From: Nitratiruptor sp. SB155-2
GTDB lineage: Bacteria > Campylobacterota > Campylobacteria > Campylobacterales > Nitratiruptoraceae
Direction of reading: 5' to 3'
Assembly: GCF_000010325.1 (NCBI RefSeq)
Contig: NC_009662.1
Coordinates: 310,001 to 374,000, forward strand
Length of the DNA: 64,000 nt
Below the pieces are notes generated by a model. It was not told where the DNA came from and made no database searches. It saw only the letters and a list, made by a program, of their open reading frames with translations. The number at the start of each line of letters is the position of its first letter. Position 1 is the stretch's first letter. The position numbers and the translations under genes were made by a program. This document shows, one piece after another, positions 1-64,000 of this stretch.

Positions 1-66
1 GAAGACGCAGAAAAGATTCAAACAGTCGGTGACGCAGTAAAATATATCGAAGAACACAAATCTTAA
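1..66 (+). CDS. acpP: acyl carrier protein, C-terminal fragment
   Basis: The window opens inside a reading frame whose last 22 codons end in TAA and read EDAEKIQTVGDAVKY and IEEHKS. This matches the last helix of bacterial acyl carrier proteins (typically 'TVGDAVKYIE'). The protein carries acyl chains on a phosphopantetheine arm during fatty acid synthesis; the serine that bears the arm lies outside the window. fabF follows, the usual order acpP-fabF-accA in this group. The fragment is short, but the family signature and the neighbour make the call fairly safe. Confidence 0.85.
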   Translation, partial: EDAEKIQTVGDAVKYIEEHKS

Positions 67-68
67 AT

Positions 69-95
69 CAAGTGGGGCAAGCCCCCTTGGTTTTT
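69..95 (+). terminator. hairpin with T tract after acpP
   Basis: CAAG and GGGG pair with CCCC and CTTG across a 4-base loop, giving an 8-bp stem with one bulged T. GTTTTT follows directly. It lies three bases after the acpP stop and before fabF, so it is probably a partial terminator that lets acpP be expressed above fabF. Confidence 0.6.
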
Positions 96-105
96 AGTGA
101 GTTTG

Positions 106-111
106 TACAAT
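106..111 (+). promoter_or_regulatory. probable -10 box for fabF-accA
   Basis: TACAAT lies 30 bases before the fabF start, downstream of the acpP hairpin. No convincing -35 is visible, which is common in Campylobacterota sigma-70 promoters. It would give fabF-accA its own transcript. Confidence 0.4.
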
Positions 112-140
112 TGACTAAAGATCAAGGATAGGGAGTAGTT

Positions 141-1364
141 TTGAGAAGAGTTGTTGTAACCGGTCTTGGAATGATCAATTCTTTGGGACATGACAAAAAA
201 AGTTCATTCGAAGCGATTATTAATGGAGAGACAGGAGTTGATCATATAACACTTTTTGACCCTTCTAATCAATCAGTGAAAATTGCTGCGGAAGTGAAAG
301 ATTTTGATCCTACAACGGTACTCGATCCAAAAGATGTAAAAAAAGCGGACCGATTTATCCAGCTAGGCATTAAGGCGGCACGTGAAGCGATGGCAGATGC
401 CGGATTTGATGGCGAGGTAGACAATGACAGATTCGGTATCAGTTCAGCATCCGGTATCGGAGGACTTGCGACGATCGAAAAAAATTCTGTTGTCTGCAAT
501 ACAAGAGGTCCGAGAAGAATTAGTCCATTTTTTATCCCTTCAGCGCTTGTAAATATGCTTGGTGGTTTTATATCTATCGAACACAAACTCAAAGGTCCCA
601 ATCTTTCCAGTGTGACAGCCTGTGCTGCAGGGACTCATGCGATTACAGAAGCTGCTAAAACAATCATGCTTGGTGGTGCTGACAGAATGCTTGTTGTGGG
701 CTCTGAAGCTGCTATTTGCCCTATTGGTATAGGTGGATTTGCTGCGATGAAAGCACTTTCTACCTATAATGACGATCCCAAGCACGCATCACGTCCTTTT
801 GATGCCAAAAGAAACGGTTTTGTGATGGGAGAGGGCAGCGGTGCACTGGTATTGGAAGAGTATGAGGCAGCCAAAGCAAGAGGGGCAAAAATCTACGCCG
901 AACTTATAGGTTTTGGTGAAAGTGGTGATGCGAACCATATCACGACTCCAGCCCCTGAAGGCGAAGGTGCCTATAGAGCCATGAAAGCCGCGTTGGCGAT
1001 GGCCGGAGTGGATAGAGTTGACTACATCAATGCTCACGGGACTAGTACGAAGTACAATGATTGGTATGAAACGATGGCGATCAAAAAGCTGTTTGGTGGG
1101 AAAGAGAACTGTCCTCCGGTAAGCTCTACAAAGGGTCAAACGGCGCACTGCCTCGGTGCAGCCGGAGCGATTGAGGCGGTCATTACTCTTATGGCGCTGA
1201 CAGAAGGGGTTATTCCCCCAACGATCAATTATGAAGAGCCAGATCCAGATTGTGATCTGGATTACGTGCCAAATGAAGCAAGAAAAGCCGATTTGGAAAT
1301 TGTGATGAGCAACTCTTTTGGATTTGGCGGCACAAACGGTGTTGTCGTATTCAAAAAGGTTTGA
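141..1364 (+). CDS. fabF: beta-ketoacyl-ACP synthase II
   Basis: FabF condenses malonyl-ACP with a growing acyl-ACP, the elongation step of type II fatty acid synthesis in the cytoplasm. The 407-residue length is normal. The thiolase-fold triad is visible: nucleophile Cys161 in TACAAGTHA, His299 in NAHGTST and His336 in AHCLGAAGA. The start is TTG, giving MRRVVVTG, which is where family members begin; GGGAG lies 6 bases upstream. It sits between acpP and accA, so three steps of lipid synthesis are clustered. The stop codon overlaps the first possible accA start. Confidence 0.96.
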
Positions 1365-1366
1365 TC

Positions 1367-2302
1367 TTGGCGACATACCTCGATTTTGAACAAAAAATCA
1401 AAGAGATTGAAAATGAACTCGAAGCGGCAAAAGCAAGAGGCGATACTGCCGCTATCGAGATTTTTGAAAAAGACCTGCAAAAAGAGGCTTCCAAAACTTA
1501 TAAAAATCTAAGTGACTACCAAAAGCTTCAGCTTGCAAGACACCCCGATAGACCTTATGCCCTTGATTACATCCGCCTCATTTTGGATGATGCATATGAA
1601 ATCCACGGAGACAGATGTTTTCGTGACGATCCTGCGATCCTTTGCTACCTTGGGTACATCGATGGCCAAAAAACTCTTGTCATAGGGGAACAAAAAGGGC
1701 GAGGCACGAAAAACAAGCTCAAAAGAAACTTTGGAATGCCTCATCCCGAAGGATATCGAAAAGCACTTCGAGCCGCAAAGATGGCAGAAAAATTCGGGCT
1801 CCCTATTTTAATGCTGATCGATACGCCAGGAGCGTATCCTGGGATAGGAGCCGAAGAGAGAGGGCAAAGTGAAGCGATAGCGAGGAATCTTATTGAGTTC
1901 AGCATGCTTGATACTCCCACTATCTCTATCGTAATAGGTGAAGGCGGAAGCGGGGGAGCGCTTGCCATCGGTGTTGCTGATAAGTTGGCAATGCTGAAAT
2001 ATTCTGTTTTTAGTGTCATCTCGCCTGAGGGGTGTGCAGCCATCCTTTGGAATGATCCGGCAAAGGTTGAGCAGGCCACGAAAGCTTTGAAAATAACTGC
2101 AGAGGATTTGAAGGAATTGGGACTTATCGATGATATTATCGATGAGCCCTTTATGGGCGCCCATCGAGACAAAGAAGGCGCAGCAAAAGCCCTGAAAGAG
2201 TATTATCTGCAAAATATTCGAGAGCTCATGCAGATGGATCCTAAAGAGCGTCTAGAAAAGCGGTATGAGAAATTGATGAAAATGGGCAGGTTCAAAGAGT
2301 AG
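1367..2302 (+). CDS. accA: acetyl-CoA carboxylase carboxyltransferase subunit alpha
   Basis: AccA forms, with AccD, the carboxyltransferase that moves CO2 from biotin to acetyl-CoA to make malonyl-CoA. The protein is 311 residues. Family motifs seen are [20 protein letters not shown], and the oxyanion-type [10 protein letters not shown]. Two TTG codons are in frame, at 1361 (overlapping the fabF stop as TTGA) and at 1367. I prefer 1367 because it gives [10 protein letters not shown], the usual N-terminus. accD is not in the window. The gene is followed by a clear terminator. Confidence 0.95.
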
Positions 2303-2308
2303 TGCGTA

Positions 2309-2333
2309 TCCCTCGAAAAAGAGGGAGATTTTT
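2309..2333 (+). terminator. intrinsic terminator after accA
   Basis: TCCCTC and GAGGGA form a 6-bp stem around a GAAAAA loop, followed by GATTTTT. It begins six bases after the accA stop and runs into the 3' end of the convergent DUF465 gene. The T tract favours the plus strand. Confidence 0.75.
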
Positions 2334-2562
2334 ACAGTCCATGTTCTTTTTTGTATTGCATGACGATAGCGTATGCTTCATCTTTGAGTTTTAGTTTTTC
2401 CAGTTTCAGTTTTTCAAGCTCCAGGTCTTCCATGTGTTCGCGGCCCTCTTCTACATCTTTGACGATCTTTTTCAGTTCCTCGTGTCGTTCGATGATCTTA
2501 TCGAAATGAGGGTTTTCCTGTCTTATTTTTTGAATCAATTCTTGTGGAAATTCTTCTAACAT
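2332..2562 (-). CDS. DUF465 (YdcH-like) small helical protein
   Basis: This 76-residue protein is almost entirely charged helix. It has the DUF465 pattern: HFDKIIERHEEL in the first half and LEKLKLKDEAYAIV in the second, matching the family's 'LKkkrLaLKDEI'. The family is widespread in Proteobacteria and forms short helical hairpins; its function is not established. The start ATG has AAGGAG 6 bases upstream. It is the last gene of an rpmB-argJ-DUF465 run on the minus strand. Its stop codon overlaps the accA terminator. Confidence 0.8.
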   Translation of the reverse strand: MLEEFPQELIQKIRQENPHFDKIIERHEELKKIVKDVEEGREHMEDLELEKLKLEKLKLKDEAYAIVMQYKKEHGL

Positions 2563-2594
2563 GTTTGCTCCTTTTTTCTTTTCAATTGTATCAT

Positions 2595-3779
2595 TTAGGT
2601 TCTGTATTCTGCATTAATTTTGACATACTCATAGCCAAGATCGCAGCCATATGCTGTAAATTTTCCATCACCTAGACCTAGATCACAATGGATGACAAAT
2701 TCATCCTGTTTCATGACAATGTGCGCTTTTTTTTCTCGCGCATCGTCAAAAAGGTTTCTTCCTCTTTCATAAACAACGATATCCCCTATAGCGATCGTGA
2801 GTTTCTTTTCATCACACTCTATGCCGCTGGCACCGATGGTAGATGCGATTCTTCCCCAGTTTGGATCTTCACCGAAAAGCGCTGTTTTCACTAAAAGCGA
2901 ATTTGTAAGGGCTTTGGCGGCAATTTGAGCATCTTTGTCGTTGGCTGCGCCTGTAATTTTAAAGGCTACCAGTTTGTTCGCTCCCTCTCCATCTTTGACA
3001 ATCTGCAAAGCAAGATGGTGCATGATGGTGTGAAGAGCGTATTCGAAAGCCTCTTTTTCATATACTTCGCTTTTTCCGTTGGCCATTAAAAAAACAGAAT
3101 CGTTTGTAGAGGTGTCTCCATCAACACTGATCGCATTGAAAGTGGTTTGTGCATGTTTTTGAAGAAGAGGCTTCATCACCTCTTCGGGAACTTTGGCGTC
3201 GGTTACAATGAAACAGAGCATTGTCGCCATCGTTGGGTTGATCATTCCGGCGCCCTTGGCAAATCCTGCAATATGAAAAGATGTGCCATCTTCAAGTTCC
3301 ACTTTGAATCCCATATATTTTGGAAAAGTATCGGTAGTCATGATGGCTTTTGCGAAATTTTCACTATTTTGAGCGTTCAAATCAAAAGATAAAGCCGCAT
3401 TGATGATTTTCTCTTTTGGAAGTCGAACGCCGATGACTCCGGTAGAGCTCATAATGGGATTGTGCAAGGGAAATTTTGTTTGAAGGGATGATAGAACCTC
3501 TTCGATATCTTCAATACCCTCTTCGCCTGTCATGGCGTTGGCATTTTTGGAGTTGACCAAAATGAAATTGCTTGTCTGTATGGCGTTTTTTTGGAAATGC
3601 TTAATGGGTGCAGCTTGAAATCTATTTCGCGTAAAGATGGCCGCAACATGGGCTGGAGTATCTGAGTAGAGAAATCCAACATCGAGCCCATTTTTTTTAA
3701 GCCCGGCCATTACTCCGTCACAATAAAAACCTTGCACATGTTCAATCGGGTTTTGTATCGGAAAGAGTTGGAAGCGCAT
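2595..3779 (-). CDS. argJ: bifunctional ornithine acetyltransferase / N-acetylglutamate synthase
   Basis: ArgJ transfers the acetyl group from N-acetylornithine to glutamate, the recycling step of arginine synthesis; many forms also make N-acetylglutamate from acetyl-CoA. The 394-residue length is typical. The autocleavage site is visible in [14 protein letters not shown], where the precursor is cut before the Thr of the ATML motif to expose the nucleophile. Other family motifs are [10 protein letters not shown] and EDPNWGRI. argF, a later arginine gene, lies far away at 39384. The gene follows rpmB by 42 bases and may be co-transcribed with it. Confidence 0.96.
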
Positions 3780-3813
3780 GACAAGCCTTTGAAAAAAGTG
3801 GGGAAGGAAAGGG

Positions 3814-3830
3814 GACCTGTATTACAGGTC
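3814..3830 (-). terminator. hairpin over the rpmB stop codon
   Basis: GACCTGT and ACAGGTC form a perfect 7-bp inverted repeat with a 3-base loop, overlapping the TAA of rpmB. On the minus strand it is followed by pyrimidines (CCCTTTCC) but no real T tract. It may trim or partly end the rpmB transcript ahead of argJ. Confidence 0.35.
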
Positions 3831-4025
3831 TACTTGAAAATTTTTCTTTTTAAGAATTCTAAGACCCTTTGCAGATACTTTTATCTTTTTCTTAGTGCCG
3901 TCTGGAAGCGTAACACGTACAGTTCTTATATTTGGTAAAAATCTTCTTTTTGTCTTATTGTTTGCGTGGCTGACATTGTGACCAGTGATCGGTTTTTTGC
4001 CAGTTACTTGACATTTTTTGGACAT
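3822..4025 (-). CDS. rpmB: 50S ribosomal protein L28
   Basis: L28 is a small protein of the large ribosomal subunit. The N-terminus [12 protein letters not shown] and the internal [15 protein letters not shown] are diagnostic. With the start at ATG 4025 the protein is 67 residues. A GTG nine bases earlier is in frame, but AAGGTGAAGG there serves as the ribosome binding site for the ATG. It shares a symmetric divergent promoter with rpe, which leaves a leader of about 95 bases before the gene. Confidence 0.96.
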
Positions 4026-4119
4026 CGCCTTCACCTTTATTTGGTTTTTTTGAGTTTTGAATGATATGAAAAAAATGATTAAGAATAGCTTAATTTAAAC
4101 TAATTTTTAGCTTTTGCTT

Positions 4120-4137
4120 TTGGTATAATTATACCAA
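4120..4137. promoter_or_regulatory. palindromic divergent promoter, rpmB / rpe
   Basis: TTGGTATAATTATACCAA is a perfect 18-bp palindrome. It holds a consensus TATAAT on the plus strand (4124-4129) and another on the minus strand (4133-4128), overlapping by two bases. Plus-strand transcripts would begin near 4136, about 20 bases before rpe. Minus-strand transcripts would begin near 4121 and run to rpmB. T-rich DNA upstream replaces a recognisable -35. Confidence 0.65.
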
Positions 4138-4156
4138 TTTTACCCAAAGGATATGA

Positions 4157-4795
4157 ATGCTCGTAGCCCCAAGTATACTCAGTGCCGATTTTGGAATTTT
4201 GGCTAAAGAGGTGATCGATATTTGCGAAGCTGGTGCGGATCTTGTTCATGTGGATGTGATGGATGGCCATTTCGTACCAAATATGACTATCGGACCGGTT
4301 GTTGCCAAAGCAGTTGCTGCAGTGGCTACGAAGCCTTTGGATGTGCATCTGATGGTGGAAGACAATAGCTTTTTTGTCGATCTTTTTGCCCCACTGAAGC
4401 CAAAATATATTTCGTTTCATTACGAAAGTGAACAGCATCATCATAGAGTTGCGCAAAAAATAAGAGATTATGGTATCTCTCCTGCAATTGTCATCAATCC
4501 AGCAACTCCGGTTAATGTGCTTGAAGAGATCATCAAATATGTAGATATGGTCCTTTTGATGAGTGTCAATCCCGGTTTTGGAGGGCAGAAGTTTATCCCG
4601 GTTTTTGACAAAATCAAACAGACGAAAGAACTGATTGAAAAGCATAATCCTTCGTGTCTTATCGAAGTGGATGGAGGAGTGAGCGATAAAAACATCCATG
4701 AGCTGAAAGCCGCCGGTGTTGATGTAGCGGTTGCTGGAAGTTATGTCTTTGGACACAAGGACTATGCACAGGCAATAGCAAGTCTCAAGGTATAA
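4157..4795 (+). CDS. rpe: ribulose-phosphate 3-epimerase
   Basis: Rpe interconverts ribulose 5-phosphate and xylulose 5-phosphate in the pentose phosphate pathway. The 212-residue TIM barrel shows the family signatures PSILSADF at the N-terminus, VDVMDGHFVPN (metal-binding and catalytic Asp), DVHLMV, and VNPGFGGQKF near residues 140-150. The ATG start has AAAGGA 6 bases upstream; an out-of-frame ATG lies four bases earlier. Transaldolase (62962), another enzyme of the same pathway, is also in the window. trpF starts one base after the stop. Confidence 0.96.
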   Translation: MLVAPSILSADFGILAKEVIDICEAGADLVHVDVMDGHFVPNMTIGPVVAKAVAAVATKPLDVHLMVEDNSFFVDLFAPLKPKYISFHYESEQHHHRVAQKIRDYGISPAIVINPATPVNVLEEIIKYVDMVLLMSVNPGFGGQKFIPVFDKIKQTKELIEKHNPSCLIEVDGGVSDKNIHELKAAGVDVAVAGSYVFGHKDYAQAIASLKV

Positions 4796-4796
4796 T

Positions 4797-5387
4797 GTGC
4801 GAGTAAAGATCTGCGGTATTACAAATCTTGAAGATGCACTTGTTGCGATAGAAGCCGGTGCAGATGCTTTAGGATTTGTATTTTATGAAAAATCTCCCCG
4901 CTACATTCATCCCCAAGAGGCAAAAATAATCAGCAAAAAGCTTCCTCCCTTTGTGGAACGGGTTGGACTGTTTGTTCACGAAGAACCTGTAAAGATCGAT
5001 GAAATCTGCTCATATTGCAATATGAGTCTTGCCCAGATCCATTTTGACGTGGAAGAGTCTTTTTTTGAAAAGCTTCAAACAAAAGCGTTGCCAGTAGTCC
5101 GAGCAAAATGTGCTGAAGATATCTTACAATTTTCCGATCGCTACAGGTTGGTAGATGCGTATGTACCGGAGTTTGGAGGAGCCGGTCGAAGAGTGGCACT
5201 GGAGTGGTTCGAAAATATAGACTGCTCAAAAATCGTTTTGGCAGGAGGTCTTAGTCCAAAGAACGTTTCGGAAGTGAAACGGTACGGTTTTTACGGTGTA
5301 GACGTAAGTAGTGGAGTAGAGGCTCGAAAAGGAAAAAAAGATCCCCAAAAAGTTCGAGAGTTTATCCAAAAGGCAAAGTTTGAATAA
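4797..5387 (+). CDS. trpF: phosphoribosylanthranilate isomerase
   Basis: TrpF catalyses the Amadori rearrangement of phosphoribosylanthranilate, the third step of tryptophan synthesis. The 196-residue TIM barrel begins VKICGITNLEDA, carrying the catalytic Cys, and ends with LAGGLSPKNV and GVDVSSGVE, the phosphate-binding loops. The catalytic Asp is in VDAYVPEFGG. The start is GTG, one base after the rpe stop, so translation is probably coupled. trpA lies far away at 55582, so the trp genes are scattered. Confidence 0.94.
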   Translation: MRVKICGITNLEDALVAIEAGADALGFVFYEKSPRYIHPQEAKIISKKLPPFVERVGLFVHEEPVKIDEICSYCNMSLAQIHFDVEESFFEKLQTKALPVVRAKCAEDILQFSDRYRLVDAYVPEFGGAGRRVALEWFENIDCSKIVLAGGLSPKNVSEVKRYGFYGVDVSSGVEARKGKKDPQKVREFIQKAKFE

Positions 5388-6210
5388 ACTGGAAAAACTG
5401 GCTTTCAAATTGACCAAAAAATCGATGCAAAAAGAGCAGTTTTTTGGGCTTTTGCAAAATCTTTTTGGCATGTTTGAAGATCCTCAAATTATTTATGAAA
5501 CACTCAAAGCCAGAGGATTCCCTTTGGATGAAAAAGAGAATACAATTTTTTTGAAAACAGCGATAACGCCATACCAAGAGCAGGAATTTGTCGTTGTCGA
5601 TATAGAGACAAACGGGAGTAAACCAGAGTTTTCTCAAGTGATCGAGATAGGAGCCATCAAATTCAAAGGCAATACAATCATTGATCGTTTCGAGAGTTTT
5701 ATCTATGCCGAGGATGTTCCGGAGTATATCAGTAAATTGACCGGCATCCTTCAAGAGGATCTGGAAAATGCACCATCTCAAAAAGAGGTGCTGCTTTCGT
5801 TTAAAGAGTTTTTACAAGATGCTGTTTTTGTTGCACACAATGTACGTTTCGACTACAATTTTATTTCAAGTAAACTGGAACAGCTCGGTTTGGAAAAATT
5901 GGCCAATAGAAAGCTTTGTTCCATCGATCTGGCAAGAAAAACGATTGAGAGTGAACGTTACGGGTTGGAGTTTCTCAATGAGACACTCGGCATCAATACG
6001 GCTGTGAGCCATCGGGCATATGCTGATGCGTTAACGGCGTATAAAATTTTACAAATGTCCTTTGAAAAACTGCCAAATGAAGTGAAATCGACAGAGGATT
6101 TGATCAAATTTAGCAAAAGTGCGAAACGAAAAAAAGTGAAAAAGACTACAAAACTTTCTGAATCAACTTTGCCCCAAGCAGATCCCCCCAGTTGTTCACA
6201 GCAGTCCTGA
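5380..6210 (+). CDS. DnaQ-family 3'-5' exonuclease
   Basis: The central and C-terminal part (about residues 68-235) is a DEDDh exonuclease: Exo I VVDIETNG, Exo II AHNVRFDYNF and Exo III HRAYADALTAY. This is the fold of the DNA polymerase III proofreading subunit. About 65 residues precede the domain, rich in Lys and Phe, and a basic tail follows. In Campylobacterota such proteins are annotated as polymerase III epsilon subunit or as an exonuclease; whether it binds the polymerase cannot be seen here. The TTG start overlaps trpF by 8 bases. Its last 65 bases overlap the convergent symporter gene. Confidence 0.85.
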   Translation: MNKLEKLAFKLTKKSMQKEQFFGLLQNLFGMFEDPQIIYETLKARGFPLDEKENTIFLKTAITPYQEQEFVVVDIETNGSKPEFSQVIEIGAIKFKGNTIIDRFESFIYAEDVPEYISKLTGILQEDLENAPSQKEVLLSFKEFLQDAVFVAHNVRFDYNFISSKLEQLGLEKLANRKLCSIDLARKTIESERYGLEFLNETLGINTAVSHRAYADALTAYKILQMSFEKLPNEVKSTEDLIKFSKSAKRKKVKKTTKLSESTLPQADPPSCSQQS

Positions 6211-7342
6211 ACATATCCAAAAAGCGATCAACGGTAATGATGAGCGCTATGGCTTCAACAGGGAGTCCTACACTGTCAAGCACCATTGTCATCATAATGA
6301 GTCCTGCTCCCGGAATCCCAGCCGCTCCGATAGAAGCGAAAGTGACGGTGATGAATATGGTGATTTGCTGAGCCAGACTTAATTCTACCCCGCTGATATT
6401 TGCGATGAACAGAACTGCAATCGATTCATACAGAGCAGTTCCATCCATGTTGATAGTGGCTCCCAGTGGTAAAACGAATCCAGCTACTTTTTTACTCACC
6501 CCTCCTTTTTCTTCTGCAACTTCAAGACTGACAGGAAGTGTTGCAGAGCTTGAAGCAGTAGAAAAGGCGATCAAAGGTGCCTCTTTTATCTGAAGAAAAT
6601 AGCGATATGGGTTAAATCTTCCAACGAAATATCCAATGGATGGGAGGGTGACAAGAGCATGAAACATTAAAGCCAGAAGAACCGTTAATACATAGCTGTA
6701 TAGCTCAAAAATCGGTTCCAATCCATTCTTGGCTACCGTTGCCGCAATGAGAAAAAAGACACCAATCGGTGTTAAAGCGATAACCCATCTTGCAAGAACC
6801 ATCATCGCATCATTGATACTATCAAAGAAGTTGTAGAGCACTGTTCGTTTCGTTTGTTGAATAAAAAGAGCGGCTACTGCGAAAAGAATCGTAAAAAAGA
6901 TGATTGGCAAGATTGCTCCTTTGCTCAATGCTTCAAAGATATTGGCTGGAATAAAGGAGAGCAAAAAGTCCGAGAGTGAGAGCTCTTTTTTTTCGATCGT
7001 TACATTTTGCGGAATTTGCAAGAGGTGTTCGCCGGAACCTGGATTGATAAGATGAAAGATAACGATTCCAAGTAACACTGCGAGAGCAGTCGTACTCAGA
7101 TAATACAAAAAGGCTTTTACTCCAATGGACTTGAGTTCCTCTTTACCACTCAAAGAGGCAATAGCGATAAATATAGAAGCAAATACCAAAGGAATGATAA
7201 GCATTTTTAGAAGTTTTAGATAGATATCTCCAACTGCTTTGAGTTCAGTTGAGAGAGCAGGGAAGAAGTAACCAAAGGCGATCCCTGCTCCAATAGCAAT
7301 GAGTGTGAGATTTTCTACGCTAAATAGCTTTTTACGAGCCAT
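6146..7342 (-). CDS. dicarboxylate/amino acid:cation symporter (GltP/DctA type)
   Basis: This 398-residue membrane protein belongs to the DAACS (SLC1) family, which imports glutamate, aspartate or C4-dicarboxylates with protons or sodium. Family signatures are SSSATLPVSLE near the first re-entrant hairpin and PLGATINMDGTALYE, the NMDGT unwound helix that binds substrate and cation. Eight or so hydrophobic segments are visible. The start at 7342 gives MARKKLFSVE; an upstream in-frame extension lies inside the preceding gene and is not hydrophobic. The start overlaps the deformylase-like gene by 28 bases, so the two are translationally linked. Substrate cannot be assigned. Confidence 0.9.
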   Translation of the reverse strand: MARKKLFSVENLTLIAIGAGIAFGYFFPALSTELKAVGDIYLKLLKMLIIPLVFASIFIAIASLSGKEELKSIGVKAFLYYLSTTALAVLLGIVIFHLINPGSGEHLLQIPQNVTIEKKELSLSDFLLSFIPANIFEALSKGAILPIIFFTILFAVAALFIQQTKRTVLYNFFDSINDAMMVLARWVIALTPIGVFFLIAATVAKNGLEPIFELYSYVLTVLLALMFHALVTLPSIGYFVGRFNPYRYFLQIKEAPLIAFSTASSSATLPVSLEVAEEKGGVSKKVAGFVLPLGATINMDGTALYESIAVLFIANISGVELSLAQQITIFITVTFASIGAAGIPGAGLIMMTMVLDSVGLPVEAIALIITVDRFLDMFRTAVNNWGDLLGAKLIQKVL

Positions 7343-8115
7343 GAGCCTCCATACAGAATGAGAATAGCAGCGAGATAGATGGCGCTTGTTCCAAAAACGT
7401 TTGCTCCCTGGCATGAAGTACAATTTTTATATTTTGTAGTTTCATATTTTGCGTACAGAGCAAAAACAATGAGCCATATGAACTCTATGAAAAAAAGTAA
7501 CGTGTTGTACGTCAAAACGAATTTTGCAAAATTTGCAAAAGTAGAGAGGATGAGCAAGATAAAATGACCTACTAAAAAAAGGCGCAGCGCTGTTAAGATT
7601 CTATCTTTTATGAAATAGGTAGGACAGGTGTCTCCATAACTACCATACTCTTTGAAAAACTTTTTCTGCTCCTTTTTTGAGAGCTTATCAAACAGGTACC
7701 CGCCAAATACCATATCGATCTTTCGCTGAAGCAGGACCGCTTCATCATCTTTGGCTGTATAGAATTTTTGGTTGCCTTGAAGATCTTCGTACATGACTTT
7801 TATAACAGGATAGCGCTGGACGGTTACTTCTATGTTTGGTAAACTCTCATCACTCTCCGTTGAAGCGAAATATTGCCCCTCTTTGCCGTAGATTGTTGGG
7901 TTGATCATTACTTCATAGGTGCCATCTTTCTTTTTCAGAACAATAATGCGTAGAGGTTCGCCGATTTGGATAGCGGCTAGTGCCTGGAGGTTGTTCTCTT
8001 CAATTGTCTTTTTTATCTCTTCGACGATTTCATTGATTTTTGGATCTTTAAAATCTCGAATAAGACCAGAAATTTGCAATAGTGTATGGTCAGGATAAGT
8101 TAGAATCTTTGCCAT
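7315..8115 (-). CDS. peptide-deformylase-like pseudoenzyme with membrane segments
   Basis: Residues 1 to about 155 align along their whole length with peptide deformylase: ILTYPDHTL at the N-terminus, LQALAAIQIG where active enzymes have GxGLAAxQxG, VMINPTI, DESLPNI in place of EGCLS, and LLQRKIDMVFGGYLFDKL in place of QHExDHxxGxLFxD. The metal-binding Cys, both His of HExxH and the catalytic Glu are all absent. After residue 170 come three hydrophobic segments (roughly 174-192, 200-222, 243-262) with a CTSC pair at 232-235. The protein is 266 residues; the ATG at 8115 has AAAAGGAA upstream. It cannot be an ordinary deformylase; a binding or scaffolding role is inference. It lies in the sqr operon. 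Confidence 0.75.
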   Translation of the reverse strand: MAKILTYPDHTLLQISGLIRDFKDPKINEIVEEIKKTIEENNLQALAAIQIGEPLRIIVLKKKDGTYEVMINPTIYGKEGQYFASTESDESLPNIEVTVQRYPVIKVMYEDLQGNQKFYTAKDDEAVLLQRKIDMVFGGYLFDKLSKKEQKKFFKEYGSYGDTCPTYFIKDRILTALRLFLVGHFILLILSTFANFAKFVLTYNTLLFFIEFIWLIVFALYAKYETTKYKNCTSCQGANVFGTSAIYLAAILILYGGSWLVKSYLA

Positions 8116-8135
8116 CGGGTTCCTTTTGAGGTACA

Positions 8136-8150
8136 AGGGGCGAAGCCCCT
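8136..8150 (-). terminator. GC-rich hairpin between the 59-residue gene and the deformylase-like gene
   Basis: AGGGGC and GCCCCT form a 6-bp stem around a 3-base loop, four bases after the upstream stop. There is no T tract on the minus strand, so it more likely pauses or processes the sqr operon transcript, lowering expression of the genes beyond it, than ends it fully. Confidence 0.35.
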
Positions 8151-8154
8151 CGTT

Positions 8155-8334
8155 TTAATGGTGAGATTTAGAAACGACTGCCAACATTTTGAGGTTGATG
8201 ATGATAAATCTGATAAATTGCCAGATTTTGCATGTTCTTAAAAACCTTTGGAAAGGCCCTGGAATCATTGTTCCGTATGTTTTGTCGTCGTATGGTTTGA
8301 TGTTTTTTTGAACGTCTAAATAATCTTTTGCCAT
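8155..8334 (-). CDS. 59-residue membrane-associated protein next to sqr
   Basis: This short frame reads MAKDYLDVQKNIKPYDD at the N-terminus and continues through MIPGPFQRF to a basic hydrophobic segment around residues 36-53, ending SKSHH. The ATG has a strong site, AAAGGAG, 5 bases upstream, and the stop precedes a hairpin. The gap from the sqr stop is only 15 bases, so it is the second gene of the sqr operon. I recognise no domain. The hydrophobic stretch, rich in Ile and Phe and flanked by Arg and Lys, suggests association with the membrane and perhaps with Sqr, which is a membrane-bound enzyme. The reading frame is secure; the function is not known. Confidence 0.7.
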   Translation of the reverse strand: MAKDYLDVQKNIKPYDDKTYGTMIPGPFQRFLRTCKIWQFIRFIIINLKMLAVVSKSHH

Positions 8335-8349
8335 AATTGCTCCTTTTTC

Positions 8350-9825
8350 TTATTCAGGGATGAGTGTCCATCCTGGTTTGAGTTGCGCTTTCCACATAAA
8401 CATATAGTGCAAGATGTGTTTGATCCAGTGACCTGCAAGACCGATCTCACCAAAAGTGTATTCTGGATCCCGTCCAGTTCCTGGGAATCTGTCATAATCT
8501 GGTACAACCGGGTACACTGTCAATGCCACGGCTGAACCGTTCCATACACTCTTACCAGTAGAAGCTACACATGCTGCACCCATCTCTGCCATGGAAGCGT
8601 GATGCCCTTTTTCTTTTACTTCTTCTAGACTGTATTTTCCTTCGATGACATCACATACTGTTCGTGCAACAGTTTTACCGATGATTCCTGAAGGCATACC
8701 GGTTCTTGGAGGTGCCGGAGTGATTGGCGTACCATTGACAGATTTTGCCGGTTTGGATATTGGATGAGGTGGTGCAAACGCGATACCTACTGCGAACATA
8801 TTTGCGTAATCTGGGTTTTGATAATATCTTGGCCAGTCGCTCGCTTTCCACTCTTCAAACGGTTTTGGCGTATAGTCTGCATCCACTTTCATAAAGCCGT
8901 TTGGTGCGAAAACTTTATCGGTGATATCGTTTCCAGCTTTATCATAGGCTTTGAGTCCTACACCGCTAAATGGAGGAATGAGCATCGCAAAGTCAAATGT
9001 TTCTTCACCTTCCGTTCCATCGAGAAGTTCGTACTGGAGTTTTCCTTTTTGAACCTCTTTAACGTGCGCACCTGTAATCCAGTCAACGCCACGTTCTGCA
9101 AATAAAGATTCAGCCAAAACTTTGGAACTGACGATATGGCCACCCCATTTGATATGAAGACCTGCTACACCGAAGTCTCCAAGGAACTGCTCGTTTGAGA
9201 TCCATTTAATTTCCGCTTTGTCTCGGACCCCAGCTTCTCTGAGTTCATGCTCGATGTTGAAGATATACTCGAATGCCGCCCCTTGGCAGGTACACATACC
9301 ATGACCTGTACCGATGAGGAATTTTACTTTTTCCCCTTTTTTCATTCGCTCAATCGCATTTTGAAAGTGGTTGTTCGCTTCAGCGGCGTGTTGATACGTA
9401 CATACGGAAAGGGAGTAACCTTCATCTGGTCCAAGTCCAGGAGTCGCCGCAAAATTGAGTTTAGGACCTGTAGCATTGATAAGATAGTCGTACTCTACCT
9501 CTTCTGTCTGACCTTTTTTGTTTGGATCAGTATATTCGATCGTTACATATGGTCTATCGCTTCCCTCTTTTCCTTCCGGATGAATTGAGACAGCTTTTGC
9601 TTGCCGAAAATCGATGCCAGCTTTTTGATAGACAGGAGCCAATTCAAAAATAACATCTTCTGGTTTCATCTCGCCGACACCGACCCAGATATTGGAAGGG
9701 ATCCAGTTCCATTTGCTGTTCGGAGATACTACTACTACTTCATGTTTGTCGCCAAGCCAATGCTTCGCAAAAGTAGCAGCAGTATGTCCTGAGACACCAG
9801 CACCTAATACAACGATTCTTGCCAT
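8350..9825 (-). CDS. sqr: sulfide:quinone oxidoreductase
   Basis: SQR is a flavoprotein on the membrane surface that oxidises sulfide to sulfur and passes the electrons to quinone. The N-terminal FAD fold is clear: VVLGAGVSGHTAA, then YLINATGPK near residue 115. Candidate redox cysteines lie at 142 (SVCTY), 178 and 180 (GMCTCQGAA), and 419 (AACVAS), the three regions where SQRs keep theirs. The C-terminus is amphipathic (WIKHILHYMFMW), as expected for membrane attachment. The 491 residues are longer than the classical type I enzymes, so this is one of the divergent types; I did not assign a number. A related FAD-disulfide reductase role cannot be fully excluded. Confidence 0.82.
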   Translation of the reverse strand: MARIVVLGAGVSGHTAATFAKHWLGDKHEVVVVSPNSKWNWIPSNIWVGVGEMKPEDVIFELAPVYQKAGIDFRQAKAVSIHPEGKEGSDRPYVTIEYTDPNKKGQTEEVEYDYLINATGPKLNFAATPGLGPDEGYSLSVCTYQHAAEANNHFQNAIERMKKGEKVKFLIGTGHGMCTCQGAAFEYIFNIEHELREAGVRDKAEIKWISNEQFLGDFGVAGLHIKWGGHIVSSKVLAESLFAERGVDWITGAHVKEVQKGKLQYELLDGTEGEETFDFAMLIPPFSGVGLKAYDKAGNDITDKVFAPNGFMKVDADYTPKPFEEWKASDWPRYYQNPDYANMFAVGIAFAPPHPISKPAKSVNGTPITPAPPRTGMPSGIIGKTVARTVCDVIEGKYSLEEVKEKGHHASMAEMGAACVASTGKSVWNGSAVALTVYPVVPDYDRFPGTGRDPEYTFGEIGLAGHWIKHILHYMFMWKAQLKPGWTLIPE

Positions 9826-9857
9826 ATTTGCCCCTTTTTTGAATTTCGATACACATT

Positions 9858-9863
9858 ATTATA
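9858..9863 (-). promoter_or_regulatory. -10 box of the sqr operon
   Basis: A consensus TATAAT on the minus strand lies 33 bases before the sqr ATG, with AAAAGGGGC as the ribosome binding site between them. The -35 region is only T-rich. The 134-base AT-rich gap between sqr and the gamma-class carbonic anhydrase holds no gene. Confidence 0.5.
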
Positions 9864-9959
9864 GGGCGATAGAGTTTAAAATAAAATTATGAGGAATATA
9901 AACTAATTTAATCGACTAAGTATGTGATGAGCAAAACTTATTTTTATAATAATAATTCC

Positions 9960-10496
9960 TTATGATATAGAGTTGATGTACTCATTTTTGAAATGGACAT
10001 ACCGTTGTGCGCTGGCATATAATTCAGCGACTTCTTCTTCACTCAGTTCCCGTACTACCTTGGCGGGGCTTCCGAGTATCAGGCTTCTTGGAGGAAATTT
10101 CTTTCCACCAGTCACCAAAGCTCCCGCACCGACGATAGACTCTTTTCCTATAACCGCTCCGTCTAAAATCGTTGAATTCATACCGATTAAACAGGCATCT
10201 TCAATAGTACAACCATGGAGCATCACTCGATGACCCACCGTCACATCGTTTCCTATTATAGTTGGATAGCCGTCACTCATATCCGCTTTTTTGTAGTGGG
10301 TAACATGGATCATGGTGAGGTCCTGGATGTTGGTGCGATCACCGATTTTGATATAGTGTACATCCCCTCGTACCACACATCCAAACCAGATGGATACATC
10401 TTTGCCCATGGTGACATTTCCTATAATGGTTGCATCGGGTGCGATCCACGTTCCTTCATCTTTTGTTGGGAACCACTCTTTGTACCGTAAAAGCAT
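9960..10496 (-). CDS. gamma-class carbonic anhydrase family protein
   Basis: This is a 178-residue left-handed beta helix made of hexapeptide repeats (IIGNVTMG, VSIWFGCV, CTIEDACLIG). Metal ligands typical of gamma carbonic anhydrases are present: one His in IHVTHY and the pair in GHRVMLHGC. The family includes YrdA-type proteins whose carbonic anhydrase activity is often weak or untested. The ATG at 10496 overlaps the ppk stop by one base (TGATG), so it is translated together with ppk1. Activity cannot be judged from sequence; the fold is certain. Confidence 0.88.
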   Translation of the reverse strand: MLLRYKEWFPTKDEGTWIAPDATIIGNVTMGKDVSIWFGCVVRGDVHYIKIGDRTNIQDLTMIHVTHYKKADMSDGYPTIIGNDVTVGHRVMLHGCTIEDACLIGMNSTILDGAVIGKESIVGAGALVTGGKKFPPRSLILGSPAKVVRELSEEEVAELYASAQRYVHFKNEYINSIS

Positions 10497-12592
10497 CAAC
10501 TCTCCTTTAGTAATCTTCTAGCGAGCCTTTTGGCTTTTGAAGTGCTGTTCTTTTGATGTGTGGAGTGAAGCAGTTTAGCATACTCTTCCATCAGCCGTTG
10601 TGAATCGATAGGCGGTTTGTTGGGTTCGGGCGTTTTTTTAATATAGTTGCCGTCAGGTAAAAGTACCCGTGCTTTGACATTGTCTTTAAGCTGAATGTTC
10701 AGTATCTCAATGAGCCTTTCGGCAATATCTTGATCAAAAATAGGATTCATAAGCTCTATTCTTCGCTCCAGATTTCTTGGCATCCAGTCGGCACTGGAGA
10801 TAAAAACTTGCGGTTTCGCATGTCTAAAATAGAAGATCCTGGCATGCTCCAGATATTTGCCGACGATGGAGATGACCTGGATATTTTCACTGATTCCTTC
10901 TATACCCGGCCGTAGACAGCAGATACCCCGGACGATGAGATCGATTTTTGTTCCGGCCATACTCGCTTTGTAAAGTGCGACGATGATATCGGAGTCGACC
11001 AAAGAGTTCATTTTTGCGACGATATGACCTTCTTGCCCCCTTTTTGCTTCCTCTTCGATCATCTGCAGTAGCTTTGGTTTGATCTGATACGGAGACATAT
11101 AGAGTGTGCTCAGTTTTGTCTTTTTGCTAAATCCGGTGAGAAAATGGAAAAATTTTGTTGCATCGTCCACAATTGCCTTTTGAGCGGTAAATAGGCTCAC
11201 ATCAGTGTAAATTTTAGCTGTTTGGGGATTGTAGTTTCCCGTAGCAAGATGTACATACTGCCTGAGTCTGTCTCCATCTTTTTTGATAACTTGTGCTATC
11301 TTTGCATGGACTTTAAATCCTGGGATTCCGAAAATAACATGAGCTCCGGCTTTTTCCAGTTCTCTGGCCCAGATGAGGTTGTTCTCTTCATCAAATCTCG
11401 CTTTGAGTTCCACCATGGCCGTTACCTGTTTACCGCTTTCGGCTGCATCTATGAGAGCCTTGACGATGGGGGAGTTTTTTCCGACGCGGTACAAGGTCAT
11501 CCGAATAGCCAACACATTTGGATCTTTACTCGCTTCAGAGATAAACTTCACTACTGGATCAAAACTTTCGTATGGATGATAGAGCATTACATCTTCATGA
11601 TCGATAATGGAAAAAATGGGTTCTCCTGAATCCAAAGGTGGCAAAATCTTAGGAGTATACGGCTCAAAAAGTAGATGAGGAAAGTTTTTGTTACTGACAA
11701 TCTCCCATAAACCTGCAAGATTGAGTGGAATTGTATGTCGGTAGATATCTTCCCCGTGGATATGGAGATGTTCATTTAAAAAAGCTATGAGATCTTCGTC
11801 TGCATTGGCTCCGATCTCTAGACGAACGATCTCACCTTTTCTTCGAAGTTTTAACCCTTCTTCCAAAAGCTCCATGAAATCGTCCGCTTCCTCTTCTTCT
11901 ATCTCGATATCAGCGTTTCTGGTAACACGAAAAGGTGTACTTGCGAGTGTGTTGTAACCAGGAAACAAAGAGTTTATATGGGCTTGTACGATGGATTCGA
12001 TAGGGATGTATGTCGCTTCGCCTAGCTGCACGAAACGGGGCAGTACACGGGGGATCCGAACAAGGCCGTATTTGATGTCGTTTGGATTGTTTGCATCGGC
12101 CAGTTTGAGTGCCAAAGCGAAACTCAGATTGTTCAGATGCGGAAAAGGGTGGGTCGCATCCACCGCAATTGGTATGATAACCGGATAGAGATTGCTATAA
12201 AAAAATTTATCGATCTCTTTTTGTTCTTCGCTACTCAGTTCATTATAATTTTTAAGATACAGTCCCTCTTTTTTCAATGCATCGATAATCTCATAAAAAG
12301 TGCTTTCAAGAGATTTTTTTTCCGTATGCAAGTAGTTTCTGATGGCTTGAAGCTGCTCCAAAGGGGTCATTTTGTCCGGACCGGTTTCCAATATACGATA
12401 CTTATAGAGTTTTTTAAGCCCGGCTACGCGAATCATGTAAAACTCGTCCAGGTTCGTACCGTAAATTGCGATAAATTTTAATCGTTCAAGAAGTGGATTG
12501 TTTTTATCTTGCGCCTCTTCGAGAACTCTCGTGTTGAATTTGAGCCAGGAGAGCTCTCGGTTGATATAGAGTTTCGGATCTTTCAGGTTCAT
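10496..12592 (-). CDS. ppk1: polyphosphate kinase 1
   Basis: Ppk1 reversibly transfers the gamma phosphate of ATP to polyphosphate at the inner membrane. The 698 residues match the usual length. The N-terminus [12 protein letters not shown] is diagnostic. The phosphorylated histidine is His429 in FKVHAKIAQ, and the second conserved His is in [16 protein letters not shown] and ATGNYN belong to the phospholipase-D-like core. It is divergent from the beta carbonic anhydrase gene and coupled to the gamma-class gene. Polyphosphate supports stress survival in related pathogens, by family knowledge. Confidence 0.96.
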
Positions 12593-12645
12593 GCAATCCC
12601 TTTTGTTTTTCGTAAATGCTTTAGTCCGATTTTATCAAAAAAAGG

Positions 12646-12651
12646 TAGAAT
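12646..12651 (+). promoter_or_regulatory. probable -10 box for the beta carbonic anhydrase
   Basis: TAGAAT lies 22 bases before the start codon, followed by the ribosome binding site GGGAGGTG. The 81-base gap to ppk1 must also hold the minus-strand promoter, which I could not place with confidence. Confidence 0.4.
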
Positions 12652-12673
12652 TTTGATTACTGGGAGGTGATTT

Positions 12674-13309
12674 ATGGATGTAAAGAGGCTGATAGAAAAC
12701 TATAAAGAGTTTAAAAAGATCCATTTTAAAAAATATGAAGAGCTTTTTGAGGAGCTCGTCAAAAATGGTCAGCAACCAAAAACTTTTTTTATAGGTTGTA
12801 GTGATTCTCGGGTGGTTCCTGATCTCATAACGGGTGCAAAGCCGGGTGATCTTTTTATCTTTCGAAATGTAGGCAATTTTATCCCCCCTTTTAAACCGGA
12901 TGCGGACTTTCATGGAACGGCTGCGGCTATCGAGTATGCGGTGAGTGTACTGAACGTTCAAGATATCGTCGTCGTAGGCCATAGTCACTGTGGAGCATGC
13001 GCTAGCTTGTACCAAGAACTCCCACAAAGTGAAGAGCTTATCCATACAAAAACGTGGCTTCAACTTGGAAAGCTGGCAAAAGAAGCAGCAATCGCAGAAG
13101 TGGGAAAGGAAGATAAAGAGGCTTTGTTACGAGCCACGGAACGGTTCAACGTAATTGTCCAACTGGCTAATCTGCTCACCTATCCGGCAGTTTTGAGGAG
13201 GCTCGAAGAGGGAAGCCTGTTTGTGCATGGCTGGTACTATAAGATAGAAAGCGGAGAGATAGAGTATTTTGATGAAGAGGAGGAAAGATTTAAGCCTATA
13301 GTGCTTTGA
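12674..13309 (+). CDS. can: beta-class carbonic anhydrase
   Basis: This zinc enzyme interconverts CO2 and bicarbonate in the cytoplasm. The ligands are clear: Cys42 and Asp44 in [10 protein letters not shown], then His103 and Cys106 in VGHSHCGAC. The 211-residue length is normal for the plant-type beta class. GGGAGGTG lies just before the ATG. Bicarbonate is the substrate of AccABCD and of carboxylases used by autotrophic Campylobacterota. The last 14 bases overlap the convergent uvrB gene. Confidence 0.95.
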
Positions 13310-15326
13310 TCTTTTCTATTTCGTCTCTGAGTCTTGCAGCCTCTTCAAATTCCAGTTTTTTTGCTGCTTCATGCATCGCTTTGCGAAGTTCTTTGATGAT
13401 CTTCTCTTTCTCTTTAGCCGGAAGTTTATCCATCTTTTTTCTTTTTTCGTAGAGTTTGTCCAGATCTTCGGATTTGAGATTTTCATCCAGTCTTCTGCTG
13501 ACGGTTTTTGGCGTAATGCCATGGGCTTTGTTGAAGCTATCTTGTTTTTGGCGTCTGGCAATCGTAGTTTTAATGGCTCTTTGCATGGAACCTGTGATTT
13601 TGTCTTCTACCGCTTTTAGATCCTCCAGGCTCTCAAGCGTGACTCTTTTTTCTATTTTATCCGCAAACATCAATACTCGGCCCTCGGCATTTCTGGCGGC
13701 TCGTCCCATGGTCTGGATGAGACTCGTTTCACTACGCAAAAAACCTTCCTTGTCCGCATCCAAAATAGCTACAAGGCTCACTTCTGGCAGATCCAACCCT
13801 TCTCGAAGAAGATTGATGCCTATGAGTACGTCAAACTCTCCTCTTCGTAGGCCTCTGATAAGCTGATTTCTCTCGATCGCATCGATCTCGGAGTGCATAT
13901 ATCGCACCTTTATGCCAAGATCGGCGTAGTATTTACTCAAATCCTCTGCCATCTTTTTGGTTAGTGTTGTGACCAAAACTTTGTTGCCTTTGGCGATCTC
14001 TTTTTTGATCTCATCGTGAAGAATCTCTACCTGGTGGCGACTTGGAGCAAGTTCAACCAGAGGATCAAGCAGGCCTGTCGGGCGGATGATCTGCTCAGCC
14101 ACAACGCTGGAGAGCTCCAGTTCAAGTTCTCCCGGCGTTGCCGAGACGAAAAGGTAGTGTGGCGCTTTGTTGATGAACTCTTCAAACTTCAATGGTCTGT
14201 TGTCCAGAGCGCTTGGGAGTCTAAAGCCATACTCCACCAGTACCTCTTTTCGGCTTCGATCACCTGCATACATACCGCGAAACTGTGGCAGACTTACATG
14301 AGACTCATCGACGATGATGAGGTAGGGTTGTCCTTTGGCCTCGAAATAGTCGATAAGAGAATAGGGTGTTTCACCAGGCTTTTTTCCTGTGAGATGTCTT
14401 GAGTAGTTTTCGATTCCTTTACACGTTCCCGTGGTCTCGAGCATCTCCAGGTCAAACTCCGTTCTTTGTTTAAGGCGCTGATACTCCACCAGTCTGTTTT
14501 CTTTCAAAAAGTAGTCCAGTCGCTCTTCGAGCTCTTTTTCTATCGACTTGATGGCTTCAGCGAGTCTGTTTTGTCCTACGATAAACTGGTTGGCAGCATA
14601 CAAAGTGATCGTGTGCAGCTCTTGCAGTTTTTTGTTGGTAAGCGGATCAAAATAGTAGATAGATTCTATCTCATCTCCAAAGAACTCCACTCGTATCGCT
14701 TCATCTTCGAAGTAGGCCGGATAGATATCCACTACATCGCCACTAACGCGAAAATCCCCGCGATCAAAAAACTTGTCGTTTCGTTTGTAGCCCATCTCAA
14801 GAAGACGAAAGAGGAGTTCTCTTTGGCCGATTTCGTTTCCCTCTTCAAACTTGAAAACCATCTTTCGATATTCATTCGGGTTGCCAAGCCCGTAATTGGC
14901 GCTGACTGATGCAACGACGATTACATCGTCGTATTCAAGCAGACTTGCAGTCGCTGAGAGTCTGAGGCGCTCCAACTCATCGTTTATGGAGCTGTCTTTT
15001 TCTATGAAGAGATCTTGTCTTGGCAGGTAAGCCTCAGGCTGATAGTAGTCATAGTAGCTGATGAAATACTCCACATGATTTTTTGGGAAAAAATGTTTAA
15101 ATTCGCTGAAAAGCTGGGCTGCCAATGTTTTGTTGTGTGTCATGATGAGTGTCGGCATCTGCAGTTTTTCGATGATCTTTGCCATTGTATAGGTCTTTCC
15201 GCTTCCGGTAACACCCAAAAGGGTTTGATAGCGGTTTCCCTCTTTGATGGAAAGAGAGAGTTTTTCGATAGCCTCAGGTTGGTCCCCTGCGGGCGGATAG
15301 GGAGCAGCCATTTCAAATTTTGCCAA
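13296..15326 (-). CDS. uvrB: excinuclease ABC subunit B
   Basis: UvrB is the damage-verifying helicase of nucleotide excision repair and works with UvrA and UvrC. Seen in order: Walker [12 protein letters not shown] near residue 35, the beta-hairpin [31 protein letters not shown], the QTMGRAARN motif VI, and a C-terminal UVR domain ([14 protein letters not shown]) that contacts UvrC. The best start is TTG 15326, giving [12 protein letters not shown] with AAAGGAG upstream; this makes 676 residues. An ATG at 15312 is an alternative. It shares a symmetric promoter with the next gene. Confidence 0.96.
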
Positions 15327-15344
15327 GAGACTCCTTTTTTTGGT

Positions 15345-15354
15345 TATAATTATA
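15345..15354. promoter_or_regulatory. symmetric divergent -10 element, uvrB / coiled-coil gene
   Basis: TATAATTATA is a perfect palindrome giving TATAAT on the plus strand (15345-15350) and on the minus strand (15354-15349). Predicted starts are near 15357 (plus, 29 bases before the gene) and near 15342 (minus, 16 bases before uvrB). The arrangement is the same as at 4120-4137. Confidence 0.6.
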
Positions 15355-15385
15355 CAAAAATTAAACAAAACTTAAAAGGGCTTTG

Positions 15386-15613
15386 ATGGAGCAGATGGAT
15401 TTGGTAGAGAAACTTTCTCAAAAAATCGAAGAGATGATGCAGCGATATAAAAGAATGCAAGAGGAGCTTGAGACTCTAAGAAGGGAACTTGTGACATGCA
15501 AGGCGGCTAACGAAGAGAAAGACAAAGAGATTGAACGCCTCAGGGATGAAATAGCTTTAAAAAATATGGAAGTAGATGAGATTATCAAAAAAATCGAACA
15601 GTTTATGGAATAG
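15386..15613 (+). CDS. small coiled-coil protein
   Basis: This 75-residue protein is a nearly uninterrupted charged coiled coil (EKLSQKIEEMMQRYKRM, then EEKDKEIERLRDEI). It starts at ATG with AAAGGG upstream; an in-frame TTG directly before is less likely. It has no membrane segment. Its size and heptads resemble division accessory proteins of the ZapB type, but low-complexity coils give weak homology evidence, so I leave it unnamed. The next gene follows after two bases, so they form a pair. Confidence 0.7.
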   Translation: MEQMDLVEKLSQKIEEMMQRYKRMQEELETLRRELVTCKAANEEKDKEIERLRDEIALKNMEVDEIIKKIEQFME

Positions 15614-15615
15614 CC

Positions 15616-15825
15616 GTGAAAAAAATCGCATTGAAGATAGAGGGCAAAGAGTATGAGATCTCTTTGGAGGAAGAGTTTGCCGATTATGTACAAAAGGAGC
15701 TTGATCAAGGGAAGCTTGATACGAAAACGATAAAAAATCTTCTCCAGGCATACTTAAGAAAATCTTATGAATGTTTCAAACTTCAAAAAAAGCTCAACGA
15801 ACTCATCAAAAAAATAGAACCTTAA
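15616..15825 (+). CDS. small conserved-looking protein, possibly ZapA-like
   Basis: The 69-residue product starts at GTG two bases after the previous stop. Its first third, KKIALKIEGKEYEISLEEE, has the beta-hairpin look of ZapA N-termini (a short strand, then GKEY, then another strand). The rest is helical and Lys-rich. ZapA helps assemble FtsZ rings, and pairing with a ZapB-like coil would make sense, but the protein is shorter than ZapA and the resemblance is weak. Treat the function as unknown. Confidence 0.6.
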   Translation: MKKIALKIEGKEYEISLEEEFADYVQKELDQGKLDTKTIKNLLQAYLRKSYECFKLQKKLNELIKKIEP

Positions 15826-15901
15826 GCTCTTTTTAATAGTAACTATCAGATAATTTTCTCAAGCAGGAAGACCTGCGAAAATAAAATCAAAAGGAGTCGT
15901 C

Positions 15902-16360
15902 ATGAGACGTGGTGGTTTTACAATGATCGAATTGATCTTCGTGATCGTGATCTTGGGTATTTTGGCTGCAGTAGCGTTGCCAAAGTTTGTAGGTGTGAGT
16001 GAACAGGCAAGAGAAGGGAAACTTAAGGCGTTTGTAGGTACATTAAACCGAACAGTTGGACCAGCCGTTTGGAGTAAAGCTATAGCGAACGATGGATCTG
16101 GAAAAATAGCTAAATTAACTTTGTCAGATGCAGAAAAAAATCTCTCTGCTTATGTAGATATCCCCCAAGAGATTGATGCATCTACTGTTGATTTAAGTAA
16201 GTGTGATGACAATACTCAATTCAAAACAATTGCAGAGACAGACGATAATGTAATGCCAGGGGATTATGCAATTACATGTCGGGATGGAAATTCTACTAAT
16301 GCTCCTGCCTTTCAACTTGTTGATTCAAATGGCAAAGTATTAGCGGGACCGTCATCTTAA
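15902..16360 (+). CDS. type IV pilin-like (pseudopilin) protein 1
   Basis: This 152-residue protein has a class III prepilin signal: a short basic leader MRRGG, cleavage before FTMIE, the conserved Glu at mature position 5, and a hydrophobic helix IFVIVILGILAAVALP. The C-terminal half has two Cys (SKCDDN and TCRDGN) that may form a disulfide. Such subunits assemble on type II secretion or type IV pilus machinery, including DNA-uptake pili. AAAGGAG precedes the ATG. It heads a run of three pilin-like genes and is a paralogue of the next: both carry TVG..WSK and a CRDGN motif followed by AP.F. Confidence 0.85.
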   Translation: MRRGGFTMIELIFVIVILGILAAVALPKFVGVSEQAREGKLKAFVGTLNRTVGPAVWSKAIANDGSGKIAKLTLSDAEKNLSAYVDIPQEIDASTVDLSKCDDNTQFKTIAETDDNVMPGDYAITCRDGNSTNAPAFQLVDSNGKVLAGPSS

Positions 16361-16363
16361 TTC

Positions 16364-16810
16364 ATGAAAAATGCCTTTACAATGATCGAGCTCATTTTTG
16401 CGCTCATCATTATCGGTATTCTTGGTGCTGTTGCTGTCCCAAGATATTTTGGAATAGAGCAACAGGCAAGAGAGAATATCTCAAAATCTTTTGCAGCGAC
16501 GATGACGCGGACCGTGGGGCACTCCCTCTGGTCCAAGTCGCTTAGCGAAGGAAAAGATGGAAGCATCAAAGATGATAATGACGGGAATGCTTCTACGTTT
16601 TATGAAAGGAGTCTGGAAGTGTATGTTTCTATTCCAGACTACTTCGATAAAACGACTGTAAATTTTGAAAACTGCGTACAAAGCGGTGCAGAAGCCAAAC
16701 CATTTATGAAAAAAAGTGAAAAAGGGAAATACAATCTTTTTTGCCGTGACGGCAATGCTACAGATGCACCGCTTTTTGTATTAGACGAAGGAGAGACTCA
16801 TCAGTTTTAA
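16364..16810 (+). CDS. type IV pilin-like (pseudopilin) protein 2
   Basis: The 148-residue product starts with MKNA then FTMIELIFALIIIGILG. The residue before the cut is Ala rather than the usual Gly, which prepilin peptidases tolerate less well in studied cases. The Glu at mature position 5 is kept. It shares TRTVG..LWSKS, the two Cys and CRDGNATDAP with pilin 1, so the pair arose by tandem duplication. It starts 3 bases after the previous stop; no strong ribosome site is visible in the 3-base gap, so it is probably coupled. Its end overlaps pilin 3. Confidence 0.83.
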   Translation: MKNAFTMIELIFALIIIGILGAVAVPRYFGIEQQARENISKSFAATMTRTVGHSLWSKSLSEGKDGSIKDDNDGNASTFYERSLEVYVSIPDYFDKTTVNFENCVQSGAEAKPFMKKSEKGKYNLFCRDGNATDAPLFVLDEGETHQF

Positions 16811-17225
16811 ACGAGGTTTTACACTCATTGAACTCATTTTTGTCATCATAGTTATAGGAATTTTGGCCAGCATGGCACTTCCCAAAATGAAAGAAGGAAT
16901 TCGTCAAGCTGATCTTGCCAACGTCAAATCAAAAGTGACCGCAATACGAAGCGCCTTGCAAGTTGAAAAAACAAAAAACATACTAAAAGGGAAAGATCCC
17001 TATCCAGACAAATTGGATGATGGGACATGCCTTTTCGGAGCCATTTTTAATGGCGAGTGTACTCCTGATCAAACTCATGGTGGTTATTGGCGCGAGATCA
17101 ACGCCACAACCTATGAAGCGAAACTAAAAAGTGGAGATATTATACGATTTATTTACAATCCATCCAATGGCACATTTACTTGTGTTCCAACAAATACATC
17201 AGACTCTTTATGCAATAATTTTTGA
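16800..17225 (+). CDS. type IV pilin-like (pseudopilin) protein 3, apparent ATC start
   Basis: The frame is open from 16785 and reads SFKRG then FTLIELIFVIIVIGILASMALP, a complete prepilin signal with Gly at the cut and Glu at +5. No ATG, GTG or TTG occurs in frame before it: the first TTG is at 16863, inside the helix, and would delete the cleavage site. AAGGAG at 16788-16793 stands exactly 6 bases before ATC 16800, so ATC is the likely start, or an ATG has mutated or been misread. From there the protein is 141 residues. It has a C-terminal Cys pair (FTCVP, SLCNNF) and is less like pilins 1 and 2. It ends overlapping priA. Confidence 0.78.
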   Translation: MSFKRGFTLIELIFVIIVIGILASMALPKMKEGIRQADLANVKSKVTAIRSALQVEKTKNILKGKDPYPDKLDDGTCLFGAIFNGECTPDQTHGGYWREINATTYEAKLKSGDIIRFIYNPSNGTFTCVPTNTSDSLCNNF

Positions 17226-19057
17226 TGCAGTTCTTTGAGATAGCGCTTCTTGGACGACCCCTTACATTAACGTATCGGTCTGATAAAAAGCTCCATATCG
17301 GCGATATTGTTGAGGCACCTGTAAAATCGAAAATGTACAGGGGTGTTGTATTACAACAAGTGGAAGAACCCTCTTTTGAGTGTGCAGAGATTGAGCGTAG
17401 TACTTCCTACTATTTTTCTCATGAACAGCTCAAGCTTGCTCAGTTTATTTCTACCTATTATGTGTGCCATTTGAGTGAAGCGTTGCAGCTTTTTCACCCT
17501 TTCGATAAAGAGGCGGTATATGAGAGTGGTGGTGATATTGATGCAAAAGAGGTAAAGTTGTCTGCAAAACAGCAAAAGGCTTTGCAGTTTGCAAAAGACA
17601 AAGGTATTTCTCTTCTTTTTGGCGACACGGGAAGTGGAAAGACGCAGGTGTATCTGGCCTGGATGAAAGAGGTTGTGCAAAGGGGCAAAGAAGCCATCTT
17701 TTTGATGCCAGAGATCGCTCTGACCCCCCAAATGCTCAAACGCATCGAAGCTGTTTTTGGTGAGGCTGTCGCTCTTTGGCACAGCAGGCTTAGCAAGAAA
17801 AAAAGAGAAGAGACGTTGCGAAGAATACGAGAAGGCAAAGTCAAAGTCGTTGCAGGACCAAGAAGTGCGCTCTTTTTACCTTTGAAAAATCTTGGGCTTA
17901 TTATCGTGGATGAAGAGCATGACGATAGCTACAAATCTCAAAGCAGACCGAGAATCCATGCAAGAGATATCGCTGTGTATATGGGAAAAACTCTCAATAT
18001 ACCTGTCTTACTAGGAAGTGCTACGCCAAGTGTGAGCAGTTTCAAGCGCTATCCCTCTTTCCGTCTCAAAGGAAGCTACTTTGGCGGGCAAAAGCGTTTC
18101 ATCTTCGATACTTCTCAAGGCGTATCGTCACAGCTTTTAGGTGAGCTTCAAAAAGTACTTGATCAAAAAAAACAGGCTCTCATCTTTTTACCTACACGAG
18201 CCCATTTCAAGTATCTTATCTGTCAAGAGTGCGGTGAAGCGGTGAAGTGTCCCTACTGCGATGTGGGAATGAGTGTGCATTTTGACGAGCATGCATTGGA
18301 GTGTCACTACTGCAATTTCAAAGAGTACATTCCAAAAAAGTGCCCATCCTGTGGATCATCTGAACTCTCTACGAAACGATTGGGTACTGCCCAGATTCAA
18401 AGTGAATTGCAGCAACATTTCCCGTATGCGAGGATAGAGCGGTTTGACAAAGATGCGGTCTCTACGCAAAGAAAACTTGAAAAGCTTATCAAGGAGTTTG
18501 CCCAAAAAAAGATAGACATTCTGGTCGGAACACAGATGCTTTCCAAAGGGCACGACTATCCGGATGTGGCACTGAGTGTGGTGATGGACATCGACTATGT
18601 GTTGGCGATGGCAGACTACCGTGCAAGAGAAAGAGCGGTATCGCTTTTTGTTCAGATATCTGGACGAGCAGGAAGAAAGGAGTCTGCCAACGTTTTGGTG
18701 CAGACAAAAAACGAAGCATTTTTTGACAGATACAAAGAGTATGATCTTTTTTTGGAGGATGAGCTTGCATTGCGAAAAGATCTCTATCCGCCTTTTACTC
18801 GTTTGGCGCAACTCAATTTCGCCCACAAAAACGAGAAAAAAGTGAAAGAAGCGATGGAACAGGTATTGTCTTGTTTGAAAGGTTTTGAAAAGATAGAAAT
18901 CGTTGGATATGGACCAAATGCCATAGAAAAGATTGCCGGCAAATATCGCTATCATATTCTCTTGAGATCTTCATCTTCCAAAGCTCTGTTACAAGCCATC
19001 TATGTGTGCAAAAATGACCTATGCGATGTAGATATGGATCCGGTTCAGATAGGATAA
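17225..19057 (+). CDS. priA: primosomal protein N' (replication restart helicase)
   Basis: PriA recognises stalled forks and reloads DnaB. The 610-residue form is shorter than the E. coli protein, as usual in this phylum. Visible are Walker A FGDTGSGKTQVYL near residue 135, DEEHDDSYKS (Walker B), the zinc-binding cluster CQECG..KCPYCD....CHYCN....KCPSCG around residues 335-380, and GTQMLSKGHDYP. The ATG overlaps the stop of pilin 3 (TGATG). dnaB, whose product PriA helps load, lies two genes downstream. Confidence 0.95.
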   Translation: MQFFEIALLGRPLTLTYRSDKKLHIGDIVEAPVKSKMYRGVVLQQVEEPSFECAEIERSTSYYFSHEQLKLAQFISTYYVCHLSEALQLFHPFDKEAVYESGGDIDAKEVKLSAKQQKALQFAKDKGISLLFGDTGSGKTQVYLAWMKEVVQRGKEAIFLMPEIALTPQMLKRIEAVFGEAVALWHSRLSKKKREETLRRIREGKVKVVAGPRSALFLPLKNLGLIIVDEEHDDSYKSQSRPRIHARDIAVYMGKTLNIPVLLGSATPSVSSFKRYPSFRLKGSYFGGQKRFIFDTSQGVSSQLLGELQKVLDQKKQALIFLPTRAHFKYLICQECGEAVKCPYCDVGMSVHFDEHALECHYCNFKEYIPKKCPSCGSSELSTKRLGTAQIQSELQQHFPYARIERFDKDAVSTQRKLEKLIKEFAQKKIDILVGTQMLSKGHDYPDVALSVVMDIDYVLAMADYRARERAVSLFVQISGRAGRKESANVLVQTKNEAFFDRYKEYDLFLEDELALRKDLYPPFTRLAQLNFAHKNEKKVKEAMEQVLSCLKGFEKIEIVGYGPNAIEKIAGKYRYHILLRSSSSKALLQAIYVCKNDLCDVDMDPVQIG

Positions 19058-19063
19058 GTGTGC

Positions 19064-19069
19064 TATAAT
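19064..19069 (+). promoter_or_regulatory. extended -10 box for ispG-dnaB-comEC
   Basis: TGCTATAAT carries the consensus -10 with the upstream TGn extension. It lies 20 bases before the ispG ATG, in the 32-base gap after priA. Confidence 0.55.
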
Positions 19070-19089
19070 CAGAGCAAAAAAAGGCTAGA

Positions 19090-20148
19090 ATGAAACGCTA
19101 TCCTACAAAAAAGATTTTTGTCGGTGATGTAGCAGTTGGTGGAGATGCCCCAATATCGGTGCAGTCGATGACATTTAGCAAAACTGCAGATGTGGAAGCT
19201 ACGGTTGAGCAGATAAACAGACTCCATTTTGCCGGGGCTGATATCGTTCGAGTAGCAGTGCCGGAAGAAGAGGATGCAAAAGCGCTCAAAGAGATCAAAA
19301 AGCGAACCTCTTTGCCACTTGTTGCCGATATCCATTTTAACTATCGTTTAGCGCTCATCGCAGCCGAAGTAGTCGACTGTATACGGATCAACCCCGGAAA
19401 TATTGGGAGCAAAGAGCGGATAAAAGAGGTCGTAAAAGCTTGCAAAGAGCGAAATATTCCTATTCGAATCGGAGTGAATGCGGGAAGCCTTGAAAAAGAG
19501 ATCGAAGCAAAATACGGGGCTACCAGTGAAGCGATGGTACAAAGTGCTTTGTATCATATTAAGCTCTTAGAAGATCTTGATTTTACCGATATCAAAGTGA
19601 GTATGAAAGCAAGTGACGTGGAGCGGACCGTGGAAGCCTATAGAAAGCTTCGTCCACTGGTTCCCTATCCCTTTCATCTTGGAGTAACAGAAGCCGGAAC
19701 TGTCTTTCATGCGACGATTAAATCTGCTATTGGAATAGGTGCATTGTTACTTGAGGGAATAGGGGATACGATTCGTGTCTCCATTACAGGGGAACTGGAA
19801 AAGGAGATTGAAGTAGGCCGGGCAATCATCAAAGATGCGGGGCGAGCCAGTGAAGGGCTCAATATCATCAGCTGTCCCACATGTGGACGAATCGAAGCAG
19901 ACCTTGTCAAGGCGGTTGCCGAAGTAGAAGAAAAAACAAAACATATCAAAACGCCTCTCAATGTCTCTGTGATGGGATGTGTGGTCAACGCCATCGGTGA
20001 AGCGAAACACGCCGATGTGGCGATCGCCTATGGCAAAGGAAGCGGTCTTATCATGGTCAAAGGCGAGGTTGTTGCCAAACTGCCTGAAAACAAACTGGTG
20101 GATCGATTTTTGCAAGAGGTGCAAAAGTTGGCCAAGGAGAAAGAGTAG
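19090..20148 (+). CDS. ispG: 4-hydroxy-3-methylbut-2-enyl diphosphate synthase
   Basis: IspG is the [4Fe-4S] enzyme of the MEP isoprenoid pathway that converts MEcPP to HMBPP. The N-terminal TIM barrel carries PISVQSMT and [10 protein letters not shown]; the C-terminal part has the cluster ligands in SCPTCGR and [11 protein letters not shown]. The 352-residue length fits the bacterial form. It is probably transcribed from the -10 at 19064 and continues into dnaB, whose ATG is 3 bases after the stop. Confidence 0.96.
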
Positions 20149-20151
20149 TTT

Positions 20152-21567
20152 ATGGAAGCACATCTGTACAATCTCAATATCGAGCGATCGGTCCTAAGCT
20201 CTATCCTTTTTGATCCGGCCATTTTTGAAGATGTGGCTGCAAGACTTACCCCAAACGATTTTTATCACCCTTTTCATAAGAATCTTTTTGCTGCGATGGA
20301 GGAGCTTGCCAGGGAAGATCAACCTATTGATGAAGAGTTTTTGAAAGAGAAGCTGGAGCTCAAAAAGCAGTTTGACGAAGCCGCATTTTTGGAAGTCTTG
20401 GCTGCCAATCCACTGAGTGCCAATGTAAGCGCTTATGTGGAGGAGATCAAAGAAAAAGCGGTCAAACGAGATCTTGTCCATTTGACCACAGAGATCAAAA
20501 AGATTACAGTCGAGCAGGACTTGCCGGTTGAAGATGTGATTGACGAGATACAGTCTAAACTTTACAAGATCACAACCCAGACCAGTTCGCAAGATTTTAA
20601 AGATTCGACGCAAGTTATGAAAGATACTTTGCAGCATCTCTTGAAGATGAAAGAGCGAGGCAACTCTATCCTTATAGGACTCGATACCGGTTTTCATGAA
20701 CTAAACCTCAAAACGGCGGGTTTCTCTCCAGGAGATCTCATCATCATCGCTGCACGACCATCTATGGGGAAAACCGCTTTTAGTCTCAATATTGCCCAAT
20801 CTGTTCTTGATCAAAACAAGGGAGTAGTTTTTTTCTCACTTGAGATGCCGGCTGAACAGCTGATGCTCCGGATGCTCAGCGCCAAAGCGGCTATTCCCCT
20901 GCAGCGCCTTCGCGTGGGAAATCTCAACGATATCGAGTGGAGCGAGATTAGCAGACTCAGTGATTACTATGATAAACGAAAGCTTTTCATCGACGATGAA
21001 GGAAATCTCAATGTCCATCAGCTTCGGGCGAAACTTCGTAAACTCAAATCGCAACACCCAGAAATCGAGCTCGCCGTTATCGACTATTTGCAGCTTATGA
21101 GTGGAAGTTCCAATAAAGATAGGCATCTTGAGATCAGTGAAATCAGTAGAAGTCTCAAGATGCTGGCCAGAGAACTCGATATTCCTATTATCGCCCTTTC
21201 TCAGCTTAATAGATCTTTGGAGAGCAGAAACGACAAGCGGCCGATGCTAAGTGATCTGAGAGAGTCTGGCGCGATCGAACAGGATGCGGATGTTATTCTT
21301 TTTGTGTACAGAGATGATGTGTACAAACTTAAAGAAGCTAAAGAGAAAGCGAAAGAGGCTGCAAAAGAGGGGAAACAGGTGGATGTGAATTTTGAAGAGA
21401 AGCGCGTTGAGGAAGCCGAGATTATCATAGGGAAGCAAAGAAACGGTCCAACGGGTGTGGTGAAGCTCTATTTCCACAAAGAGTACGTGAAATTCGCTGA
21501 AGAGGCAGCCGAGACAGTGCGAGAGTATGAGATGAAAGAGTCCAATATCGAGATCCCTCCTATTTGA
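20152..21567 (+). CDS. dnaB: replicative DNA helicase
   Basis: DnaB is the hexameric 5'-3' helicase of the replication fork. The N-terminal domain starts NIERSVLSSILFDP; the RecA-like domain has Walker A ARPSMGKTAFS, ISRSLKMLARELDIPI, and SDLRESGAIEQDADV with the arginine finger region. Length is 471 residues. No intein interrupts the P-loop or the C-terminal motifs. comEC overlaps its stop (TGATG). Confidence 0.97.
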   Translation: MEAHLYNLNIERSVLSSILFDPAIFEDVAARLTPNDFYHPFHKNLFAAMEELAREDQPIDEEFLKEKLELKKQFDEAAFLEVLAANPLSANVSAYVEEIKEKAVKRDLVHLTTEIKKITVEQDLPVEDVIDEIQSKLYKITTQTSSQDFKDSTQVMKDTLQHLLKMKERGNSILIGLDTGFHELNLKTAGFSPGDLIIIAARPSMGKTAFSLNIAQSVLDQNKGVVFFSLEMPAEQLMLRMLSAKAAIPLQRLRVGNLNDIEWSEISRLSDYYDKRKLFIDDEGNLNVHQLRAKLRKLKSQHPEIELAVIDYLQLMSGSSNKDRHLEISEISRSLKMLARELDIPIIALSQLNRSLESRNDKRPMLSDLRESGAIEQDADVILFVYRDDVYKLKEAKEKAKEAAKEGKQVDVNFEEKRVEEAEIIIGKQRNGPTGVVKLYFHKEYVKFAEEAAETVREYEMKESNIEIPPI

Positions 21568-22808
21568 TGATTGCTCCCGTTCCTCTCTTTGTCGACAAGA
21601 AAGAGCGTGTGATACTCTTGGTAGCTCTATTGCTGCTATTTTCCTATCAACTTTTTTCACTCTATAAAGAGTATCAAACCTTTTTCGATTCTTCAAAGCA
21701 TTTTACGAAAGCAATAGTGCTCAACCAGTATCAAAAACAGGGACATTGGGTTATGAAAATGCAAGACAGTAATGGAAACAGGTTTTATATGATGAGCAGG
21801 GAGGATCTGAAAGATCTGCATGGTCGAAGAGTTGTTTTGCTCGTTTTTCGTTCAAAACATAAACCATCTTTTTGGAAGTTTCTACAAGGATTTTACGCTC
21901 CAAGCTATATATTACGGATCTTACCGGCAGATTCTGTGAAAGAGAAGCTTCAAAGATTTATCGCTTCTCAGCATACTGATCCATTTTTTCAAGAGCTTTT
22001 CAGTGCCCTTTTTCTGGCGATTCCTATGAAAAAGGAGTTGAGAGACAAAATAGCAGATTTTGCGGTTAGCCATCTTGTTGCAATCAGTGGATTTCATCTT
22101 GGATTGATTGTGGCAGTTATTACATTTGTTTTTTCTATACTCCTTAAACCACTGTGGCAGCGCTTTTTTCCCTATAAAAATCTATATACGTATGCTTTTT
22201 CTTTTGCAATTTTTGTAGCAATTTCCTATACACTTTTTTTAGGAACGATTCCTTCACTTATTCGGTCTTTGTGTATGCTGCTTTTTGGATTTTTTCTGTT
22301 TTCCAGACATATGAAAATACTTAGTTTTGAGACGCTTTTATGGGTAGTGTTGGTTCTTATAGCGCTTTTCCCCAAATTTTTGTTTTCGATAGGATTTTGG
22401 CTCTCAGTTAGTGGCGTATTTTATATCTACCTTTTTTTACACCATTTCCGCTATTCCAAGGTGGCGATTTTTGTTTTGATCAATTTTTGGATGTATCTGG
22501 TCATGATGCCTTGGTCACTTTATATCTTTCACCATTTTAGTTTGATGCAGTTTTTCGCACCCCTTTTGAGTATGGTTTTTGTTCTTTTTTATCCGGTAGA
22601 GCTGCTGCTTCATGTTGTGGGACTTGGTGGAGTACTGGATGGAGTGCTAGGCTTTTTATACAGTTCACACGCTGTTATGAAGATAGAGTTTCCGTTGTGG
22701 CTGCTCATTTTACATATCTTTGCTTCTTTCCTGGCTATCTGGTACAGATGGGCAGTTGTCTTGATTGTGGCCATTCCTGCTATATTTTTGATTTATCAAA
22801 TAGCATAG
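21567..22808 (+). CDS. comEC: ComEC/Rec2-family DNA uptake channel, short form
   Basis: ComEC proteins form the inner-membrane channel for single-stranded DNA in natural transformation. The product has 413 residues, about ten hydrophobic segments, and the competence-domain signature LVAISGFHLGLI near residue 170. The C-terminal metallo-beta-lactamase-like domain of full-length ComEC is absent, as in the short form common in Campylobacterota. It is translationally coupled to dnaB. Together with the pilin-like genes upstream it suggests natural competence. Its last 99 bases overlap the convergent yihY gene. Confidence 0.85.
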   Translation: MIAPVPLFVDKKERVILLVALLLLFSYQLFSLYKEYQTFFDSSKHFTKAIVLNQYQKQGHWVMKMQDSNGNRFYMMSREDLKDLHGRRVVLLVFRSKHKPSFWKFLQGFYAPSYILRILPADSVKEKLQRFIASQHTDPFFQELFSALFLAIPMKKELRDKIADFAVSHLVAISGFHLGLIVAVITFVFSILLKPLWQRFFPYKNLYTYAFSFAIFVAISYTLFLGTIPSLIRSLCMLLFGFFLFSRHMKILSFETLLWVVLVLIALFPKFLFSIGFWLSVSGVFYIYLFLHHFRYSKVAIFVLINFWMYLVMMPWSLYIFHHFSLMQFFAPLLSMVFVLFYPVELLLHVVGLGGVLDGVLGFLYSSHAVMKIEFPLWLLILHIFASFLAIWYRWAVVLIVAIPAIFLIYQIA

Positions 22809-23555
22809 TTTCAAACCGTATAAAAAAATCTGCCAAGAGATGTAGATCCATAAAAAGAAAAACAAAATTGCACTGAATGAGCCGTAGAGTGTCGCATAGG
22901 TTTTGCTATAAATTACATAATAGACAAAGAGATTTTTACCGATATCCCAAACGAGTGAGGCTATAAAAGAGGAGTAAAGAGCTGCCTTTGGATGGATCCA
23001 TGTGGTGGAAGAGATTTTATAGGTGATAAAAAATATAGCCCATATGATGAGATAAGGAAAAATGGAGAGAAAGTCGATCCAGTTTGTGTATTGATAGCTG
23101 TTGAGCGTATGCTGGATTTTTGTAGAAAGATAAAATGAAAGGGCTAATCCGATAGGAGCGAGTGTCATAAGCGTCCAATAGGTGGTGATAGAGTCCCAAA
23201 AACTTCTGGGCCTGGATTTGAAAATTTTGTTGACAATGTATTCGTAATTTTGAAAAAACATAATGGAAGCGAAGAGAACAAAAACAAATCCAATGATGCC
23301 AAGCTTTGAGCTGTTTTGCAAAAAAGTGTCCAGGTAAGCCGAAAGGGTTTCTTGCTGGGTCGGAATGAGACTGGTAAATATAAAGTGCTTCAATTTTCCA
23401 TAATAATCAGAAAAGCTTGGGAGTTTCGTAAATATCGTAAAAAAAACCAAAAGCAAAGGAACGATGGAAAAGATGGTATAAAAACTAAGCGATGCGGCAT
23501 ACAGACTGATATCGGGATCATAAAAGGTTTTAATCAACTCTTTTAATCTGTTCAA
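22710..23555 (-). CDS. YihY/UPF0761 family membrane protein
   Basis: This 281-residue protein has the family pattern: KTFYDPDISLYAASLSFYTIFSIVPLL, then GSFSAILFFFLWIYISW, and six hydrophobic segments. These proteins were once called ribonuclease BN, a name no longer supported; their role is unsettled. The start is TTG with AAGGA 6 bases upstream. The C-terminal 33 codons lie antisense to comEC and encode a polar tail (NGHNQDNCPSVP) that looks less constrained, so the family core may end earlier. Confidence 0.85.
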   Translation of the reverse strand: MNRLKELIKTFYDPDISLYAASLSFYTIFSIVPLLLVFFTIFTKLPSFSDYYGKLKHFIFTSLIPTQQETLSAYLDTFLQNSSKLGIIGFVFVLFASIMFFQNYEYIVNKIFKSRPRSFWDSITTYWTLMTLAPIGLALSFYLSTKIQHTLNSYQYTNWIDFLSIFPYLIIWAIFFITYKISSTTWIHPKAALYSSFIASLVWDIGKNLFVYYVIYSKTYATLYGSFSAILFFFLWIYISWQIFLYGLKLCYLINQKYSRNGHNQDNCPSVPDSQERSKDM

Positions 23556-23613
23556 CTGTTATCCTTGGATAGGTGATCAGGAACACATTCCCGACTCCTA
23601 ATTTCCGATGTTG

Positions 23614-23692
23614 TTTGTCGGTGCATTCACTTCGTTCTGCACATCGTCAAACCCGCTTTAAGCTACAAATGACAAGCAGTTGTCGTTTGCTT
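23614..23692. repeat. 79-base direct repeat, copy 1
   Basis: Begins TTTGTCGGTGCATTCAC and ends CAGTTGTCGTTTGCTT. It is about 89% identical to copy 2 at 23731-23809 by eye (nine differences), with a period of 117 bases. It contains short inverted repeats (GTGCA with TGCAC, AAGCA with TGCTT), so the RNA could fold. The 259-base gap between yihY and glcD holds nothing else recognisable. Confidence 0.75.
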
Positions 23693-23730
23693 GGGCCCGT
23701 TCACTTCGCTCACTCTTTCGGTACCCTGGG

Positions 23731-23809
23731 TTTGTCGGTGCAATCGCTATGCTCTGCACATCGTCAAACTCGCTTTAACCTACAAACGATAAGCAGTTGT
23801 CGTTTGCTT
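23731..23809. repeat. 79-base direct repeat, copy 2
   Basis: Second copy, ending five bases before the glcD stop. The central ATCGTCAAA and the 19-base end CAGTTGTCGTTTGCTT are identical in both copies, while the GTGCA stem loop has changed most. It may be a dispersed intergenic repeat family in this genome; that needs the whole chromosome. Confidence 0.75.
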
Positions 23810-23814
23810 AACGG

Positions 23815-25197
23815 TTAAAGCCCCATTTTTCCGGGGTTGAGGATGTTGTTTGGATCAAAAGCCTTTTTGATGGCTCGAAAGAGGTTCATCTCCTCTTGGG
23901 TAAATGCCATTTTCATGAATGGGGCTTTTGATAGGCCGATTCCATGTTCACCACTCAGTGTTCCACCGATTTCGATCGTCTTTTCAAAAATCTCCTCGAT
24001 TGCTTTATAACCGATCTCTATCTGTTTTGGATCGCTGCCATCCACCATGACGTTTGTGTGTACGTTGCCGTCTCCCGTATGCCCAAAACAGGGGATTTTT
24101 ACCCCATACTTTTTGGATATGAGATCTACCTCTTCAAGATATCGTGGGAGTTCGCTTCTTGGGACCGTTACATCTTCGTTGATCTTTTTACTTCCGTAGA
24201 TAGTGATGCTTTGGCTTGCGTTTCGTCTGGCAAACCAGATGTCTGCGGCCTCTTTTTCATCTTTTGCGATACGAAACTCTGTTGCACCATTTTCTTTGAA
24301 AAACTTTTCAAGGAGCCCTATTTGATAGTCGATCTCCTCTTCCACATTTCCATCGATATCGCTAATCAAAATCGCTCCGGCTTCAACTGGCAAACCTTTA
24401 TGGAACTTCTCTTCAACGGCACGAATCGTTAAATTGTCCAAAAACTCCATAGCAACTGGGCTGGCCCCACCGGCTAGGGATTTGTAGACGGCATTCATCG
24501 CTTCTGTAACCGTTGGGAAAACACCCATGACCGTTTTGGTCAGTTTTGGTTTGCTTAAAAGTTTGAGGGTGATTTCTGTGATAACGGCTAACGTTCCTTC
24601 ACTTGCCACTAAGATACCGGCGATATTGTATCCTGCCACATCTTTGATCGTTTTCTTACCAGCTCTGATAATATCTCCATTTGGCAAGACTGCCCGCAGT
24701 GCCATAACGTAATCTTTCGTGATGCCGTACTTTGCCGCTCGCATACCTCCTGCATTTTCGGCAACATTGCCCCCAATTGTGGAGTAGTCCTGGCTTGCTG
24801 GATCTGGCGGATAGAAAAGTCCAAGCTTTTCCACCTCTTTTTGCAGCTCTTTGTTGATTACCCCCGGTTGTACGACGGCTACCATGTTTTTGGTGTCAAT
24901 CTCCAAGATTTTGTTCATATGTTTTTCCACAGCAAGTACAACGCCTCCACCAACAGGGAGTGCACCACCGGTAAACCCACTCCCAGCACCTCTTGGAACT
25001 ACCGGGATTTTGTGTTCGTTGCAGTATTTCAGTACTTTACTGACATCCGCTTCATCTTTTGGAAAAACGACAACATCGGGTTTGAAATGTTCTCTAGTTG
25101 CATCGTACGAGTATGCTAGACGATGAGGCTTGTCGCTTTTGACATTCTCTTTGCCCACTAGCTTTTCAAGGGCCTGGATATGCTCTTTGACAACCAT
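23815..25197 (-). CDS. glcD: FAD-linked oxidase, glycolate/D-lactate dehydrogenase GlcD type
   Basis: Members oxidise D-lactate, glycolate or other 2-hydroxy acids and pass electrons on. The 460-residue protein has the PCMH FAD-binding domain (VVPRGAGSGFTGGALP, then DPASQDYSTIGGNVAENAGG) and the C-terminal domain ending GEHGIGLSKAPFM and FDPNNILNPGKM. The ATG overlaps the upstream stop by one base. An Fe-S partner of GlcF type lies far away at 48098. Which acid it uses cannot be seen. Confidence 0.92.
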   Translation of the reverse strand: MVVKEHIQALEKLVGKENVKSDKPHRLAYSYDATREHFKPDVVVFPKDEADVSKVLKYCNEHKIPVVPRGAGSGFTGGALPVGGGVVLAVEKHMNKILEIDTKNMVAVVQPGVINKELQKEVEKLGLFYPPDPASQDYSTIGGNVAENAGGMRAAKYGITKDYVMALRAVLPNGDIIRAGKKTIKDVAGYNIAGILVASEGTLAVITEITLKLLSKPKLTKTVMGVFPTVTEAMNAVYKSLAGGASPVAMEFLDNLTIRAVEEKFHKGLPVEAGAILISDIDGNVEEEIDYQIGLLEKFFKENGATEFRIAKDEKEAADIWFARRNASQSITIYGSKKINEDVTVPRSELPRYLEEVDLISKKYGVKIPCFGHTGDGNVHTNVMVDGSDPKQIEIGYKAIEEIFEKTIEIGGTLSGEHGIGLSKAPFMKMAFTQEEMNLFRAIKKAFDPNNILNPGKMGL

Positions 25198-25904
25198 CAC
25201 TGCACCACCAAAGATCGATAGTATGCATTGTAGTCATTTATTTCGCTACTTCCAAAAAAGTTGAAAATGGAAGTCTCCACTTTCCCTATTCGAGAATAAA
25301 ATGGCGTGTTGATTTTTTGTGGAGATGCTGATAGCTTTACAGTCTGTAACGACTGCATGGTATAGCAGTCCGTTTTATGGATCATATTGTCAAAAACGAT
25401 ATAAACCACTCCCACGGCATATTTGTTACAAAACTGTTTAAAATCCTCTTTCGTTGGAGCAGGATCTTTATTTTTGGAAAGTTCTGCCAAGAAAAGATCC
25501 GGATGGAGCAGTTGAGTGTTTGCATCGATATGTGATTGTGCAGCCTGAAATGTAAGAAGATCAGGTGCCACGATCGTCGCTCTATCATAAAGATAGCCCA
25601 AAATCACCTCATCACCTGGTTTTGGAGTCAGTTTCGGTTTTGGTAAATTTTCTTGTTTTAAAGCATCATACACCATGAAGCGGATTTTTCCGTTTCCCTC
25701 ATATACCGCTCTTGCAACGATTGTAGAGTGTTTGGCATCATAGTGGTGTACAACAATTCCACTCATCCCTTTTTGCGCTTCAATCGGTTTTATAGCTGCT
25801 TCATTTTCCGATACGGAAACAATCTGCGATTTTATTTGGGCAAAAAGTACAAAAGGCAGCATCAAAAATATCCAAAAGCGTATCACGAGCCATCTCCTTT
25901 TCAT
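25197..25904 (-). CDS. exported protein with plasminogen-binding-type N-terminal domain
   Basis: The 235-residue product has a signal peptide (basic KRRW, hydrophobic FWIFLMLPFVLFA). The mature part, with GMSGIVVHHYDAKHSTIVARAVY and KPGDEVILGYLYDRA, resembles the PgbA/PgbB N-terminal domain known from Helicobacter and found widely in Campylobacterota, including free-living ones. Plasminogen binding is therefore unlikely to be its native role. Two Cys (QFCNKY, TDCYTM) could pair in the periplasm. It is coupled to glcD by a one-base overlap. Confidence 0.7.
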   Translation of the reverse strand: MKRRWLVIRFWIFLMLPFVLFAQIKSQIVSVSENEAAIKPIEAQKGMSGIVVHHYDAKHSTIVARAVYEGNGKIRFMVYDALKQENLPKPKLTPKPGDEVILGYLYDRATIVAPDLLTFQAAQSHIDANTQLLHPDLFLAELSKNKDPAPTKEDFKQFCNKYAVGVVYIVFDNMIHKTDCYTMQSLQTVKLSASPQKINTPFYSRIGKVETSIFNFFGSSEINDYNAYYRSLVVQ

Positions 25905-26024
25905 TCAATGTCTCATATAATAGCGACAGTTACCTTATAAAGTTGTAAGAAGAGTGAGAAAAGTAGCATATTTTTAAGTCTCTTTTAGATAAAATGAGAC
26001 CCTTATTTATGAGTCGGAGGCTTC

Positions 26025-27278
26025 ATGCGATATTTCATTCTCATACTATTTTTTCTTGGTATAACTTTTGGTGCAGTAGTAGAAAAAAAAGTGTGGGAGA
26101 GTGGGGATACACTGCTTGGATATTTGATCAAACACAATATCCCCACAAAGCTCTATTACGATCTCGATGACGAAGAGAAAGAGCTGACAGGTGAAATCAG
26201 AGCAGGTGTCACCTATTACCGAGTAATGGATTATGGCGATAGAAAAACCGATGCAACTGCTCAAAATGGGCAGATTTTACATTTACTCATTCCTGTAAAC
26301 GAAGAGTTGCAGATCCATGTTTTCAAAGATGGTGACAAGTATCGTTTCGAGCTTATACCGATCCATTATCAAAAAGTTGAAGAGGGATTTTCTTTGAAAC
26401 TGGATTGCTCGCCATATTTAGCGATCAAAAAGGTGACAGGAGGAAACGGACGGCTTGCCGGCGAGTTTGTTCGGGCATTTCGAAACGCTCCTATCGATTT
26501 TTGCAGAAACATTCACTCCGGTGACAGACTGGCGATTCTGTATGAGCAAAAATTTAGACTCGGTGATTTTTTCGGTATGCCAAGGATCAAAGCGGGAGTC
26601 GTCGAAGCTTTGGGTAAAAAGTATTATGTGTTCAATTATCAAGAGCGTTACTACGATGAAAAAGGGAGGGAGCTAGAAACCTTCTTTCTTATCCGTCCAG
26701 TACGCCATGCAAGAATAACGTCACGATTTACCCGCAAAAGGTGGCATCCCATATTACACAAATACAGGGCTCATCTTGGCGTCGATTTTGGTGCGCCAAG
26801 AGGAACCCATGTCTATGCGGCTGGCAATGGGCGAGTCATCTTTTCCGGACGAAAAGGGGGATATGGCAATGTGATCATTATCGCCCATGCAGATGGGTAT
26901 AGGACATTGTACGCTCACTTGCAAAAACGACTTGTTCGAAGAGGTAGGCGAGTCAAACAGGGTTCCTTGATTGGTCTTGTAGGCAATACAGGGCTTAGCA
27001 CGGGACCCCATCTGCATTTTGGACTCTATAAAAACGGTCGAGCCATCAATCCTTTGCGGGTAGTGAAGATTACAAAAAGCAAATTGAAAGGTAAGCGGCT
27101 GAAAATGTTTAAAACGATGACGAAACGGTACAAAGAGGAGCTTGAAAAACTTATACAGAGCCAAAAACAGCCACGTACCATACGTGTGACGCATGAGATG
27201 ATCGAGTATTTTAAAGGAGGGGAAGATGGAAAAGGCGGAATTGATCAAAATCGGTCAAATACTCCAAACGGAGCTTAA
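26025..27278 (+). CDS. M23 family peptidoglycan metallopeptidase
   Basis: The 417-residue protein has a signal peptide (MRYFILILFFLGITFG), a long N-terminal region and a LytM domain near residues 245-345. The zinc site is complete: HLGVDFG and HLHFG, with the catalytic His in YAHLQK. Its size and layout resemble Csd3-type DD-endopeptidases that shape helical Campylobacterota, an assignment from memory of the family. The C-terminus is strongly basic. Its last 53 bases overlap mgtE in another frame. Confidence 0.88.
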   Translation: MRYFILILFFLGITFGAVVEKKVWESGDTLLGYLIKHNIPTKLYYDLDDEEKELTGEIRAGVTYYRVMDYGDRKTDATAQNGQILHLLIPVNEELQIHVFKDGDKYRFELIPIHYQKVEEGFSLKLDCSPYLAIKKVTGGNGRLAGEFVRAFRNAPIDFCRNIHSGDRLAILYEQKFRLGDFFGMPRIKAGVVEALGKKYYVFNYQERYYDEKGRELETFFLIRPVRHARITSRFTRKRWHPILHKYRAHLGVDFGAPRGTHVYAAGNGRVIFSGRKGGYGNVIIIAHADGYRTLYAHLQKRLVRRGRRVKQGSLIGLVGNTGLSTGPHLHFGLYKNGRAINPLRVVKITKSKLKGKRLKMFKTMTKRYKEELEKLIQSQKQPRTIRVTHEMIEYFKGGEDGKGGIDQNRSNTPNGA

Positions 27279-28584
27279 ATCAAAAGATATTACCCTTCAT
27301 CCAAGTGAAATAGCGGCATATCTTAAATACCTTGCTACAGAGAATCCAGATGAATTCAACACGATACTCCGCCAGCTTCCCGAAGAGGTTCTTGGTGAAG
27401 TTTTGTTGGAGCTGCCAGAGTCAATTAAAGATATCGCTATTGAGAGGCTTTCTGTCAAAAAACTGGCAAAAGCGGTTGAAGAGCTCGATAGCGACGATGC
27501 GGTTGACCTCGTCAAAGATATCGAAGACATAGATGAAACGCTCGAACAAAAAGTACTTGATAATATCGATAAAGAGTACAAAGAGGAGATAGAAGAGCTC
27601 AGTGCGTATGATGAGGAGACTGCCGGTGCCTATATGCAAACGGAGGTCTATAAAGCGTATGAAGATGAGAAAATAGCCGATGCGATTGAGCGGCTTCGAA
27701 AACTAAAAGATGAAGGAGAACTCTCCAATATCCACCAGGTATATGTAGTGGACAAAGAGGGAGTGCTCAAAGCCATTATTCCTCTTGAAGATTTGATTCT
27801 TTACGATTTCAATGAACGATTTAGTGACATCATGCATGAAAAAAGGTATGAGCCGATTACGGTTCGGGTAGATGAGCCGGTAGCTGATCTTATCAAAAAA
27901 TTTGAGGACTATAACCTGGCAGTTTTGGCGGTTGTAGATGAAAAAGGGAGACTGCTTGGACGTATCACATCAGACGATGTGATCGATTTGATCGAAGAGC
28001 AGGCTACAGAGCAGATCTATAACCTAGCCGGTGTGGAAGATGAGGTTGAAGAAGAGGGTGATATCAAAGAGGTTACCAAAAAAAGAGCCTGGTGGCTTTT
28101 TATCAATCTGGGTACGGCTATCCTTGCCTCATTTGTGATCGGTCTATTTGATGAGACGATACAAAAGTACGTGGCACTGGCGGTTTTGATGCCGATCGTT
28201 GCTTCTATGGGTGGCAATGCCGGAACGCAAACCCTTACCGTTGTTGTTCGTAAACTCGCACTTGGAGAGATAGACTGGCAAAATGCGAAAAAGGCATTGC
28301 TGCAAGAGACGTTAGTCTCTTTGATCAATGGAGCAATTTTTGCTCTTGTGATGGGTATCATCGCATGGGTTTGGTTTCATGATCATCTGTTGGGAGTAGT
28401 GATTGCTCTGGCTATGGTGATCAATCTTTTGGCTGCCGGATTCTTTGGTGCGGTCATACCGCTTTTTTTGAAAAAGATCGGACAAGACCCAGCAGTGGGA
28501 AGCAGTGTTCTATTGACCACTGTAACAGATGTTGTGGGTTTCTTTGCCTTTTTAGGATTAGCCAAAGTAATGTTGGTGCATTGA
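27226..28584 (+). CDS. mgtE: magnesium transporter MgtE
   Basis: MgtE is a Mg2+-gated channel. The 452 residues include the N-terminal helical domain (LPEEVLGEVLLELPE), two CBS domains around residues 135-255 (MHEKRYEPITVRVDEPV, RITSDDVIDLIEEQ) that sense cytosolic Mg2+, and five membrane helices from about 285 onward with GGNAGTQT and the pore-lining region near the end. The ATG has GGAGGGG-like purines upstream within the peptidase gene. Confidence 0.94.
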   Translation: MEKAELIKIGQILQTELKSKDITLHPSEIAAYLKYLATENPDEFNTILRQLPEEVLGEVLLELPESIKDIAIERLSVKKLAKAVEELDSDDAVDLVKDIEDIDETLEQKVLDNIDKEYKEEIEELSAYDEETAGAYMQTEVYKAYEDEKIADAIERLRKLKDEGELSNIHQVYVVDKEGVLKAIIPLEDLILYDFNERFSDIMHEKRYEPITVRVDEPVADLIKKFEDYNLAVLAVVDEKGRLLGRITSDDVIDLIEEQATEQIYNLAGVEDEVEEEGDIKEVTKKRAWWLFINLGTAILASFVIGLFDETIQKYVALAVLMPIVASMGGNAGTQTLTVVVRKLALGEIDWQNAKKALLQETLVSLINGAIFALVMGIIAWVWFHDHLLGVVIALAMVINLLAAGFFGAVIPLFLKKIGQDPAVGSSVLLTTVTDVVGFFAFLGLAKVMLVH

Positions 28585-28585
28585 G

Positions 28586-29131
28586 ATGATTAAACGAATA
28601 GAACCCTTGAGAGATCCAAAATTTATCCATCCGGTTCGCATCTTCTATGAACGAGATGGTAAAGAGCTTAGCTGGGAGGCAGTGAAGGCACACGATAGTG
28701 TGGCCGTTTTGCTATATCATCCCAAAAAAGAGGCTTTTGTACTGGTAAAGCAGTTTCGACCGGCACTTTATATGCAGCATGGCTATCCTTACACTTTTGA
28801 GTTGTGCGCCGGTATCGTGGATAAACAAAAAAGTCTTGTAGAGATAGCGAAAGAAGAGATAGTAGAAGAGACGGGCTATCAAGTGCAATCTTTAGAAAAG
28901 ATCACTTCTTTTTACACTTCTGTAGGGTTTGCAGGATCCAAACAGACTCTTTTTTATGCTGAGGTGGATCAAAAAATCAGTGAAGGCGGAGGGATAGAAG
29001 AGGAGAAGATAGAAGTTGTCCACCTTCCCGTCGATGAGGCAAAAGATTTTATGTATGATGAATCAAAACCAAAAACTCCCGGACTTCTTTTTGCCTTTTG
29101 CTGGTGGTTTGAGCGTTTCAAAGGGCTTTAA
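28586..29131 (+). CDS. Nudix hydrolase, ADP-ribose/UDP-sugar diphosphatase-like
   Basis: Nudix enzymes cleave nucleoside diphosphates linked to another group. The 181-residue protein carries a Nudix box from GIVDKQKSL to EEIVEETGY. Two usual positions differ: the first Glu is Lys and the Arg of REUxEE is Glu, while the metal-binding EE pair and GY are kept. FRPALYMQHG and the length suggest the ADP-ribose or UDP-glucose diphosphatase group. It starts one base after the mgtE stop. The last 14 bases overlap the convergent haemoglobin gene. Confidence 0.82.
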   Translation: MIKRIEPLRDPKFIHPVRIFYERDGKELSWEAVKAHDSVAVLLYHPKKEAFVLVKQFRPALYMQHGYPYTFELCAGIVDKQKSLVEIAKEEIVEETGYQVQSLEKITSFYTSVGFAGSKQTLFYAEVDQKISEGGGIEEEKIEVVHLPVDEAKDFMYDESKPKTPGLLFAFCWWFERFKGL

Positions 29132-29594
29132 AGGCCTGATCGTAAAAGCCCTCTTCATTGAATCTATTGACGGTGAGTTTAGAAAAACGCTCCACATACT
29201 CCCAAAACGCTTCTTTCAATGCTTCGTCAATATCTAGCTCTTCCAGGGCTTCACGCATGGTACCGAGCCACTCGATTCTCGCTTTTTCGTCGATGCTGAA
29301 GTTTTTATGAAACTCCACCATATATTCGTTTAGATCCTCTTCATCTGTTTCATATAGTTTCGGTCCGCCACATATGGCAATGAAAAAGAGGGTGTTTTTC
29401 TCTTTCACTTTTTCAAATTCCTCTTCATCTTGAGGAAAAAAGTGGGCTATATCGCTCTCATAGATTTTATCATAGAAGTTATACATAAAATCTCTCATAC
29501 CTTCTACTCCTCCAACCGCTTCGAAAAAAGCTTTGGGAGGATTGGTAAACGTTACACATTCGCCTTTTTTCATTGAAGTTATCTCAAATTTCAT
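29118..29594 (-). CDS. truncated haemoglobin, group II-like
   Basis: The 158-residue product has the 2-over-2 globin pattern: FFEAVGG, FYDKIYESD, then FFP, FIAICGGPKLYE with the group II GGP-Y, the proximal His96 in EFHKNFSID, and EWLGTMREAL. Such globins bind O2 or NO and protect against nitrosative stress or help oxygen handling. About 20 extra residues precede the globin fold. It is the last gene of a polyamine and zinc operon and overlaps aguB by 11 bases. Ligand and role are inference. Confidence 0.85.
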   Translation of the reverse strand: MKFEITSMKKGECVTFTNPPKAFFEAVGGVEGMRDFMYNFYDKIYESDIAHFFPQDEEEFEKVKEKNTLFFIAICGGPKLYETDEEDLNEYMVEFHKNFSIDEKARIEWLGTMREALEELDIDEALKEAFWEYVERFSKLTVNRFNEEGFYDQAFKAL

Positions 29595-30450
29595 CGCAAT
29601 ACCTTTTTAATAAACATTGATACGAATCAATCCTTCGATCTCGCAAAAACGGCCAGATATCTCTGACTGCTTTTATTCGATCCATATCGAGCGTAGCCTC
29701 CAAGATCTCTTCTTGGTTACTGCTGGCTCGAGCTAAAAACTCCCCTTGGGGACCACAGATAAAACTGTTTCCCCAAAATCGAATACCTCGCAAACATCCT
29801 GTTTCATCCTTTTCGAATCCCACACGATTGACCGCTACAAGCGGTAATCCATTGGCAATTGCATGAGCACGTTGTACCGTCATCCAGGCATCGAGTTGGC
29901 GGTTTTTTTCCTCATCGCTATCTTCATCAAACCATCCAATAGCCGTTGGATAGATAAGAATCTGCGCTCCCTTTAAGGCCATGATTCTTGCAGCTTCTGG
30001 ATACCACTGATCCCAGCATACCAGTACGCCAAGTCTGCCCACAGATGTATCAATCGGTTCAAATCCAAGATCACCCGGTGTAAAGTAGAACTTCTCATAA
30101 AATCCAGGATCGTCTGGAATGTGCATTTTACGATATTTTCCTGCCAATTTTCCATTATCGAAAACGACTGCCGTGTTGTGATAGAGTCCTGGAGCCCGCA
30201 TCTCAAAAAGCGAAGTCACAAGAACAATATCTTTTTCTTTACTGACGTTTTGCCAAAAAGCTATATCTTTTTCAAAATCTTTTGCCAAATCGAAGAATTT
30301 TGTTGTTTCACTTTGACAAAAGTAGGGGCCTTGGTGGAGCTCTTGTAAGACCACAAGTTCAGCGTCAGCTTGGTCTATCATGTTGCATGTTCTTTGGATG
30401 GTGGCCTCTTTGGAACCGTGAAATTTTTGCTGGATACATGCTATTTTCAT
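29584..30450 (-). CDS. aguB: N-carbamoylputrescine amidase
   Basis: AguB hydrolyses N-carbamoylputrescine to putrescine, CO2 and ammonia. The nitrilase-fold triad is visible: Glu37 in LQELHQG, Lys108 in YRKMHIPDD and Cys145 in VCWDQWYPE, the last a signature of this subgroup. The start at 30450 gives MKIACIQQKF and 288 residues; longer readings run into znuB. The ATG overlaps the znuB stop (ATGA). Its pathway partner aguA starts the same operon. Confidence 0.93.
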   Translation of the reverse strand: MKIACIQQKFHGSKEATIQRTCNMIDQADAELVVLQELHQGPYFCQSETTKFFDLAKDFEKDIAFWQNVSKEKDIVLVTSLFEMRAPGLYHNTAVVFDNGKLAGKYRKMHIPDDPGFYEKFYFTPGDLGFEPIDTSVGRLGVLVCWDQWYPEAARIMALKGAQILIYPTAIGWFDEDSDEEKNRQLDAWMTVQRAHAIANGLPLVAVNRVGFEKDETGCLRGIRFWGNSFICGPQGEFLARASSNQEEILEATLDMDRIKAVRDIWPFLRDRRIDSYQCLLKRYCDEI

Positions 30451-31238
30451 TGTCTGACCTTTATGAAAGTTACAAGATAAAACGCGGATGCGACCAAAAT
30501 GATGGAAGCGGTGGCCGAGATATTGAGATAATAAGCCGCTAAGAGTCCTAAGAGCATCATCAAAAACGCCAAACATCCGGACATGATCATCATGGAAGTG
30601 ATATTTTTCGTGTATTTTTCCGCGATATAGGGAGGAATGCTGAATAGTGCGATGACCAGAATAAGTCCGATAGATCGGATACTCATGACGATCGTTAAAG
30701 CGATAAGCAGCAAGGTGGCGGTATGGAGACTTTTTACAGGTATTCCTCGCAAAATGGCAAATTCTTTGTCATACGCCACCAGGAGCAGTTGATGCAAAAA
30801 GAGTAGAACAAAGAGCGTGGCCGCAATGTCGACTCCAAGCATGAACCAAAGATCGCTTTTTGGAACCATCAAGATATCACCAAAAAGATATCCCAAAAGA
30901 TCCACATGGTATCCGGGAGTAAGATCGCTAAAGATGATACCGATGCTCATTCCGGCAGCCCAGATGACACCGATTGAGATATCTTGACGCTGGGGATGGG
31001 TATAGGAGATATAGGCAAGCAGCAGTGCCAAGGCAAGAGCAAAAACAGTGGCTCCAAAAAGTATGGATGTACCAAAGTACAGTGCTATTCCAATACCTCC
31101 ATAACTACCGTGTGCGATGCTCGCTGCGAGGTAGTTGTAGCGATTGATGAGCATCAAGGACCCAATGGTAGCGATAGCGATACTTATGAGCAATGAAGCG
31201 ACAACAGAGTTAGAGAAAAACTCTAAAAATTCACCCAT
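30447..31238 (-). CDS. znuB: metal ABC transporter permease, ZnuB type
   Basis: This 263-residue protein with about eight hydrophobic helices is the membrane part of a zinc or manganese importer. Family marks are AASIAHGSYGGIG near the N-terminus and IRSIGLILVIALFSIPPYIAE. The ATG at 31238 has GGAGC upstream. It overlaps the ATP-binding gene by 8 bases and aguB by 4. Confidence 0.92.
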   Translation of the reverse strand: MGEFLEFFSNSVVASLLISIAIATIGSLMLINRYNYLAASIAHGSYGGIGIALYFGTSILFGATVFALALALLLAYISYTHPQRQDISIGVIWAAGMSIGIIFSDLTPGYHVDLLGYLFGDILMVPKSDLWFMLGVDIAATLFVLLFLHQLLLVAYDKEFAILRGIPVKSLHTATLLLIALTIVMSIRSIGLILVIALFSIPPYIAEKYTKNITSMMIMSGCLAFLMMLLGLLAAYYLNISATASIILVASAFYLVTFIKVRQ

Positions 31239-31956
31239 TGCAGCTCCTATAGAGCTCTTCCAGTAGTTCCATTTCACAAAAATGGCCATCTTTTTTATCG
31301 ATTTTCAGTGGAATGTTCGTATGCTCATATAGTTTTCTATTGACGTAAAAGACCCTTTTGACGCCTTCTAAAAGGATGTTGATATCATGACTGACGACGA
31401 TTCGGGTAAGATTTAGATTTTTTAAAAGATGATAGATCTCTTTTTGCGATTGTAGATCTACCGAAGCTGTCGGCTCATCCAAAATCAAAATTTTCGGATC
31501 GCAAATGATGGCTCTTGCAAGCAGTACTCTTTGGCGTTGGCCACCTGAGAGTTGGGAAATCTTTTTTTCAAGGATATTTTGAATGTCAAGTTGCTTTGCA
31601 ACTTTATCGAGGGTCTCCAAGTCGTTTTGATCAAAACGACGTTTGTTTGCATAGAGTCTTCCTTGTAGAATGACCTCTTTTGCAAGTAAAGGAATATCGA
31701 GATTGAAGTTGATATGTTGAGGAAGGTATCCGATGAGGTTGCTCACTTTTTGTGGTGGCTGACCAAAAATACGTACGCTGCCTTTTGTAGGTTGGAGCAG
31801 ACCCAAAATGAGTTTGACAAGAGTCGTTTTGCCACCTCCATTTGGCCCTATAATGGCCACATATTCATTTTCTTCGATTGTAGCAGTGATATCTTCCAAA
31901 ACATACTCGTTTTGGTAGCGAAACCAAAGATGCTCAATCTCAACGGCTTTGTGCAA
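31231..31956 (-). CDS. znuC: metal ABC transporter ATP-binding protein, ZnuC type
   Basis: The 241-residue ATPase has Walker A GPNGGGKTTLV, the Q loop YLPQHINF, signature LSGGQRQRVLLARA, Walker B ILILDEPTASVD and the switch His in VVSHDI. It powers the ZnuB permease. The start is TTG (MHKAVEIEHL) with AGGA 7 bases upstream, overlapping the end of znuA by 17 bases. Confidence 0.93.
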   Translation of the reverse strand: MHKAVEIEHLWFRYQNEYVLEDITATIEENEYVAIIGPNGGGKTTLVKLILGLLQPTKGSVRIFGQPPQKVSNLIGYLPQHINFNLDIPLLAKEVILQGRLYANKRRFDQNDLETLDKVAKQLDIQNILEKKISQLSGGQRQRVLLARAIICDPKILILDEPTASVDLQSQKEIYHLLKNLNLTRIVVSHDINILLEGVKRVFYVNRKLYEHTNIPLKIDKKDGHFCEMELLEELYRSCNG

Positions 31957-32773
31957 TCGCTTTTCCTATAGAGATGATATTTGTATCCCACTTATATGCC
32001 AAAGGATCGATGACAACGATTTTAGCATGAAGCTTTTTTGCCAAAAACTTGGCGCTTCTTTTTGGAAACTGGGGTTCTATGAAAATCGTTTTGATATGCT
32101 GCTCTTTGGCTCTTTTTGCGATCTCCATTAAGTGTGCTATCTTTGGTTCTTTTCCCTCTTCTTCGATCGCCATCTGTCGTAAGCCGTACACTTTTGCAAA
32201 ATAGCCCAATGATGGATGAAAAATTAAAAAAGTTTTATGTGAGCTCTTTTGTAGCATTTTGAGCAGCTGCATATCGATTTTCGCTATTTTGTCTGTGAAT
32301 GCAAGGAAATTTTTTTGATACAGGCTGCATTTTTGCGGATCAAGTGCACATAACTCTTGCAATGTTCTTCTGCCAATCAGCTGCATATATGGAGGTGCAA
32401 GCCAAATATGAGGATCGAGACCAACTTCGTGATGATGTTCATGGTAGTGGCCTTTCATAGGAAATCTGCGGACATACTCTCCCATATCGACAATTTTTAA
32501 ATTTGGATTGATTGCTTTAAACTTTTTCAGCCACCTTTTTTCAAAAGGAACACCGATTGTAAAATAGCATTTTGCTTTTTTGATGAGCATTGCCTGGGAA
32601 GGCTTGAGTGAAAATGTAGCCGGAGATGCTCCTTTTGGTATGAGAACAGAAACATTGAAGGAATCTGGTGCCAATGTATTAACGATATATTTTTGTGGCA
32701 GTATAGAAACGAGGATTGTCTCTTTGGCGCTTAAAACTAAAGTGAGAAAAAATATAACTACTATTGCTCTCAT
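31940..32773 (-). CDS. znuA: zinc ABC transporter substrate-binding protein
   Basis: The 277-residue cluster A-I binding protein has a signal peptide (MRAIVVIFFLTLVLSA) without a lipobox Cys, so it is probably free in the periplasm. A His-rich loop, GHYHEHHHE, precedes DPHIWLAPP, the metal-binding segment. That loop favours zinc over manganese. Further ligands are in FHPSLGYFA and the C-terminal FIEPQFP. It is encoded upstream of its ATPase and permease and 24 bases after aguA. Confidence 0.92.
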   Translation of the reverse strand: MRAIVVIFFLTLVLSAKETILVSILPQKYIVNTLAPDSFNVSVLIPKGASPATFSLKPSQAMLIKKAKCYFTIGVPFEKRWLKKFKAINPNLKIVDMGEYVRRFPMKGHYHEHHHEVGLDPHIWLAPPYMQLIGRRTLQELCALDPQKCSLYQKNFLAFTDKIAKIDMQLLKMLQKSSHKTFLIFHPSLGYFAKVYGLRQMAIEEEGKEPKIAHLMEIAKRAKEQHIKTIFIEPQFPKRSAKFLAKKLHAKIVVIDPLAYKWDTNIISIGKAIAQSR

Positions 32774-32797
32774 GCTATTCCTTTGTCCAAAATTATA

Positions 32798-33736
32798 TCA
32801 AAAGAGATTCATGCAGCTGCAATGTATCGATCCGTGTTGACGAATAAGCACACTTGCATCGAGGGCTATAACGTCTCTATCTGGAAATAGTGAGCGAAAG
32901 AGATTGAGAGCTACTTCGTCATTGCTGTCTTGATAGGTTGGAACAATAATAGCATCGTTGATGAAAACAAAGTTTGCATAACTTGCCGGAAGACGCTCGC
33001 CATCATAATATTTTGGTGCTATCCAGGGAAGCGGAATGGTTTTGAGTCCAAAATTTTGGAACTGCCGTTTCATCTTTTGCAGTGCTTCATAGTGGATATC
33101 CTTTGGATCGTCACATTCCACATAGACAACTGTATCAGGAGCGACAAAACGAGCAAGCATATCGATATGGCCGTCCGTATCGTCACCATCCAAAAAGCCG
33201 TGTTCAAGCCAGTAGATTTTGTCTACCCCTAATGTAGTCTGCAGGTAGGTTCCAATTTGCTCTTGGGTCATGTGTGGGTTCCGGTTTGCTTCAAGAAGGC
33301 ACGATGTTGTCGTAAGCAACAGCCCTTCGCCATTGGAATCGATACTGCCTCCTTCCAGTACAAAGCCTATCTTTTTGGTTTGAAATATTTTTCGATTGAC
33401 AAGATTATCGTAGTTTGCCGGGTATTTCAGTCCCCAGCCGTTGAATGTGAAATCAAGAAGTTTGGGTCTATCACTTTCAAATATCGTGATAGGTCCGAAA
33501 TCACGCACCCATGTATCGTTTGTTTGGGCTTTGAGAATTTTGACATCGTACTTTGTTGGGGGAAGAGGAAGGTCCTCTTGTGTAATAAGATAGACATCTT
33601 GATAGTGAGTAACAATAGAGATAAATTCATTAAAGAAATCTCTTGCTTCTTCAAGATATGGAGACCAGTCACTCTCTTCATGGGGATATGCTACCAAAAG
33701 AGCCTTCTGTTTTTCCCATTCCGCAGGTAGTCTCAT
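32798..33736 (-). CDS. aguA: agmatine deiminase
   Basis: AguA converts agmatine to N-carbamoylputrescine, releasing ammonia; AguB then makes putrescine. The 312-residue protein has the family motifs NDTWVRDFGPI, LEGGSIDSNGEG, HGFLDGDDTDGHIDM and, very near the end, GSIHCSC with the catalytic Cys306. The C-terminus stops six residues after that Cys, a little earlier than in many homologues. The ATG at 33736 has AAAGG upstream. It heads the minus-strand operon and is divergent from the toxin-antitoxin pair. Confidence 0.93.
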   Translation of the reverse strand: MRLPAEWEKQKALLVAYPHEESDWSPYLEEARDFFNEFISIVTHYQDVYLITQEDLPLPPTKYDVKILKAQTNDTWVRDFGPITIFESDRPKLLDFTFNGWGLKYPANYDNLVNRKIFQTKKIGFVLEGGSIDSNGEGLLLTTTSCLLEANRNPHMTQEQIGTYLQTTLGVDKIYWLEHGFLDGDDTDGHIDMLARFVAPDTVVYVECDDPKDIHYEALQKMKRQFQNFGLKTIPLPWIAPKYYDGERLPASYANFVFINDAIIVPTYQDSNDEVALNLFRSLFPDRDVIALDASVLIRQHGSIHCSCMNLF

Positions 33737-33774
33737 ATAAAGCCTTTTTTTTATAGATATGGTAGCGAAAAAAG

Positions 33775-33803
33775 TTGACAAAAAGTATATATCTGTATAT
33801 ACT
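33775..33803 (+). promoter_or_regulatory. toxin-antitoxin promoter with embedded operator
   Basis: A near-perfect sigma-70 promoter: TTGACA (33775-33780), a 17-base spacer, TATACT (33798-33803). Inside lies a perfect inverted repeat, AGTATATA (33784-33791) and TATATACT (33796-33803), with TCTG between. Binding of the antitoxin there would cover the spacer and -10 box, the usual autoregulation of such pairs. AAAGGAG follows, 4 bases before the antitoxin ATG. A minus-strand TTGTCA for aguA overlaps the -35. Confidence 0.75.
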
Positions 33804-33831
33804 CGTACTATAAATCCAATAAAGGAGTTTC

Positions 33832-34068
33832 ATGGAAGCAATTACCAAAGTATTTAGAAGTGGAAATTCCCAGGCTATCAGAATCCCAAAAGAGTTCCAG
33901 TTAAACACTGAACATGCAAAAATTATTTCAAAAGGAAGTTATCTTATTATCGTGCCTATTCAAAATGAGATAAGAAAAGGTTGGGATGAAGCATTTAAGG
34001 AGATGAGTAAAAACGGTGATGATACATTGTTGATAAATGATGTCTTTGAAGAAGATATCGATGTATAG
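33832..34068 (+). CDS. AbrB/SpoVT-fold antitoxin (VapB/MazE type)
   Basis: The 78-residue protein starts with a swapped-hairpin DNA-binding domain, ITKVFRSGNSQAIRIPKEF, a motif shared by VapB and MazE antitoxins. The acidic C-terminus (NDVFEEDIDV) would wrap around the toxin. The promoter just upstream contains a matching palindrome. The toxin gene begins within its last codons. The motif looks closer to VapB, but the partner is a MazF-type protein rather than a PIN nuclease. Confidence 0.85.
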   Translation: MEAITKVFRSGNSQAIRIPKEFQLNTEHAKIISKGSYLIIVPIQNEIRKGWDEAFKEMSKNGDDTLLINDVFEEDIDV

Positions 34069-34372
34069 TCAATATGCTATTGTTCTGGTAAATCTTGATC
34101 CAACCATCGGTTCTGAAATAAAAAAGACAAGACCATGTATCATCATATCTCCAAATGAGATGAATTTTAATATTAAAACCGCAATAGTAGCTCCAATGAC
34201 CTCAAAGTCAAAAGAGTATCCCACCAGAGTTAAAATTAATGATAATTCATATATTGTTTTGGATCAGATAAGGACTATCGATAAACAAAGAATTATCAAA
34301 AAAATAGGCGAAATCGATTTTGAGACTATTTTACAAATCAAACAAACTATAAAAGAGATGTTAGTTGACTAA
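34061..34372 (+). CDS. MazF/PemK-type endoribonuclease toxin
   Basis: The 103-residue protein has the PemK/MazF fold: IVLVNLDPTIGSEIKKTRP with the conserved Gly-Glu and Arg-Pro, CIIISPNEMN, then APMTSK and the strand VLDQIRTIDKQRI. These toxins cut single-stranded RNA at short sequences. The ATG at 34061 overlaps the antitoxin by 8 bases and gives MYSQYAIVLV; an earlier in-frame start at 34037 would add eight unlikely residues. DNA here is richer in A and T than the flanking genes. Confidence 0.87.
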   Translation: MYSQYAIVLVNLDPTIGSEIKKTRPCIIISPNEMNFNIKTAIVAPMTSKSKEYPTRVKINDNSYIVLDQIRTIDKQRIIKKIGEIDFETILQIKQTIKEMLVD

Positions 34373-34713
34373 AAAGCGTTGCCATCATTTTTCCATATTA
34401 TTAGTACAATAATATTCCCCAAAAAGCTCATTTGAATAAAGTGTAAGGGAGGGTCAAATCAACTGTATAAACGACCAAAAAACTCTTTGAAAATTGCAGT
34501 TGTATTAGACACATTACAATAAACTATATCGATATCGATTGACTTGTTGTGTCAGGAAACTATTCATGTTTTAATAAAAAATGTATTAAAGGTATTTTAA
34601 ATTTTTCAGATATATAGCGAGTTTCATAGAAACTTTTTCAAATATTATGGTGGTTCAAATAGTATAATTCTGTAAGTACAAATTTTATAAATTTCAAAGT
34701 ATTGGATTTCGTT
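34373..34713. other. AT-rich intergenic stretch with no gene
   Basis: About 340 bases follow the toxin gene. All frames are broken by stops and no tRNA, terminator or transposon end is visible. The only regular sequence is the short palindrome ATCGATATCGAT near 34530. The high A+T content continues into the next gene, suggesting imported DNA or a decayed gene. TATAATTCTG just before the next gene may be its -10. Confidence 0.5.
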
Positions 34714-35634
34714 ATGCAACTTGGAAAGTTAAAAAAAGTCGATTTACGATCAATTTGGGAGAATGAACCTCGCCACTTTACAAAATGGCTTTCAAAAGAA
34801 GAAAATTTAAATTTATTGGGTGAAGAAATAGGTATAGATATTTCTTTTATTAAAACCGAAGCTACAGTAGGAAGATACAATGTTGATATTTTAGCAGAAG
34901 AAGAAAATTCAGGTCGTAAAATTATAATTGAAAATCAGCTTGAAATTACCAATCATGATCATTTGGGTAAAATAATTACCTATGCATCAGGATATGATGC
35001 GGAGATTATAATATGGATTGTGAAAGATGCCCGTGATGAACATAAACAAGCCATCGATTGGTTAAATGAACATACTGATTCAAAAGCGAATTTTTTTATT
35101 GTAAAAATCGAACTGTGGCAAATAGGTAACTCGCCGGTAGCTCCAAAATTTCAAATAGTTTCTAAGCCTAATGATTGGGCAAAGGCCTTAAGGGATTCTA
35201 CGAAAAATAATTTGACAGATACAAAACTTTTACAATTTAATTTTTGGACAAGATTTAAAGAATTTGCTCTAGAAAATAAAACAAAATTGAGATTAAGAAA
35301 AGTTTATCCTCAACATTGGTACGACATTAGCTATGGTAATTCTAAATCCCATATCGCTTTGATTGTCGATACACAGAATAAAGCGATACGATGCGAAATA
35401 TATATACCGGACTCAAAAGAGATGTATCAACATTTTTTTAAAAATAAAGACAATATTGAAAATGCCCTGGGAGAGAAACTAGAATGGCTAGAACTTCCTG
35501 ATAAAAAGGCGAGTAGAATAGTATTAGCAAAAAAAGCAGATGTTACAAACGAAAACGATTGGGAAAACCAATTTAGATGGTTAATGGAAAAAGCAGAAAT
35601 GTTTAGTCAAGTTTTTGGAAAGTACAAAATTTAA
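34714..35634 (+). CDS. DUF4268-like predicted PD-(D/E)XK nuclease
   Basis: The 306-residue protein begins MQLGKLKKVDLRSIW. Residues around 45-75 read GRYNVDILAEEENSGRKIIIENQLE, a nuclease-like pattern: an Asp in VDIL and Glu-x-Gln in IENQ, followed by NHDHLGKIITYASGYDAEIIIWI. This is the layout of proteins annotated with DUF4268 and predicted to be nucleases. The C-terminal half (FNFWTRFKEFA, ending WLMEKAEMFSQVF) matches the DUF4268 part. No methylase or other partner is encoded beside it. It uses many AT-rich codons, unlike alr. The nuclease assignment is a motif-based inference. Confidence 0.65.
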   Translation: MQLGKLKKVDLRSIWENEPRHFTKWLSKEENLNLLGEEIGIDISFIKTEATVGRYNVDILAEEENSGRKIIIENQLEITNHDHLGKIITYASGYDAEIIIWIVKDARDEHKQAIDWLNEHTDSKANFFIVKIELWQIGNSPVAPKFQIVSKPNDWAKALRDSTKNNLTDTKLLQFNFWTRFKEFALENKTKLRLRKVYPQHWYDISYGNSKSHIALIVDTQNKAIRCEIYIPDSKEMYQHFFKNKDNIENALGEKLEWLELPDKKASRIVLAKKADVTNENDWENQFRWLMEKAEMFSQVFGKYKI

Positions 35635-35665
35635 GTACCATCTAAAAGCTTTCGTCTCATTTTGC

Positions 35666-35671
35666 TACAAT
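35666..35671 (+). promoter_or_regulatory. -10 box of alr, leaderless arrangement
   Basis: TTTTGCTACAAT contains the -10 TACAAT. Transcription would start near 35678, essentially on the alr ATG at 35677, and no ribosome binding site precedes that codon. The transcript is therefore probably leaderless. Confidence 0.45.
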
Positions 35672-35676
35672 TCCTT

Positions 35677-36675
35677 ATGGCATATGTAAAACTAAGTGAA
35701 AAAGCGCTCAAACACAATCTAGAGACTGTATCCAAAAAAGCCGGTGGTAGCGATAAAATAGCTGCTGTTTTAAAAGACAACGCCTATGGGCACGGTATAG
35801 AGGGATTTGCAAAAAAGATCAGCAGGCTTGGTATCAAGAAAGCGGTAGTACGAACCTATGAAGAGGCACTGAAGATTGCCGATTTTTTCCCCTATATTCT
35901 TATTCTATCCGATACACCCCGCCATGATTCTTTTCATTATGCCATCAATGATTTGGATACATTGCAGGTATTGGAACCAGGGACGAAGGTCCATCTGAAA
36001 ATTGATACCGGAATGCATAGAAACGGTATCGCTTTAGAGGAGATTGAAAAGGCATTTGAGCTATTACAAAAAAACAGAGCTCATTTGACAGGAGTGTTCA
36101 CCCATTTTAGAAGTGCAGATGAGTTAAGTAGTGAACTCTTTTGGCAAAATGAGCAGTGGCAAACAGTAAAGCAGCATGTAATAGAATTGATCAAAAAATA
36201 TAATTTACAAAAACCACTTTTTCATGCTGCAAATAGTGCTGCTCTGTTTCGTTTAGGGTGTGAGGATGATTTTGCAAGAATCGGGATAGCACTATACGGA
36301 TACACGGAACTGGATGATCTGTATGAGCCTCCTGCTTTAGAGCCGGTTGCGTCGCTTTGGGCGCAAAAAATCGCTTCAAGAGAGTTAAAAAAAGGTAGCC
36401 GAGTCGGATACGGGGGTGTTTTCGAAGCCAGGGAGGATATGATTATCAGTACCTATGATGCAGGCTATGCAGACGGAATTTTTCGCTTCCAAAAAGAGAT
36501 TGAAGATGGGAAAATTTTAGGAAGAGTGAGCATGGACTCCATCCTCTTGGAAGGAGAGAAAAAAGAGATTTGTATCTTTAGCGATGCTAAAAAGATGGCC
36601 CGTAAACTAGGGACGATCAGCTACGAACTTCTTGTCAAAATGCCGGCACATCTTAGTCGCACCTGGATTGATTAG
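35677..36675 (+). CDS. alr: alanine racemase
   Basis: Alr is the PLP enzyme that makes D-alanine for peptidoglycan. The PLP lysine lies in AVLKDNAYGHG (usually VKADAYGHG), residue 33 or so. Other motifs are LKIDTGMHRNG, FTHFRSAD and RIGIALYGY; the second catalytic Tyr is in RVGYGGVF. At 332 residues it is slightly short. The chosen ATG gives MAYVKLSEKALKHN. Its last 23 bases overlap the convergent small gene. Confidence 0.93.
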   Translation: MAYVKLSEKALKHNLETVSKKAGGSDKIAAVLKDNAYGHGIEGFAKKISRLGIKKAVVRTYEEALKIADFFPYILILSDTPRHDSFHYAINDLDTLQVLEPGTKVHLKIDTGMHRNGIALEEIEKAFELLQKNRAHLTGVFTHFRSADELSSELFWQNEQWQTVKQHVIELIKKYNLQKPLFHAANSAALFRLGCEDDFARIGIALYGYTELDDLYEPPALEPVASLWAQKIASRELKKGSRVGYGGVFEAREDMIISTYDAGYADGIFRFQKEIEDGKILGRVSMDSILLEGEKKEICIFSDAKKMARKLGTISYELLVKMPAHLSRTWID

Positions 36676-37030
36676 TTAAAAATACCCCATCTATTCCGGC
36701 CTCAATCGCTTTTTCGATCACTCTTTCGTCTATAAAAGCTACCACTTTTGCGTCAAAAAGATAATTTTCTGCTATTTTTTGTACCTCTTTTGCCAATGGT
36801 AAAGAACACAGTAAAAAAGAAGCCTGCAGTGCATTTGCATAGACCGCCTCTTTTACATTTGCTATCTCTACAGCAACTTGTATTCCATTTTCTTGACAAT
36901 AGCGTAATATCTCAAAATCAAATGCAAAGCGTACAATGCTGTTTGGCGGCGTTGAGACTATTTGCTCTTTGTTTTCAACCCGATAAAATGAGGGAGCCGG
37001 AATCTTGGGATGACCAAATATCAGCATCAT
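36653..37030 (-). CDS. hypothetical protein of 125 residues
   Basis: The product starts [18 protein letters not shown] and runs as alternating strands and helices, with VRFAFDFEILRYCQENGIQVAVEI and FIDERVIEKAIEAGIDGVFL. The spacing of strand-helix units hints at part of a TIM-barrel-like or Rossmann-like fold, but I recognise no family. It has no signal or membrane segment. The start overlaps the preceding gene as ATGA, so it belongs to an operon with ribA, rsmG and the zinc-ribbon protein. Confidence 0.7.
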   Translation of the reverse strand: MMLIFGHPKIPAPSFYRVENKEQIVSTPPNSIVRFAFDFEILRYCQENGIQVAVEIANVKEAVYANALQASFLLCSLPLAKEVQKIAENYLFDAKVVAFIDERVIEKAIEAGIDGVFLTNQSRCD

Positions 37031-37227
37031 TTTGCTCCCGCACACTCTTTTGAGCAGTAGTATTTGCCATTTTTAATGATCGCTTCTTTGTTGCTTACAT
37101 ATGTTCCACATGTATCGCACTCTACCATAGTATCCGTCTCTTTGTCATGGGCGATCGGTTTTTTCTTGATAAAGAAGTAGTAGATTGCACCGATGACAGC
37201 TGCAAGAAGTAAAATTTTAAATAACAT
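37027..37227 (-). CDS. small membrane-anchored zinc-ribbon protein
   Basis: The 66-residue protein has one N-terminal membrane helix ([18 protein letters not shown]), a basic stop KKK, then [13 protein letters not shown] and YYCSKECA. The two Cys pairs suit a zinc ribbon in the cytoplasm. It resembles PP0621-type proteins that carry a similar CxxC...CxxxC tail; function unknown. It overlaps rsmG by 11 bases. Two adjacent ATGs (37230 and 37227) are possible starts. Confidence 0.75.
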
Positions 37228-37762
37228 CATCTCCCTTTAGTAGTAGATATTTTCTTTTTCCTCGCTCAAATATAGAGTAGTGTTCCATTCCCTTAAGTTC
37301 ATCTCCAAGATTTTCTCCTTTGTAAAAGAGAAGTGTCGTTGAGGGTGTTATGAACTTTTTACTGAGATCAATGAGATCTTTTGTCTTCATCACAGCTCGT
37401 GAAGTGATGAGATCCATGGGGACTGCCTCGATCTGTTCCACTCTTTTTTTATATACTATTACATTCGATAAGTTTAGAATCGATTTCATATAGTGTAGGA
37501 AACTGGCTCGTTTTTGTCTTGGTTCGGTAAGAATCCATTGTGTCTTTGGCATCGCAATGGCCAAAACGAGTCCGGGGAAACCGGCTCCTGTACCGATGTC
37601 GAGGGCATTTTGTATGGTATCGGGTAGAAACTGTAGTGCAAAGAGGGCATCTTCTATATTCTCTTGTACCTCCTCTTCACTCTTTGACCCTGTTAGATTG
37701 TGGATCTTGTTCCACTCCAGAAGTTTTTGGGTAAAAATATTGAGTTTTTCTTCGGTACTCAT
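37217..37762 (-). CDS. rsmG: 16S rRNA (guanine527-N7)-methyltransferase
   Basis: RsmG methylates G527 of 16S rRNA using S-adenosylmethionine; its loss gives low-level streptomycin resistance in other bacteria. The 181-residue protein has [10 protein letters not shown], the SAM motif [16 protein letters not shown] and [12 protein letters not shown], followed by TSRAVM. The ATG overlaps the ribA stop (TGATG). Confidence 0.93.
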
Positions 37763-38325
37763 CAAAGCATATGTCCCATTTTCTCTTTTTTGGTTTTTAA
37801 ATAGGCTTCATTATGGGGATTTGGTGAAACTTTGATAGGGATTCGCTCAATAATCTCTACATTTTTAAGGCTCTCTATCTTTTTGGGATTGTTGGTAAGG
37901 AGACGTATTTGATCAATTCCGTAAAAATCGAGAATAAACTCAACCATCTCGTATGTTCGCTCATCTGCGGAAAATCCAAGCTGATGGTTTGCTTCGATGG
38001 TATCGTATCCTCTATCTTGCAGGGCATAGGCGTTCACTTTGTTCAAAAGTCCGATATTGCGTCCCTCTTGTCTGAGATAGATGAGCATTCCTCCATGTTT
38101 TGCAATGAAGTTTAAGGCAAAGTGCAGCTGTTCGCCGCAATCGCACTTTTTACTGCCTAGCGTATCGCCAGTGAGGCATTCTGAGTGTACTCTTACAACA
38201 GGTGCTTTGCCAAGAGGCTCTTTTATCATTACGAGATGCTCTTTGCACCCCTGTGCAAAGCATTGAATTTTAAAATCTCCATAGCTCGTAGGGAGGTTGG
38301 CGACTTCACTGACTTTAATATCCAT
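37762..38325 (-). CDS. ribA: GTP cyclohydrolase II
   Basis: RibA opens GTP in the first step of riboflavin synthesis. The zinc Cys are in [20 protein letters not shown], and the catalytic region is [14 protein letters not shown] further marker is [10 protein letters not shown] near the C-terminus. At 187 residues it is the stand-alone form, not fused to RibB. A minus-strand TATAAT at 38371-38366 lies 41 bases before the ATG. Confidence 0.95.
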
Positions 38326-38342
38326 TTTCCTCTTCTTTTTGG

Positions 38343-38371
38343 TAAAATAGCCTAACTTTGCTCAAATTATA
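38343..38371. promoter_or_regulatory. interleaved promoters of ribA (minus) and hemB (plus)
   Basis: Plus-strand TAAAAT at 38343-38348 would start hemB near 38355. Minus-strand TATAAT at 38371-38366 would start ribA near 38359. The two promoters point across each other in the 60-base gap, so polymerase can occupy only one at a time. Confidence 0.4.
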
Positions 38372-38385
38372 TCAAAAGGCTCCAC

Positions 38386-39351
38386 ATGTTCAAACGTTTT
38401 CGAAGGCTCAGGCTCAATCCTGTAATGAGAAACCTTGTCCAAGAGACGAGGCTCAGTGTCAATGACTTTATCTATCCTCTGTTTGTCCGAAGTGGCGAAG
38501 GGATCAAAAAAGAGGTGGACTCGATGCCCGGAGTCTACCAGATGAGTATCGATGAAGTGGTAAAAGAGTGCGAAGAGTTGAAAAAACTTGGGCTCTATGC
38601 AGTGATTCTTTTTGGCATTCCCGATGTGAAAGATAGTGTTGGCAGTGAAGCGCTTTGTGAGTCAGGAATCATTGCGCGTGCTATCAAAGCGATCAAAGAG
38701 GCACATCCCGATATGTTTGTGGTGACAGATCTTTGTTTTTGCGAATATACCGATCATGGTCATTGTGGAGTACTCGATCCGAAACTCCAAACGGTAGATA
38801 ACGATGCCACTCTTGAGCTGTTGGCAAAACAGGCTGTAGTCCATGCAAAAGCCGGGAGTGATATGATCGCTCCAAGCGGGATGATGGATGGAATGATTGC
38901 CGCTATCAGAGCGGGGCTTGATGCAGCAGGATTTAGCCATATTCCTATCATGAGCTATTCGACAAAGTTTGCCAGTGCCTACTATGGACCGTTTCGTGAT
39001 GTGGCAGAGTCTGCTCCAAGTTTTGGGGATAGAAGAAGCTATCAGATGAATCCGGCAAACAGGAGAGAAGCGGTACTGGAAAGCATAGAGGATGAAACAG
39101 AAGGTGCAGATATATTGATGGTCAAACCGGCCCTAGCATACCTGGATATCGTTCGAGATATCAGGGAAGCTTCGATGCTTCCGTTGGCTGTATACAATGT
39201 AAGCGGGGAGTATTCGATGCTGAAGATGGCTGCTCGAGCAGGGGTGATCGATTATGAAAAGGTGATGATGGAGACGCTTCTTGGTTTCAAACGTGCAGGT
39301 GCGGATATCATCATCACCTACCATGCGAAAGAGGCTGCAAAACTGCTATAA
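38386..39351 (+). CDS. hemB: delta-aminolevulinic acid dehydratase
   Basis: HemB joins two 5-aminolevulinate molecules into porphobilinogen for haem and sirohaem. The 321-residue barrel has the metal region [12 protein letters not shown], with the Cys cluster of zinc-type enzymes, and the active-site lysines in [16 protein letters not shown] and [11 protein letters not shown]. hemN, a later haem gene, lies in the same direction at 41978, with a multihaem cytochrome between. Confidence 0.96.
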
Positions 39352-39383
39352 TAACTTTTTTAATTTCCCGGCAAGGATAGGCC

Positions 39384-40313
39384 TTGAGACACTTTTTGAC
39401 ACTGAAAGATTTTACGAAAGAAGAGATTTTGGAGATGATCGAACTGGCCCGTTCGATCAAAGCCCAGACCAAGCGAAGAGAATTTGTTCCATATATGGAA
39501 AACAAGACTTTGGCGATGATTTTCGAAAAGAGTTCCACTCGAACGAGAGTCAGTTTTGAAGTAGGTATTTATCAGCTTGGCGGAATCGGACTTTTTTTGA
39601 GTAAAAACGATATCCAGCTCGGTCGCGGTGAACCTATGAAAGATACGGCTCGCGTAGTAAGCCGAATATGCGATATGGTAATGATACGAACCTATGAGCA
39701 AAGCAAACTGGAAGAGTTTGCGGCTTTTAGTCAAGTGCCTGTCATTAACGGATTGACAAACGAGTACCATCCCGTTCAGTTGATGGCCGATTATCTGACG
39801 ATGATAGAGTATGGAAAAGCAGATAGTCCTGTCGTGGCGTATGTTGGAGATGGAAACAACATGACCCATTCTTGGCTCATGCTGGCAAGTAAGCTTGGGT
39901 TTACCCTTCGCATAGCGACACCAAAAGGGTACGAGCCAGATCCGAATATCGTAGAGGATGCGATGCGTTTTGCCAAAGAGAGCGGAGCGACGATTGAACT
40001 CATGCACGATCCAAAAGCGGCAGTCCAAGATGCCGATGTGGTAACGACAGATACATGGATAAGCATGGGACAAGAAGAGGAAAAAGAGAAAAGAATTAAA
40101 GATTTTAAAGGGTTCCAAGTTGATACAATACTCATGTCATTGGCAAAAAAGGATGCTATCTTTTTACACTGTCTGCCTGCTTACAGGGGATATGAAGTCT
40201 CTGAGGAGGTGTTTGAAGCGCACGCCGAAGAGATTTTCGATGAGGCAGAAAACAGACTCCATGCCCAAAAGGGGATTATGGTCTGGCTCGATAGAAAAAG
40301 GGGTGAATCGTGA
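39384..40313 (+). CDS. argF: ornithine carbamoyltransferase
   Basis: ArgF makes citrulline from ornithine and carbamoyl phosphate. The 309-residue protein has the carbamoyl-phosphate site [14 protein letters not shown], the ornithine-side motif [11 protein letters not shown] with the catalytic Cys, and [12 protein letters not shown]. This last motif (HPxQxLaD) is shared with PyrB at 57652, but the Cys motif marks it as the ornithine enzyme. The start is TTG with AAGGA 6 bases upstream. Confidence 0.95.
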
Positions 40314-41473
40314 GATATTTTTTGGTTGCCTTGATGATACTTCCAATTTTTGCCGCCAATATCAGTAAAAAATATATGGTAGCCAATAACTGTATGGCAT
40401 GTCACAAATGGGTAGTGGACAAATGGAAAACCTCTTGGCATTCACGATCGCACTACTCAAAAGACCCGCTTTATAAAGCAACGTTGCAGTATATGTCCAA
40501 AAAACTGCATCGACCATTGGAAGCGATCGAGATCAAATGTGCCCAGTGTCACAATCCTCGGATGGATGTGAAAAAAATGAGTGAGGATGAAATCATTTCA
40601 AGAGCGGTTGGAATCGGTGATAAAAAGACAGATGAAGCGATCAATGCAGCCTATGTGAAAGACGGGATCAACTGTATCGTCTGTCACAATATCAAGGCGA
40701 TCAAAGAGAGTCACGATCCCGATAAACGGGGATATAAAAGTATCGTATGGGGACCAAACGATACGATGGTTGGACCTTTTGCCGACGCAAAGTCTCCATA
40801 TCATAAAACGATGCAAGCAGACCATTTTCTCCATCCAAACAAACTCTGTTTCGTGTGCCACTATAACGGCCGAAACAAATATCATAAACTGGTTTATGAA
40901 ACTGGTATGGAGTATGAACAATCAGGTTCGACCAAACAGTGTGTAGAGTGTCATATGAGTGAAAAAAGAGAGCGTCGTTTGGCGAATATCGTAGTAAATG
41001 GCTCTTTACCAAAAATCAGAACCGTGCGGGACCATCTCTTTATGGGTGCTAGAAACGGCGATATTTTGCAAAAAGCTCTAGATGTGAAAGCATCGGTAAA
41101 CAATGGCAGACTAACGATCCACTTGATCAACAGAACGCCCCACAGGGTCCCGACAGGCTTTGCAGGGAGAATGGTGGTCATAGAGGCTCATTTTGGAAAT
41201 ACTGTGAAAAAAGAGATCATCAAAACGCAATATCTTGATAGAAAAGGAAGAGTGACTGTTCCGTATTTGGGTAAAAAGAAAGTATTTGATAATAGAATTT
41301 TGCCAAAAGAGGATCGCGTAGTAACATTCGATCTTCCTTCCAGTAATCTTCATGAAGTTTCGATCAAAATATATTATCGACTGATCAATGACGACTTAGA
41401 AAAAAAATTGAAAGTATCTGATCCAATTTTTCATAAAAACTATCCTATTGCCAATTTGAAACTTAAGATATAA
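40310..41473 (+). CDS. exported pentahaem c-type cytochrome
   Basis: The 387-residue protein has a signal peptide ([16 protein letters not shown]) and five CxxCH haem sites: CMACH, CAQCH, CIVCH, CFVCH and CVECH, all within the first 225 residues. The N-terminal [22 protein letters not shown] resembles cytochrome c554-like proteins, in which the site is followed by W...W..S.H. The last 150 residues have no haem and look like a beta domain. It would carry electrons in the periplasm; partner and substrate are unknown. The GTG start overlaps argF by 4 bases (GTGA). Confidence 0.85.
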
Positions 41474-41483
41474 TGGAGGAGAT

Positions 41484-41981
41484 GTGAATATAGAAAAAAG
41501 CAATGGCAAATCATTGATGACGAAGATTAACAATCTTGCGAAAGAGCTTGGAATTGAGAATCCTCAAGGCGTAACTATCGTTCGTCTTGAAGATACGGAG
41601 GATCCAAACAAAAAGACCCTTGAGCTTGTACAGGGGAGCTGGGAGAGCAAAGCGCCTTGGTTCGTTATCGACAAAGAGGAGAAAGTCCATGTACTTTCTA
41701 CACTTGAATCGATACTCCATCTGATTCGCTCTTTAAATGAAGCGAAATATGAAAATTTCAACCTCAAACTGGAAAAAGCGATTTTAGAAAATCTCCCAAT
41801 CGATTTTAACGATGTTTGGGTTGTTGCCATGAGTGAAATCCAAAAAAGGCTCACTGAGAGCAAAAACAAAAATCTGCTCGATATCGATATCAAAAAGCTT
41901 GTGAAAGATATCAAGAAACACCATCCAAATCTTTTCATGCAACTCAAAGATTTACAATTTCCTCCACAAGGCCATCAATGA
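41484..41981 (+). CDS. Campylobacterota-type DUF2603 (UPF0763) protein
   Basis: The 165-residue cytoplasmic protein starts at GTG with a strong GGAGGAG site. It reads as one alpha-beta domain (NLAKELGIENPQGVTIVRLED, then SWESKAPWFVIDKEEKVHVL) and ends with charged helices. From memory it matches the family DUF2603, which is found only in this phylum and commonly sits next to hemN, as it does here (ATGA overlap). Function is not known. Confidence 0.65.
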   Translation: MNIEKSNGKSLMTKINNLAKELGIENPQGVTIVRLEDTEDPNKKTLELVQGSWESKAPWFVIDKEEKVHVLSTLESILHLIRSLNEAKYENFNLKLEKAILENLPIDFNDVWVVAMSEIQKRLTESKNKNLLDIDIKKLVKDIKKHHPNLFMQLKDLQFPPQGHQ

Positions 41982-43345
41982 TCGATTTTGAAAAATTTGT
42001 CAAATATTCAAAACCGGGACCAAGATATACGAGCTATCCCACAGCTGTAGAGTTTAGTGAAGAGTTTTCGTATGAGAGATACATCGAAAAGCTTCATGCT
42101 CAAAAGGATGAAACGCCGCTATCACTCTATTTTCACCTCCCCTTTTGCCGAAGTGCCTGCTACTTTTGCGGATGCAATGTGGTTTTTACCTCAAAAGAGG
42201 ATAAAAAAGAGCGCTACATCAGCTATTTGCAAAAAGAGCTTGATATCCTAAAAAATCATATCAATCCAGACAGAGAGGTGATCCAGCTCCATTTTGGTGG
42301 CGGAACGCCTACATTTTTCTCTCCCGAGCAGCTACAAAGAATCGTTGCATCCATTAAAGAGGTGTTTGGGAACTGGAGCAGTGAAGCGGAAGTGAGCTGT
42401 GAGATCGACCCGAGATTTCTGAGCGAAGAGCATATGCAAGTTTTGAGTGAGGGAGGTTTCAACCGGGTCAGTTTCGGCGTGCAGGATTTTAACGAACAGG
42501 TTCAGCAAGCGGTGCATAGGATCCAAAGTTTTGAAGAGACAAAAATGGCGGTGGACCTTGCCAGGAAATATGGCATGCAAAGCGTCAATATCGATCTTAT
42601 CTATGGCCTTCCGTTCCAAACGCTTGAGAGTTTCAAAAAGACGCTGGATATGACGCTGCAGCTTGATCCCGATCGACTGGCCGTTTTCAACTATGCCCAT
42701 GTGCCTTGGCTGAAAAAAACGATGAGAAAAATAGATGAGACCACACTTCCTACACCGGATGTAAAGTTGCAGATTCTCAAATACACCATCGACTTTTTTA
42801 CCTCCAACGGATACAAAATGATCGGTATGGATCACTTTGCAAAACCGGATGATGAACTGTTTAGAGCGATCGAAAAGGGAGAACTGCATAGAAACTTTCA
42901 AGGCTATACCACAAAAGGCGGTGCCGATCTTATAGGCATAGGTCTGACAAGTATCGGAGAAGGTGAGGACTACTACGCCCAAAACTTCAAAGAGATGCAA
43001 GAGTATGAAGCGGCGATTGACGAAGGAAGACTCCCTTTTCATCGAGGTGTGGAGCTCGGTTTTGATGACAAGGTGAGAAAAGCGGTCATCATGGAACTGA
43101 TGGCCAATTTCAAACTCGATATCCCAAGAATCGAAAAAGAGTTTGGCATCGATTTCAAAGACTATTTTCAAGAGGCTTTACAAGATCTCAAAGAGTTCGA
43201 AGACGAGGGGCTTGTAACGATCCAAGATGACGCGATCGAAGTGAGTCCTACTGGGACTTTGCTTATCCGAAATATCGCTATGCCGTTTGACGCCTACATG
43301 AAAAAGCATGGAGACAGTAAGAAGGTCTTTAGCAAAACAGTATGA
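41978..43345 (+). CDS. hemN: oxygen-independent coproporphyrinogen III oxidase
   Basis: HemN is a radical-SAM enzyme that decarboxylates coproporphyrinogen III without oxygen. The cluster ligands are in FCRSACYFCGC (CxxxCxxC), followed by LHFGGGTPTF, which binds SAM. The 455-residue length and the C-terminal HemN domain (TSIGEGEDYYAQN) indicate true HemN rather than the shorter HemW. It overlaps both neighbours by four bases. Haem demand here is shown by the cytochrome and the globin. Confidence 0.94.
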   Translation: MIDFEKFVKYSKPGPRYTSYPTAVEFSEEFSYERYIEKLHAQKDETPLSLYFHLPFCRSACYFCGCNVVFTSKEDKKERYISYLQKELDILKNHINPDREVIQLHFGGGTPTFFSPEQLQRIVASIKEVFGNWSSEAEVSCEIDPRFLSEEHMQVLSEGGFNRVSFGVQDFNEQVQQAVHRIQSFEETKMAVDLARKYGMQSVNIDLIYGLPFQTLESFKKTLDMTLQLDPDRLAVFNYAHVPWLKKTMRKIDETTLPTPDVKLQILKYTIDFFTSNGYKMIGMDHFAKPDDELFRAIEKGELHRNFQGYTTKGGADLIGIGLTSIGEGEDYYAQNFKEMQEYEAAIDEGRLPFHRGVELGFDDKVRKAVIMELMANFKLDIPRIEKEFGIDFKDYFQEALQDLKEFEDEGLVTIQDDAIEVSPTGTLLIRNIAMPFDAYMKKHGDSKKVFSKTV

Positions 43346-45537
43346 AACTCCTTGTTTTCACTACAAAAAAGCAGCTGCGAAATTACGCTGCTGCTCATTC
43401 TGACACTCTTTTACCAAAACTGCTGACCATTCAAGAGTTTCTCGATAGAGCGATTCTGACAGAGAAGATATTTATCCCTCAAGAGCTGAGGCTGCATTAC
43501 TTTTATGAAGCGTGCAAAAATGTTCCACTGGAAAAACTTGGCATTGAGAAAAATTTTGAACGGTTCGTACATGAAGCAGACTTGATCTACTCATTTTTGA
43601 AAGAGGTGCATCTAGAAAAGGTGGATTTGGAAACAATCGCACAGTACGATATCTATGCATCCTATCCGGAGCATCTTGCCATCATTCAAGCGATTTACAA
43701 AAACTATAAAAAATTGCTGGATGCAAAAGGTCTTGTTGATCCTATCACTTTAGAAGATTTTGCAATCAACAATGCATACTTTGATCAGTTTGAATCGATT
43801 ACGATCTATCTTTCTGGATATTTGAGCCGGTTTGATCAAGGGATCATCAGTGCTATTCGAACTCCTGTTACCATCGAGTTGGAAGTGACACCATTCAATA
43901 CTGCTCTTGCAAAAAAGATGTTTGGGATCCAAAAGCCAGGTGTGTACCAAATTGATCAAAAAGGCAATATCGAAACGATACCAGAATATAGAGAGGAGCC
44001 GACGATTGAGGTGTGTGGTTTCCCAAAAAGAATAGAACAGACAAACTTTGTCTTTGCCAAAATAGAGGAGTTTGTTCGATCTGGAATTGATCCGCAAAAT
44101 ATCGCCGTCATTTTACCCCAAAAGGATTTTAAGGAGTTTTTGGAAGCCTTTGATCGTTTGGACAATCTCAATTTCAGTATGGGAGACTCTTTCATCTATT
44201 CAAAGCTCTATAGAAAATTGGAAGCGCTCTATCGATACTGTTATTTTGGGGAAGAGGAGTATTTGATCAAATTAAGCGAAGAGGAGATTCACACCTTTCA
44301 ATCAATCGATTCTTGGCTGAAGCTAGAGAGTTTTATCCAAAGCTTGGCTACCGATAAAGAAAAGAGGGTGATCGAGGAGAGTCTCTATCTTTTTGGAAGG
44401 CTTATCGAAAACATCGAGATTGATGTCAAGGATATGATAAAGCTGCTGCTGGAGAGACTCAAAGAGCTGAGTTTCGATGACGTTCGTGGCGGGAAAGTGA
44501 CGGTGATGGAGATGTTGGAGAGCAGAGGGTGTCGATACGAAGGTGTGGTTATCGTCGATTTCAATGAAGAGGCCGTACCAAAAATCGGTAGCGAAGATCT
44601 TTTTTTAGATACCAATCTGCGAAAAAAAACAGGGCTTCCCACTATGACGGACAAAGAGTCTTTACAAAAGCACTACTACTACCAGCTAATGCGATATGCA
44701 AAAAAGGTGGCACTCTCTTACGTCAAAAACGAAGAAAGCGATATCAGTCGCTTTTTTTATGAACTACCTTTTCAAAAACAGCAAGAAGTTCCAAAACGTT
44801 ATGAAAATGTACTCTATACGAAAACGCAAAAAGAGAATGTGTATGAAAAAGATGCAACATTTAAGTTGCCGAAAGTATTGACCCCTACAACTTTGGAGGT
44901 ACTGCTTCGATGTCCACTGCGTTACTACCTTCGTTATATCGAGCAGATCAAGGGACCAAAAGAGAAGATTGTGGGATTTGATATCCATGAGGCTATCAAT
45001 GAAGCAGTAGCTTCCAGACCCGAAAGTGTTCAAGACTATTTTGAAAAGATAATGCAAAGATTGACGAAAAACGTTTCACGGTATGAAGAGTATCGACTTC
45101 GCGTGGAATGGGAAGAGAAGCTTCGAAAATTTGCCCAGGAAGATTTTTCCCTTTTACGGGGGAAGGTGTCCATTGAGAAAAATCATGGAAGAGCATTTGG
45201 GAATTTCATTCTTGAGGCGAGGGCCGACAGAGTCGTTAAAAGAGATGGCAAGATTTTTATCTACGACTATAAAACCAATAAGACCGGCAACTATCTAAAC
45301 GTATACGAGAAGGATGAAAACAAATTGCAAGCGGAGTTTTACGCCTACATTTGGCAAAGCGACGAGGTCTATTTTTGGGATTTGTATAACGTGAAGTTGC
45401 AGCGTATCGATACTTCCAAAGCAAAGGAACAGATTGAGAAGGCGATCGAGAAACTCGTAGGGGTTACAAAAAAGAGTGAAGATTTGAACTATTGTAAATA
45501 TTGCCTCTATAAATTTGGATGCAAGGGGCTTACATGA
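43342..45537 (+). CDS. addB: AddB-like PD-(D/E)XK nuclease subunit
   Basis: The 731-residue protein has the AddB layout: a degenerate helicase-like N-terminal part, and a C-terminal nuclease with RADRVVKRDGKIFIYDYKTN (Asp and Asp-Tyr-Lys of motif II and III). An Fe-S cluster is suggested by LLRCPLRYYLRY and the end CKYCLYKFGC. With AddA it would resect double-strand breaks for recombination. Campylobacterota AddB proteins diverge strongly, so a name by position beside addA helps. The ATG overlaps hemN (ATGA). Confidence 0.83.
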   Translation: MKLLVFTTKKQLRNYAAAHSDTLLPKLLTIQEFLDRAILTEKIFIPQELRLHYFYEACKNVPLEKLGIEKNFERFVHEADLIYSFLKEVHLEKVDLETIAQYDIYASYPEHLAIIQAIYKNYKKLLDAKGLVDPITLEDFAINNAYFDQFESITIYLSGYLSRFDQGIISAIRTPVTIELEVTPFNTALAKKMFGIQKPGVYQIDQKGNIETIPEYREEPTIEVCGFPKRIEQTNFVFAKIEEFVRSGIDPQNIAVILPQKDFKEFLEAFDRLDNLNFSMGDSFIYSKLYRKLEALYRYCYFGEEEYLIKLSEEEIHTFQSIDSWLKLESFIQSLATDKEKRVIEESLYLFGRLIENIEIDVKDMIKLLLERLKELSFDDVRGGKVTVMEMLESRGCRYEGVVIVDFNEEAVPKIGSEDLFLDTNLRKKTGLPTMTDKESLQKHYYYQLMRYAKKVALSYVKNEESDISRFFYELPFQKQQEVPKRYENVLYTKTQKENVYEKDATFKLPKVLTPTTLEVLLRCPLRYYLRYIEQIKGPKEKIVGFDIHEAINEAVASRPESVQDYFEKIMQRLTKNVSRYEEYRLRVEWEEKLRKFAQEDFSLLRGKVSIEKNHGRAFGNFILEARADRVVKRDGKIFIYDYKTNKTGNYLNVYEKDENKLQAEFYAYIWQSDEVYFWDLYNVKLQRIDTSKAKEQIEKAIEKLVGVTKKSEDLNYCKYCLYKFGCKGLT

Positions 45538-48101
45538 ACCTTATCGCCCTCAAGGCGAGTGCCGGGACCGGAAAAACATACAGTTTGGCGCTTTACTATC
45601 TTGCGAGACTTTTTGAAGGGGCAAATCCCTATGATATTGTGGCCATCACCTTTACCAATAAAGCGGCCAACGAGATGCGAGAGCGGGTGATTGATTTTTT
45701 GTTTGATCTGGATGAGGAGAAACTGGAACAAATTGCTTCGATTATACAAAAAGACCCTAAAACTCTCTCTATGAAACAGCAGCAAGTCATCCGAAAGTTT
45801 CTTGTAAGTCGTCTCAATATCCTCACAATCGATGCGTTCGTACAAAAGATTTTGAGAAAATTCGCCTTTTTCGCCAGCCTTTCCCCCGATTTTACCATCG
45901 AGACAATCGAAGTTTTTGAGTCTTTCATCAATGCACTGGAAGAAAAAGAGTTTATGAGATTGACCAATTTTGCAAAGTGGTTTGGACAGAGTGGAATTGG
46001 TACTTTTTTTGATACGCTCTATGAAAAAGACAAAGAGCTTCCTGCCGTTCAGTGTACGATTCAGGATAATATGGAAGAAGTACTCTCTTTGTATCACAAA
46101 ATAGTAGAGCATATCCATAATGTGGGTACAGAAGCGAAAAAGCGAGATTTTCAACCGGTAGCCAGAGTGGAAGAGTTTCTCTTTACAAAAAGTGGCGGGA
46201 TAAGAGCGTGGCTAATGAAAGAGGAGTTTAAGATTCCAGGAGTTCCCGCATCACACGAGGTTCAAGAGATTTTCGTGCAGCTCAAAAATGCGATAAAAAA
46301 ATATTACGACTTTAAAGAGGCGAAATTTTTACAAACGCTGTTTGATTATTACGAGCAGTTTAAAATCCAGAGAAAAAGGCTCATTGCTCAAAGGAATGCT
46401 CTAGATTTTACCGACATCAAGCATTATACGTACGATTTACTACAAGATTCCATAGAAAAAGATTTTCTCTATTTCAGGCTCGATAGCAAAATATCACACA
46501 TTCTATTTGACGAATTTCAAGACACCTCTGTGGAGGATTGGAAAATATTTGAACCTTTGGTCGATGAGATAGCAAGCGGAATGGGGGTTCAAGAACAGCG
46601 CAGTTTTTTTTACGTTGGAGACGTGAAACAGGCTATTTATGGATTTCGAGGAGGGCAGGCAGAACTTTTCGACTGGGTGGCACGACGCTATGGCATGCAG
46701 ATCGAAGAGCTTGATGTCAATTACCGTTCACGTTCGAATATCGTCGAATATGTCAATGAGATGTTTGGGCTTGAACAAAAAAGCGATAAAACGGGCGGCT
46801 ATGTGGAAGTACGGGAGAGTGAATCGCTCCTTGAAGACCTGCAAGCAAAAGTACAGATGCTTTTGGATAGCGGCGTACAAGAAGATCAAATCGCCATCCT
46901 TGTCCCTACGAATAACGATGTTTTTCAAGTTGCCGATTTCTTGCAAGAATCACTTGGTTTGAAGGCAACTACCAGCAGTTCCAAACTTCTTATCCATCAG
47001 CCTTATGCAAAAGCGATCATCGAGGCAATAAAGTATATCTATTCCAAAGAGAAGATCCATCTTTTCAATTTTCAAAGTGTCGCTTCACAAGAGCTTGATA
47101 CGTTCAAAGAGCATAAGCCGGTTCAGCTTATTCGAAAGATTGCAGATCGGTATGATTTGTGGGATGACTCGGTTTTAGAACTTTTGGAGCATTCTGTGAC
47201 ATATAAAGATATCGAAGAGTTTGTAGAAAAAATTGATCAATGTGGTATTGAAGTACAAAGTGCAAGCCAGGGAGTTGAGGTCCTTACTGTTCATAAATCC
47301 AAAGGCCTTGCATTTGAACATACTATCGTTCTGGATCGACTGGGTTTGGATCGATCGAGAAAAGAGAACATTATCTTCGATTATGAGGGGATCGATCTAA
47401 AAAGAGTTGTCTTACGGCAAAAGGGAAGAGAACAATTTGATCAAGAATATCGACAACTGCTTGAAAAAGAGGAGCAAAAAGAGCTACAAGAGCTTCGAAA
47501 TGTTGCATATGTAGCTTTGACACGTGCAAAGGATTCTTTGATCGTCTTGAAAAATCCGAACTCAAAACGGTACGGATTTTTACAAGAGACGCGAAGAGGA
47601 GAAGTTGTGGCGCAAAAAAGCGGGAATGATGAGAAAATAGTACCCTTTGCATGGAAAATGAGAAACTACGGGAAACAGGAGATTATCGAAGAGGCAGAAT
47701 ATAGGCCGAACGATTTTAAAGCGATTTATAAAGGAGAAGCGTATCATCAATCTTTGGAGATCGGTTTTGCATACGCCAAAAGCCGGTTTGCACTGTTGAG
47801 TGATTTGGAGCATATGCAAGAAGAGGTGGAAAAAGTCCAGGAAATGATTGAAAAAAGATTTAAACCGATCTGTTACAAAGAGATTCCATTTGTGAGTGGA
47901 GATAAGCTTGGTATAATTGACCTACTTATAGAAGAAGATGAACGCTATATCATCATAGACTATAAAAGTACTAGGCCTCATGATGAGAGCGGATACATAA
48001 AACAGGTTCAGTTTTACAAAGAATCGATAGAAAAGATCACAGGAAAAAAAGCTGAAGGGTATCTTCTTTATATCGATGAATTACAACTAAAAAAGGTTTG
48101 A
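45534..48101 (+). CDS. addA: AddA-like helicase-nuclease (UvrD family)
   Basis: The 855-residue protein is a superfamily 1 helicase with Walker A KASAGTGKTYSLA at the N-terminus, ITFTNKAANEM (motif Ia), ILFDEFQDTS (motif II), GDVKQAIYGFRGG (motif III), VLTVHKSKGLAFE (motif V) and VALTRAKDSL (motif VI). The C-terminal nuclease has IIIDYKSTRP. This is the active motor of the AddAB break-processing enzyme. The ATG at 45534 overlaps addB (ATGA); an upstream extension inside addB is not needed. Confidence 0.9.
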   Translation: MNLIALKASAGTGKTYSLALYYLARLFEGANPYDIVAITFTNKAANEMRERVIDFLFDLDEEKLEQIASIIQKDPKTLSMKQQQVIRKFLVSRLNILTIDAFVQKILRKFAFFASLSPDFTIETIEVFESFINALEEKEFMRLTNFAKWFGQSGIGTFFDTLYEKDKELPAVQCTIQDNMEEVLSLYHKIVEHIHNVGTEAKKRDFQPVARVEEFLFTKSGGIRAWLMKEEFKIPGVPASHEVQEIFVQLKNAIKKYYDFKEAKFLQTLFDYYEQFKIQRKRLIAQRNALDFTDIKHYTYDLLQDSIEKDFLYFRLDSKISHILFDEFQDTSVEDWKIFEPLVDEIASGMGVQEQRSFFYVGDVKQAIYGFRGGQAELFDWVARRYGMQIEELDVNYRSRSNIVEYVNEMFGLEQKSDKTGGYVEVRESESLLEDLQAKVQMLLDSGVQEDQIAILVPTNNDVFQVADFLQESLGLKATTSSSKLLIHQPYAKAIIEAIKYIYSKEKIHLFNFQSVASQELDTFKEHKPVQLIRKIADRYDLWDDSVLELLEHSVTYKDIEEFVEKIDQCGIEVQSASQGVEVLTVHKSKGLAFEHTIVLDRLGLDRSRKENIIFDYEGIDLKRVVLRQKGREQFDQEYRQLLEKEEQKELQELRNVAYVALTRAKDSLIVLKNPNSKRYGFLQETRRGEVVAQKSGNDEKIVPFAWKMRNYGKQEIIEEAEYRPNDFKAIYKGEAYHQSLEIGFAYAKSRFALLSDLEHMQEEVEKVQEMIEKRFKPICYKEIPFVSGDKLGIIDLLIEEDERYIIIDYKSTRPHDESGYIKQVQFYKESIEKITGKKAEGYLLYIDELQLKKV

Positions 48102-49378
48102 GCGTGTTTGAGTTTACTTCAGTGAGCGATGCTTGTATCAAATGTGGAAAATGTATTCCCACATGTACCATACATCAGGTGAACCCTGATGAGGTTACGA
48201 GTCCAAGGGGGTTTATTGAACTGCTTGGGGATTATCAAAAGGGCGAGATTGAACTGGATAAAACGGCCAAGGATATTTTTGAGAGCTGTTTTTTATGTAC
48301 CAACTGTGTGGATGTCTGTCCAAACTCTTTACCAACAGATATGATTATAGAAGAGGTTCGACACGATATCGCTCAAAAATATGGAATTGCCTGGTATAAA
48401 AGGGCGTTTTTTTGGCTTCTTCGAAACAGATGGGCAATGGATCTTTTTAGTAAACTGGGATACGTTTTTAAAAGCTGTGTACTGCAAAATGAACCCAAAA
48501 GAAGAGGACTCCTTCCAAAGTTTGATCTACCGATGATCAAAAAAGATAGGCTTTTGCCATCCATGAAAAGTAAAAGCTTTTTGAATAGCTACCCAAACCG
48601 TATCAATAAAAATGGCAAAAGAAAAGTCGCTATTTTCATCGGTTGTTTGGCAAATTACAACTATACGGAGATCGGCGATGGGCTGGTGGAAATTTTAAAA
48701 ACGCTAGATTACGAGATTTTTATTCCTAAAAAGCAGCTTTGCTGCGGAGCCCCTGCCTATTTTACGGGGGACTTTGATACAGTGGAGTATCTTACAAAAA
48801 AGAATATAGAATATTTTGAAACATTTATCGATGAAGTGGAAGCTATCGTCATACCAGAGGCCACCTGCAGTGCTATGATCAAGCATGACTGGGAGGTCTT
48901 TTTTACCAATCGCGGTATGCAAGAGTGGGCGCAAAGGGCAAAGAAAGTGAATGAAAAGATTTTCATGGCGACCGAGTGGTTGGCTAACCATACAAATCTC
49001 AAAGAGCTTTTAGAACAAAAAGGGAAAAGATTTGAGGAGGTTGTAACCTACCACGATGCGTGCCATGCAAGAAAGGTACAGGGTATTTGGAAGGAGCCAA
49101 GAGAGCTGATCGGAAAATCTTTTCAGCTTGTAGAGATGGAAGATCCGAACAGATGTTGTGGTTTTGGCGGCGTCACGATACAAACGGAAAAATTCCATCT
49201 GGCACAGGCTGCCGGGAAACCGAAAGCTGCCATGATTGAAAAAAGTGGTGCCAAAATCGTTTCGGCGGAGTGTAGCGCGTGCCGTGTACAGATCAGCAAT
49301 GCGTTGTATCAAAACGGTGTGGATGCAGTTTTTAAAAATCCGATAGAATTGATCGCAAAAGCTTTAAAAGAGTCTTAA
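48098..49378 (+). CDS. GlcF/GlpC-like Fe-S electron-transfer protein
   Basis: The 426-residue protein has two [4Fe-4S] motifs, CIKCGKCIPTC and CFLCTNCVDVCP, in its first 75 residues. Two CCG domains follow, with LCCGAPAYF and RCCGFGG. Such proteins pass electrons from 2-hydroxy-acid or glycerol-3-phosphate dehydrogenases to quinones. A GlcD-type flavoprotein lies at 23815 and may be the partner, though they are not in one operon. Start is TTG 48098 overlapping addA, or GTG 48104. The neighbour order DUF2603-hemN-(Fe-S protein) recalls the Helicobacter hemN region, with addBA added here. Confidence 0.85.
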   Translation: MSVFEFTSVSDACIKCGKCIPTCTIHQVNPDEVTSPRGFIELLGDYQKGEIELDKTAKDIFESCFLCTNCVDVCPNSLPTDMIIEEVRHDIAQKYGIAWYKRAFFWLLRNRWAMDLFSKLGYVFKSCVLQNEPKRRGLLPKFDLPMIKKDRLLPSMKSKSFLNSYPNRINKNGKRKVAIFIGCLANYNYTEIGDGLVEILKTLDYEIFIPKKQLCCGAPAYFTGDFDTVEYLTKKNIEYFETFIDEVEAIVIPEATCSAMIKHDWEVFFTNRGMQEWAQRAKKVNEKIFMATEWLANHTNLKELLEQKGKRFEEVVTYHDACHARKVQGIWKEPRELIGKSFQLVEMEDPNRCCGFGGVTIQTEKFHLAQAAGKPKAAMIEKSGAKIVSAECSACRVQISNALYQNGVDAVFKNPIELIAKALKES

Positions 49379-49390
49379 TTTTTGTTACAT

Positions 49391-49396
49391 TACAAT
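49391..49396 (+). promoter_or_regulatory. -10 box of the alpha carbonic anhydrase
   Basis: TACAAT lies 35 bases before the ATG in the 53-base gap after the Fe-S gene; AAAGGA is the ribosome site. No clear -35. Confidence 0.45.
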
Positions 49397-49431
49397 AGTT
49401 TGGTTGTTTTAGTAGCTATAAAAGGATTTGT

Positions 49432-50172
49432 ATGAAAAAACTATTGATGATAGCAGCTTTTGGTACATTTATGTTTGCAGGGGTTACTGGGGAAGGGCAT
49501 CATGCCGATCATTGGAGCTATTCCGGTAATATGGGACCACAGCACTGGGGTGATATAGATCCAAAGTTTCGGATGTGTGCTTTGGGTGTCAACCAGTCCC
49601 CCATCGATATGGATCGCTTTGTCGATGCAAAACTTCCAAAACTCAAAATAACGTACGCAGGAATAGCAAAAGAGGTCGTCTATAATGGTCATACGATTAA
49701 GGTAACTACATTAGGGAAAAACGAGGTGGTTATAGATGGCAAACCTTTCATGCTCATGCAGTTTCATTTTCATACACCAAGCGAAAACAAGATAGCTGGA
49801 AAACAGTTTCCTATGGAAGCACACTTTGTTCACAAAAGTAAAGACGGAGAGTATCTTGTCATAGCTTTAATGTTCAAAGAAGGGAGAAAAAATAGCGCTT
49901 TGCAGAAAGTCTTGAATGATTTAAGCACGGAAGTCGGTAAAAAGCGTATGCTAAGAGAAATGTTTAATCCTGGTGATTTTTTTCCAAGAAAACTGGATTA
50001 TTACCGATATGATGGCTCGTTTACAACGCCTCCTTGTACGGAAGGTGTACGATGGATTGTCCTCAAAAATCCTGTGGAAGCCAGTAAAGAACAGATTGCA
50101 ATGATGCATGAAATCATGCATGACAATAGCCGACCTGTGCAACCACTGAAAGCACGAGTCATTTTAAAATAA
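49432..50172 (+). CDS. cah: periplasmic alpha-class carbonic anhydrase
   Basis: This zinc enzyme hydrates CO2 outside the cytoplasmic membrane. The 246-residue protein has a signal peptide (MKKLLMIAAFGTFMFAG), then HWSYSGNMGPQHWGDI, QSPIDM, the ligands in MQFHFHTPSEN and MEAHFVHK, and GSFTTPPCTEGVRWIV with the conserved Thr and Cys. In thermophilic vent relatives this class is notably heat-stable. It is the third carbonic anhydrase class in the window and the only exported one. Confidence 0.95.
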   Translation: MKKLLMIAAFGTFMFAGVTGEGHHADHWSYSGNMGPQHWGDIDPKFRMCALGVNQSPIDMDRFVDAKLPKLKITYAGIAKEVVYNGHTIKVTTLGKNEVVIDGKPFMLMQFHFHTPSENKIAGKQFPMEAHFVHKSKDGEYLVIALMFKEGRKNSALQKVLNDLSTEVGKKRMLREMFNPGDFFPRKLDYYRYDGSFTTPPCTEGVRWIVLKNPVEASKEQIAMMHEIMHDNSRPVQPLKARVILK

Positions 50173-50181
50173 GGAAACACA

Positions 50182-51684
50182 ATGAATCTATCTATGCTTA
50201 AAAAGATCCAGTACGCCAACATCCTTTCCATTGTTCTTTTTTCTATAACAGTCACTGTCGAGATATTTAAGTCTGGATTTGACTGGATTTTTATATTAAA
50301 TATCATCAATTTCATCTGTGCATGGATTATTTTTGTCAGTGTCATAAAGATTCAAAAAACATTGAGGGTGCTTTCTACTGTTATTCAAAAAGCGAAAAAT
50401 GGTATCTTTAACTACTCATTTACTATAAACGATACTGGTGTTATTAAACTTATGGGAGAGAACCTTACCGCATTTATGAATGAGGTGGAAACCTTTTTAA
50501 GTGACACCGATAGAGTACTTAAAGATATTGATCACAAGCGCTTCAGTGTTATTGATCCAGATCGGTACAACGGGGAATTTAAAAAAATAGCTCTTTCGAT
50601 CAATCATTCTGTCGAAAATATTCAGGCAAAAGAGAGATTTGTTGAAAAAGAGGAACTCAATTTCAAAATAGGAAAGTTAGGAGGCGGAGTGGCCGGTGGA
50701 CTCAATGTGATTAAAGAAGATTTATTGCACTCTATTGAAAAAGTAAAAAAGATTGTAGCCAACTCCAATAATATTTCCGATGAAGCTGAAGATGTGAACA
50801 AACTTCTTGATGACGTCGTTGTAAAACTGGATCAACTTCTAACCCTTATCCACAAATCAAACAAAATGACCGAATCGCTCAACAAAAAAGCAGAAAATGT
50901 AGGGGATATTATTAAACTGATCAACGATATCGCTGACCAAACGAATCTTTTGGCTCTCAACGCCGCTATCGAAGCAGCACGTGCCGGAGAATTGGGTAAA
51001 GGCTTCAGCGTTGTCGCTGATGAAGTAAGAAAACTTGCTGAAAAGACCCAGAAGTCAACGGAAGAGGTTCGAAAAGTCCTCGAATTGCTCCAGAACGAGA
51101 GTCGAGAAAGTGTACAAAATGCCAAAAAAATGGAACGCATTGCAAATGAGTCGACAGGCCTTGTCGAAAATTTTAAAAATTCACTTACTGATTTTACCGC
51201 GCATGCTGTCCGCTCCAAGATTTTGGCAGACTCCATTGCCAACACACTGACTATTACCAAATTTAAACTAGATCATGTCATTTATAAAAACCAAGTGATT
51301 TATCACAACTTCTTCATTGGAAAAATAGAAAACTCCTATGTGGATGAGAAGCATTGCGACTTTGGACGGTGGTATTACAATCAAGGAAAAGAGATTTACA
51401 AGGAGATACCACTCTATTTTGAGATAGAAAAGCCTCATACCAAACTGCATAAACTTGCAAAAGAGATCATTGAAATTATAGAACAACCAGATTTTGACAA
51501 TTATGTTTTGGCCCATAAAGATGAGATATATAATAAATTTGTAGAAATGGAAAATGCTTCTTCGCAGCTTTTTGAACTTCTAGATAGGCTTTTGCATGAG
51601 TATGAACTCCATCTCAATAAAGAAACTATCGATGTGGAAGTGGTTGAAAAAGAGCAGACTCCGGCATTAATCAATGCTTCATAA
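50182..51684 (+). CDS. methyl-accepting chemotaxis protein with C-terminal CZB domain
   Basis: The 500-residue receptor has two N-terminal membrane helices (about 10-27 and 33-52) separated by only a few residues, so it has almost no periplasmic sensor. The signalling hairpin is typical: [20 protein letters not shown] then [17 protein letters not shown]. At the C-terminus a zinc-binding CZB domain is seen: [19 protein letters not shown] and PHTKLHKLA supply the His and Cys ligands. It probably senses a cytoplasmic cue; in other bacteria CZB domains respond to zinc, pH or HOCl. Confidence 0.92.
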
Positions 51685-51690
51685 ATAAGA

Positions 51691-51716
51691 TATAATTTCC
51701 CTTGTAAAAACAAGGG
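51691..51716 (+). promoter_or_regulatory. lgt -10 box and hairpin over its ribosome site
   Basis: TATAAT at 51691-51696 gives a transcript starting near 51703. CCCTTGT (51699-51705) and ACAAGGG (51710-51716) form a perfect 7-bp stem with an AAAA loop; its 3' arm is part of the lgt ribosome site AAGGGAG. Read-through from the chemoreceptor gene would fold the hairpin and hide the site, whereas a transcript starting at 51703 lacks most of the 5' arm. Confidence 0.5.
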
Positions 51717-51721
51717 AGACT

Positions 51722-52546
51722 ATGACATACTGGAATCATATCTACGAACACTTCAATCCGATCGCTTTCACAATATTTGATGTACCGGTGCATTGGTATG
51801 GGATCATGTATGTTCTTGCACTTTTGGTGGCTCTTTTGGTGGCTCAATGGATCGTTAAAAAAGATAATCTACCTTTTACCAAGGAAGAACTTGATATCTA
51901 TTTTATCTGGGCAGAAATTGGAGTTATTTTAGGTGCAAGAATTGGCTATATACTCTTTTATGATCCTCATACAAACTACTATCTTACTCATCCATGGCAA
52001 ATCTTCAATCCTTTTATGAATGGTCATTTCGTGGGTATCAGGGGGTTCAGCTATCACGGTGCTATTATCGGCTTTTTAATTGCGACCTATCTTTACGCAA
52101 GGAGATACAAAAAAGATTTTTGGAAATTGATGGATTTAGTAGCACTATCTGTACCTTTAGGATATGTTTTTGGTCGAATCGGAAACTTTTTGAATCAAGA
52201 ACTTGTTGGACGAGAGACGGATATGCCATGGGGTATCTATGTAGATGGCACTTTGCGACATCCTTCCCAGCTTTACGAAGCATTGACAGAAGGACTGTTG
52301 ACTTTTATCATTTTATATTTTTACAGAAAAAAGAAGCATTTTGACGGAGAATTGATCGCTTTGTACGGAGTACTATATGGTACATTTCGTTTTCTGTGTG
52401 AATTTTTTAGAGCTCCAGATATTCAACTTGGATTTATTTGCTGCGGTTGGATGACGATGGGACAGATTCTTTCACTTGCTATGATTGTATTATCTGGTAT
52501 AGTCTATGTCTATTTGAGAAACACTAAATACGGGAGGGTACAATGA
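51722..52546 (+). CDS. lgt: phosphatidylglycerol-prolipoprotein diacylglyceryl transferase
   Basis: Lgt attaches diacylglycerol to the lipobox Cys of prolipoproteins in the inner membrane. The 274-residue protein has about seven membrane helices, [35 protein letters not shown] with the catalytic His of the HGG/HGA region, and [16 protein letters not shown]. This last stretch is the Lgt signature. Transcription may come from its own -10. Confidence 0.95.
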
Positions 52547-52665
52547 GTGATACACATATGATAGGACTGTATGCAACGTTTATATTCATGATCATATTGG
52601 CCATTATGCCTTATGTGGTGATCAAGTATGTCAAAAAAAGAGGAAGGGACGGCTTGAAGAAATAG
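52543..52665 (+). CDS. 40-residue single-helix membrane protein
   Basis: The frame overlaps the lgt stop as ATGA and has GGGAGGGT 8 bases upstream, so it is likely translated. It encodes MSDTHMIGL, one membrane helix ([18 protein letters not shown]), then a basic tail [12 protein letters not shown] that should face the cytoplasm. Its stop is directly next to the convergent PerM-type gene. It resembles no family I know; small CcoQ- or YnhF-type proteins have the same form. Confidence 0.6.
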
Positions 52666-53709
52666 TCATTCTCTTTCCAGTTTTGTAATTTTTGGATAGA
52701 TTTTTAAAATACTGATAAAAAGCGTTATCACAGCTGGTCCTATGATCATACCCCAAAATCCATAACTCGTTAAACCGGCTACTATCGAGAAAAAGATAAG
52801 CAGTTCATTTATGCGAACATGTTCATCTTCTATCATCACCTGATCGATATATTTTATGATGATCGGTTTGATAATGGTGTCGGCGATACCAGAGATAACG
52901 ATAATAGAATAGAGCGCTATGACAATGGCGCCGGTGGTATTGTCCAAAAAGTATTGGTGCAAGGTGATCGGTAACCACATGATGATGCCGCCGATCACTG
53001 GGATAAGCGAAGCAAAGCCATATAAGATACCGAGCATGATACCATTGTACCCATAGATTTGGACAATAATACCAAAAAGAATCCCCTCCAACACTGCTGT
53101 GGCAATAATAGAGTTAAACACAACCCCCATAACCCCAGCGAGATTTTCAAATAGGAGTTTGCTATCCTCCTTTCGGAAAGGGATGATGTTTTGAAAATAG
53201 AGGAGCAGGTCTTTTCCATAAAGATTTGCAAAAAAGTAGAAGATGAGAATCAAGAAGATATCTTTGAAAAAATTGGCACTCTTTTTCCCTAAAAATGTTG
53301 CTGTTTGGATAACCCAGTTGATAATGTTTTGAATATCGAATTGTTCGAAATATTTTTGTAAGGAGTCACTTTTTATCCAGCTGTTGTGCTGCAGTGTCTG
53401 TACAATCCAGTTTTTTGTTTGAGCAATTGTCTGTTTAAGAAGATCAAAATCGATATTGGCTACAAAAGTGGCGGCATTGGTAATGATGTAAATGATAGGA
53501 AGGAAAAAGATAAAGGCGAGCACTGCTGTACTCGCTGTTGCAGGCAACACTTGACCCGGGAGTTTTTTCATGAAATAGCTATGCATTTTATAGGATGCCA
53601 ATGCAAGTAATATTGCAATGATCATTGTATTGAGAAATGGATAGAAAACTTTTAAAACAAAATAGGTAACAATAAGAAATAAAACACCTAGAAAATGGAT
53701 CGGTTTCAT
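52666..53709 (-). CDS. AI-2E family transporter (PerM/YdiK type)
   Basis: The 347-residue membrane protein has about eight hydrophobic segments and family marks: FYPFLNTMIIAILLA, LEGILFGIIVQIYGYNGIMLGILYGFASLIPVIG (positions about 205-240) and SYGFWGMIIGPAV. Substrates differ across the family, including sodium/proton exchange and autoinducer export; none can be assigned here. It follows ruvB on the minus strand after 7 bases. Confidence 0.88.
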   Translation of the reverse strand: MKPIHFLGVLFLIVTYFVLKVFYPFLNTMIIAILLALASYKMHSYFMKKLPGQVLPATASTAVLAFIFFLPIIYIITNAATFVANIDFDLLKQTIAQTKNWIVQTLQHNSWIKSDSLQKYFEQFDIQNIINWVIQTATFLGKKSANFFKDIFLILIFYFFANLYGKDLLLYFQNIIPFRKEDSKLLFENLAGVMGVVFNSIIATAVLEGILFGIIVQIYGYNGIMLGILYGFASLIPVIGGIIMWLPITLHQYFLDNTTGAIVIALYSIIVISGIADTIIKPIIIKYIDQVMIEDEHVRINELLIFFSIVAGLTSYGFWGMIIGPAVITLFISILKIYPKITKLERE

Positions 53710-53716
53710 GATTTCC

Positions 53717-54724
53717 TCAAAAGAGCGAGTTTTGTATATTGGGCGTTAGTTTCAAAATCTCATAGGTTTTGAGTGTTGCCATTCTTCCCCGCGCCGTTCG
53801 CTCAAGATATCCATTGGCCAGTAAAAATGGCTCGATAACATCCTCAATTGTCCCTTCATCCTCGCTAAGTGCTGCAGCGATGGTACTCAGTCCCAAAGGT
53901 TTTCCTTTTGCATCGGCTAAGAGCTTTAAGAGTTTCAAGTCAAGCTCATCAAATCCTCTCTCGTCTACTCCAAGAGCTTCTAAGGCCTTTTGTGTTCTTT
54001 TGAGCGTGATGGTTTTTTCATCTGCTACATCGGAAAAGTCTCGGACTCTTTTTAGAAGTCTCAATGCGATTCGGGGGGTTCCTCTGCTTCGTTTTGCTAT
54101 CTCCAGTGCAGCCTCCGCATCTATATCTTTGGAGAGTTTGTTTGCCGCGTTTGTAATAATTTGAGCGAGTTCTTGAGGGGTATAAAACTGCAAACGAAAA
54201 TGCATTCCAAACCGATCTCTCAATGGAGAACTCAGCATACCAGCTCTTGTAGTCGCACCAATGAGGGTGAATTTGGGCAGATCGATTTTGATCGTTTGTG
54301 CTGCCGGACCGCTTCCTATAATGATATCGAGTCGAAAATCTTCCATTGCTGGATAGAGTATCTCTTCGATAGCCGGGGAGAGCCGATGAATCTCATCGAT
54401 AAAAAGGATGTCTCCTTCTTCAAGGTTCGTGAGTATCGCAGCCAAATCCCCGCTCTTTTCGATCATCGGCGCAGCAGTGATTTTGATATTTGCTTCCATC
54501 TGCGAAGCGATGATGAGAGAAAGGGTTGTTTTGCCAAGTCCCGGAGGTCCAAAAAAGAGGACATGATCAAGGGTCTCTCCTCTTTTTTTGCAGGCTTGGA
54601 TAAAGACTTTCAGGTTGTTTTTGATTTTTTCTTGACCAATATATTCATCCCAGTCACTTGGCCGAAGTGTCGTTTCAAAACTGCTCTCTTCACTGAACTT
54701 CTCTACTTCAACGATTCGTTCCAT
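53717..54724 (-). CDS. ruvB: Holliday junction DNA helicase RuvB
   Basis: RuvB is the AAA+ motor that drives branch migration with RuvA. The 335-residue protein has [14 protein letters not shown], Walker [14 protein letters not shown], Walker [12 protein letters not shown], sensor 1 [11 protein letters not shown], the Arg finger region PLRDRFG, and a C-terminal winged helix ending [13 protein letters not shown]. The ATG overlaps the panB stop by one base. Confidence 0.97.
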
Positions 54725-55503
54725 CAGTAGCTGAACTCCTGGCTAGGGAAAGAACCCTCTTTGACCTCTTTGGCATACTGCGAGACAGCCTCTTTGACCA
54801 GTTTCGCACCATTAAGATACTGCTTGACAAATTTTGGTTTGAAATCTTCAAAGAATCCAAGCATATCGCTCCAAACAAGAACTTGTCCATCTGTCTCTTT
54901 TCCCGCTCCTATACCTATTACAGGAACTTGCACGGCATCTGTGACTTTTGCTGCAACTTCAGGTTTGACGCCTTCGATAATGATACTAAATACCCCGGCT
55001 TCTTCTAACGCTTTGGCATCTTCCATAAGTCTGTCGGCCTCACGAACGACTTTATAGCCGCCTTGACCTCGCACATGTTGCGGGAGAAGGCCGATATGAC
55101 CCATAACGGCTATTCCGTTTTGACAAAGGGTTTTGATTAGATCGGCTTTCTCTTTTCCACCTTCAAGCTTCACTGCATCCACATCTGTCTCTTTGTATAT
55201 GCGAATGGCATTTTGCAAAGCCTCTTTTTCGTTGATATATGTTCCGTATGGCATATCCAAAACCACAAAAGCAGAAGGAGCGCCACTACACACAGCATTT
55301 GCATGGTAGATCATCTGGTCCAATGTAGCCGAGAGAGTGTCACTCCTGCCAGCAAAAACCATGTTGAGACTATCACCTACCAAGATCATATCGACAATCG
55401 GCTCAAAAAGTTTTGCAAACAGTGCATCATATGCAGTAATCATGACAAGCTTATTGCTGTTTTTTGCCGATTTTATGGTATTGACGGTATGCCTTTTCTT
55501 CAT
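54724..55503 (-). CDS. panB: 3-methyl-2-oxobutanoate hydroxymethyltransferase
   Basis: PanB adds a hydroxymethyl group from methylene-tetrahydrofolate to ketoisovalerate, the first step of pantothenate synthesis. The 259-residue barrel has [34 protein letters not shown] and [15 protein letters not shown]. The ATG at 55503 (MKKRHTVN) has AAGGGGC 6 bases before it; a longer reading to 55530 has no site. Confidence 0.95.
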
Positions 55504-55546
55504 TAATGCCCCTTGTGAAGTTGCCTTCATTTTATCAAAAAAAGGG

Positions 55547-55556
55547 TATAATTACA
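55547..55556. promoter_or_regulatory. near-symmetric divergent -10 element, panB / trpA
   Basis: TATAATTACA gives TATAAT on the plus strand (55547-55552, start near 55560, trpA) and TGTAAT on the minus strand (55556-55551, panB). This is a one-base variant of the palindrome at 15345. Confidence 0.45.
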
Positions 55557-55581
55557 ATCAAAAATCTTCTAAAGGCATCAT

Positions 55582-56322
55582 GTGAAAAAGCTCGTAGGAT
55601 ACATAACTTCTGCATATCCCGACAAAAATTTTACGATCGATCTCATTTTGGCTATGAAAGAAAAAGGGCTTGACAGTGTTGAGTTGGGCGTTCCTTTTAG
55701 TGATCCGGTTGCCGATGGTCCAGTTATAGAAGAGGCCAATGTTAGAGCTTTGAAAAATGGTTTTCGGTTCCAAGATCTATTGGACATTACAAAAGCGGTA
55801 AGTGATACCATTGATACTTTGTGGATGGGATATTTCAATCCTTTTTACCATCGCGGTATGCAAAGAAGCATTGAAGAGGCGAAAGCATTTGGTGTCAGCG
55901 GCTTTATCATTCCTGATTTGCCCTATGAGGAAGCCTTGACGTATCGTCCGCTCTTTGATGAAAATGATATAGCACTTATAGATTTTGTTGCTCCCACAGA
56001 TAGTAAAGAGCGTATAGCCACCATTTTGAAAGACTCTAAAAAGTTTATTTATCTTGTAGCGTATGCCGGGATTACCGGAGCACAAAAGAGTGAGGATCTT
56101 AGTCAAGTTATAGAATGGATTAAAGAGACGACAAATACTCCAGTCTATTTAGGATTCGGTGTTAATGAAAAGACAGCCAAAGAGAAAGCAAAAGATGTCG
56201 ATGGTGTGATCGTCGGAAGCGCTTTTGTCAAAATCTTGCTGGATGAAAACTTGACAAACAGTGAAAAAATTGATAGAATTGCCGAGCTTTCAGGTAGGAT
56301 TAAGGAACAAATCAACTCCTAA
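55582..56322 (+). CDS. trpA: tryptophan synthase alpha subunit
   Basis: TrpA cleaves indole-3-glycerol phosphate and channels indole to TrpB. The 246-residue barrel has the catalytic Glu in SVELGVPFSDPVADGP, Asp in LPYEEA, LVAYAGITGAQK and LGFGVNEK, then DGVIVGSAFVK. The start is GTG with AAAGG 6 bases before it. trpB is not adjacent, which is unusual since trpB and trpA are usually coupled. The ssrA promoter lies inside its last codons. Confidence 0.95.
   Translation: MKKLVGYITSAYPDKNFTIDLILAMKEKGLDSVELGVPFSDPVADGPVIEEANVRALKNGFRFQDLLDITKAVSDTIDTLWMGYFNPFYHRGMQRSIEEAKAFGVSGFIIPDLPYEEALTYRPLFDENDIALIDFVAPTDSKERIATILKDSKKFIYLVAYAGITGAQKSEDLSQVIEWIKETTNTPVYLGFGVNEKTAKEKAKDVDGVIVGSAFVKILLDENLTNSEKIDRIAELSGRIKEQINS
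56251..56279 (+). promoter_or_regulatory. ssrA promoter within trpA
   Basis: TTGACA (56251-56256), a 17-base spacer and TAGAAT (56274-56279) form a strong sigma-70 promoter inside the 3' end of trpA. Transcription would start near 56286, about 55 bases before the mature tmRNA. Confidence 0.65.
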
Positions 56323-56341
56323 AGTGGTTGCCCCGTAATAT

Positions 56342-56716
56342 GGGGGTGACATGGCTTCGACGGGAGCAGTCTGTCACAGGCTGCGTGCCGGCTTGAGGAA
56401 CGCCGTAAAAATTCCTCAAAAAAATAGACGCAAACAATACAGATTATAGACCGGCTTACGCAGTAGCAGCGTAAGTTTAACAAACTTACGGTCCCTCGCA
56501 CCTCTCTTTGCCCTCTAAGAGAGGATTTTGCGGGGTCATCCTCTAGAGGGCTTGGATGAGCGGTTGCCTAGCCGCTCATCGACACCTTTAGGCTGGGTTG
56601 ATACAGGTTTCGGGCGCTGAACCTGTATCAACCGAGATTGATCAGCGCTACTACGCACGTAGAGGCCTGTGGTGGGTTGTTTCCGGACTCGGGTTCGATT
56701 CCCGACACCTCCACCA
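56342..56716 (+). ncRNA. ssrA: transfer-messenger RNA (tmRNA)
   Basis: tmRNA frees stalled ribosomes and tags the unfinished protein. The 5' end GGGGGTGACATGGCTTCGAC and the 3' end with GGTTCGATTCCCGAC and CACCTCCACCA form the tRNA-like domain; the acceptor stem pairs GGGGGTG with CACCTCC (one G-U). The CCA is encoded. The tag frame at 56430-56474 starts at GCA and reads ANNTDYRPAYAVAA before TAA; AVAA is a protease-recognition end. GC-rich stems after the tag are the pseudoknots. It is the one-piece form. Confidence 0.97.
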
Positions 56717-56717
56717 A

Positions 56718-57659
56718 TTAAATAGGAATATAGATTTTATCTACCATCTCTTGATACTCTTTTCGTACATCGCTATCGACTGTAATTCCACCTCCGCTTT
56801 TGTAAAGAAATCCAGTTGGGCTTTTTTCGATAAATCGAATCATGACGGCACTATCGATATTTTCTCCGTCAAAAACTCCAAAAACCCCTGTATAAAACCC
56901 TCTTTCATACTGTTCTACTTGTTCGATAATTTGGCAGGTGGATCGTTTTGGGGTGCCAGAGATGCTTCCAGCTGGCAAAAGTTTGTCAAATATCGTATGA
57001 AGATGTTTCTTCCAATCTTTTGGTAAAATGCCTTCGATGACACTACTTACTTGCAATAATCTTTTTTTATGCGCGGTAACTTCGTCAATATAGCGAAACT
57101 TTTCAACTTTGACATTGGTTGCAACCATATTGAGATCATTTCTCAAAAGGTCTACTACCATCGTATGTTCTGCCATCTCTTTTGTATCGCTTAAAATCTT
57201 CTCTTTTGCATTTGGCAGCGTTGCATCAATCGTACCTTTCATAGGATAAGTTGAGATCATACCGTTTTCGATTTTAATAAATCGTTCAGGTGAAAAACAG
57301 ACAAAAGTATCGTCAAAATAGAGTTTGAATTTTGCTTTCGTGGCTTGGAAGATTTCAAATAAAGAGCAGTTTAATGTGATGGATGAAGGAAAAGTGAGGT
57401 TGAGCAGATAGGTGTTTCCTCTTTTTATCTCTTCTTGCACTGAGTCAAAAGCCATTTTATAATGTTCAAAGGTGACAGGCTGGATAGAGAGGATACGGCA
57501 GGGTTTCGTTGAAATTGTGTCGTGATTACTGATGAGAGGGGTTTGAAAGTAGATATTCGAAAGTTCATTGATTGGTTCAACGAAGATATTTTGTTTTTTA
57601 TAATCGATGGCAAAAAGAAAGGGAATCCCTTTTTGTGCGTAGTAGCTGAGTCTATCCAT
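56718..57659 (-). CDS. pabB: aminodeoxychorismate synthase component I
   Basis: PabB makes 4-amino-4-deoxychorismate from chorismate on the way to folate. The 313-residue protein is a single chorismate-binding domain with [48 protein letters not shown] and [15 protein letters not shown]. The usual N-terminal region is shorter than in E. coli PabB. It overlaps pyrB by 8 bases and ends one base from the 3' end of ssrA. Confidence 0.9.
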
Positions 57660-58530
57660 GCATTATAAGTTTTTTCAGGACTGCCATGCGTACAGCTACG
57701 CCATTTTTTACCTGTTCTAGTACCTTACATCTTGGATCTGTCAAAACCTCGTCGCTGATGTCTATATTCCTATGGACCGGTCCGGGATGTAAAATGATGA
57801 GATCTTTATCTTTAATCAAATCTTTTGTTATGCAAAAATCGTTTCCATAGTCTCTTAAACTAGCATATATAGGGTATTTGTGCCGTTCCGTTTGTGTACG
57901 GAGGCTCATGATTGCATCCACTTCATTAATGATTGCATGAAGATCGTAAGAGATTGGAAGATCAGTTTTTGGTAGGAAATGAGGAGGAGCTACTAATATC
58001 ACCTTCATGCCAAAACGTTGTAAAAGTTCGATATTGGAGTTTGCCACTCTTGAGTTTTTGATATCACCGACAATCGCTATTTTTTTCCCTTCCACTGCTT
58101 TAAAATGTTGTTTGAGCGTGAAAAGGTCTAAGAGCGCTTGGGTCGGATGGGCATGTGCCCCATCACCACCATTGATCAAGGAGCAGCTTACATATTTTGA
58201 CAAGATATAAGGAACGCCCGCACTTTTATGCCGAACAACGATAGCATGAGGCTCCATAGCATTAAGATTTGCTGCTGTGTCAAAAAGTGTCTCTCCCTTC
58301 TTTGTAGAACTTTTGGAGACATCGAGACTGACAACTTCTGCTCCAAGTCGCTTTGCAGCTACCTCAAAACTGCTTCGGGTACGTGTGGAGTTTTCAAAAA
58401 AAATGGTAATGATGAGTTTGTTCTTCAATAGATGAGGAGTTGGTTCATTCAAGAACTTTTGAGCATCATCAAAAAGATCTTCAATTTCATCTTTTGTAAA
58501 ATCTTTTGTAGTTATCAGATGGCGTATCAT
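57652..58530 (-). CDS. pyrB: aspartate carbamoyltransferase catalytic subunit
   Basis: PyrB makes carbamoyl-aspartate in pyrimidine synthesis. The 292-residue protein has the phosphate site [14 protein letters not shown], the KGET loop ([11 protein letters not shown]), [12 protein letters not shown], and HPGPVHRN, which marks the aspartate enzyme. It is a distant paralogue of ArgF at 39384. No regulatory pyrI gene is present. Confidence 0.96.
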
Positions 58531-58576
58531 TTCACAATTGCCTCACAATCGTAGGTTATAGTAATTTAAGTTTAGC

Positions 58577-58585
58577 TATTATACT
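58577..58585. promoter_or_regulatory. overlapping divergent -10 boxes, pyrB / glycine-zipper gene
   Basis: TATTATACT holds TATAAT on the minus strand (58583-58578, pyrB) and TATTAT or TATACT on the plus strand (58577-58582 or 58580-58585). AGGAGGTG is the ribosome site of the plus-strand gene. Confidence 0.45.
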
Positions 58586-58604
58586 AAAAAATAGGAGGTG
58601 AAAT

Positions 58605-59093
58605 ATGAAAAAGATTTTTTTACTTGTAAGTGTTGCATTGATTTCACAGCTTTTTGCGGAAGTAATCACTTTTACAAAATCGGTTCCTGTCTATAAAAGT
58701 GTTGAGGTGGAACGTGTCATAACAAAGAGAGTGCCGTATGAAGAGTGCTGGTATGAAGAGATTCCTGAAGATGAGGGAAACGATGGAACCGTAGGAGCTA
58801 TTATAGGGGGTGCGGCAGGAGGCATTTTAGGCCACCAAGTAGGCGGGGGCAGCGGGAAAACAGCTGCGACCATAGGTGGAGCCATTATAGGTTCGCTCGT
58901 TGGCAAAAATCTTGCAGAAAGAAACGCAAGACCGGGATATCGAACGGTGAAAAGGTGTAGAACGAGATACAAAGAGACACAAGAGCATGTGTATGAGTAT
59001 AAAAACTATGCCAGAGTTATGGGACGAGACATTATGAAATACAGCGATAGACCATTACGAAGAATGCGAGTTCGTGTAACGCTGGAGTATTAA
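58605..59093 (+). CDS. exported glycine-zipper protein
   Basis: The 162-residue product has a signal peptide (KKIFLLVSVALISQLFA) and then a Val- and Glu-rich stretch. Its middle is a double glycine zipper: GAIIGGAAGGILGHQVGGG then AATIGGAIIGSLVGKN, the 2TM zipper seen in SlyB and other surface proteins. Two Cys flank it (EECWYE, KRCRTR). No lipobox is visible. Such zippers insert in the outer membrane; role unknown. Its last 39 bases overlap the convergent bioD. Confidence 0.8.
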   Translation: MKKIFLLVSVALISQLFAEVITFTKSVPVYKSVEVERVITKRVPYEECWYEEIPEDEGNDGTVGAIIGGAAGGILGHQVGGGSGKTAATIGGAIIGSLVGKNLAERNARPGYRTVKRCRTRYKETQEHVYEYKNYARVMGRDIMKYSDRPLRRMRVRVTLEY

Positions 59094-59693
59094 ATCAAGC
59101 TCCAGCGGAACTTCATCAAAATAGGCTTCGTAAAAAGGATAGGTGATTTCAAAAAAATCATCTTTGTCTTCAAAAAGATTGATGTACCAATGATGGGGAA
59201 TTGCATTTGCCTTCAAACATTGAAGGGAAAGCAGCGTATCATTAATACAACCCAATTTTGACGGCGTAACCAAAAGAGACGGAATTGCCAAATATTTGAT
59301 CAAATCCACCATAAAAAAGTCTTTTTCAATTGGGACCATAAGACCTCCTGCTCCTTCTATAAAAACAATATCGCAAACATTTTGTATTTCTTCCACCTTT
59401 TTTTTGATATGCTCTAGGTCTATTGTCTGATCCTCTTTCGCAACAAAAGGAGCAGCTGGCAAAGAGAATTGATAGGGGACTATGTCATCGATGGCGGCAT
59501 CTTTTAAGCTAGGATTAAGCTCTTGACATTTTTGTAAAAGTTTGCTACCATCCTCAGGAATGCCGTGCACTCCCGTTTCTATCGGTTTGATAGCTCCAGG
59601 TTTTAATCCCATCTTATGGGCAAGTTCCAATAGTTGAAGTGTGGTGTAGGTTTTGCCAACTCCTGTGTTGGTAGCGGTAACAAATATTTGCAT
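59055..59693 (-). CDS. bioD: dethiobiotin synthetase
   Basis: BioD closes the ureido ring of dethiobiotin, the penultimate biotin step. The 212-residue P-loop protein starts MQIFVTATNTGVGKTY, has KPIETG, and EGAGGLMVPI, all family signatures. Start at 59693 follows from homology; longer readings pass through the clpS promoter region. Biotin is the cofactor of the acetyl-CoA carboxylase complex. Divergent from clpS. Confidence 0.92.
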   Translation of the reverse strand: MQIFVTATNTGVGKTYTTLQLLELAHKMGLKPGAIKPIETGVHGIPEDGSKLLQKCQELNPSLKDAAIDDIVPYQFSLPAAPFVAKEDQTIDLEHIKKKVEEIQNVCDIVFIEGAGGLMVPIEKDFFMVDLIKYLAIPSLLVTPSKLGCINDTLLSLQCLKANAIPHHWYINLFEDKDDFFEITYPFYEAYFDEVPLELDLILQRYTNSHSS

Positions 59694-59761
59694 ACTGCTC
59701 CTTTTGGAATTTTCAAAAAATATATTACAATAAAATAAAATGAAGTTTAAAGAGGGGACGA

Positions 59762-60055
59762 GTGGGAGAAAAGGTAGAAACAAAAGAGGTCGTCAAACTG
59801 GAGGAGCCAAAAAAATATAAGGTGTTTTTACTCAATGACGACTATACGACGATGGATTTTGTCGTGGATATCCTTTGTGATATTTTCGACAAAAGTTATG
59901 AAGAGGCGGTCAATATCATGTTGACCATTCATAGACAGGGGAAAGGTCTGTGCGGTATCTATACATATGAGATTGCAGAAACGAAGATTGATCAGGTGCA
60001 CAGACTTGCGCGAGCACATGAATTTCCCCTCAAAGCAGTAATGGAGGAAGAGTAA
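59762..60055 (+). CDS. clpS: ClpS adaptor protein
   Basis: ClpS delivers proteins with N-terminal Leu, Phe, Tyr or Trp to ClpA. The 97-residue protein has the hallmark [20 protein letters not shown] and the ligand-pocket residues in [10 protein letters not shown], ending with [13 protein letters not shown] and [10 protein letters not shown]. It starts at GTG with GAGGGG upstream. It overlaps clpA as TAATG. Confidence 0.96.
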
Positions 60056-62244
60056 TGATAAGCAATCAACTCAATTCGATTTTTAAAGAAGCTGTTAAAT
60101 ATGCCAAAAGACACAGACATGAATATTTGACGGTTGAACATGTCTTTCTGGCCCTTCTCAACAGTCCTGAGGGAGCTAAAATTTTAAAAGAGGCTGGAGC
60201 CGATATCGAAATCATGAAGCGAAAACTGATCCAGCATCTTGAATCTGTTTTGAAACCGTTACCGGAAAACGTTGTTCGTGAACCTTTTGAAACAGTGGCG
60301 CTTTCACGAGTGATAGAAAATATGATCCGACATATCCAAAACGCTGAGAAAAAAGAGGCGACTGTTGGAGATCTTCTTGTGGCACTGTTTGATGAGGAAC
60401 ACTCATACAGCGTCTATCTTTTGAAAGAACAAGGTATCTCGAAGCTCGATATCATGGAGATTGTTTCCCATCAAGCAGAAGTGGTCGAATCCAAGCCTTC
60501 CAAAAAGACGGATGAAGAGTCCTACTTGGCAAAATTTACAATCGATCTTTTAAAAGAGGCCAAAGAGGGCAAAATTGATCCTGTCATTGGTCGGGACAAA
60601 GAGATTGAGCGGGTGATGCAGATTCTGTGTCGCCGAAAGAAAAACAATCCTTTGCTCGTTGGTGAGCCTGGCGTTGGAAAAACGGCTATTGCAGAGGGGC
60701 TTGCACTTAAAATCGCAGCTGGTGAGATACCCGATGTTTTGGAAGGAGCATCTTTGTATTCCCTTGATATGGGTGCTCTTTTGGCTGGAACAAAGTATCG
60801 GGGCGATTTTGAAAAACGGCTCAAAGGTGTTGTGGAAGAACTCAAATCGATACCAAACGCTATTTTGTTTATCGATGAGATTCACACCATTGTGGGAGCT
60901 GGAGCAACACAGGGAGGCAGTATGGACGCTTCCAATATGCTCAAACCCGCTCTTGCCAGTGGAGCGATCAAATGTATCGGAGCAACGACATACGCAGAGT
61001 TTCGTAACTTTTTGGAAAAAGACAGGGCATTGAGTCGTCGATTTGCAAAAGTGGATGTCAAAGAGCCGGATCTAGAGACAACTTTTAAGATCTTGAAAGG
61101 CCTTAAAGATAAGTATGAAAAGCATCACAAAGTCAGATACCATATCAATGCCTTAAGAAGTGCAGTGGAACTTAGTGACAAATATATCAACGATCGTCAA
61201 CTTCCTGATAAAGCGATCGATCTGATCGATGAGGTGGGAGCTAGTTTTCATCTAAGAAAAAAGAGACGATCCGTTGTTACAGTCAACGATATAGAAGATA
61301 CGATTGCAAAGATGGTGGGACTTCCACCACAGCGAGTAACGAGTGACGATTTGGAAATATTGAAAAATCTGGAAGAAAAACTCAAAGAGCGAGTTCTAGG
61401 GCAAGAAGAAGCAGTAGAACAGTTGGCGATGGCCATCAAACGAAGCAGAGCTGGACTCAATCCACCAAACAAGCCGATAGGATCATTTCTTTTTGTGGGA
61501 CCAACTGGAGTTGGAAAAACAGAGCTTGCCAAGGAGCTGGCACGGACGATGGGGGTACATTTTGAGCGGTTTGACATGAGTGAATACATGGAAAAACATG
61601 CAGTTTCCAGACTCATAGGTGCACCTCCTGGATATATAGGATATGAAGAGGGTGGTCTTTTGACAGAGACGATTCGAAAGCATCCCTATACAGTGCTTTT
61701 GCTCGATGAGATAGAGAAAGCCCATCCGGATTTGATCAATATCTTGTTGCAGGTGATGGATAATGCGACATTGACAGACAATAATGGTAATGTAGCTGAT
61801 TTTAAACATGTAGTATTGATTATGACGAGTAACGTAGGAGCTACTGAAGCGAATGTCATGGGCTTTAAGCAAGAGAGTGTCAGTAAGTTTGATGAAGCGT
61901 TGAAGCAGTACTTTACGCCAGAATTTCGAAACAGACTTGATGCAATCGTACGATTTAGACCTCTGTCTCAAGAGATCGTAGAAGGGATTGTTGATAAATT
62001 CATAGCCGAACTAAATGATCAACTCGACAACAAATCGATTACACTCTCCCTAACGCCAAAAGCAAAAAAATATCTTGCACAAAAAGGGTATAGCCCTGAA
62101 CTTGGTGCAAGACCGCTGGCACGAGTAATTAGTGAAGAGATCAAGACGCCTTTGACGAACGAGATTTTGTTCGGGAAACTCCGTCATGGCGGAAAAGTGA
62201 AAATCGATGAGAAAAAAGGGAAATTGGCTTTTACGATACAATGA
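60055..62244 (+). CDS. clpA: ClpA ATPase of the ClpAP protease
   Basis: ClpA unfolds substrates and feeds them to ClpP. The 729-residue protein has the N-domain ([13 protein letters not shown]), a first AAA+ domain with Walker [14 protein letters not shown] and [18 protein letters not shown], and a second with [13 protein letters not shown] and DEIEKAHPD. The ClpP-binding IGF/IGL-type loop region is near KQESVSKF. clpP is not in the window. Confidence 0.96.
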
Positions 62245-62930
62245 TCTATATTCCAAAACTGAGTCCATTTAGTTATACATTTCCTGATCCAAGATACGCT
62301 TCACCTGAAGGCATCGTTGCATTTGGGGGCGATTTGAGTCCAAACAGGGTGTTACAAGCCTACAAAAGAGGAATATTTCCTTGGTATAACGAGGGTGATC
62401 CTATTCTTTGGTGGTCACCAGATCCCCGATTGGTACTCTATCCACAATCTATAAAAATTTCACGCTCATTGAAAAAAAGCCTCAAAAAGTTTGAAGTCCG
62501 TTTTGATCAAAATTTTGAGGCGGTGATTCGAAATTGTAAAGATATCCGAAGCGAAACGTGGATACTTCCAGAAATCATTGAAGTCTTTTGTGAACTGCAT
62601 GAGATGGGATTTGCTCATAGTGTGGAGACATACAAAGATGGAGAACTGGTGGGAGGACTGTATGGTTTGAGTCTGGGGGGAGCTTTTTTCGGTGAGAGTA
62701 TGTTTGCTTTGGTGAGTGATGCGAGTAAGGTGGCTTTGGTGCATCTTTGTCGGTTTGTGCAAGAGCATGGACTCGATTTCATCGACTGTCAGATTCCTAG
62801 TGCCCATCTTAAACGTCTTGGAGCTGTAGAAGTTTCGAGGGACCATTTTCTTCAAGAGCTCGATATTGCTCTCCAAAAGCCAGGAGTTTTTGGCAAATGG
62901 AACTTTAAGTCCAAAAATACTACCCTTTAA
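62241..62930 (+). CDS. aat: leucyl/phenylalanyl-tRNA-protein transferase
   Basis: Aat adds Leu or Phe from a charged tRNA to proteins starting with Arg or Lys, creating an N-degron. The 229-residue protein has FPDPRYASPEGIVAFGGDL, GIFPWYNEGDPILWWSPDPR, LVGGLYGLSLGGAFFGESMF and HLKRLGA. The ATG overlaps clpA (ATGA). It completes the tag-recognise-unfold route with clpS and clpA. Confidence 0.96.
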   Translation: MIYIPKLSPFSYTFPDPRYASPEGIVAFGGDLSPNRVLQAYKRGIFPWYNEGDPILWWSPDPRLVLYPQSIKISRSLKKSLKKFEVRFDQNFEAVIRNCKDIRSETWILPEIIEVFCELHEMGFAHSVETYKDGELVGGLYGLSLGGAFFGESMFALVSDASKVALVHLCRFVQEHGLDFIDCQIPSAHLKRLGAVEVSRDHFLQELDIALQKPGVFGKWNFKSKNTTL

Positions 62931-62961
62931 AATAAAAAAATGTTAATAAAAAAGGAACAGT

Positions 62962-63942
62962 ATGTATATCGATGAGATCCGTTTCTCTTTATGGCTCGAT
63001 TTTTTAGAAAGAGAATTTATCCTGAAAGATTTCCAAAAAGTTATTGAACAGTATAAAATCACAGGAGCAACAAGCAATCCAGCCATTTTTAAAGAGGCCA
63101 TTTTAAAATCACCTGCATATCAAGAACAATTGCAAACCCTGCAAGACAAAGATCCGAAAGGAAAATATGAAGCATTGGCTATCAAAGATATCCAGATGGC
63201 TGCTGATGTGCTTAAGCCTCTGTATGAAAAAGGAGATGATGGCTTTGTTAGTATCGAAGTAGATCCAAGACTTGCACATGATGCCCAAGGAACAATCAAA
63301 GAAGCAAAAAGATTGTATGATCAAATTGGACGAGACAATGTAATGATCAAGATTCCTGTCACTCCCGCAGGTTGTGAAGCCATTGAAGAGCTTGTAGCTA
63401 GCGGGATCCATGTCAATGCGACACTTATTTTTTCTCCGTATCAAGCTAGAGAGTGTCTTGATGCTATGGAGCGAGGATCGAGAAAAAATCCGGATGGCTA
63501 TAAAGTATTAAGTGTTTTTGTGAGCCGTTTCGACAGGAAACTCGATCCCATTTTACAAAGCAAAGATTTACCTACTGGGAAAGTTGGCATCATGAATGCA
63601 GCCAAAATATACAATATGATTACAAAAAGAGACATTCCAAAAACAAGAACGTTGTTTGCAAGCACAGGCGTCAAAGGGAGTGCATATCCCGCCCACTACT
63701 ATATCTCTAATCTGGTTGCTCCTGATAGTGTCAATACAGCTCCCCTACATACTATAGAAGCTTTTGCCGAAGATGGCGATCCAAAACCAAAACTTCCTAT
63801 CCAACAAGAGGAGATAGATCAATTTTTTACAATGCTTAAAGCACATGAAATCGATATGAAGCAGGTTTATCACGATCTTTTACAAGAAGGACTCAAAGCA
63901 TTTGAAGAGGCGTTTGAGGCTATTTTGCAAGAGCTGAAGTAA
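62962..63942 (+). CDS. tal: transaldolase
   Basis: Transaldolase moves a dihydroxyacetone unit between sugar phosphates in the pentose phosphate pathway. The 326-residue protein has ITGATSNPAIFKEAI, the Schiff-base Lys in VMIKIPVTPAG, HVNATLIFS and SVFVSRFDRKLD. The longer form is standard in Campylobacterota. AAAGGA precedes the ATG; rpe at 4157 is in the same pathway. Confidence 0.94.
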   Translation: MYIDEIRFSLWLDFLEREFILKDFQKVIEQYKITGATSNPAIFKEAILKSPAYQEQLQTLQDKDPKGKYEALAIKDIQMAADVLKPLYEKGDDGFVSIEVDPRLAHDAQGTIKEAKRLYDQIGRDNVMIKIPVTPAGCEAIEELVASGIHVNATLIFSPYQARECLDAMERGSRKNPDGYKVLSVFVSRFDRKLDPILQSKDLPTGKVGIMNAAKIYNMITKRDIPKTRTLFASTGVKGSAYPAHYYISNLVAPDSVNTAPLHTIEAFAEDGDPKPKLPIQQEEIDQFFTMLKAHEIDMKQVYHDLLQEGLKAFEEAFEAILQELK

Positions 63943-63957
63943 GTGACGGGGTGATAT

Positions 63958-64000
63958 ATGCTTGAATCTAAATATGTGGATGTGAGTAAACTCACATTCG
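63958..64000 (+). CDS. first codons of an unidentified gene
   Basis: After tal, ATG with GGGGTG upstream opens a frame reading MLESKYVDVSKLTF, cut by the window end. Fourteen residues are too few to identify the product. Confidence 0.45.
   Translation, partial: MLESKYVDVSKLTF

Follow-up and report, generated by a model that had tools for sequence, protein, structure and literature searches.

A membrane protein with a peptide deformylase fold but no metal ligands, tied to one kind of sulfide:quinone reductase in Campylobacterota

Peptide deformylases (PDFs) are the enzymes that trim newly made proteins, and their Type 1 representatives (Def), including the Helicobacter pylori enzyme of structures 2ew5 and 2ew7, are among the closest known counterparts of the protein described here. 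Inactive members of this family already exist: the Type 3 PDFs of archaea and trypanosomatid mitochondria have been described as mostly weakly active or inactive, with substitutions in crucial motif residues (PMC5591237), a trait that our protein shares, so that a dead PDF would not be new by itself. Type 3 PDFs nevertheless come from other taxa, and the description of them consulted mentions no membrane helices, conserved cysteines or linkage to sqr (PMC5591237). For sulfide:quinone reductases (SQRs), the second family concerned, Types I and IV have been reported as one clade (PMC4584964).

We analysed a stretch of 64,000 nucleotides (the window) from the genome of Nitratiruptor sp. SB155-2, which is complete and consists of one contig of 1,877,931 bases. 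It encodes, behind an sqr gene and a gene for a small protein, a 266-aa protein (hereafter the pseudo-deformylase) that shares with Type 1 PDFs the same fold over residues 1-157, the structural residues and ~ 30% identity, but differs from them in having neither metal ligands nor catalytic Glu, in its altered motif I, in the three membrane helices with a CxxC that follow the PDF domain, and in its linkage to sqr, whereas the intact def of the same genome is linked to clpP. Our search of the open literature, by which subscription journals are mostly uncovered, returned no paper on a PDF pseudoenzyme or an sqr-adjacent deformylase. The membrane module with its three conserved cysteines, the strict tie to one kind of SQR, the small partner and the hairpin are what we consider new.

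Table 1. Features of the sqr/pseudo-deformylase locus, in window coordinates
Feature	Position	Strand	Basis or remark
Sodium:dicarboxylate symporter (SDF) family gene	6146..7342	-	28-nt overlap with the 3' end of the pseudo-deformylase gene
Pseudo-deformylase membrane protein (P0001), 266 aa	7315..8115	-	Open reading frame, PF01327 and predicted structure
Membrane helix 3, residues 236-265 (model helix 230-265)	7321..7410	-	AlphaFold2 model
CxxC (CTSC, residues 232-235), then near-invariant Gln236	7411..7422	-	86/87 homologues
Membrane helix 2, residues 204-228	7432..7506	-	AlphaFold2 model
Membrane helix 1, residues 169-190	7546..7611	-	AlphaFold2 model
Cys164, directly before the first membrane helix	7624..7626	-	Conserved, 84/87 homologues
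PDF-fold domain, residues 1-155	7651..8115	-	PF01327 over residues 1-150; Z 24.1 to 2ew7
Motif III equivalent QRKIDM, residues 130-135	7711..7728	-	Both His and catalytic Glu replaced; Asp134 retained
Motif II equivalent ESDESLP, residues 87-93	7837..7857	-	Asp89 at the Cys ligand position; Glu87 retained
Intercistronic hairpin, AGGGGCTTCGCCCCT on the minus strand	8136..8150	-	Folding against shuffles
Unnamed 59-aa protein (P0002), between sqr and pseudo-deformylase	8155..8334	-	Hydrophobic motif RTCxxWQFIRFIIINxKM..VVxKSH
Sulfide:quinone reductase (SQR), 491 aa	8350..9825	-	Sequence similarity; no signal peptide visible

Deformylase fold, metal site and distribution

The initial annotation of this gene, whose reading frame, strand and coordinates proved correct, had aligned its N-terminal part end to end with PDFs. 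This alignment was confirmed by the Pfam profile PF01327, which covers residues 1-150 end to end (126 bits, E 1.3e-36); the NCBIfam PDF models scored far under their cut-offs (e.g. 67 bits against 190), as expected of a divergent non-enzyme. An AlphaFold2 model of the 266-aa protein, built on a 65-row alignment, reached a pLDDT of 92.3 and a pTM of 0.70, and its residues 1-157 matched H. pylori PDF 2ew7 in VIA-align with a Z of 24.1 and an rmsd of 2.1 over 155 residues (30% identity), in agreement with Foldseek. Profile, model and structure comparison all give the deformylase fold.

Screening 397 Campylobacterota genomes yielded 87 full-length homologues in 79 of them, separated from the ordinary def genes by a clear score gap; with homologues down to ~ 30% identity, the gene is no product of chance. 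The maximum-likelihood tree of the PDF domain, which also included 20 def sequences of Campylobacterota and three from outgroups, placed all pseudo-deformylases on one side of a single branch with a support of 100/100, for which one origin would be the simplest reading. A scan across GTDB confirmed 198 loci, of which the best 80 all bore titles of Campylobacterota (Nitratiruptor, Sulfurimonas, Sulfurovum, Sulfuricurvum, Nitratifractor and others), and on these best 80 loci a restriction of the clade to this phylum appears likely, although not proven.

The catalytic motifs are altered throughout this clade. Motif I, GxGxAAxQ in PDFs, reads LQALAAIQ in the Nitratiruptor protein, and among the 87 homologues its first Gly has become Leu or Ile in 80 and its second Gly Ala in 59, while Gln50 is retained in 80. 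For motif II (EGCxS, here ESDES), the register initially proposed was off by two, since ESDESLP aligns with EGCLSVP: the loss of the Cys stands, but the residue replacing it is Asp89 instead of Ser, and the Glu of the motif (E87) is retained and invariant (87/87). The Cys itself is substituted in all 87 homologues, by Thr (59), Ser (17), Asp (10) or Asn (1). In motif III, the replacement of HExDH by RKIDM was correctly recognized; the first His position holds Arg in 72 homologues, Gln in 10 and His in 5, the catalytic Glu position Lys in 69, Gln in 13 and other residues in 5 but never Glu, and the second His position Tyr in 64, Met and Phe in 10 each, Ile in 2 and Leu in 1. The loss of all three metal ligands (Cys and both His) and of the catalytic Glu therefore survives the realignment, and no homologue retains more than one of the three ligands. 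Ligands hidden elsewhere by a misalignment were also considered and rejected, because the realigned Cys site is Asp89 (Thr or Ser in most homologues) and no homologue has two ligands.

The old metal site looks like an altered site under selection rather than one in decay. Its commonest quartet, T/R/K/Y, occurs in 55/87 homologues, its replacement residues are conserved above ~ 70-80% of the columns of the domain, and E87, R101 and D134 are invariant, with Q130 present in 86/87. Over whole genes, dN/dS of the close pairs computed was ~ 0.02-0.2, with dS saturated in some pairs, and one value for the C-terminal part was 0.27. Two readings are thus scarcely credible, deformylase activity supported by other ligands and decay as a pseudogene: the open reading frames and low dN/dS speak against decay, and against activity stand the clade-wide disappearance of the metal site and general base and the intact def, with EGCLS and HEMDH and a clpP-like gene upstream of it, found elsewhere in the genome by the search that had been proposed for it. 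Activity is favoured by public annotation, which names as 'peptide deformylase' a Sulfurovum mangrovi copy with an FAD-dependent oxidoreductase and a hypothetical protein of 53 aa upstream. A plasmid copy of Sulfurovum mangrovi (locus L263, 2713-3528) is annotated as two 'peptide deformylase' pieces, a possible frameshift.

The retention of Gln50 in most homologues leaves room for ligand binding of some kind, and with the fold, and with SQR and small protein both devoid of a signal peptide by eye, it speaks for a domain that would capture nascent SQR or small protein at the membrane by the formylated N-terminus without cleaving it. We consider this quite improbable, given that the residues of motifs I and II that hold the substrate backbone are altered in most homologues and that bulky charged residues stand in place of the metal and Glu. 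The initial suggestion of binding to nascent or other formyl-methionine peptides likewise gained no positive support from a protein in which motif I is altered, motif II replaced and the metal site occupied by Arg, Lys and Tyr. An extended version, in which the dead deformylase would hold the formylated N-terminus of new SQR or small protein at the membrane, shield it from the real deformylase and so guide the signal-less flavoprotein to its place, is a long shot; if true, an enzyme of translation would have become a chaperone that helps a respiratory enzyme to insert into the membrane.

The membrane module and its cysteines

The three hydrophobic segments and the CxxC pair that had been noticed behind the PDF domain are real, and correspond to three modelled helices and to Cys232 and Cys235; Cys164 adds a third conserved cysteine. 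The only homologue without CxxC has a sequence that ends at a contig end, and the three homologues without Cys164 are all copies located away from sqr. The lack of a signal peptide and the charge pattern suggest a cytoplasmic PDF domain, and with three membrane crossings all three cysteines would then face the cytoplasm.

Predicted alone, the module reached a pLDDT of 90.9. Searches of Pfam and NCBIfam brought up nothing beyond weak, scattered similarities for it, and a Foldseek comparison of the module alone with the PDB returned no match below E 3, which does not in itself make it a new fold. One genome (G217) encodes a three-helix CxxC module without PDF domain directly after the small protein, from which the membrane module can apparently serve the sqr/small-protein unit alone. 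At locus L215 (5668-5964), the stand-alone 98-aa three-helix CxxC membrane protein without PDF domain lies right after the small protein.

Linkage to one kind of SQR

The partner SQR is identified by its similarity to disulfide-reductase-type flavoproteins with conserved Cys. Its best solved match is the Aquifex aeolicus SQR 3hyv (E 5e-38), to which two cysteines align (SVCT/SICT and CQGAAFE/CFGPAYE), the third lying past the alignment end. It resembles the Type I and Type IV SQRs (3hyv; PMC4584964) in sequence, but differs from them in its greater length, its insertions and the conserved small protein that follows it. From its breadth and the common clade of Types I and IV (PMC4584964), it may be a Type IV enzyme.

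The survey of Campylobacterota that had been called for ties the two genes closely, as all 79 genomes with a pseudo-deformylase carry this one kind of SQR. The pseudo-deformylase was never found without it (0 genomes), 32 genomes had the SQR alone and 286 had neither, so that 286 of the 318 genomes lacking the pseudo-deformylase also lack an SQR of the partner kind (Fisher p 1e-57, a value that ignores shared ancestry). The adjacency to sqr first seen in Nitratiruptor, with sqr directly upstream, extends to 71 of the 87 copies, which follow sqr directly in the same orientation at a distance of 203-559 bp; the other 16 are not beside sqr. The overlap with the transporter gene is also genuine and includes the transporter's ATG, but a general link is not, the transporter being confined to Nitratiruptor-type loci; a functional tie to it was rejected for this reason.

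Between sqr and pseudo-deformylase, the small protein (about 52-67 aa across loci) is encoded in at least 70 of the 71 sqr-linked pseudo-deformylase loci and in 40/40 SQR loci without an adjacent pseudo-deformylase. Both this protein and the hairpin that follows its gene had been overlooked in the initial annotation. The presence of the small protein in both kinds of loci designates it and sqr as the core, to which the pseudo-deformylase adds a third, clade-restricted component. With no match in Pfam or NCBIfam, the small protein may be a partner that accompanies this kind of SQR in general. Since 32 genomes contain SQR and small protein without the pseudo-deformylase, the latter is dispensable for SQR as such, although a few of these may reflect assembly gaps.

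A few bases past the small protein stop begins an RNA hairpin whose position is conserved and whose sequence is not. When 55 bases of this region were folded in the 71 linked loci and compared with dinucleotide shuffles, the mean z was -3.39, with 50 loci below -2, whereas the two control regions, within sqr and behind the pseudo-deformylase, gave 0.04 and -0.42. The hairpin is also present at SQR loci lacking a pseudo-deformylase (mean z -2.77). Because a T-run accompanies it in only 12/71 loci, most of these hairpins are not classical terminators; the hairpin would rather mark the 3' end of the sqr/small-protein transcript or stabilise it, and the pseudo-deformylase would then be represented by less mRNA.

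This arrangement weighs on the possibility that the pseudo-deformylase joins SQR and the small protein in a membrane complex as a structural subunit in stoichiometric amount, to which its dead PDF domain would contribute no more than a rigid element. The conserved gene order and a distribution strictly nested in that of SQR are what such a subunit would show, but the structured hairpin separating it from the other two genes suggests unequal amounts, and its absence from the 32 SQR genomes and the 16 unlinked copies argue further against a role that we judge rather unlikely.

Gene neighbourhoods vary. Histidine-kinase-like and response-regulator-like genes occur near many sqr-linked copies. Among the copies away from sqr (L062, L067, L044, L047, L049 and L117), MerR-type regulators and AhpD-like (CMD) proteins are found nearby, with DsrE-like proteins near two of them. 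Family f5 (L200, L201, L202, L203, L217 and L228) has sqr, the small protein and then a thioredoxin-like gene, with, by eye, a thioredoxin-reductase-like gene further on.

Such neighbours recall a redox or sulfane-sulfur sensor or carrier. At the cytoplasmic membrane face, Cys164 and the CxxC would be the site of reaction with (poly)sulfide or of metal binding, with the PDF domain relaying a signal or holding an anionic ligand in its Arg/Lys/Tyr pocket. The regulatory, AhpD-like and DsrE-like genes near unlinked paralogues, the two-component-like genes near linked ones and the thioredoxin-like and thioredoxin-reductase-like genes of family f5 all point in this direction, as do the near-invariance of the cysteines (Cys164 84/87, CxxC 86/87) and the T/R/K/Y quartet (55/87). 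The changing neighbours and a membrane module that belongs to no known family count against it, and overall we find it unlikely.

Proposed role and significance

The central idea of the initial annotation, a deformylase-derived membrane pseudoenzyme tied to sulfide oxidation, is upheld by the fold, the clade-wide loss of the metal site, purifying selection, co-occurrence and operon linkage. Its occurrence only in genomes with one kind of SQR, usually beside sqr, makes the protein a probable SQR helper and not a deformylase. For its function, a non-catalytic accessory factor of this SQR, helping its placement or assembly or tuning it, is the explanation to which we give about an even chance of being right; the 32 genomes with SQR and small protein but no pseudo-deformylase and the 16 copies unlinked to sqr weigh against it.

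As such an accessory factor, the protein would have arisen from a PDF paralogue that lost its metal site once, acquired a membrane module of three helices and conserved cysteines, and came to be recruited behind the sqr and small-protein unit. The dead domain would most likely act as a binding domain on the cytoplasmic face, while the membrane part, with Cys164 and Cys232/Cys235 as a possibly redox- or metal-responsive site, would position the protein beside the SQR module. It is probably less abundant than SQR, as the RNA hairpin between their genes suggests, and its most likely task would be to help place, assemble or tune SQR and its small partner in the membrane. The periplasmic face is considered the site of action of some SQRs; with a PDF domain predicted on the cytoplasmic side, contact with SQR would have to take place inside the membrane or precede the placement of SQR.

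Some of the 'peptide deformylase' annotations in Campylobacterota genomes are probably wrong. More broadly, SQR is one point at which sulfide enters the respiration of Campylobacterota from vents and sediments, and its mode of action is still unresolved in several respects (PMC4584964). The module of sqr, small protein, hairpin and pseudo-deformylase provides a source of candidate partners for one kind of SQR, and the pseudo-deformylase is a clear example of how a housekeeping enzyme of translation became, on a single occasion, a conserved non-enzyme of the membrane.
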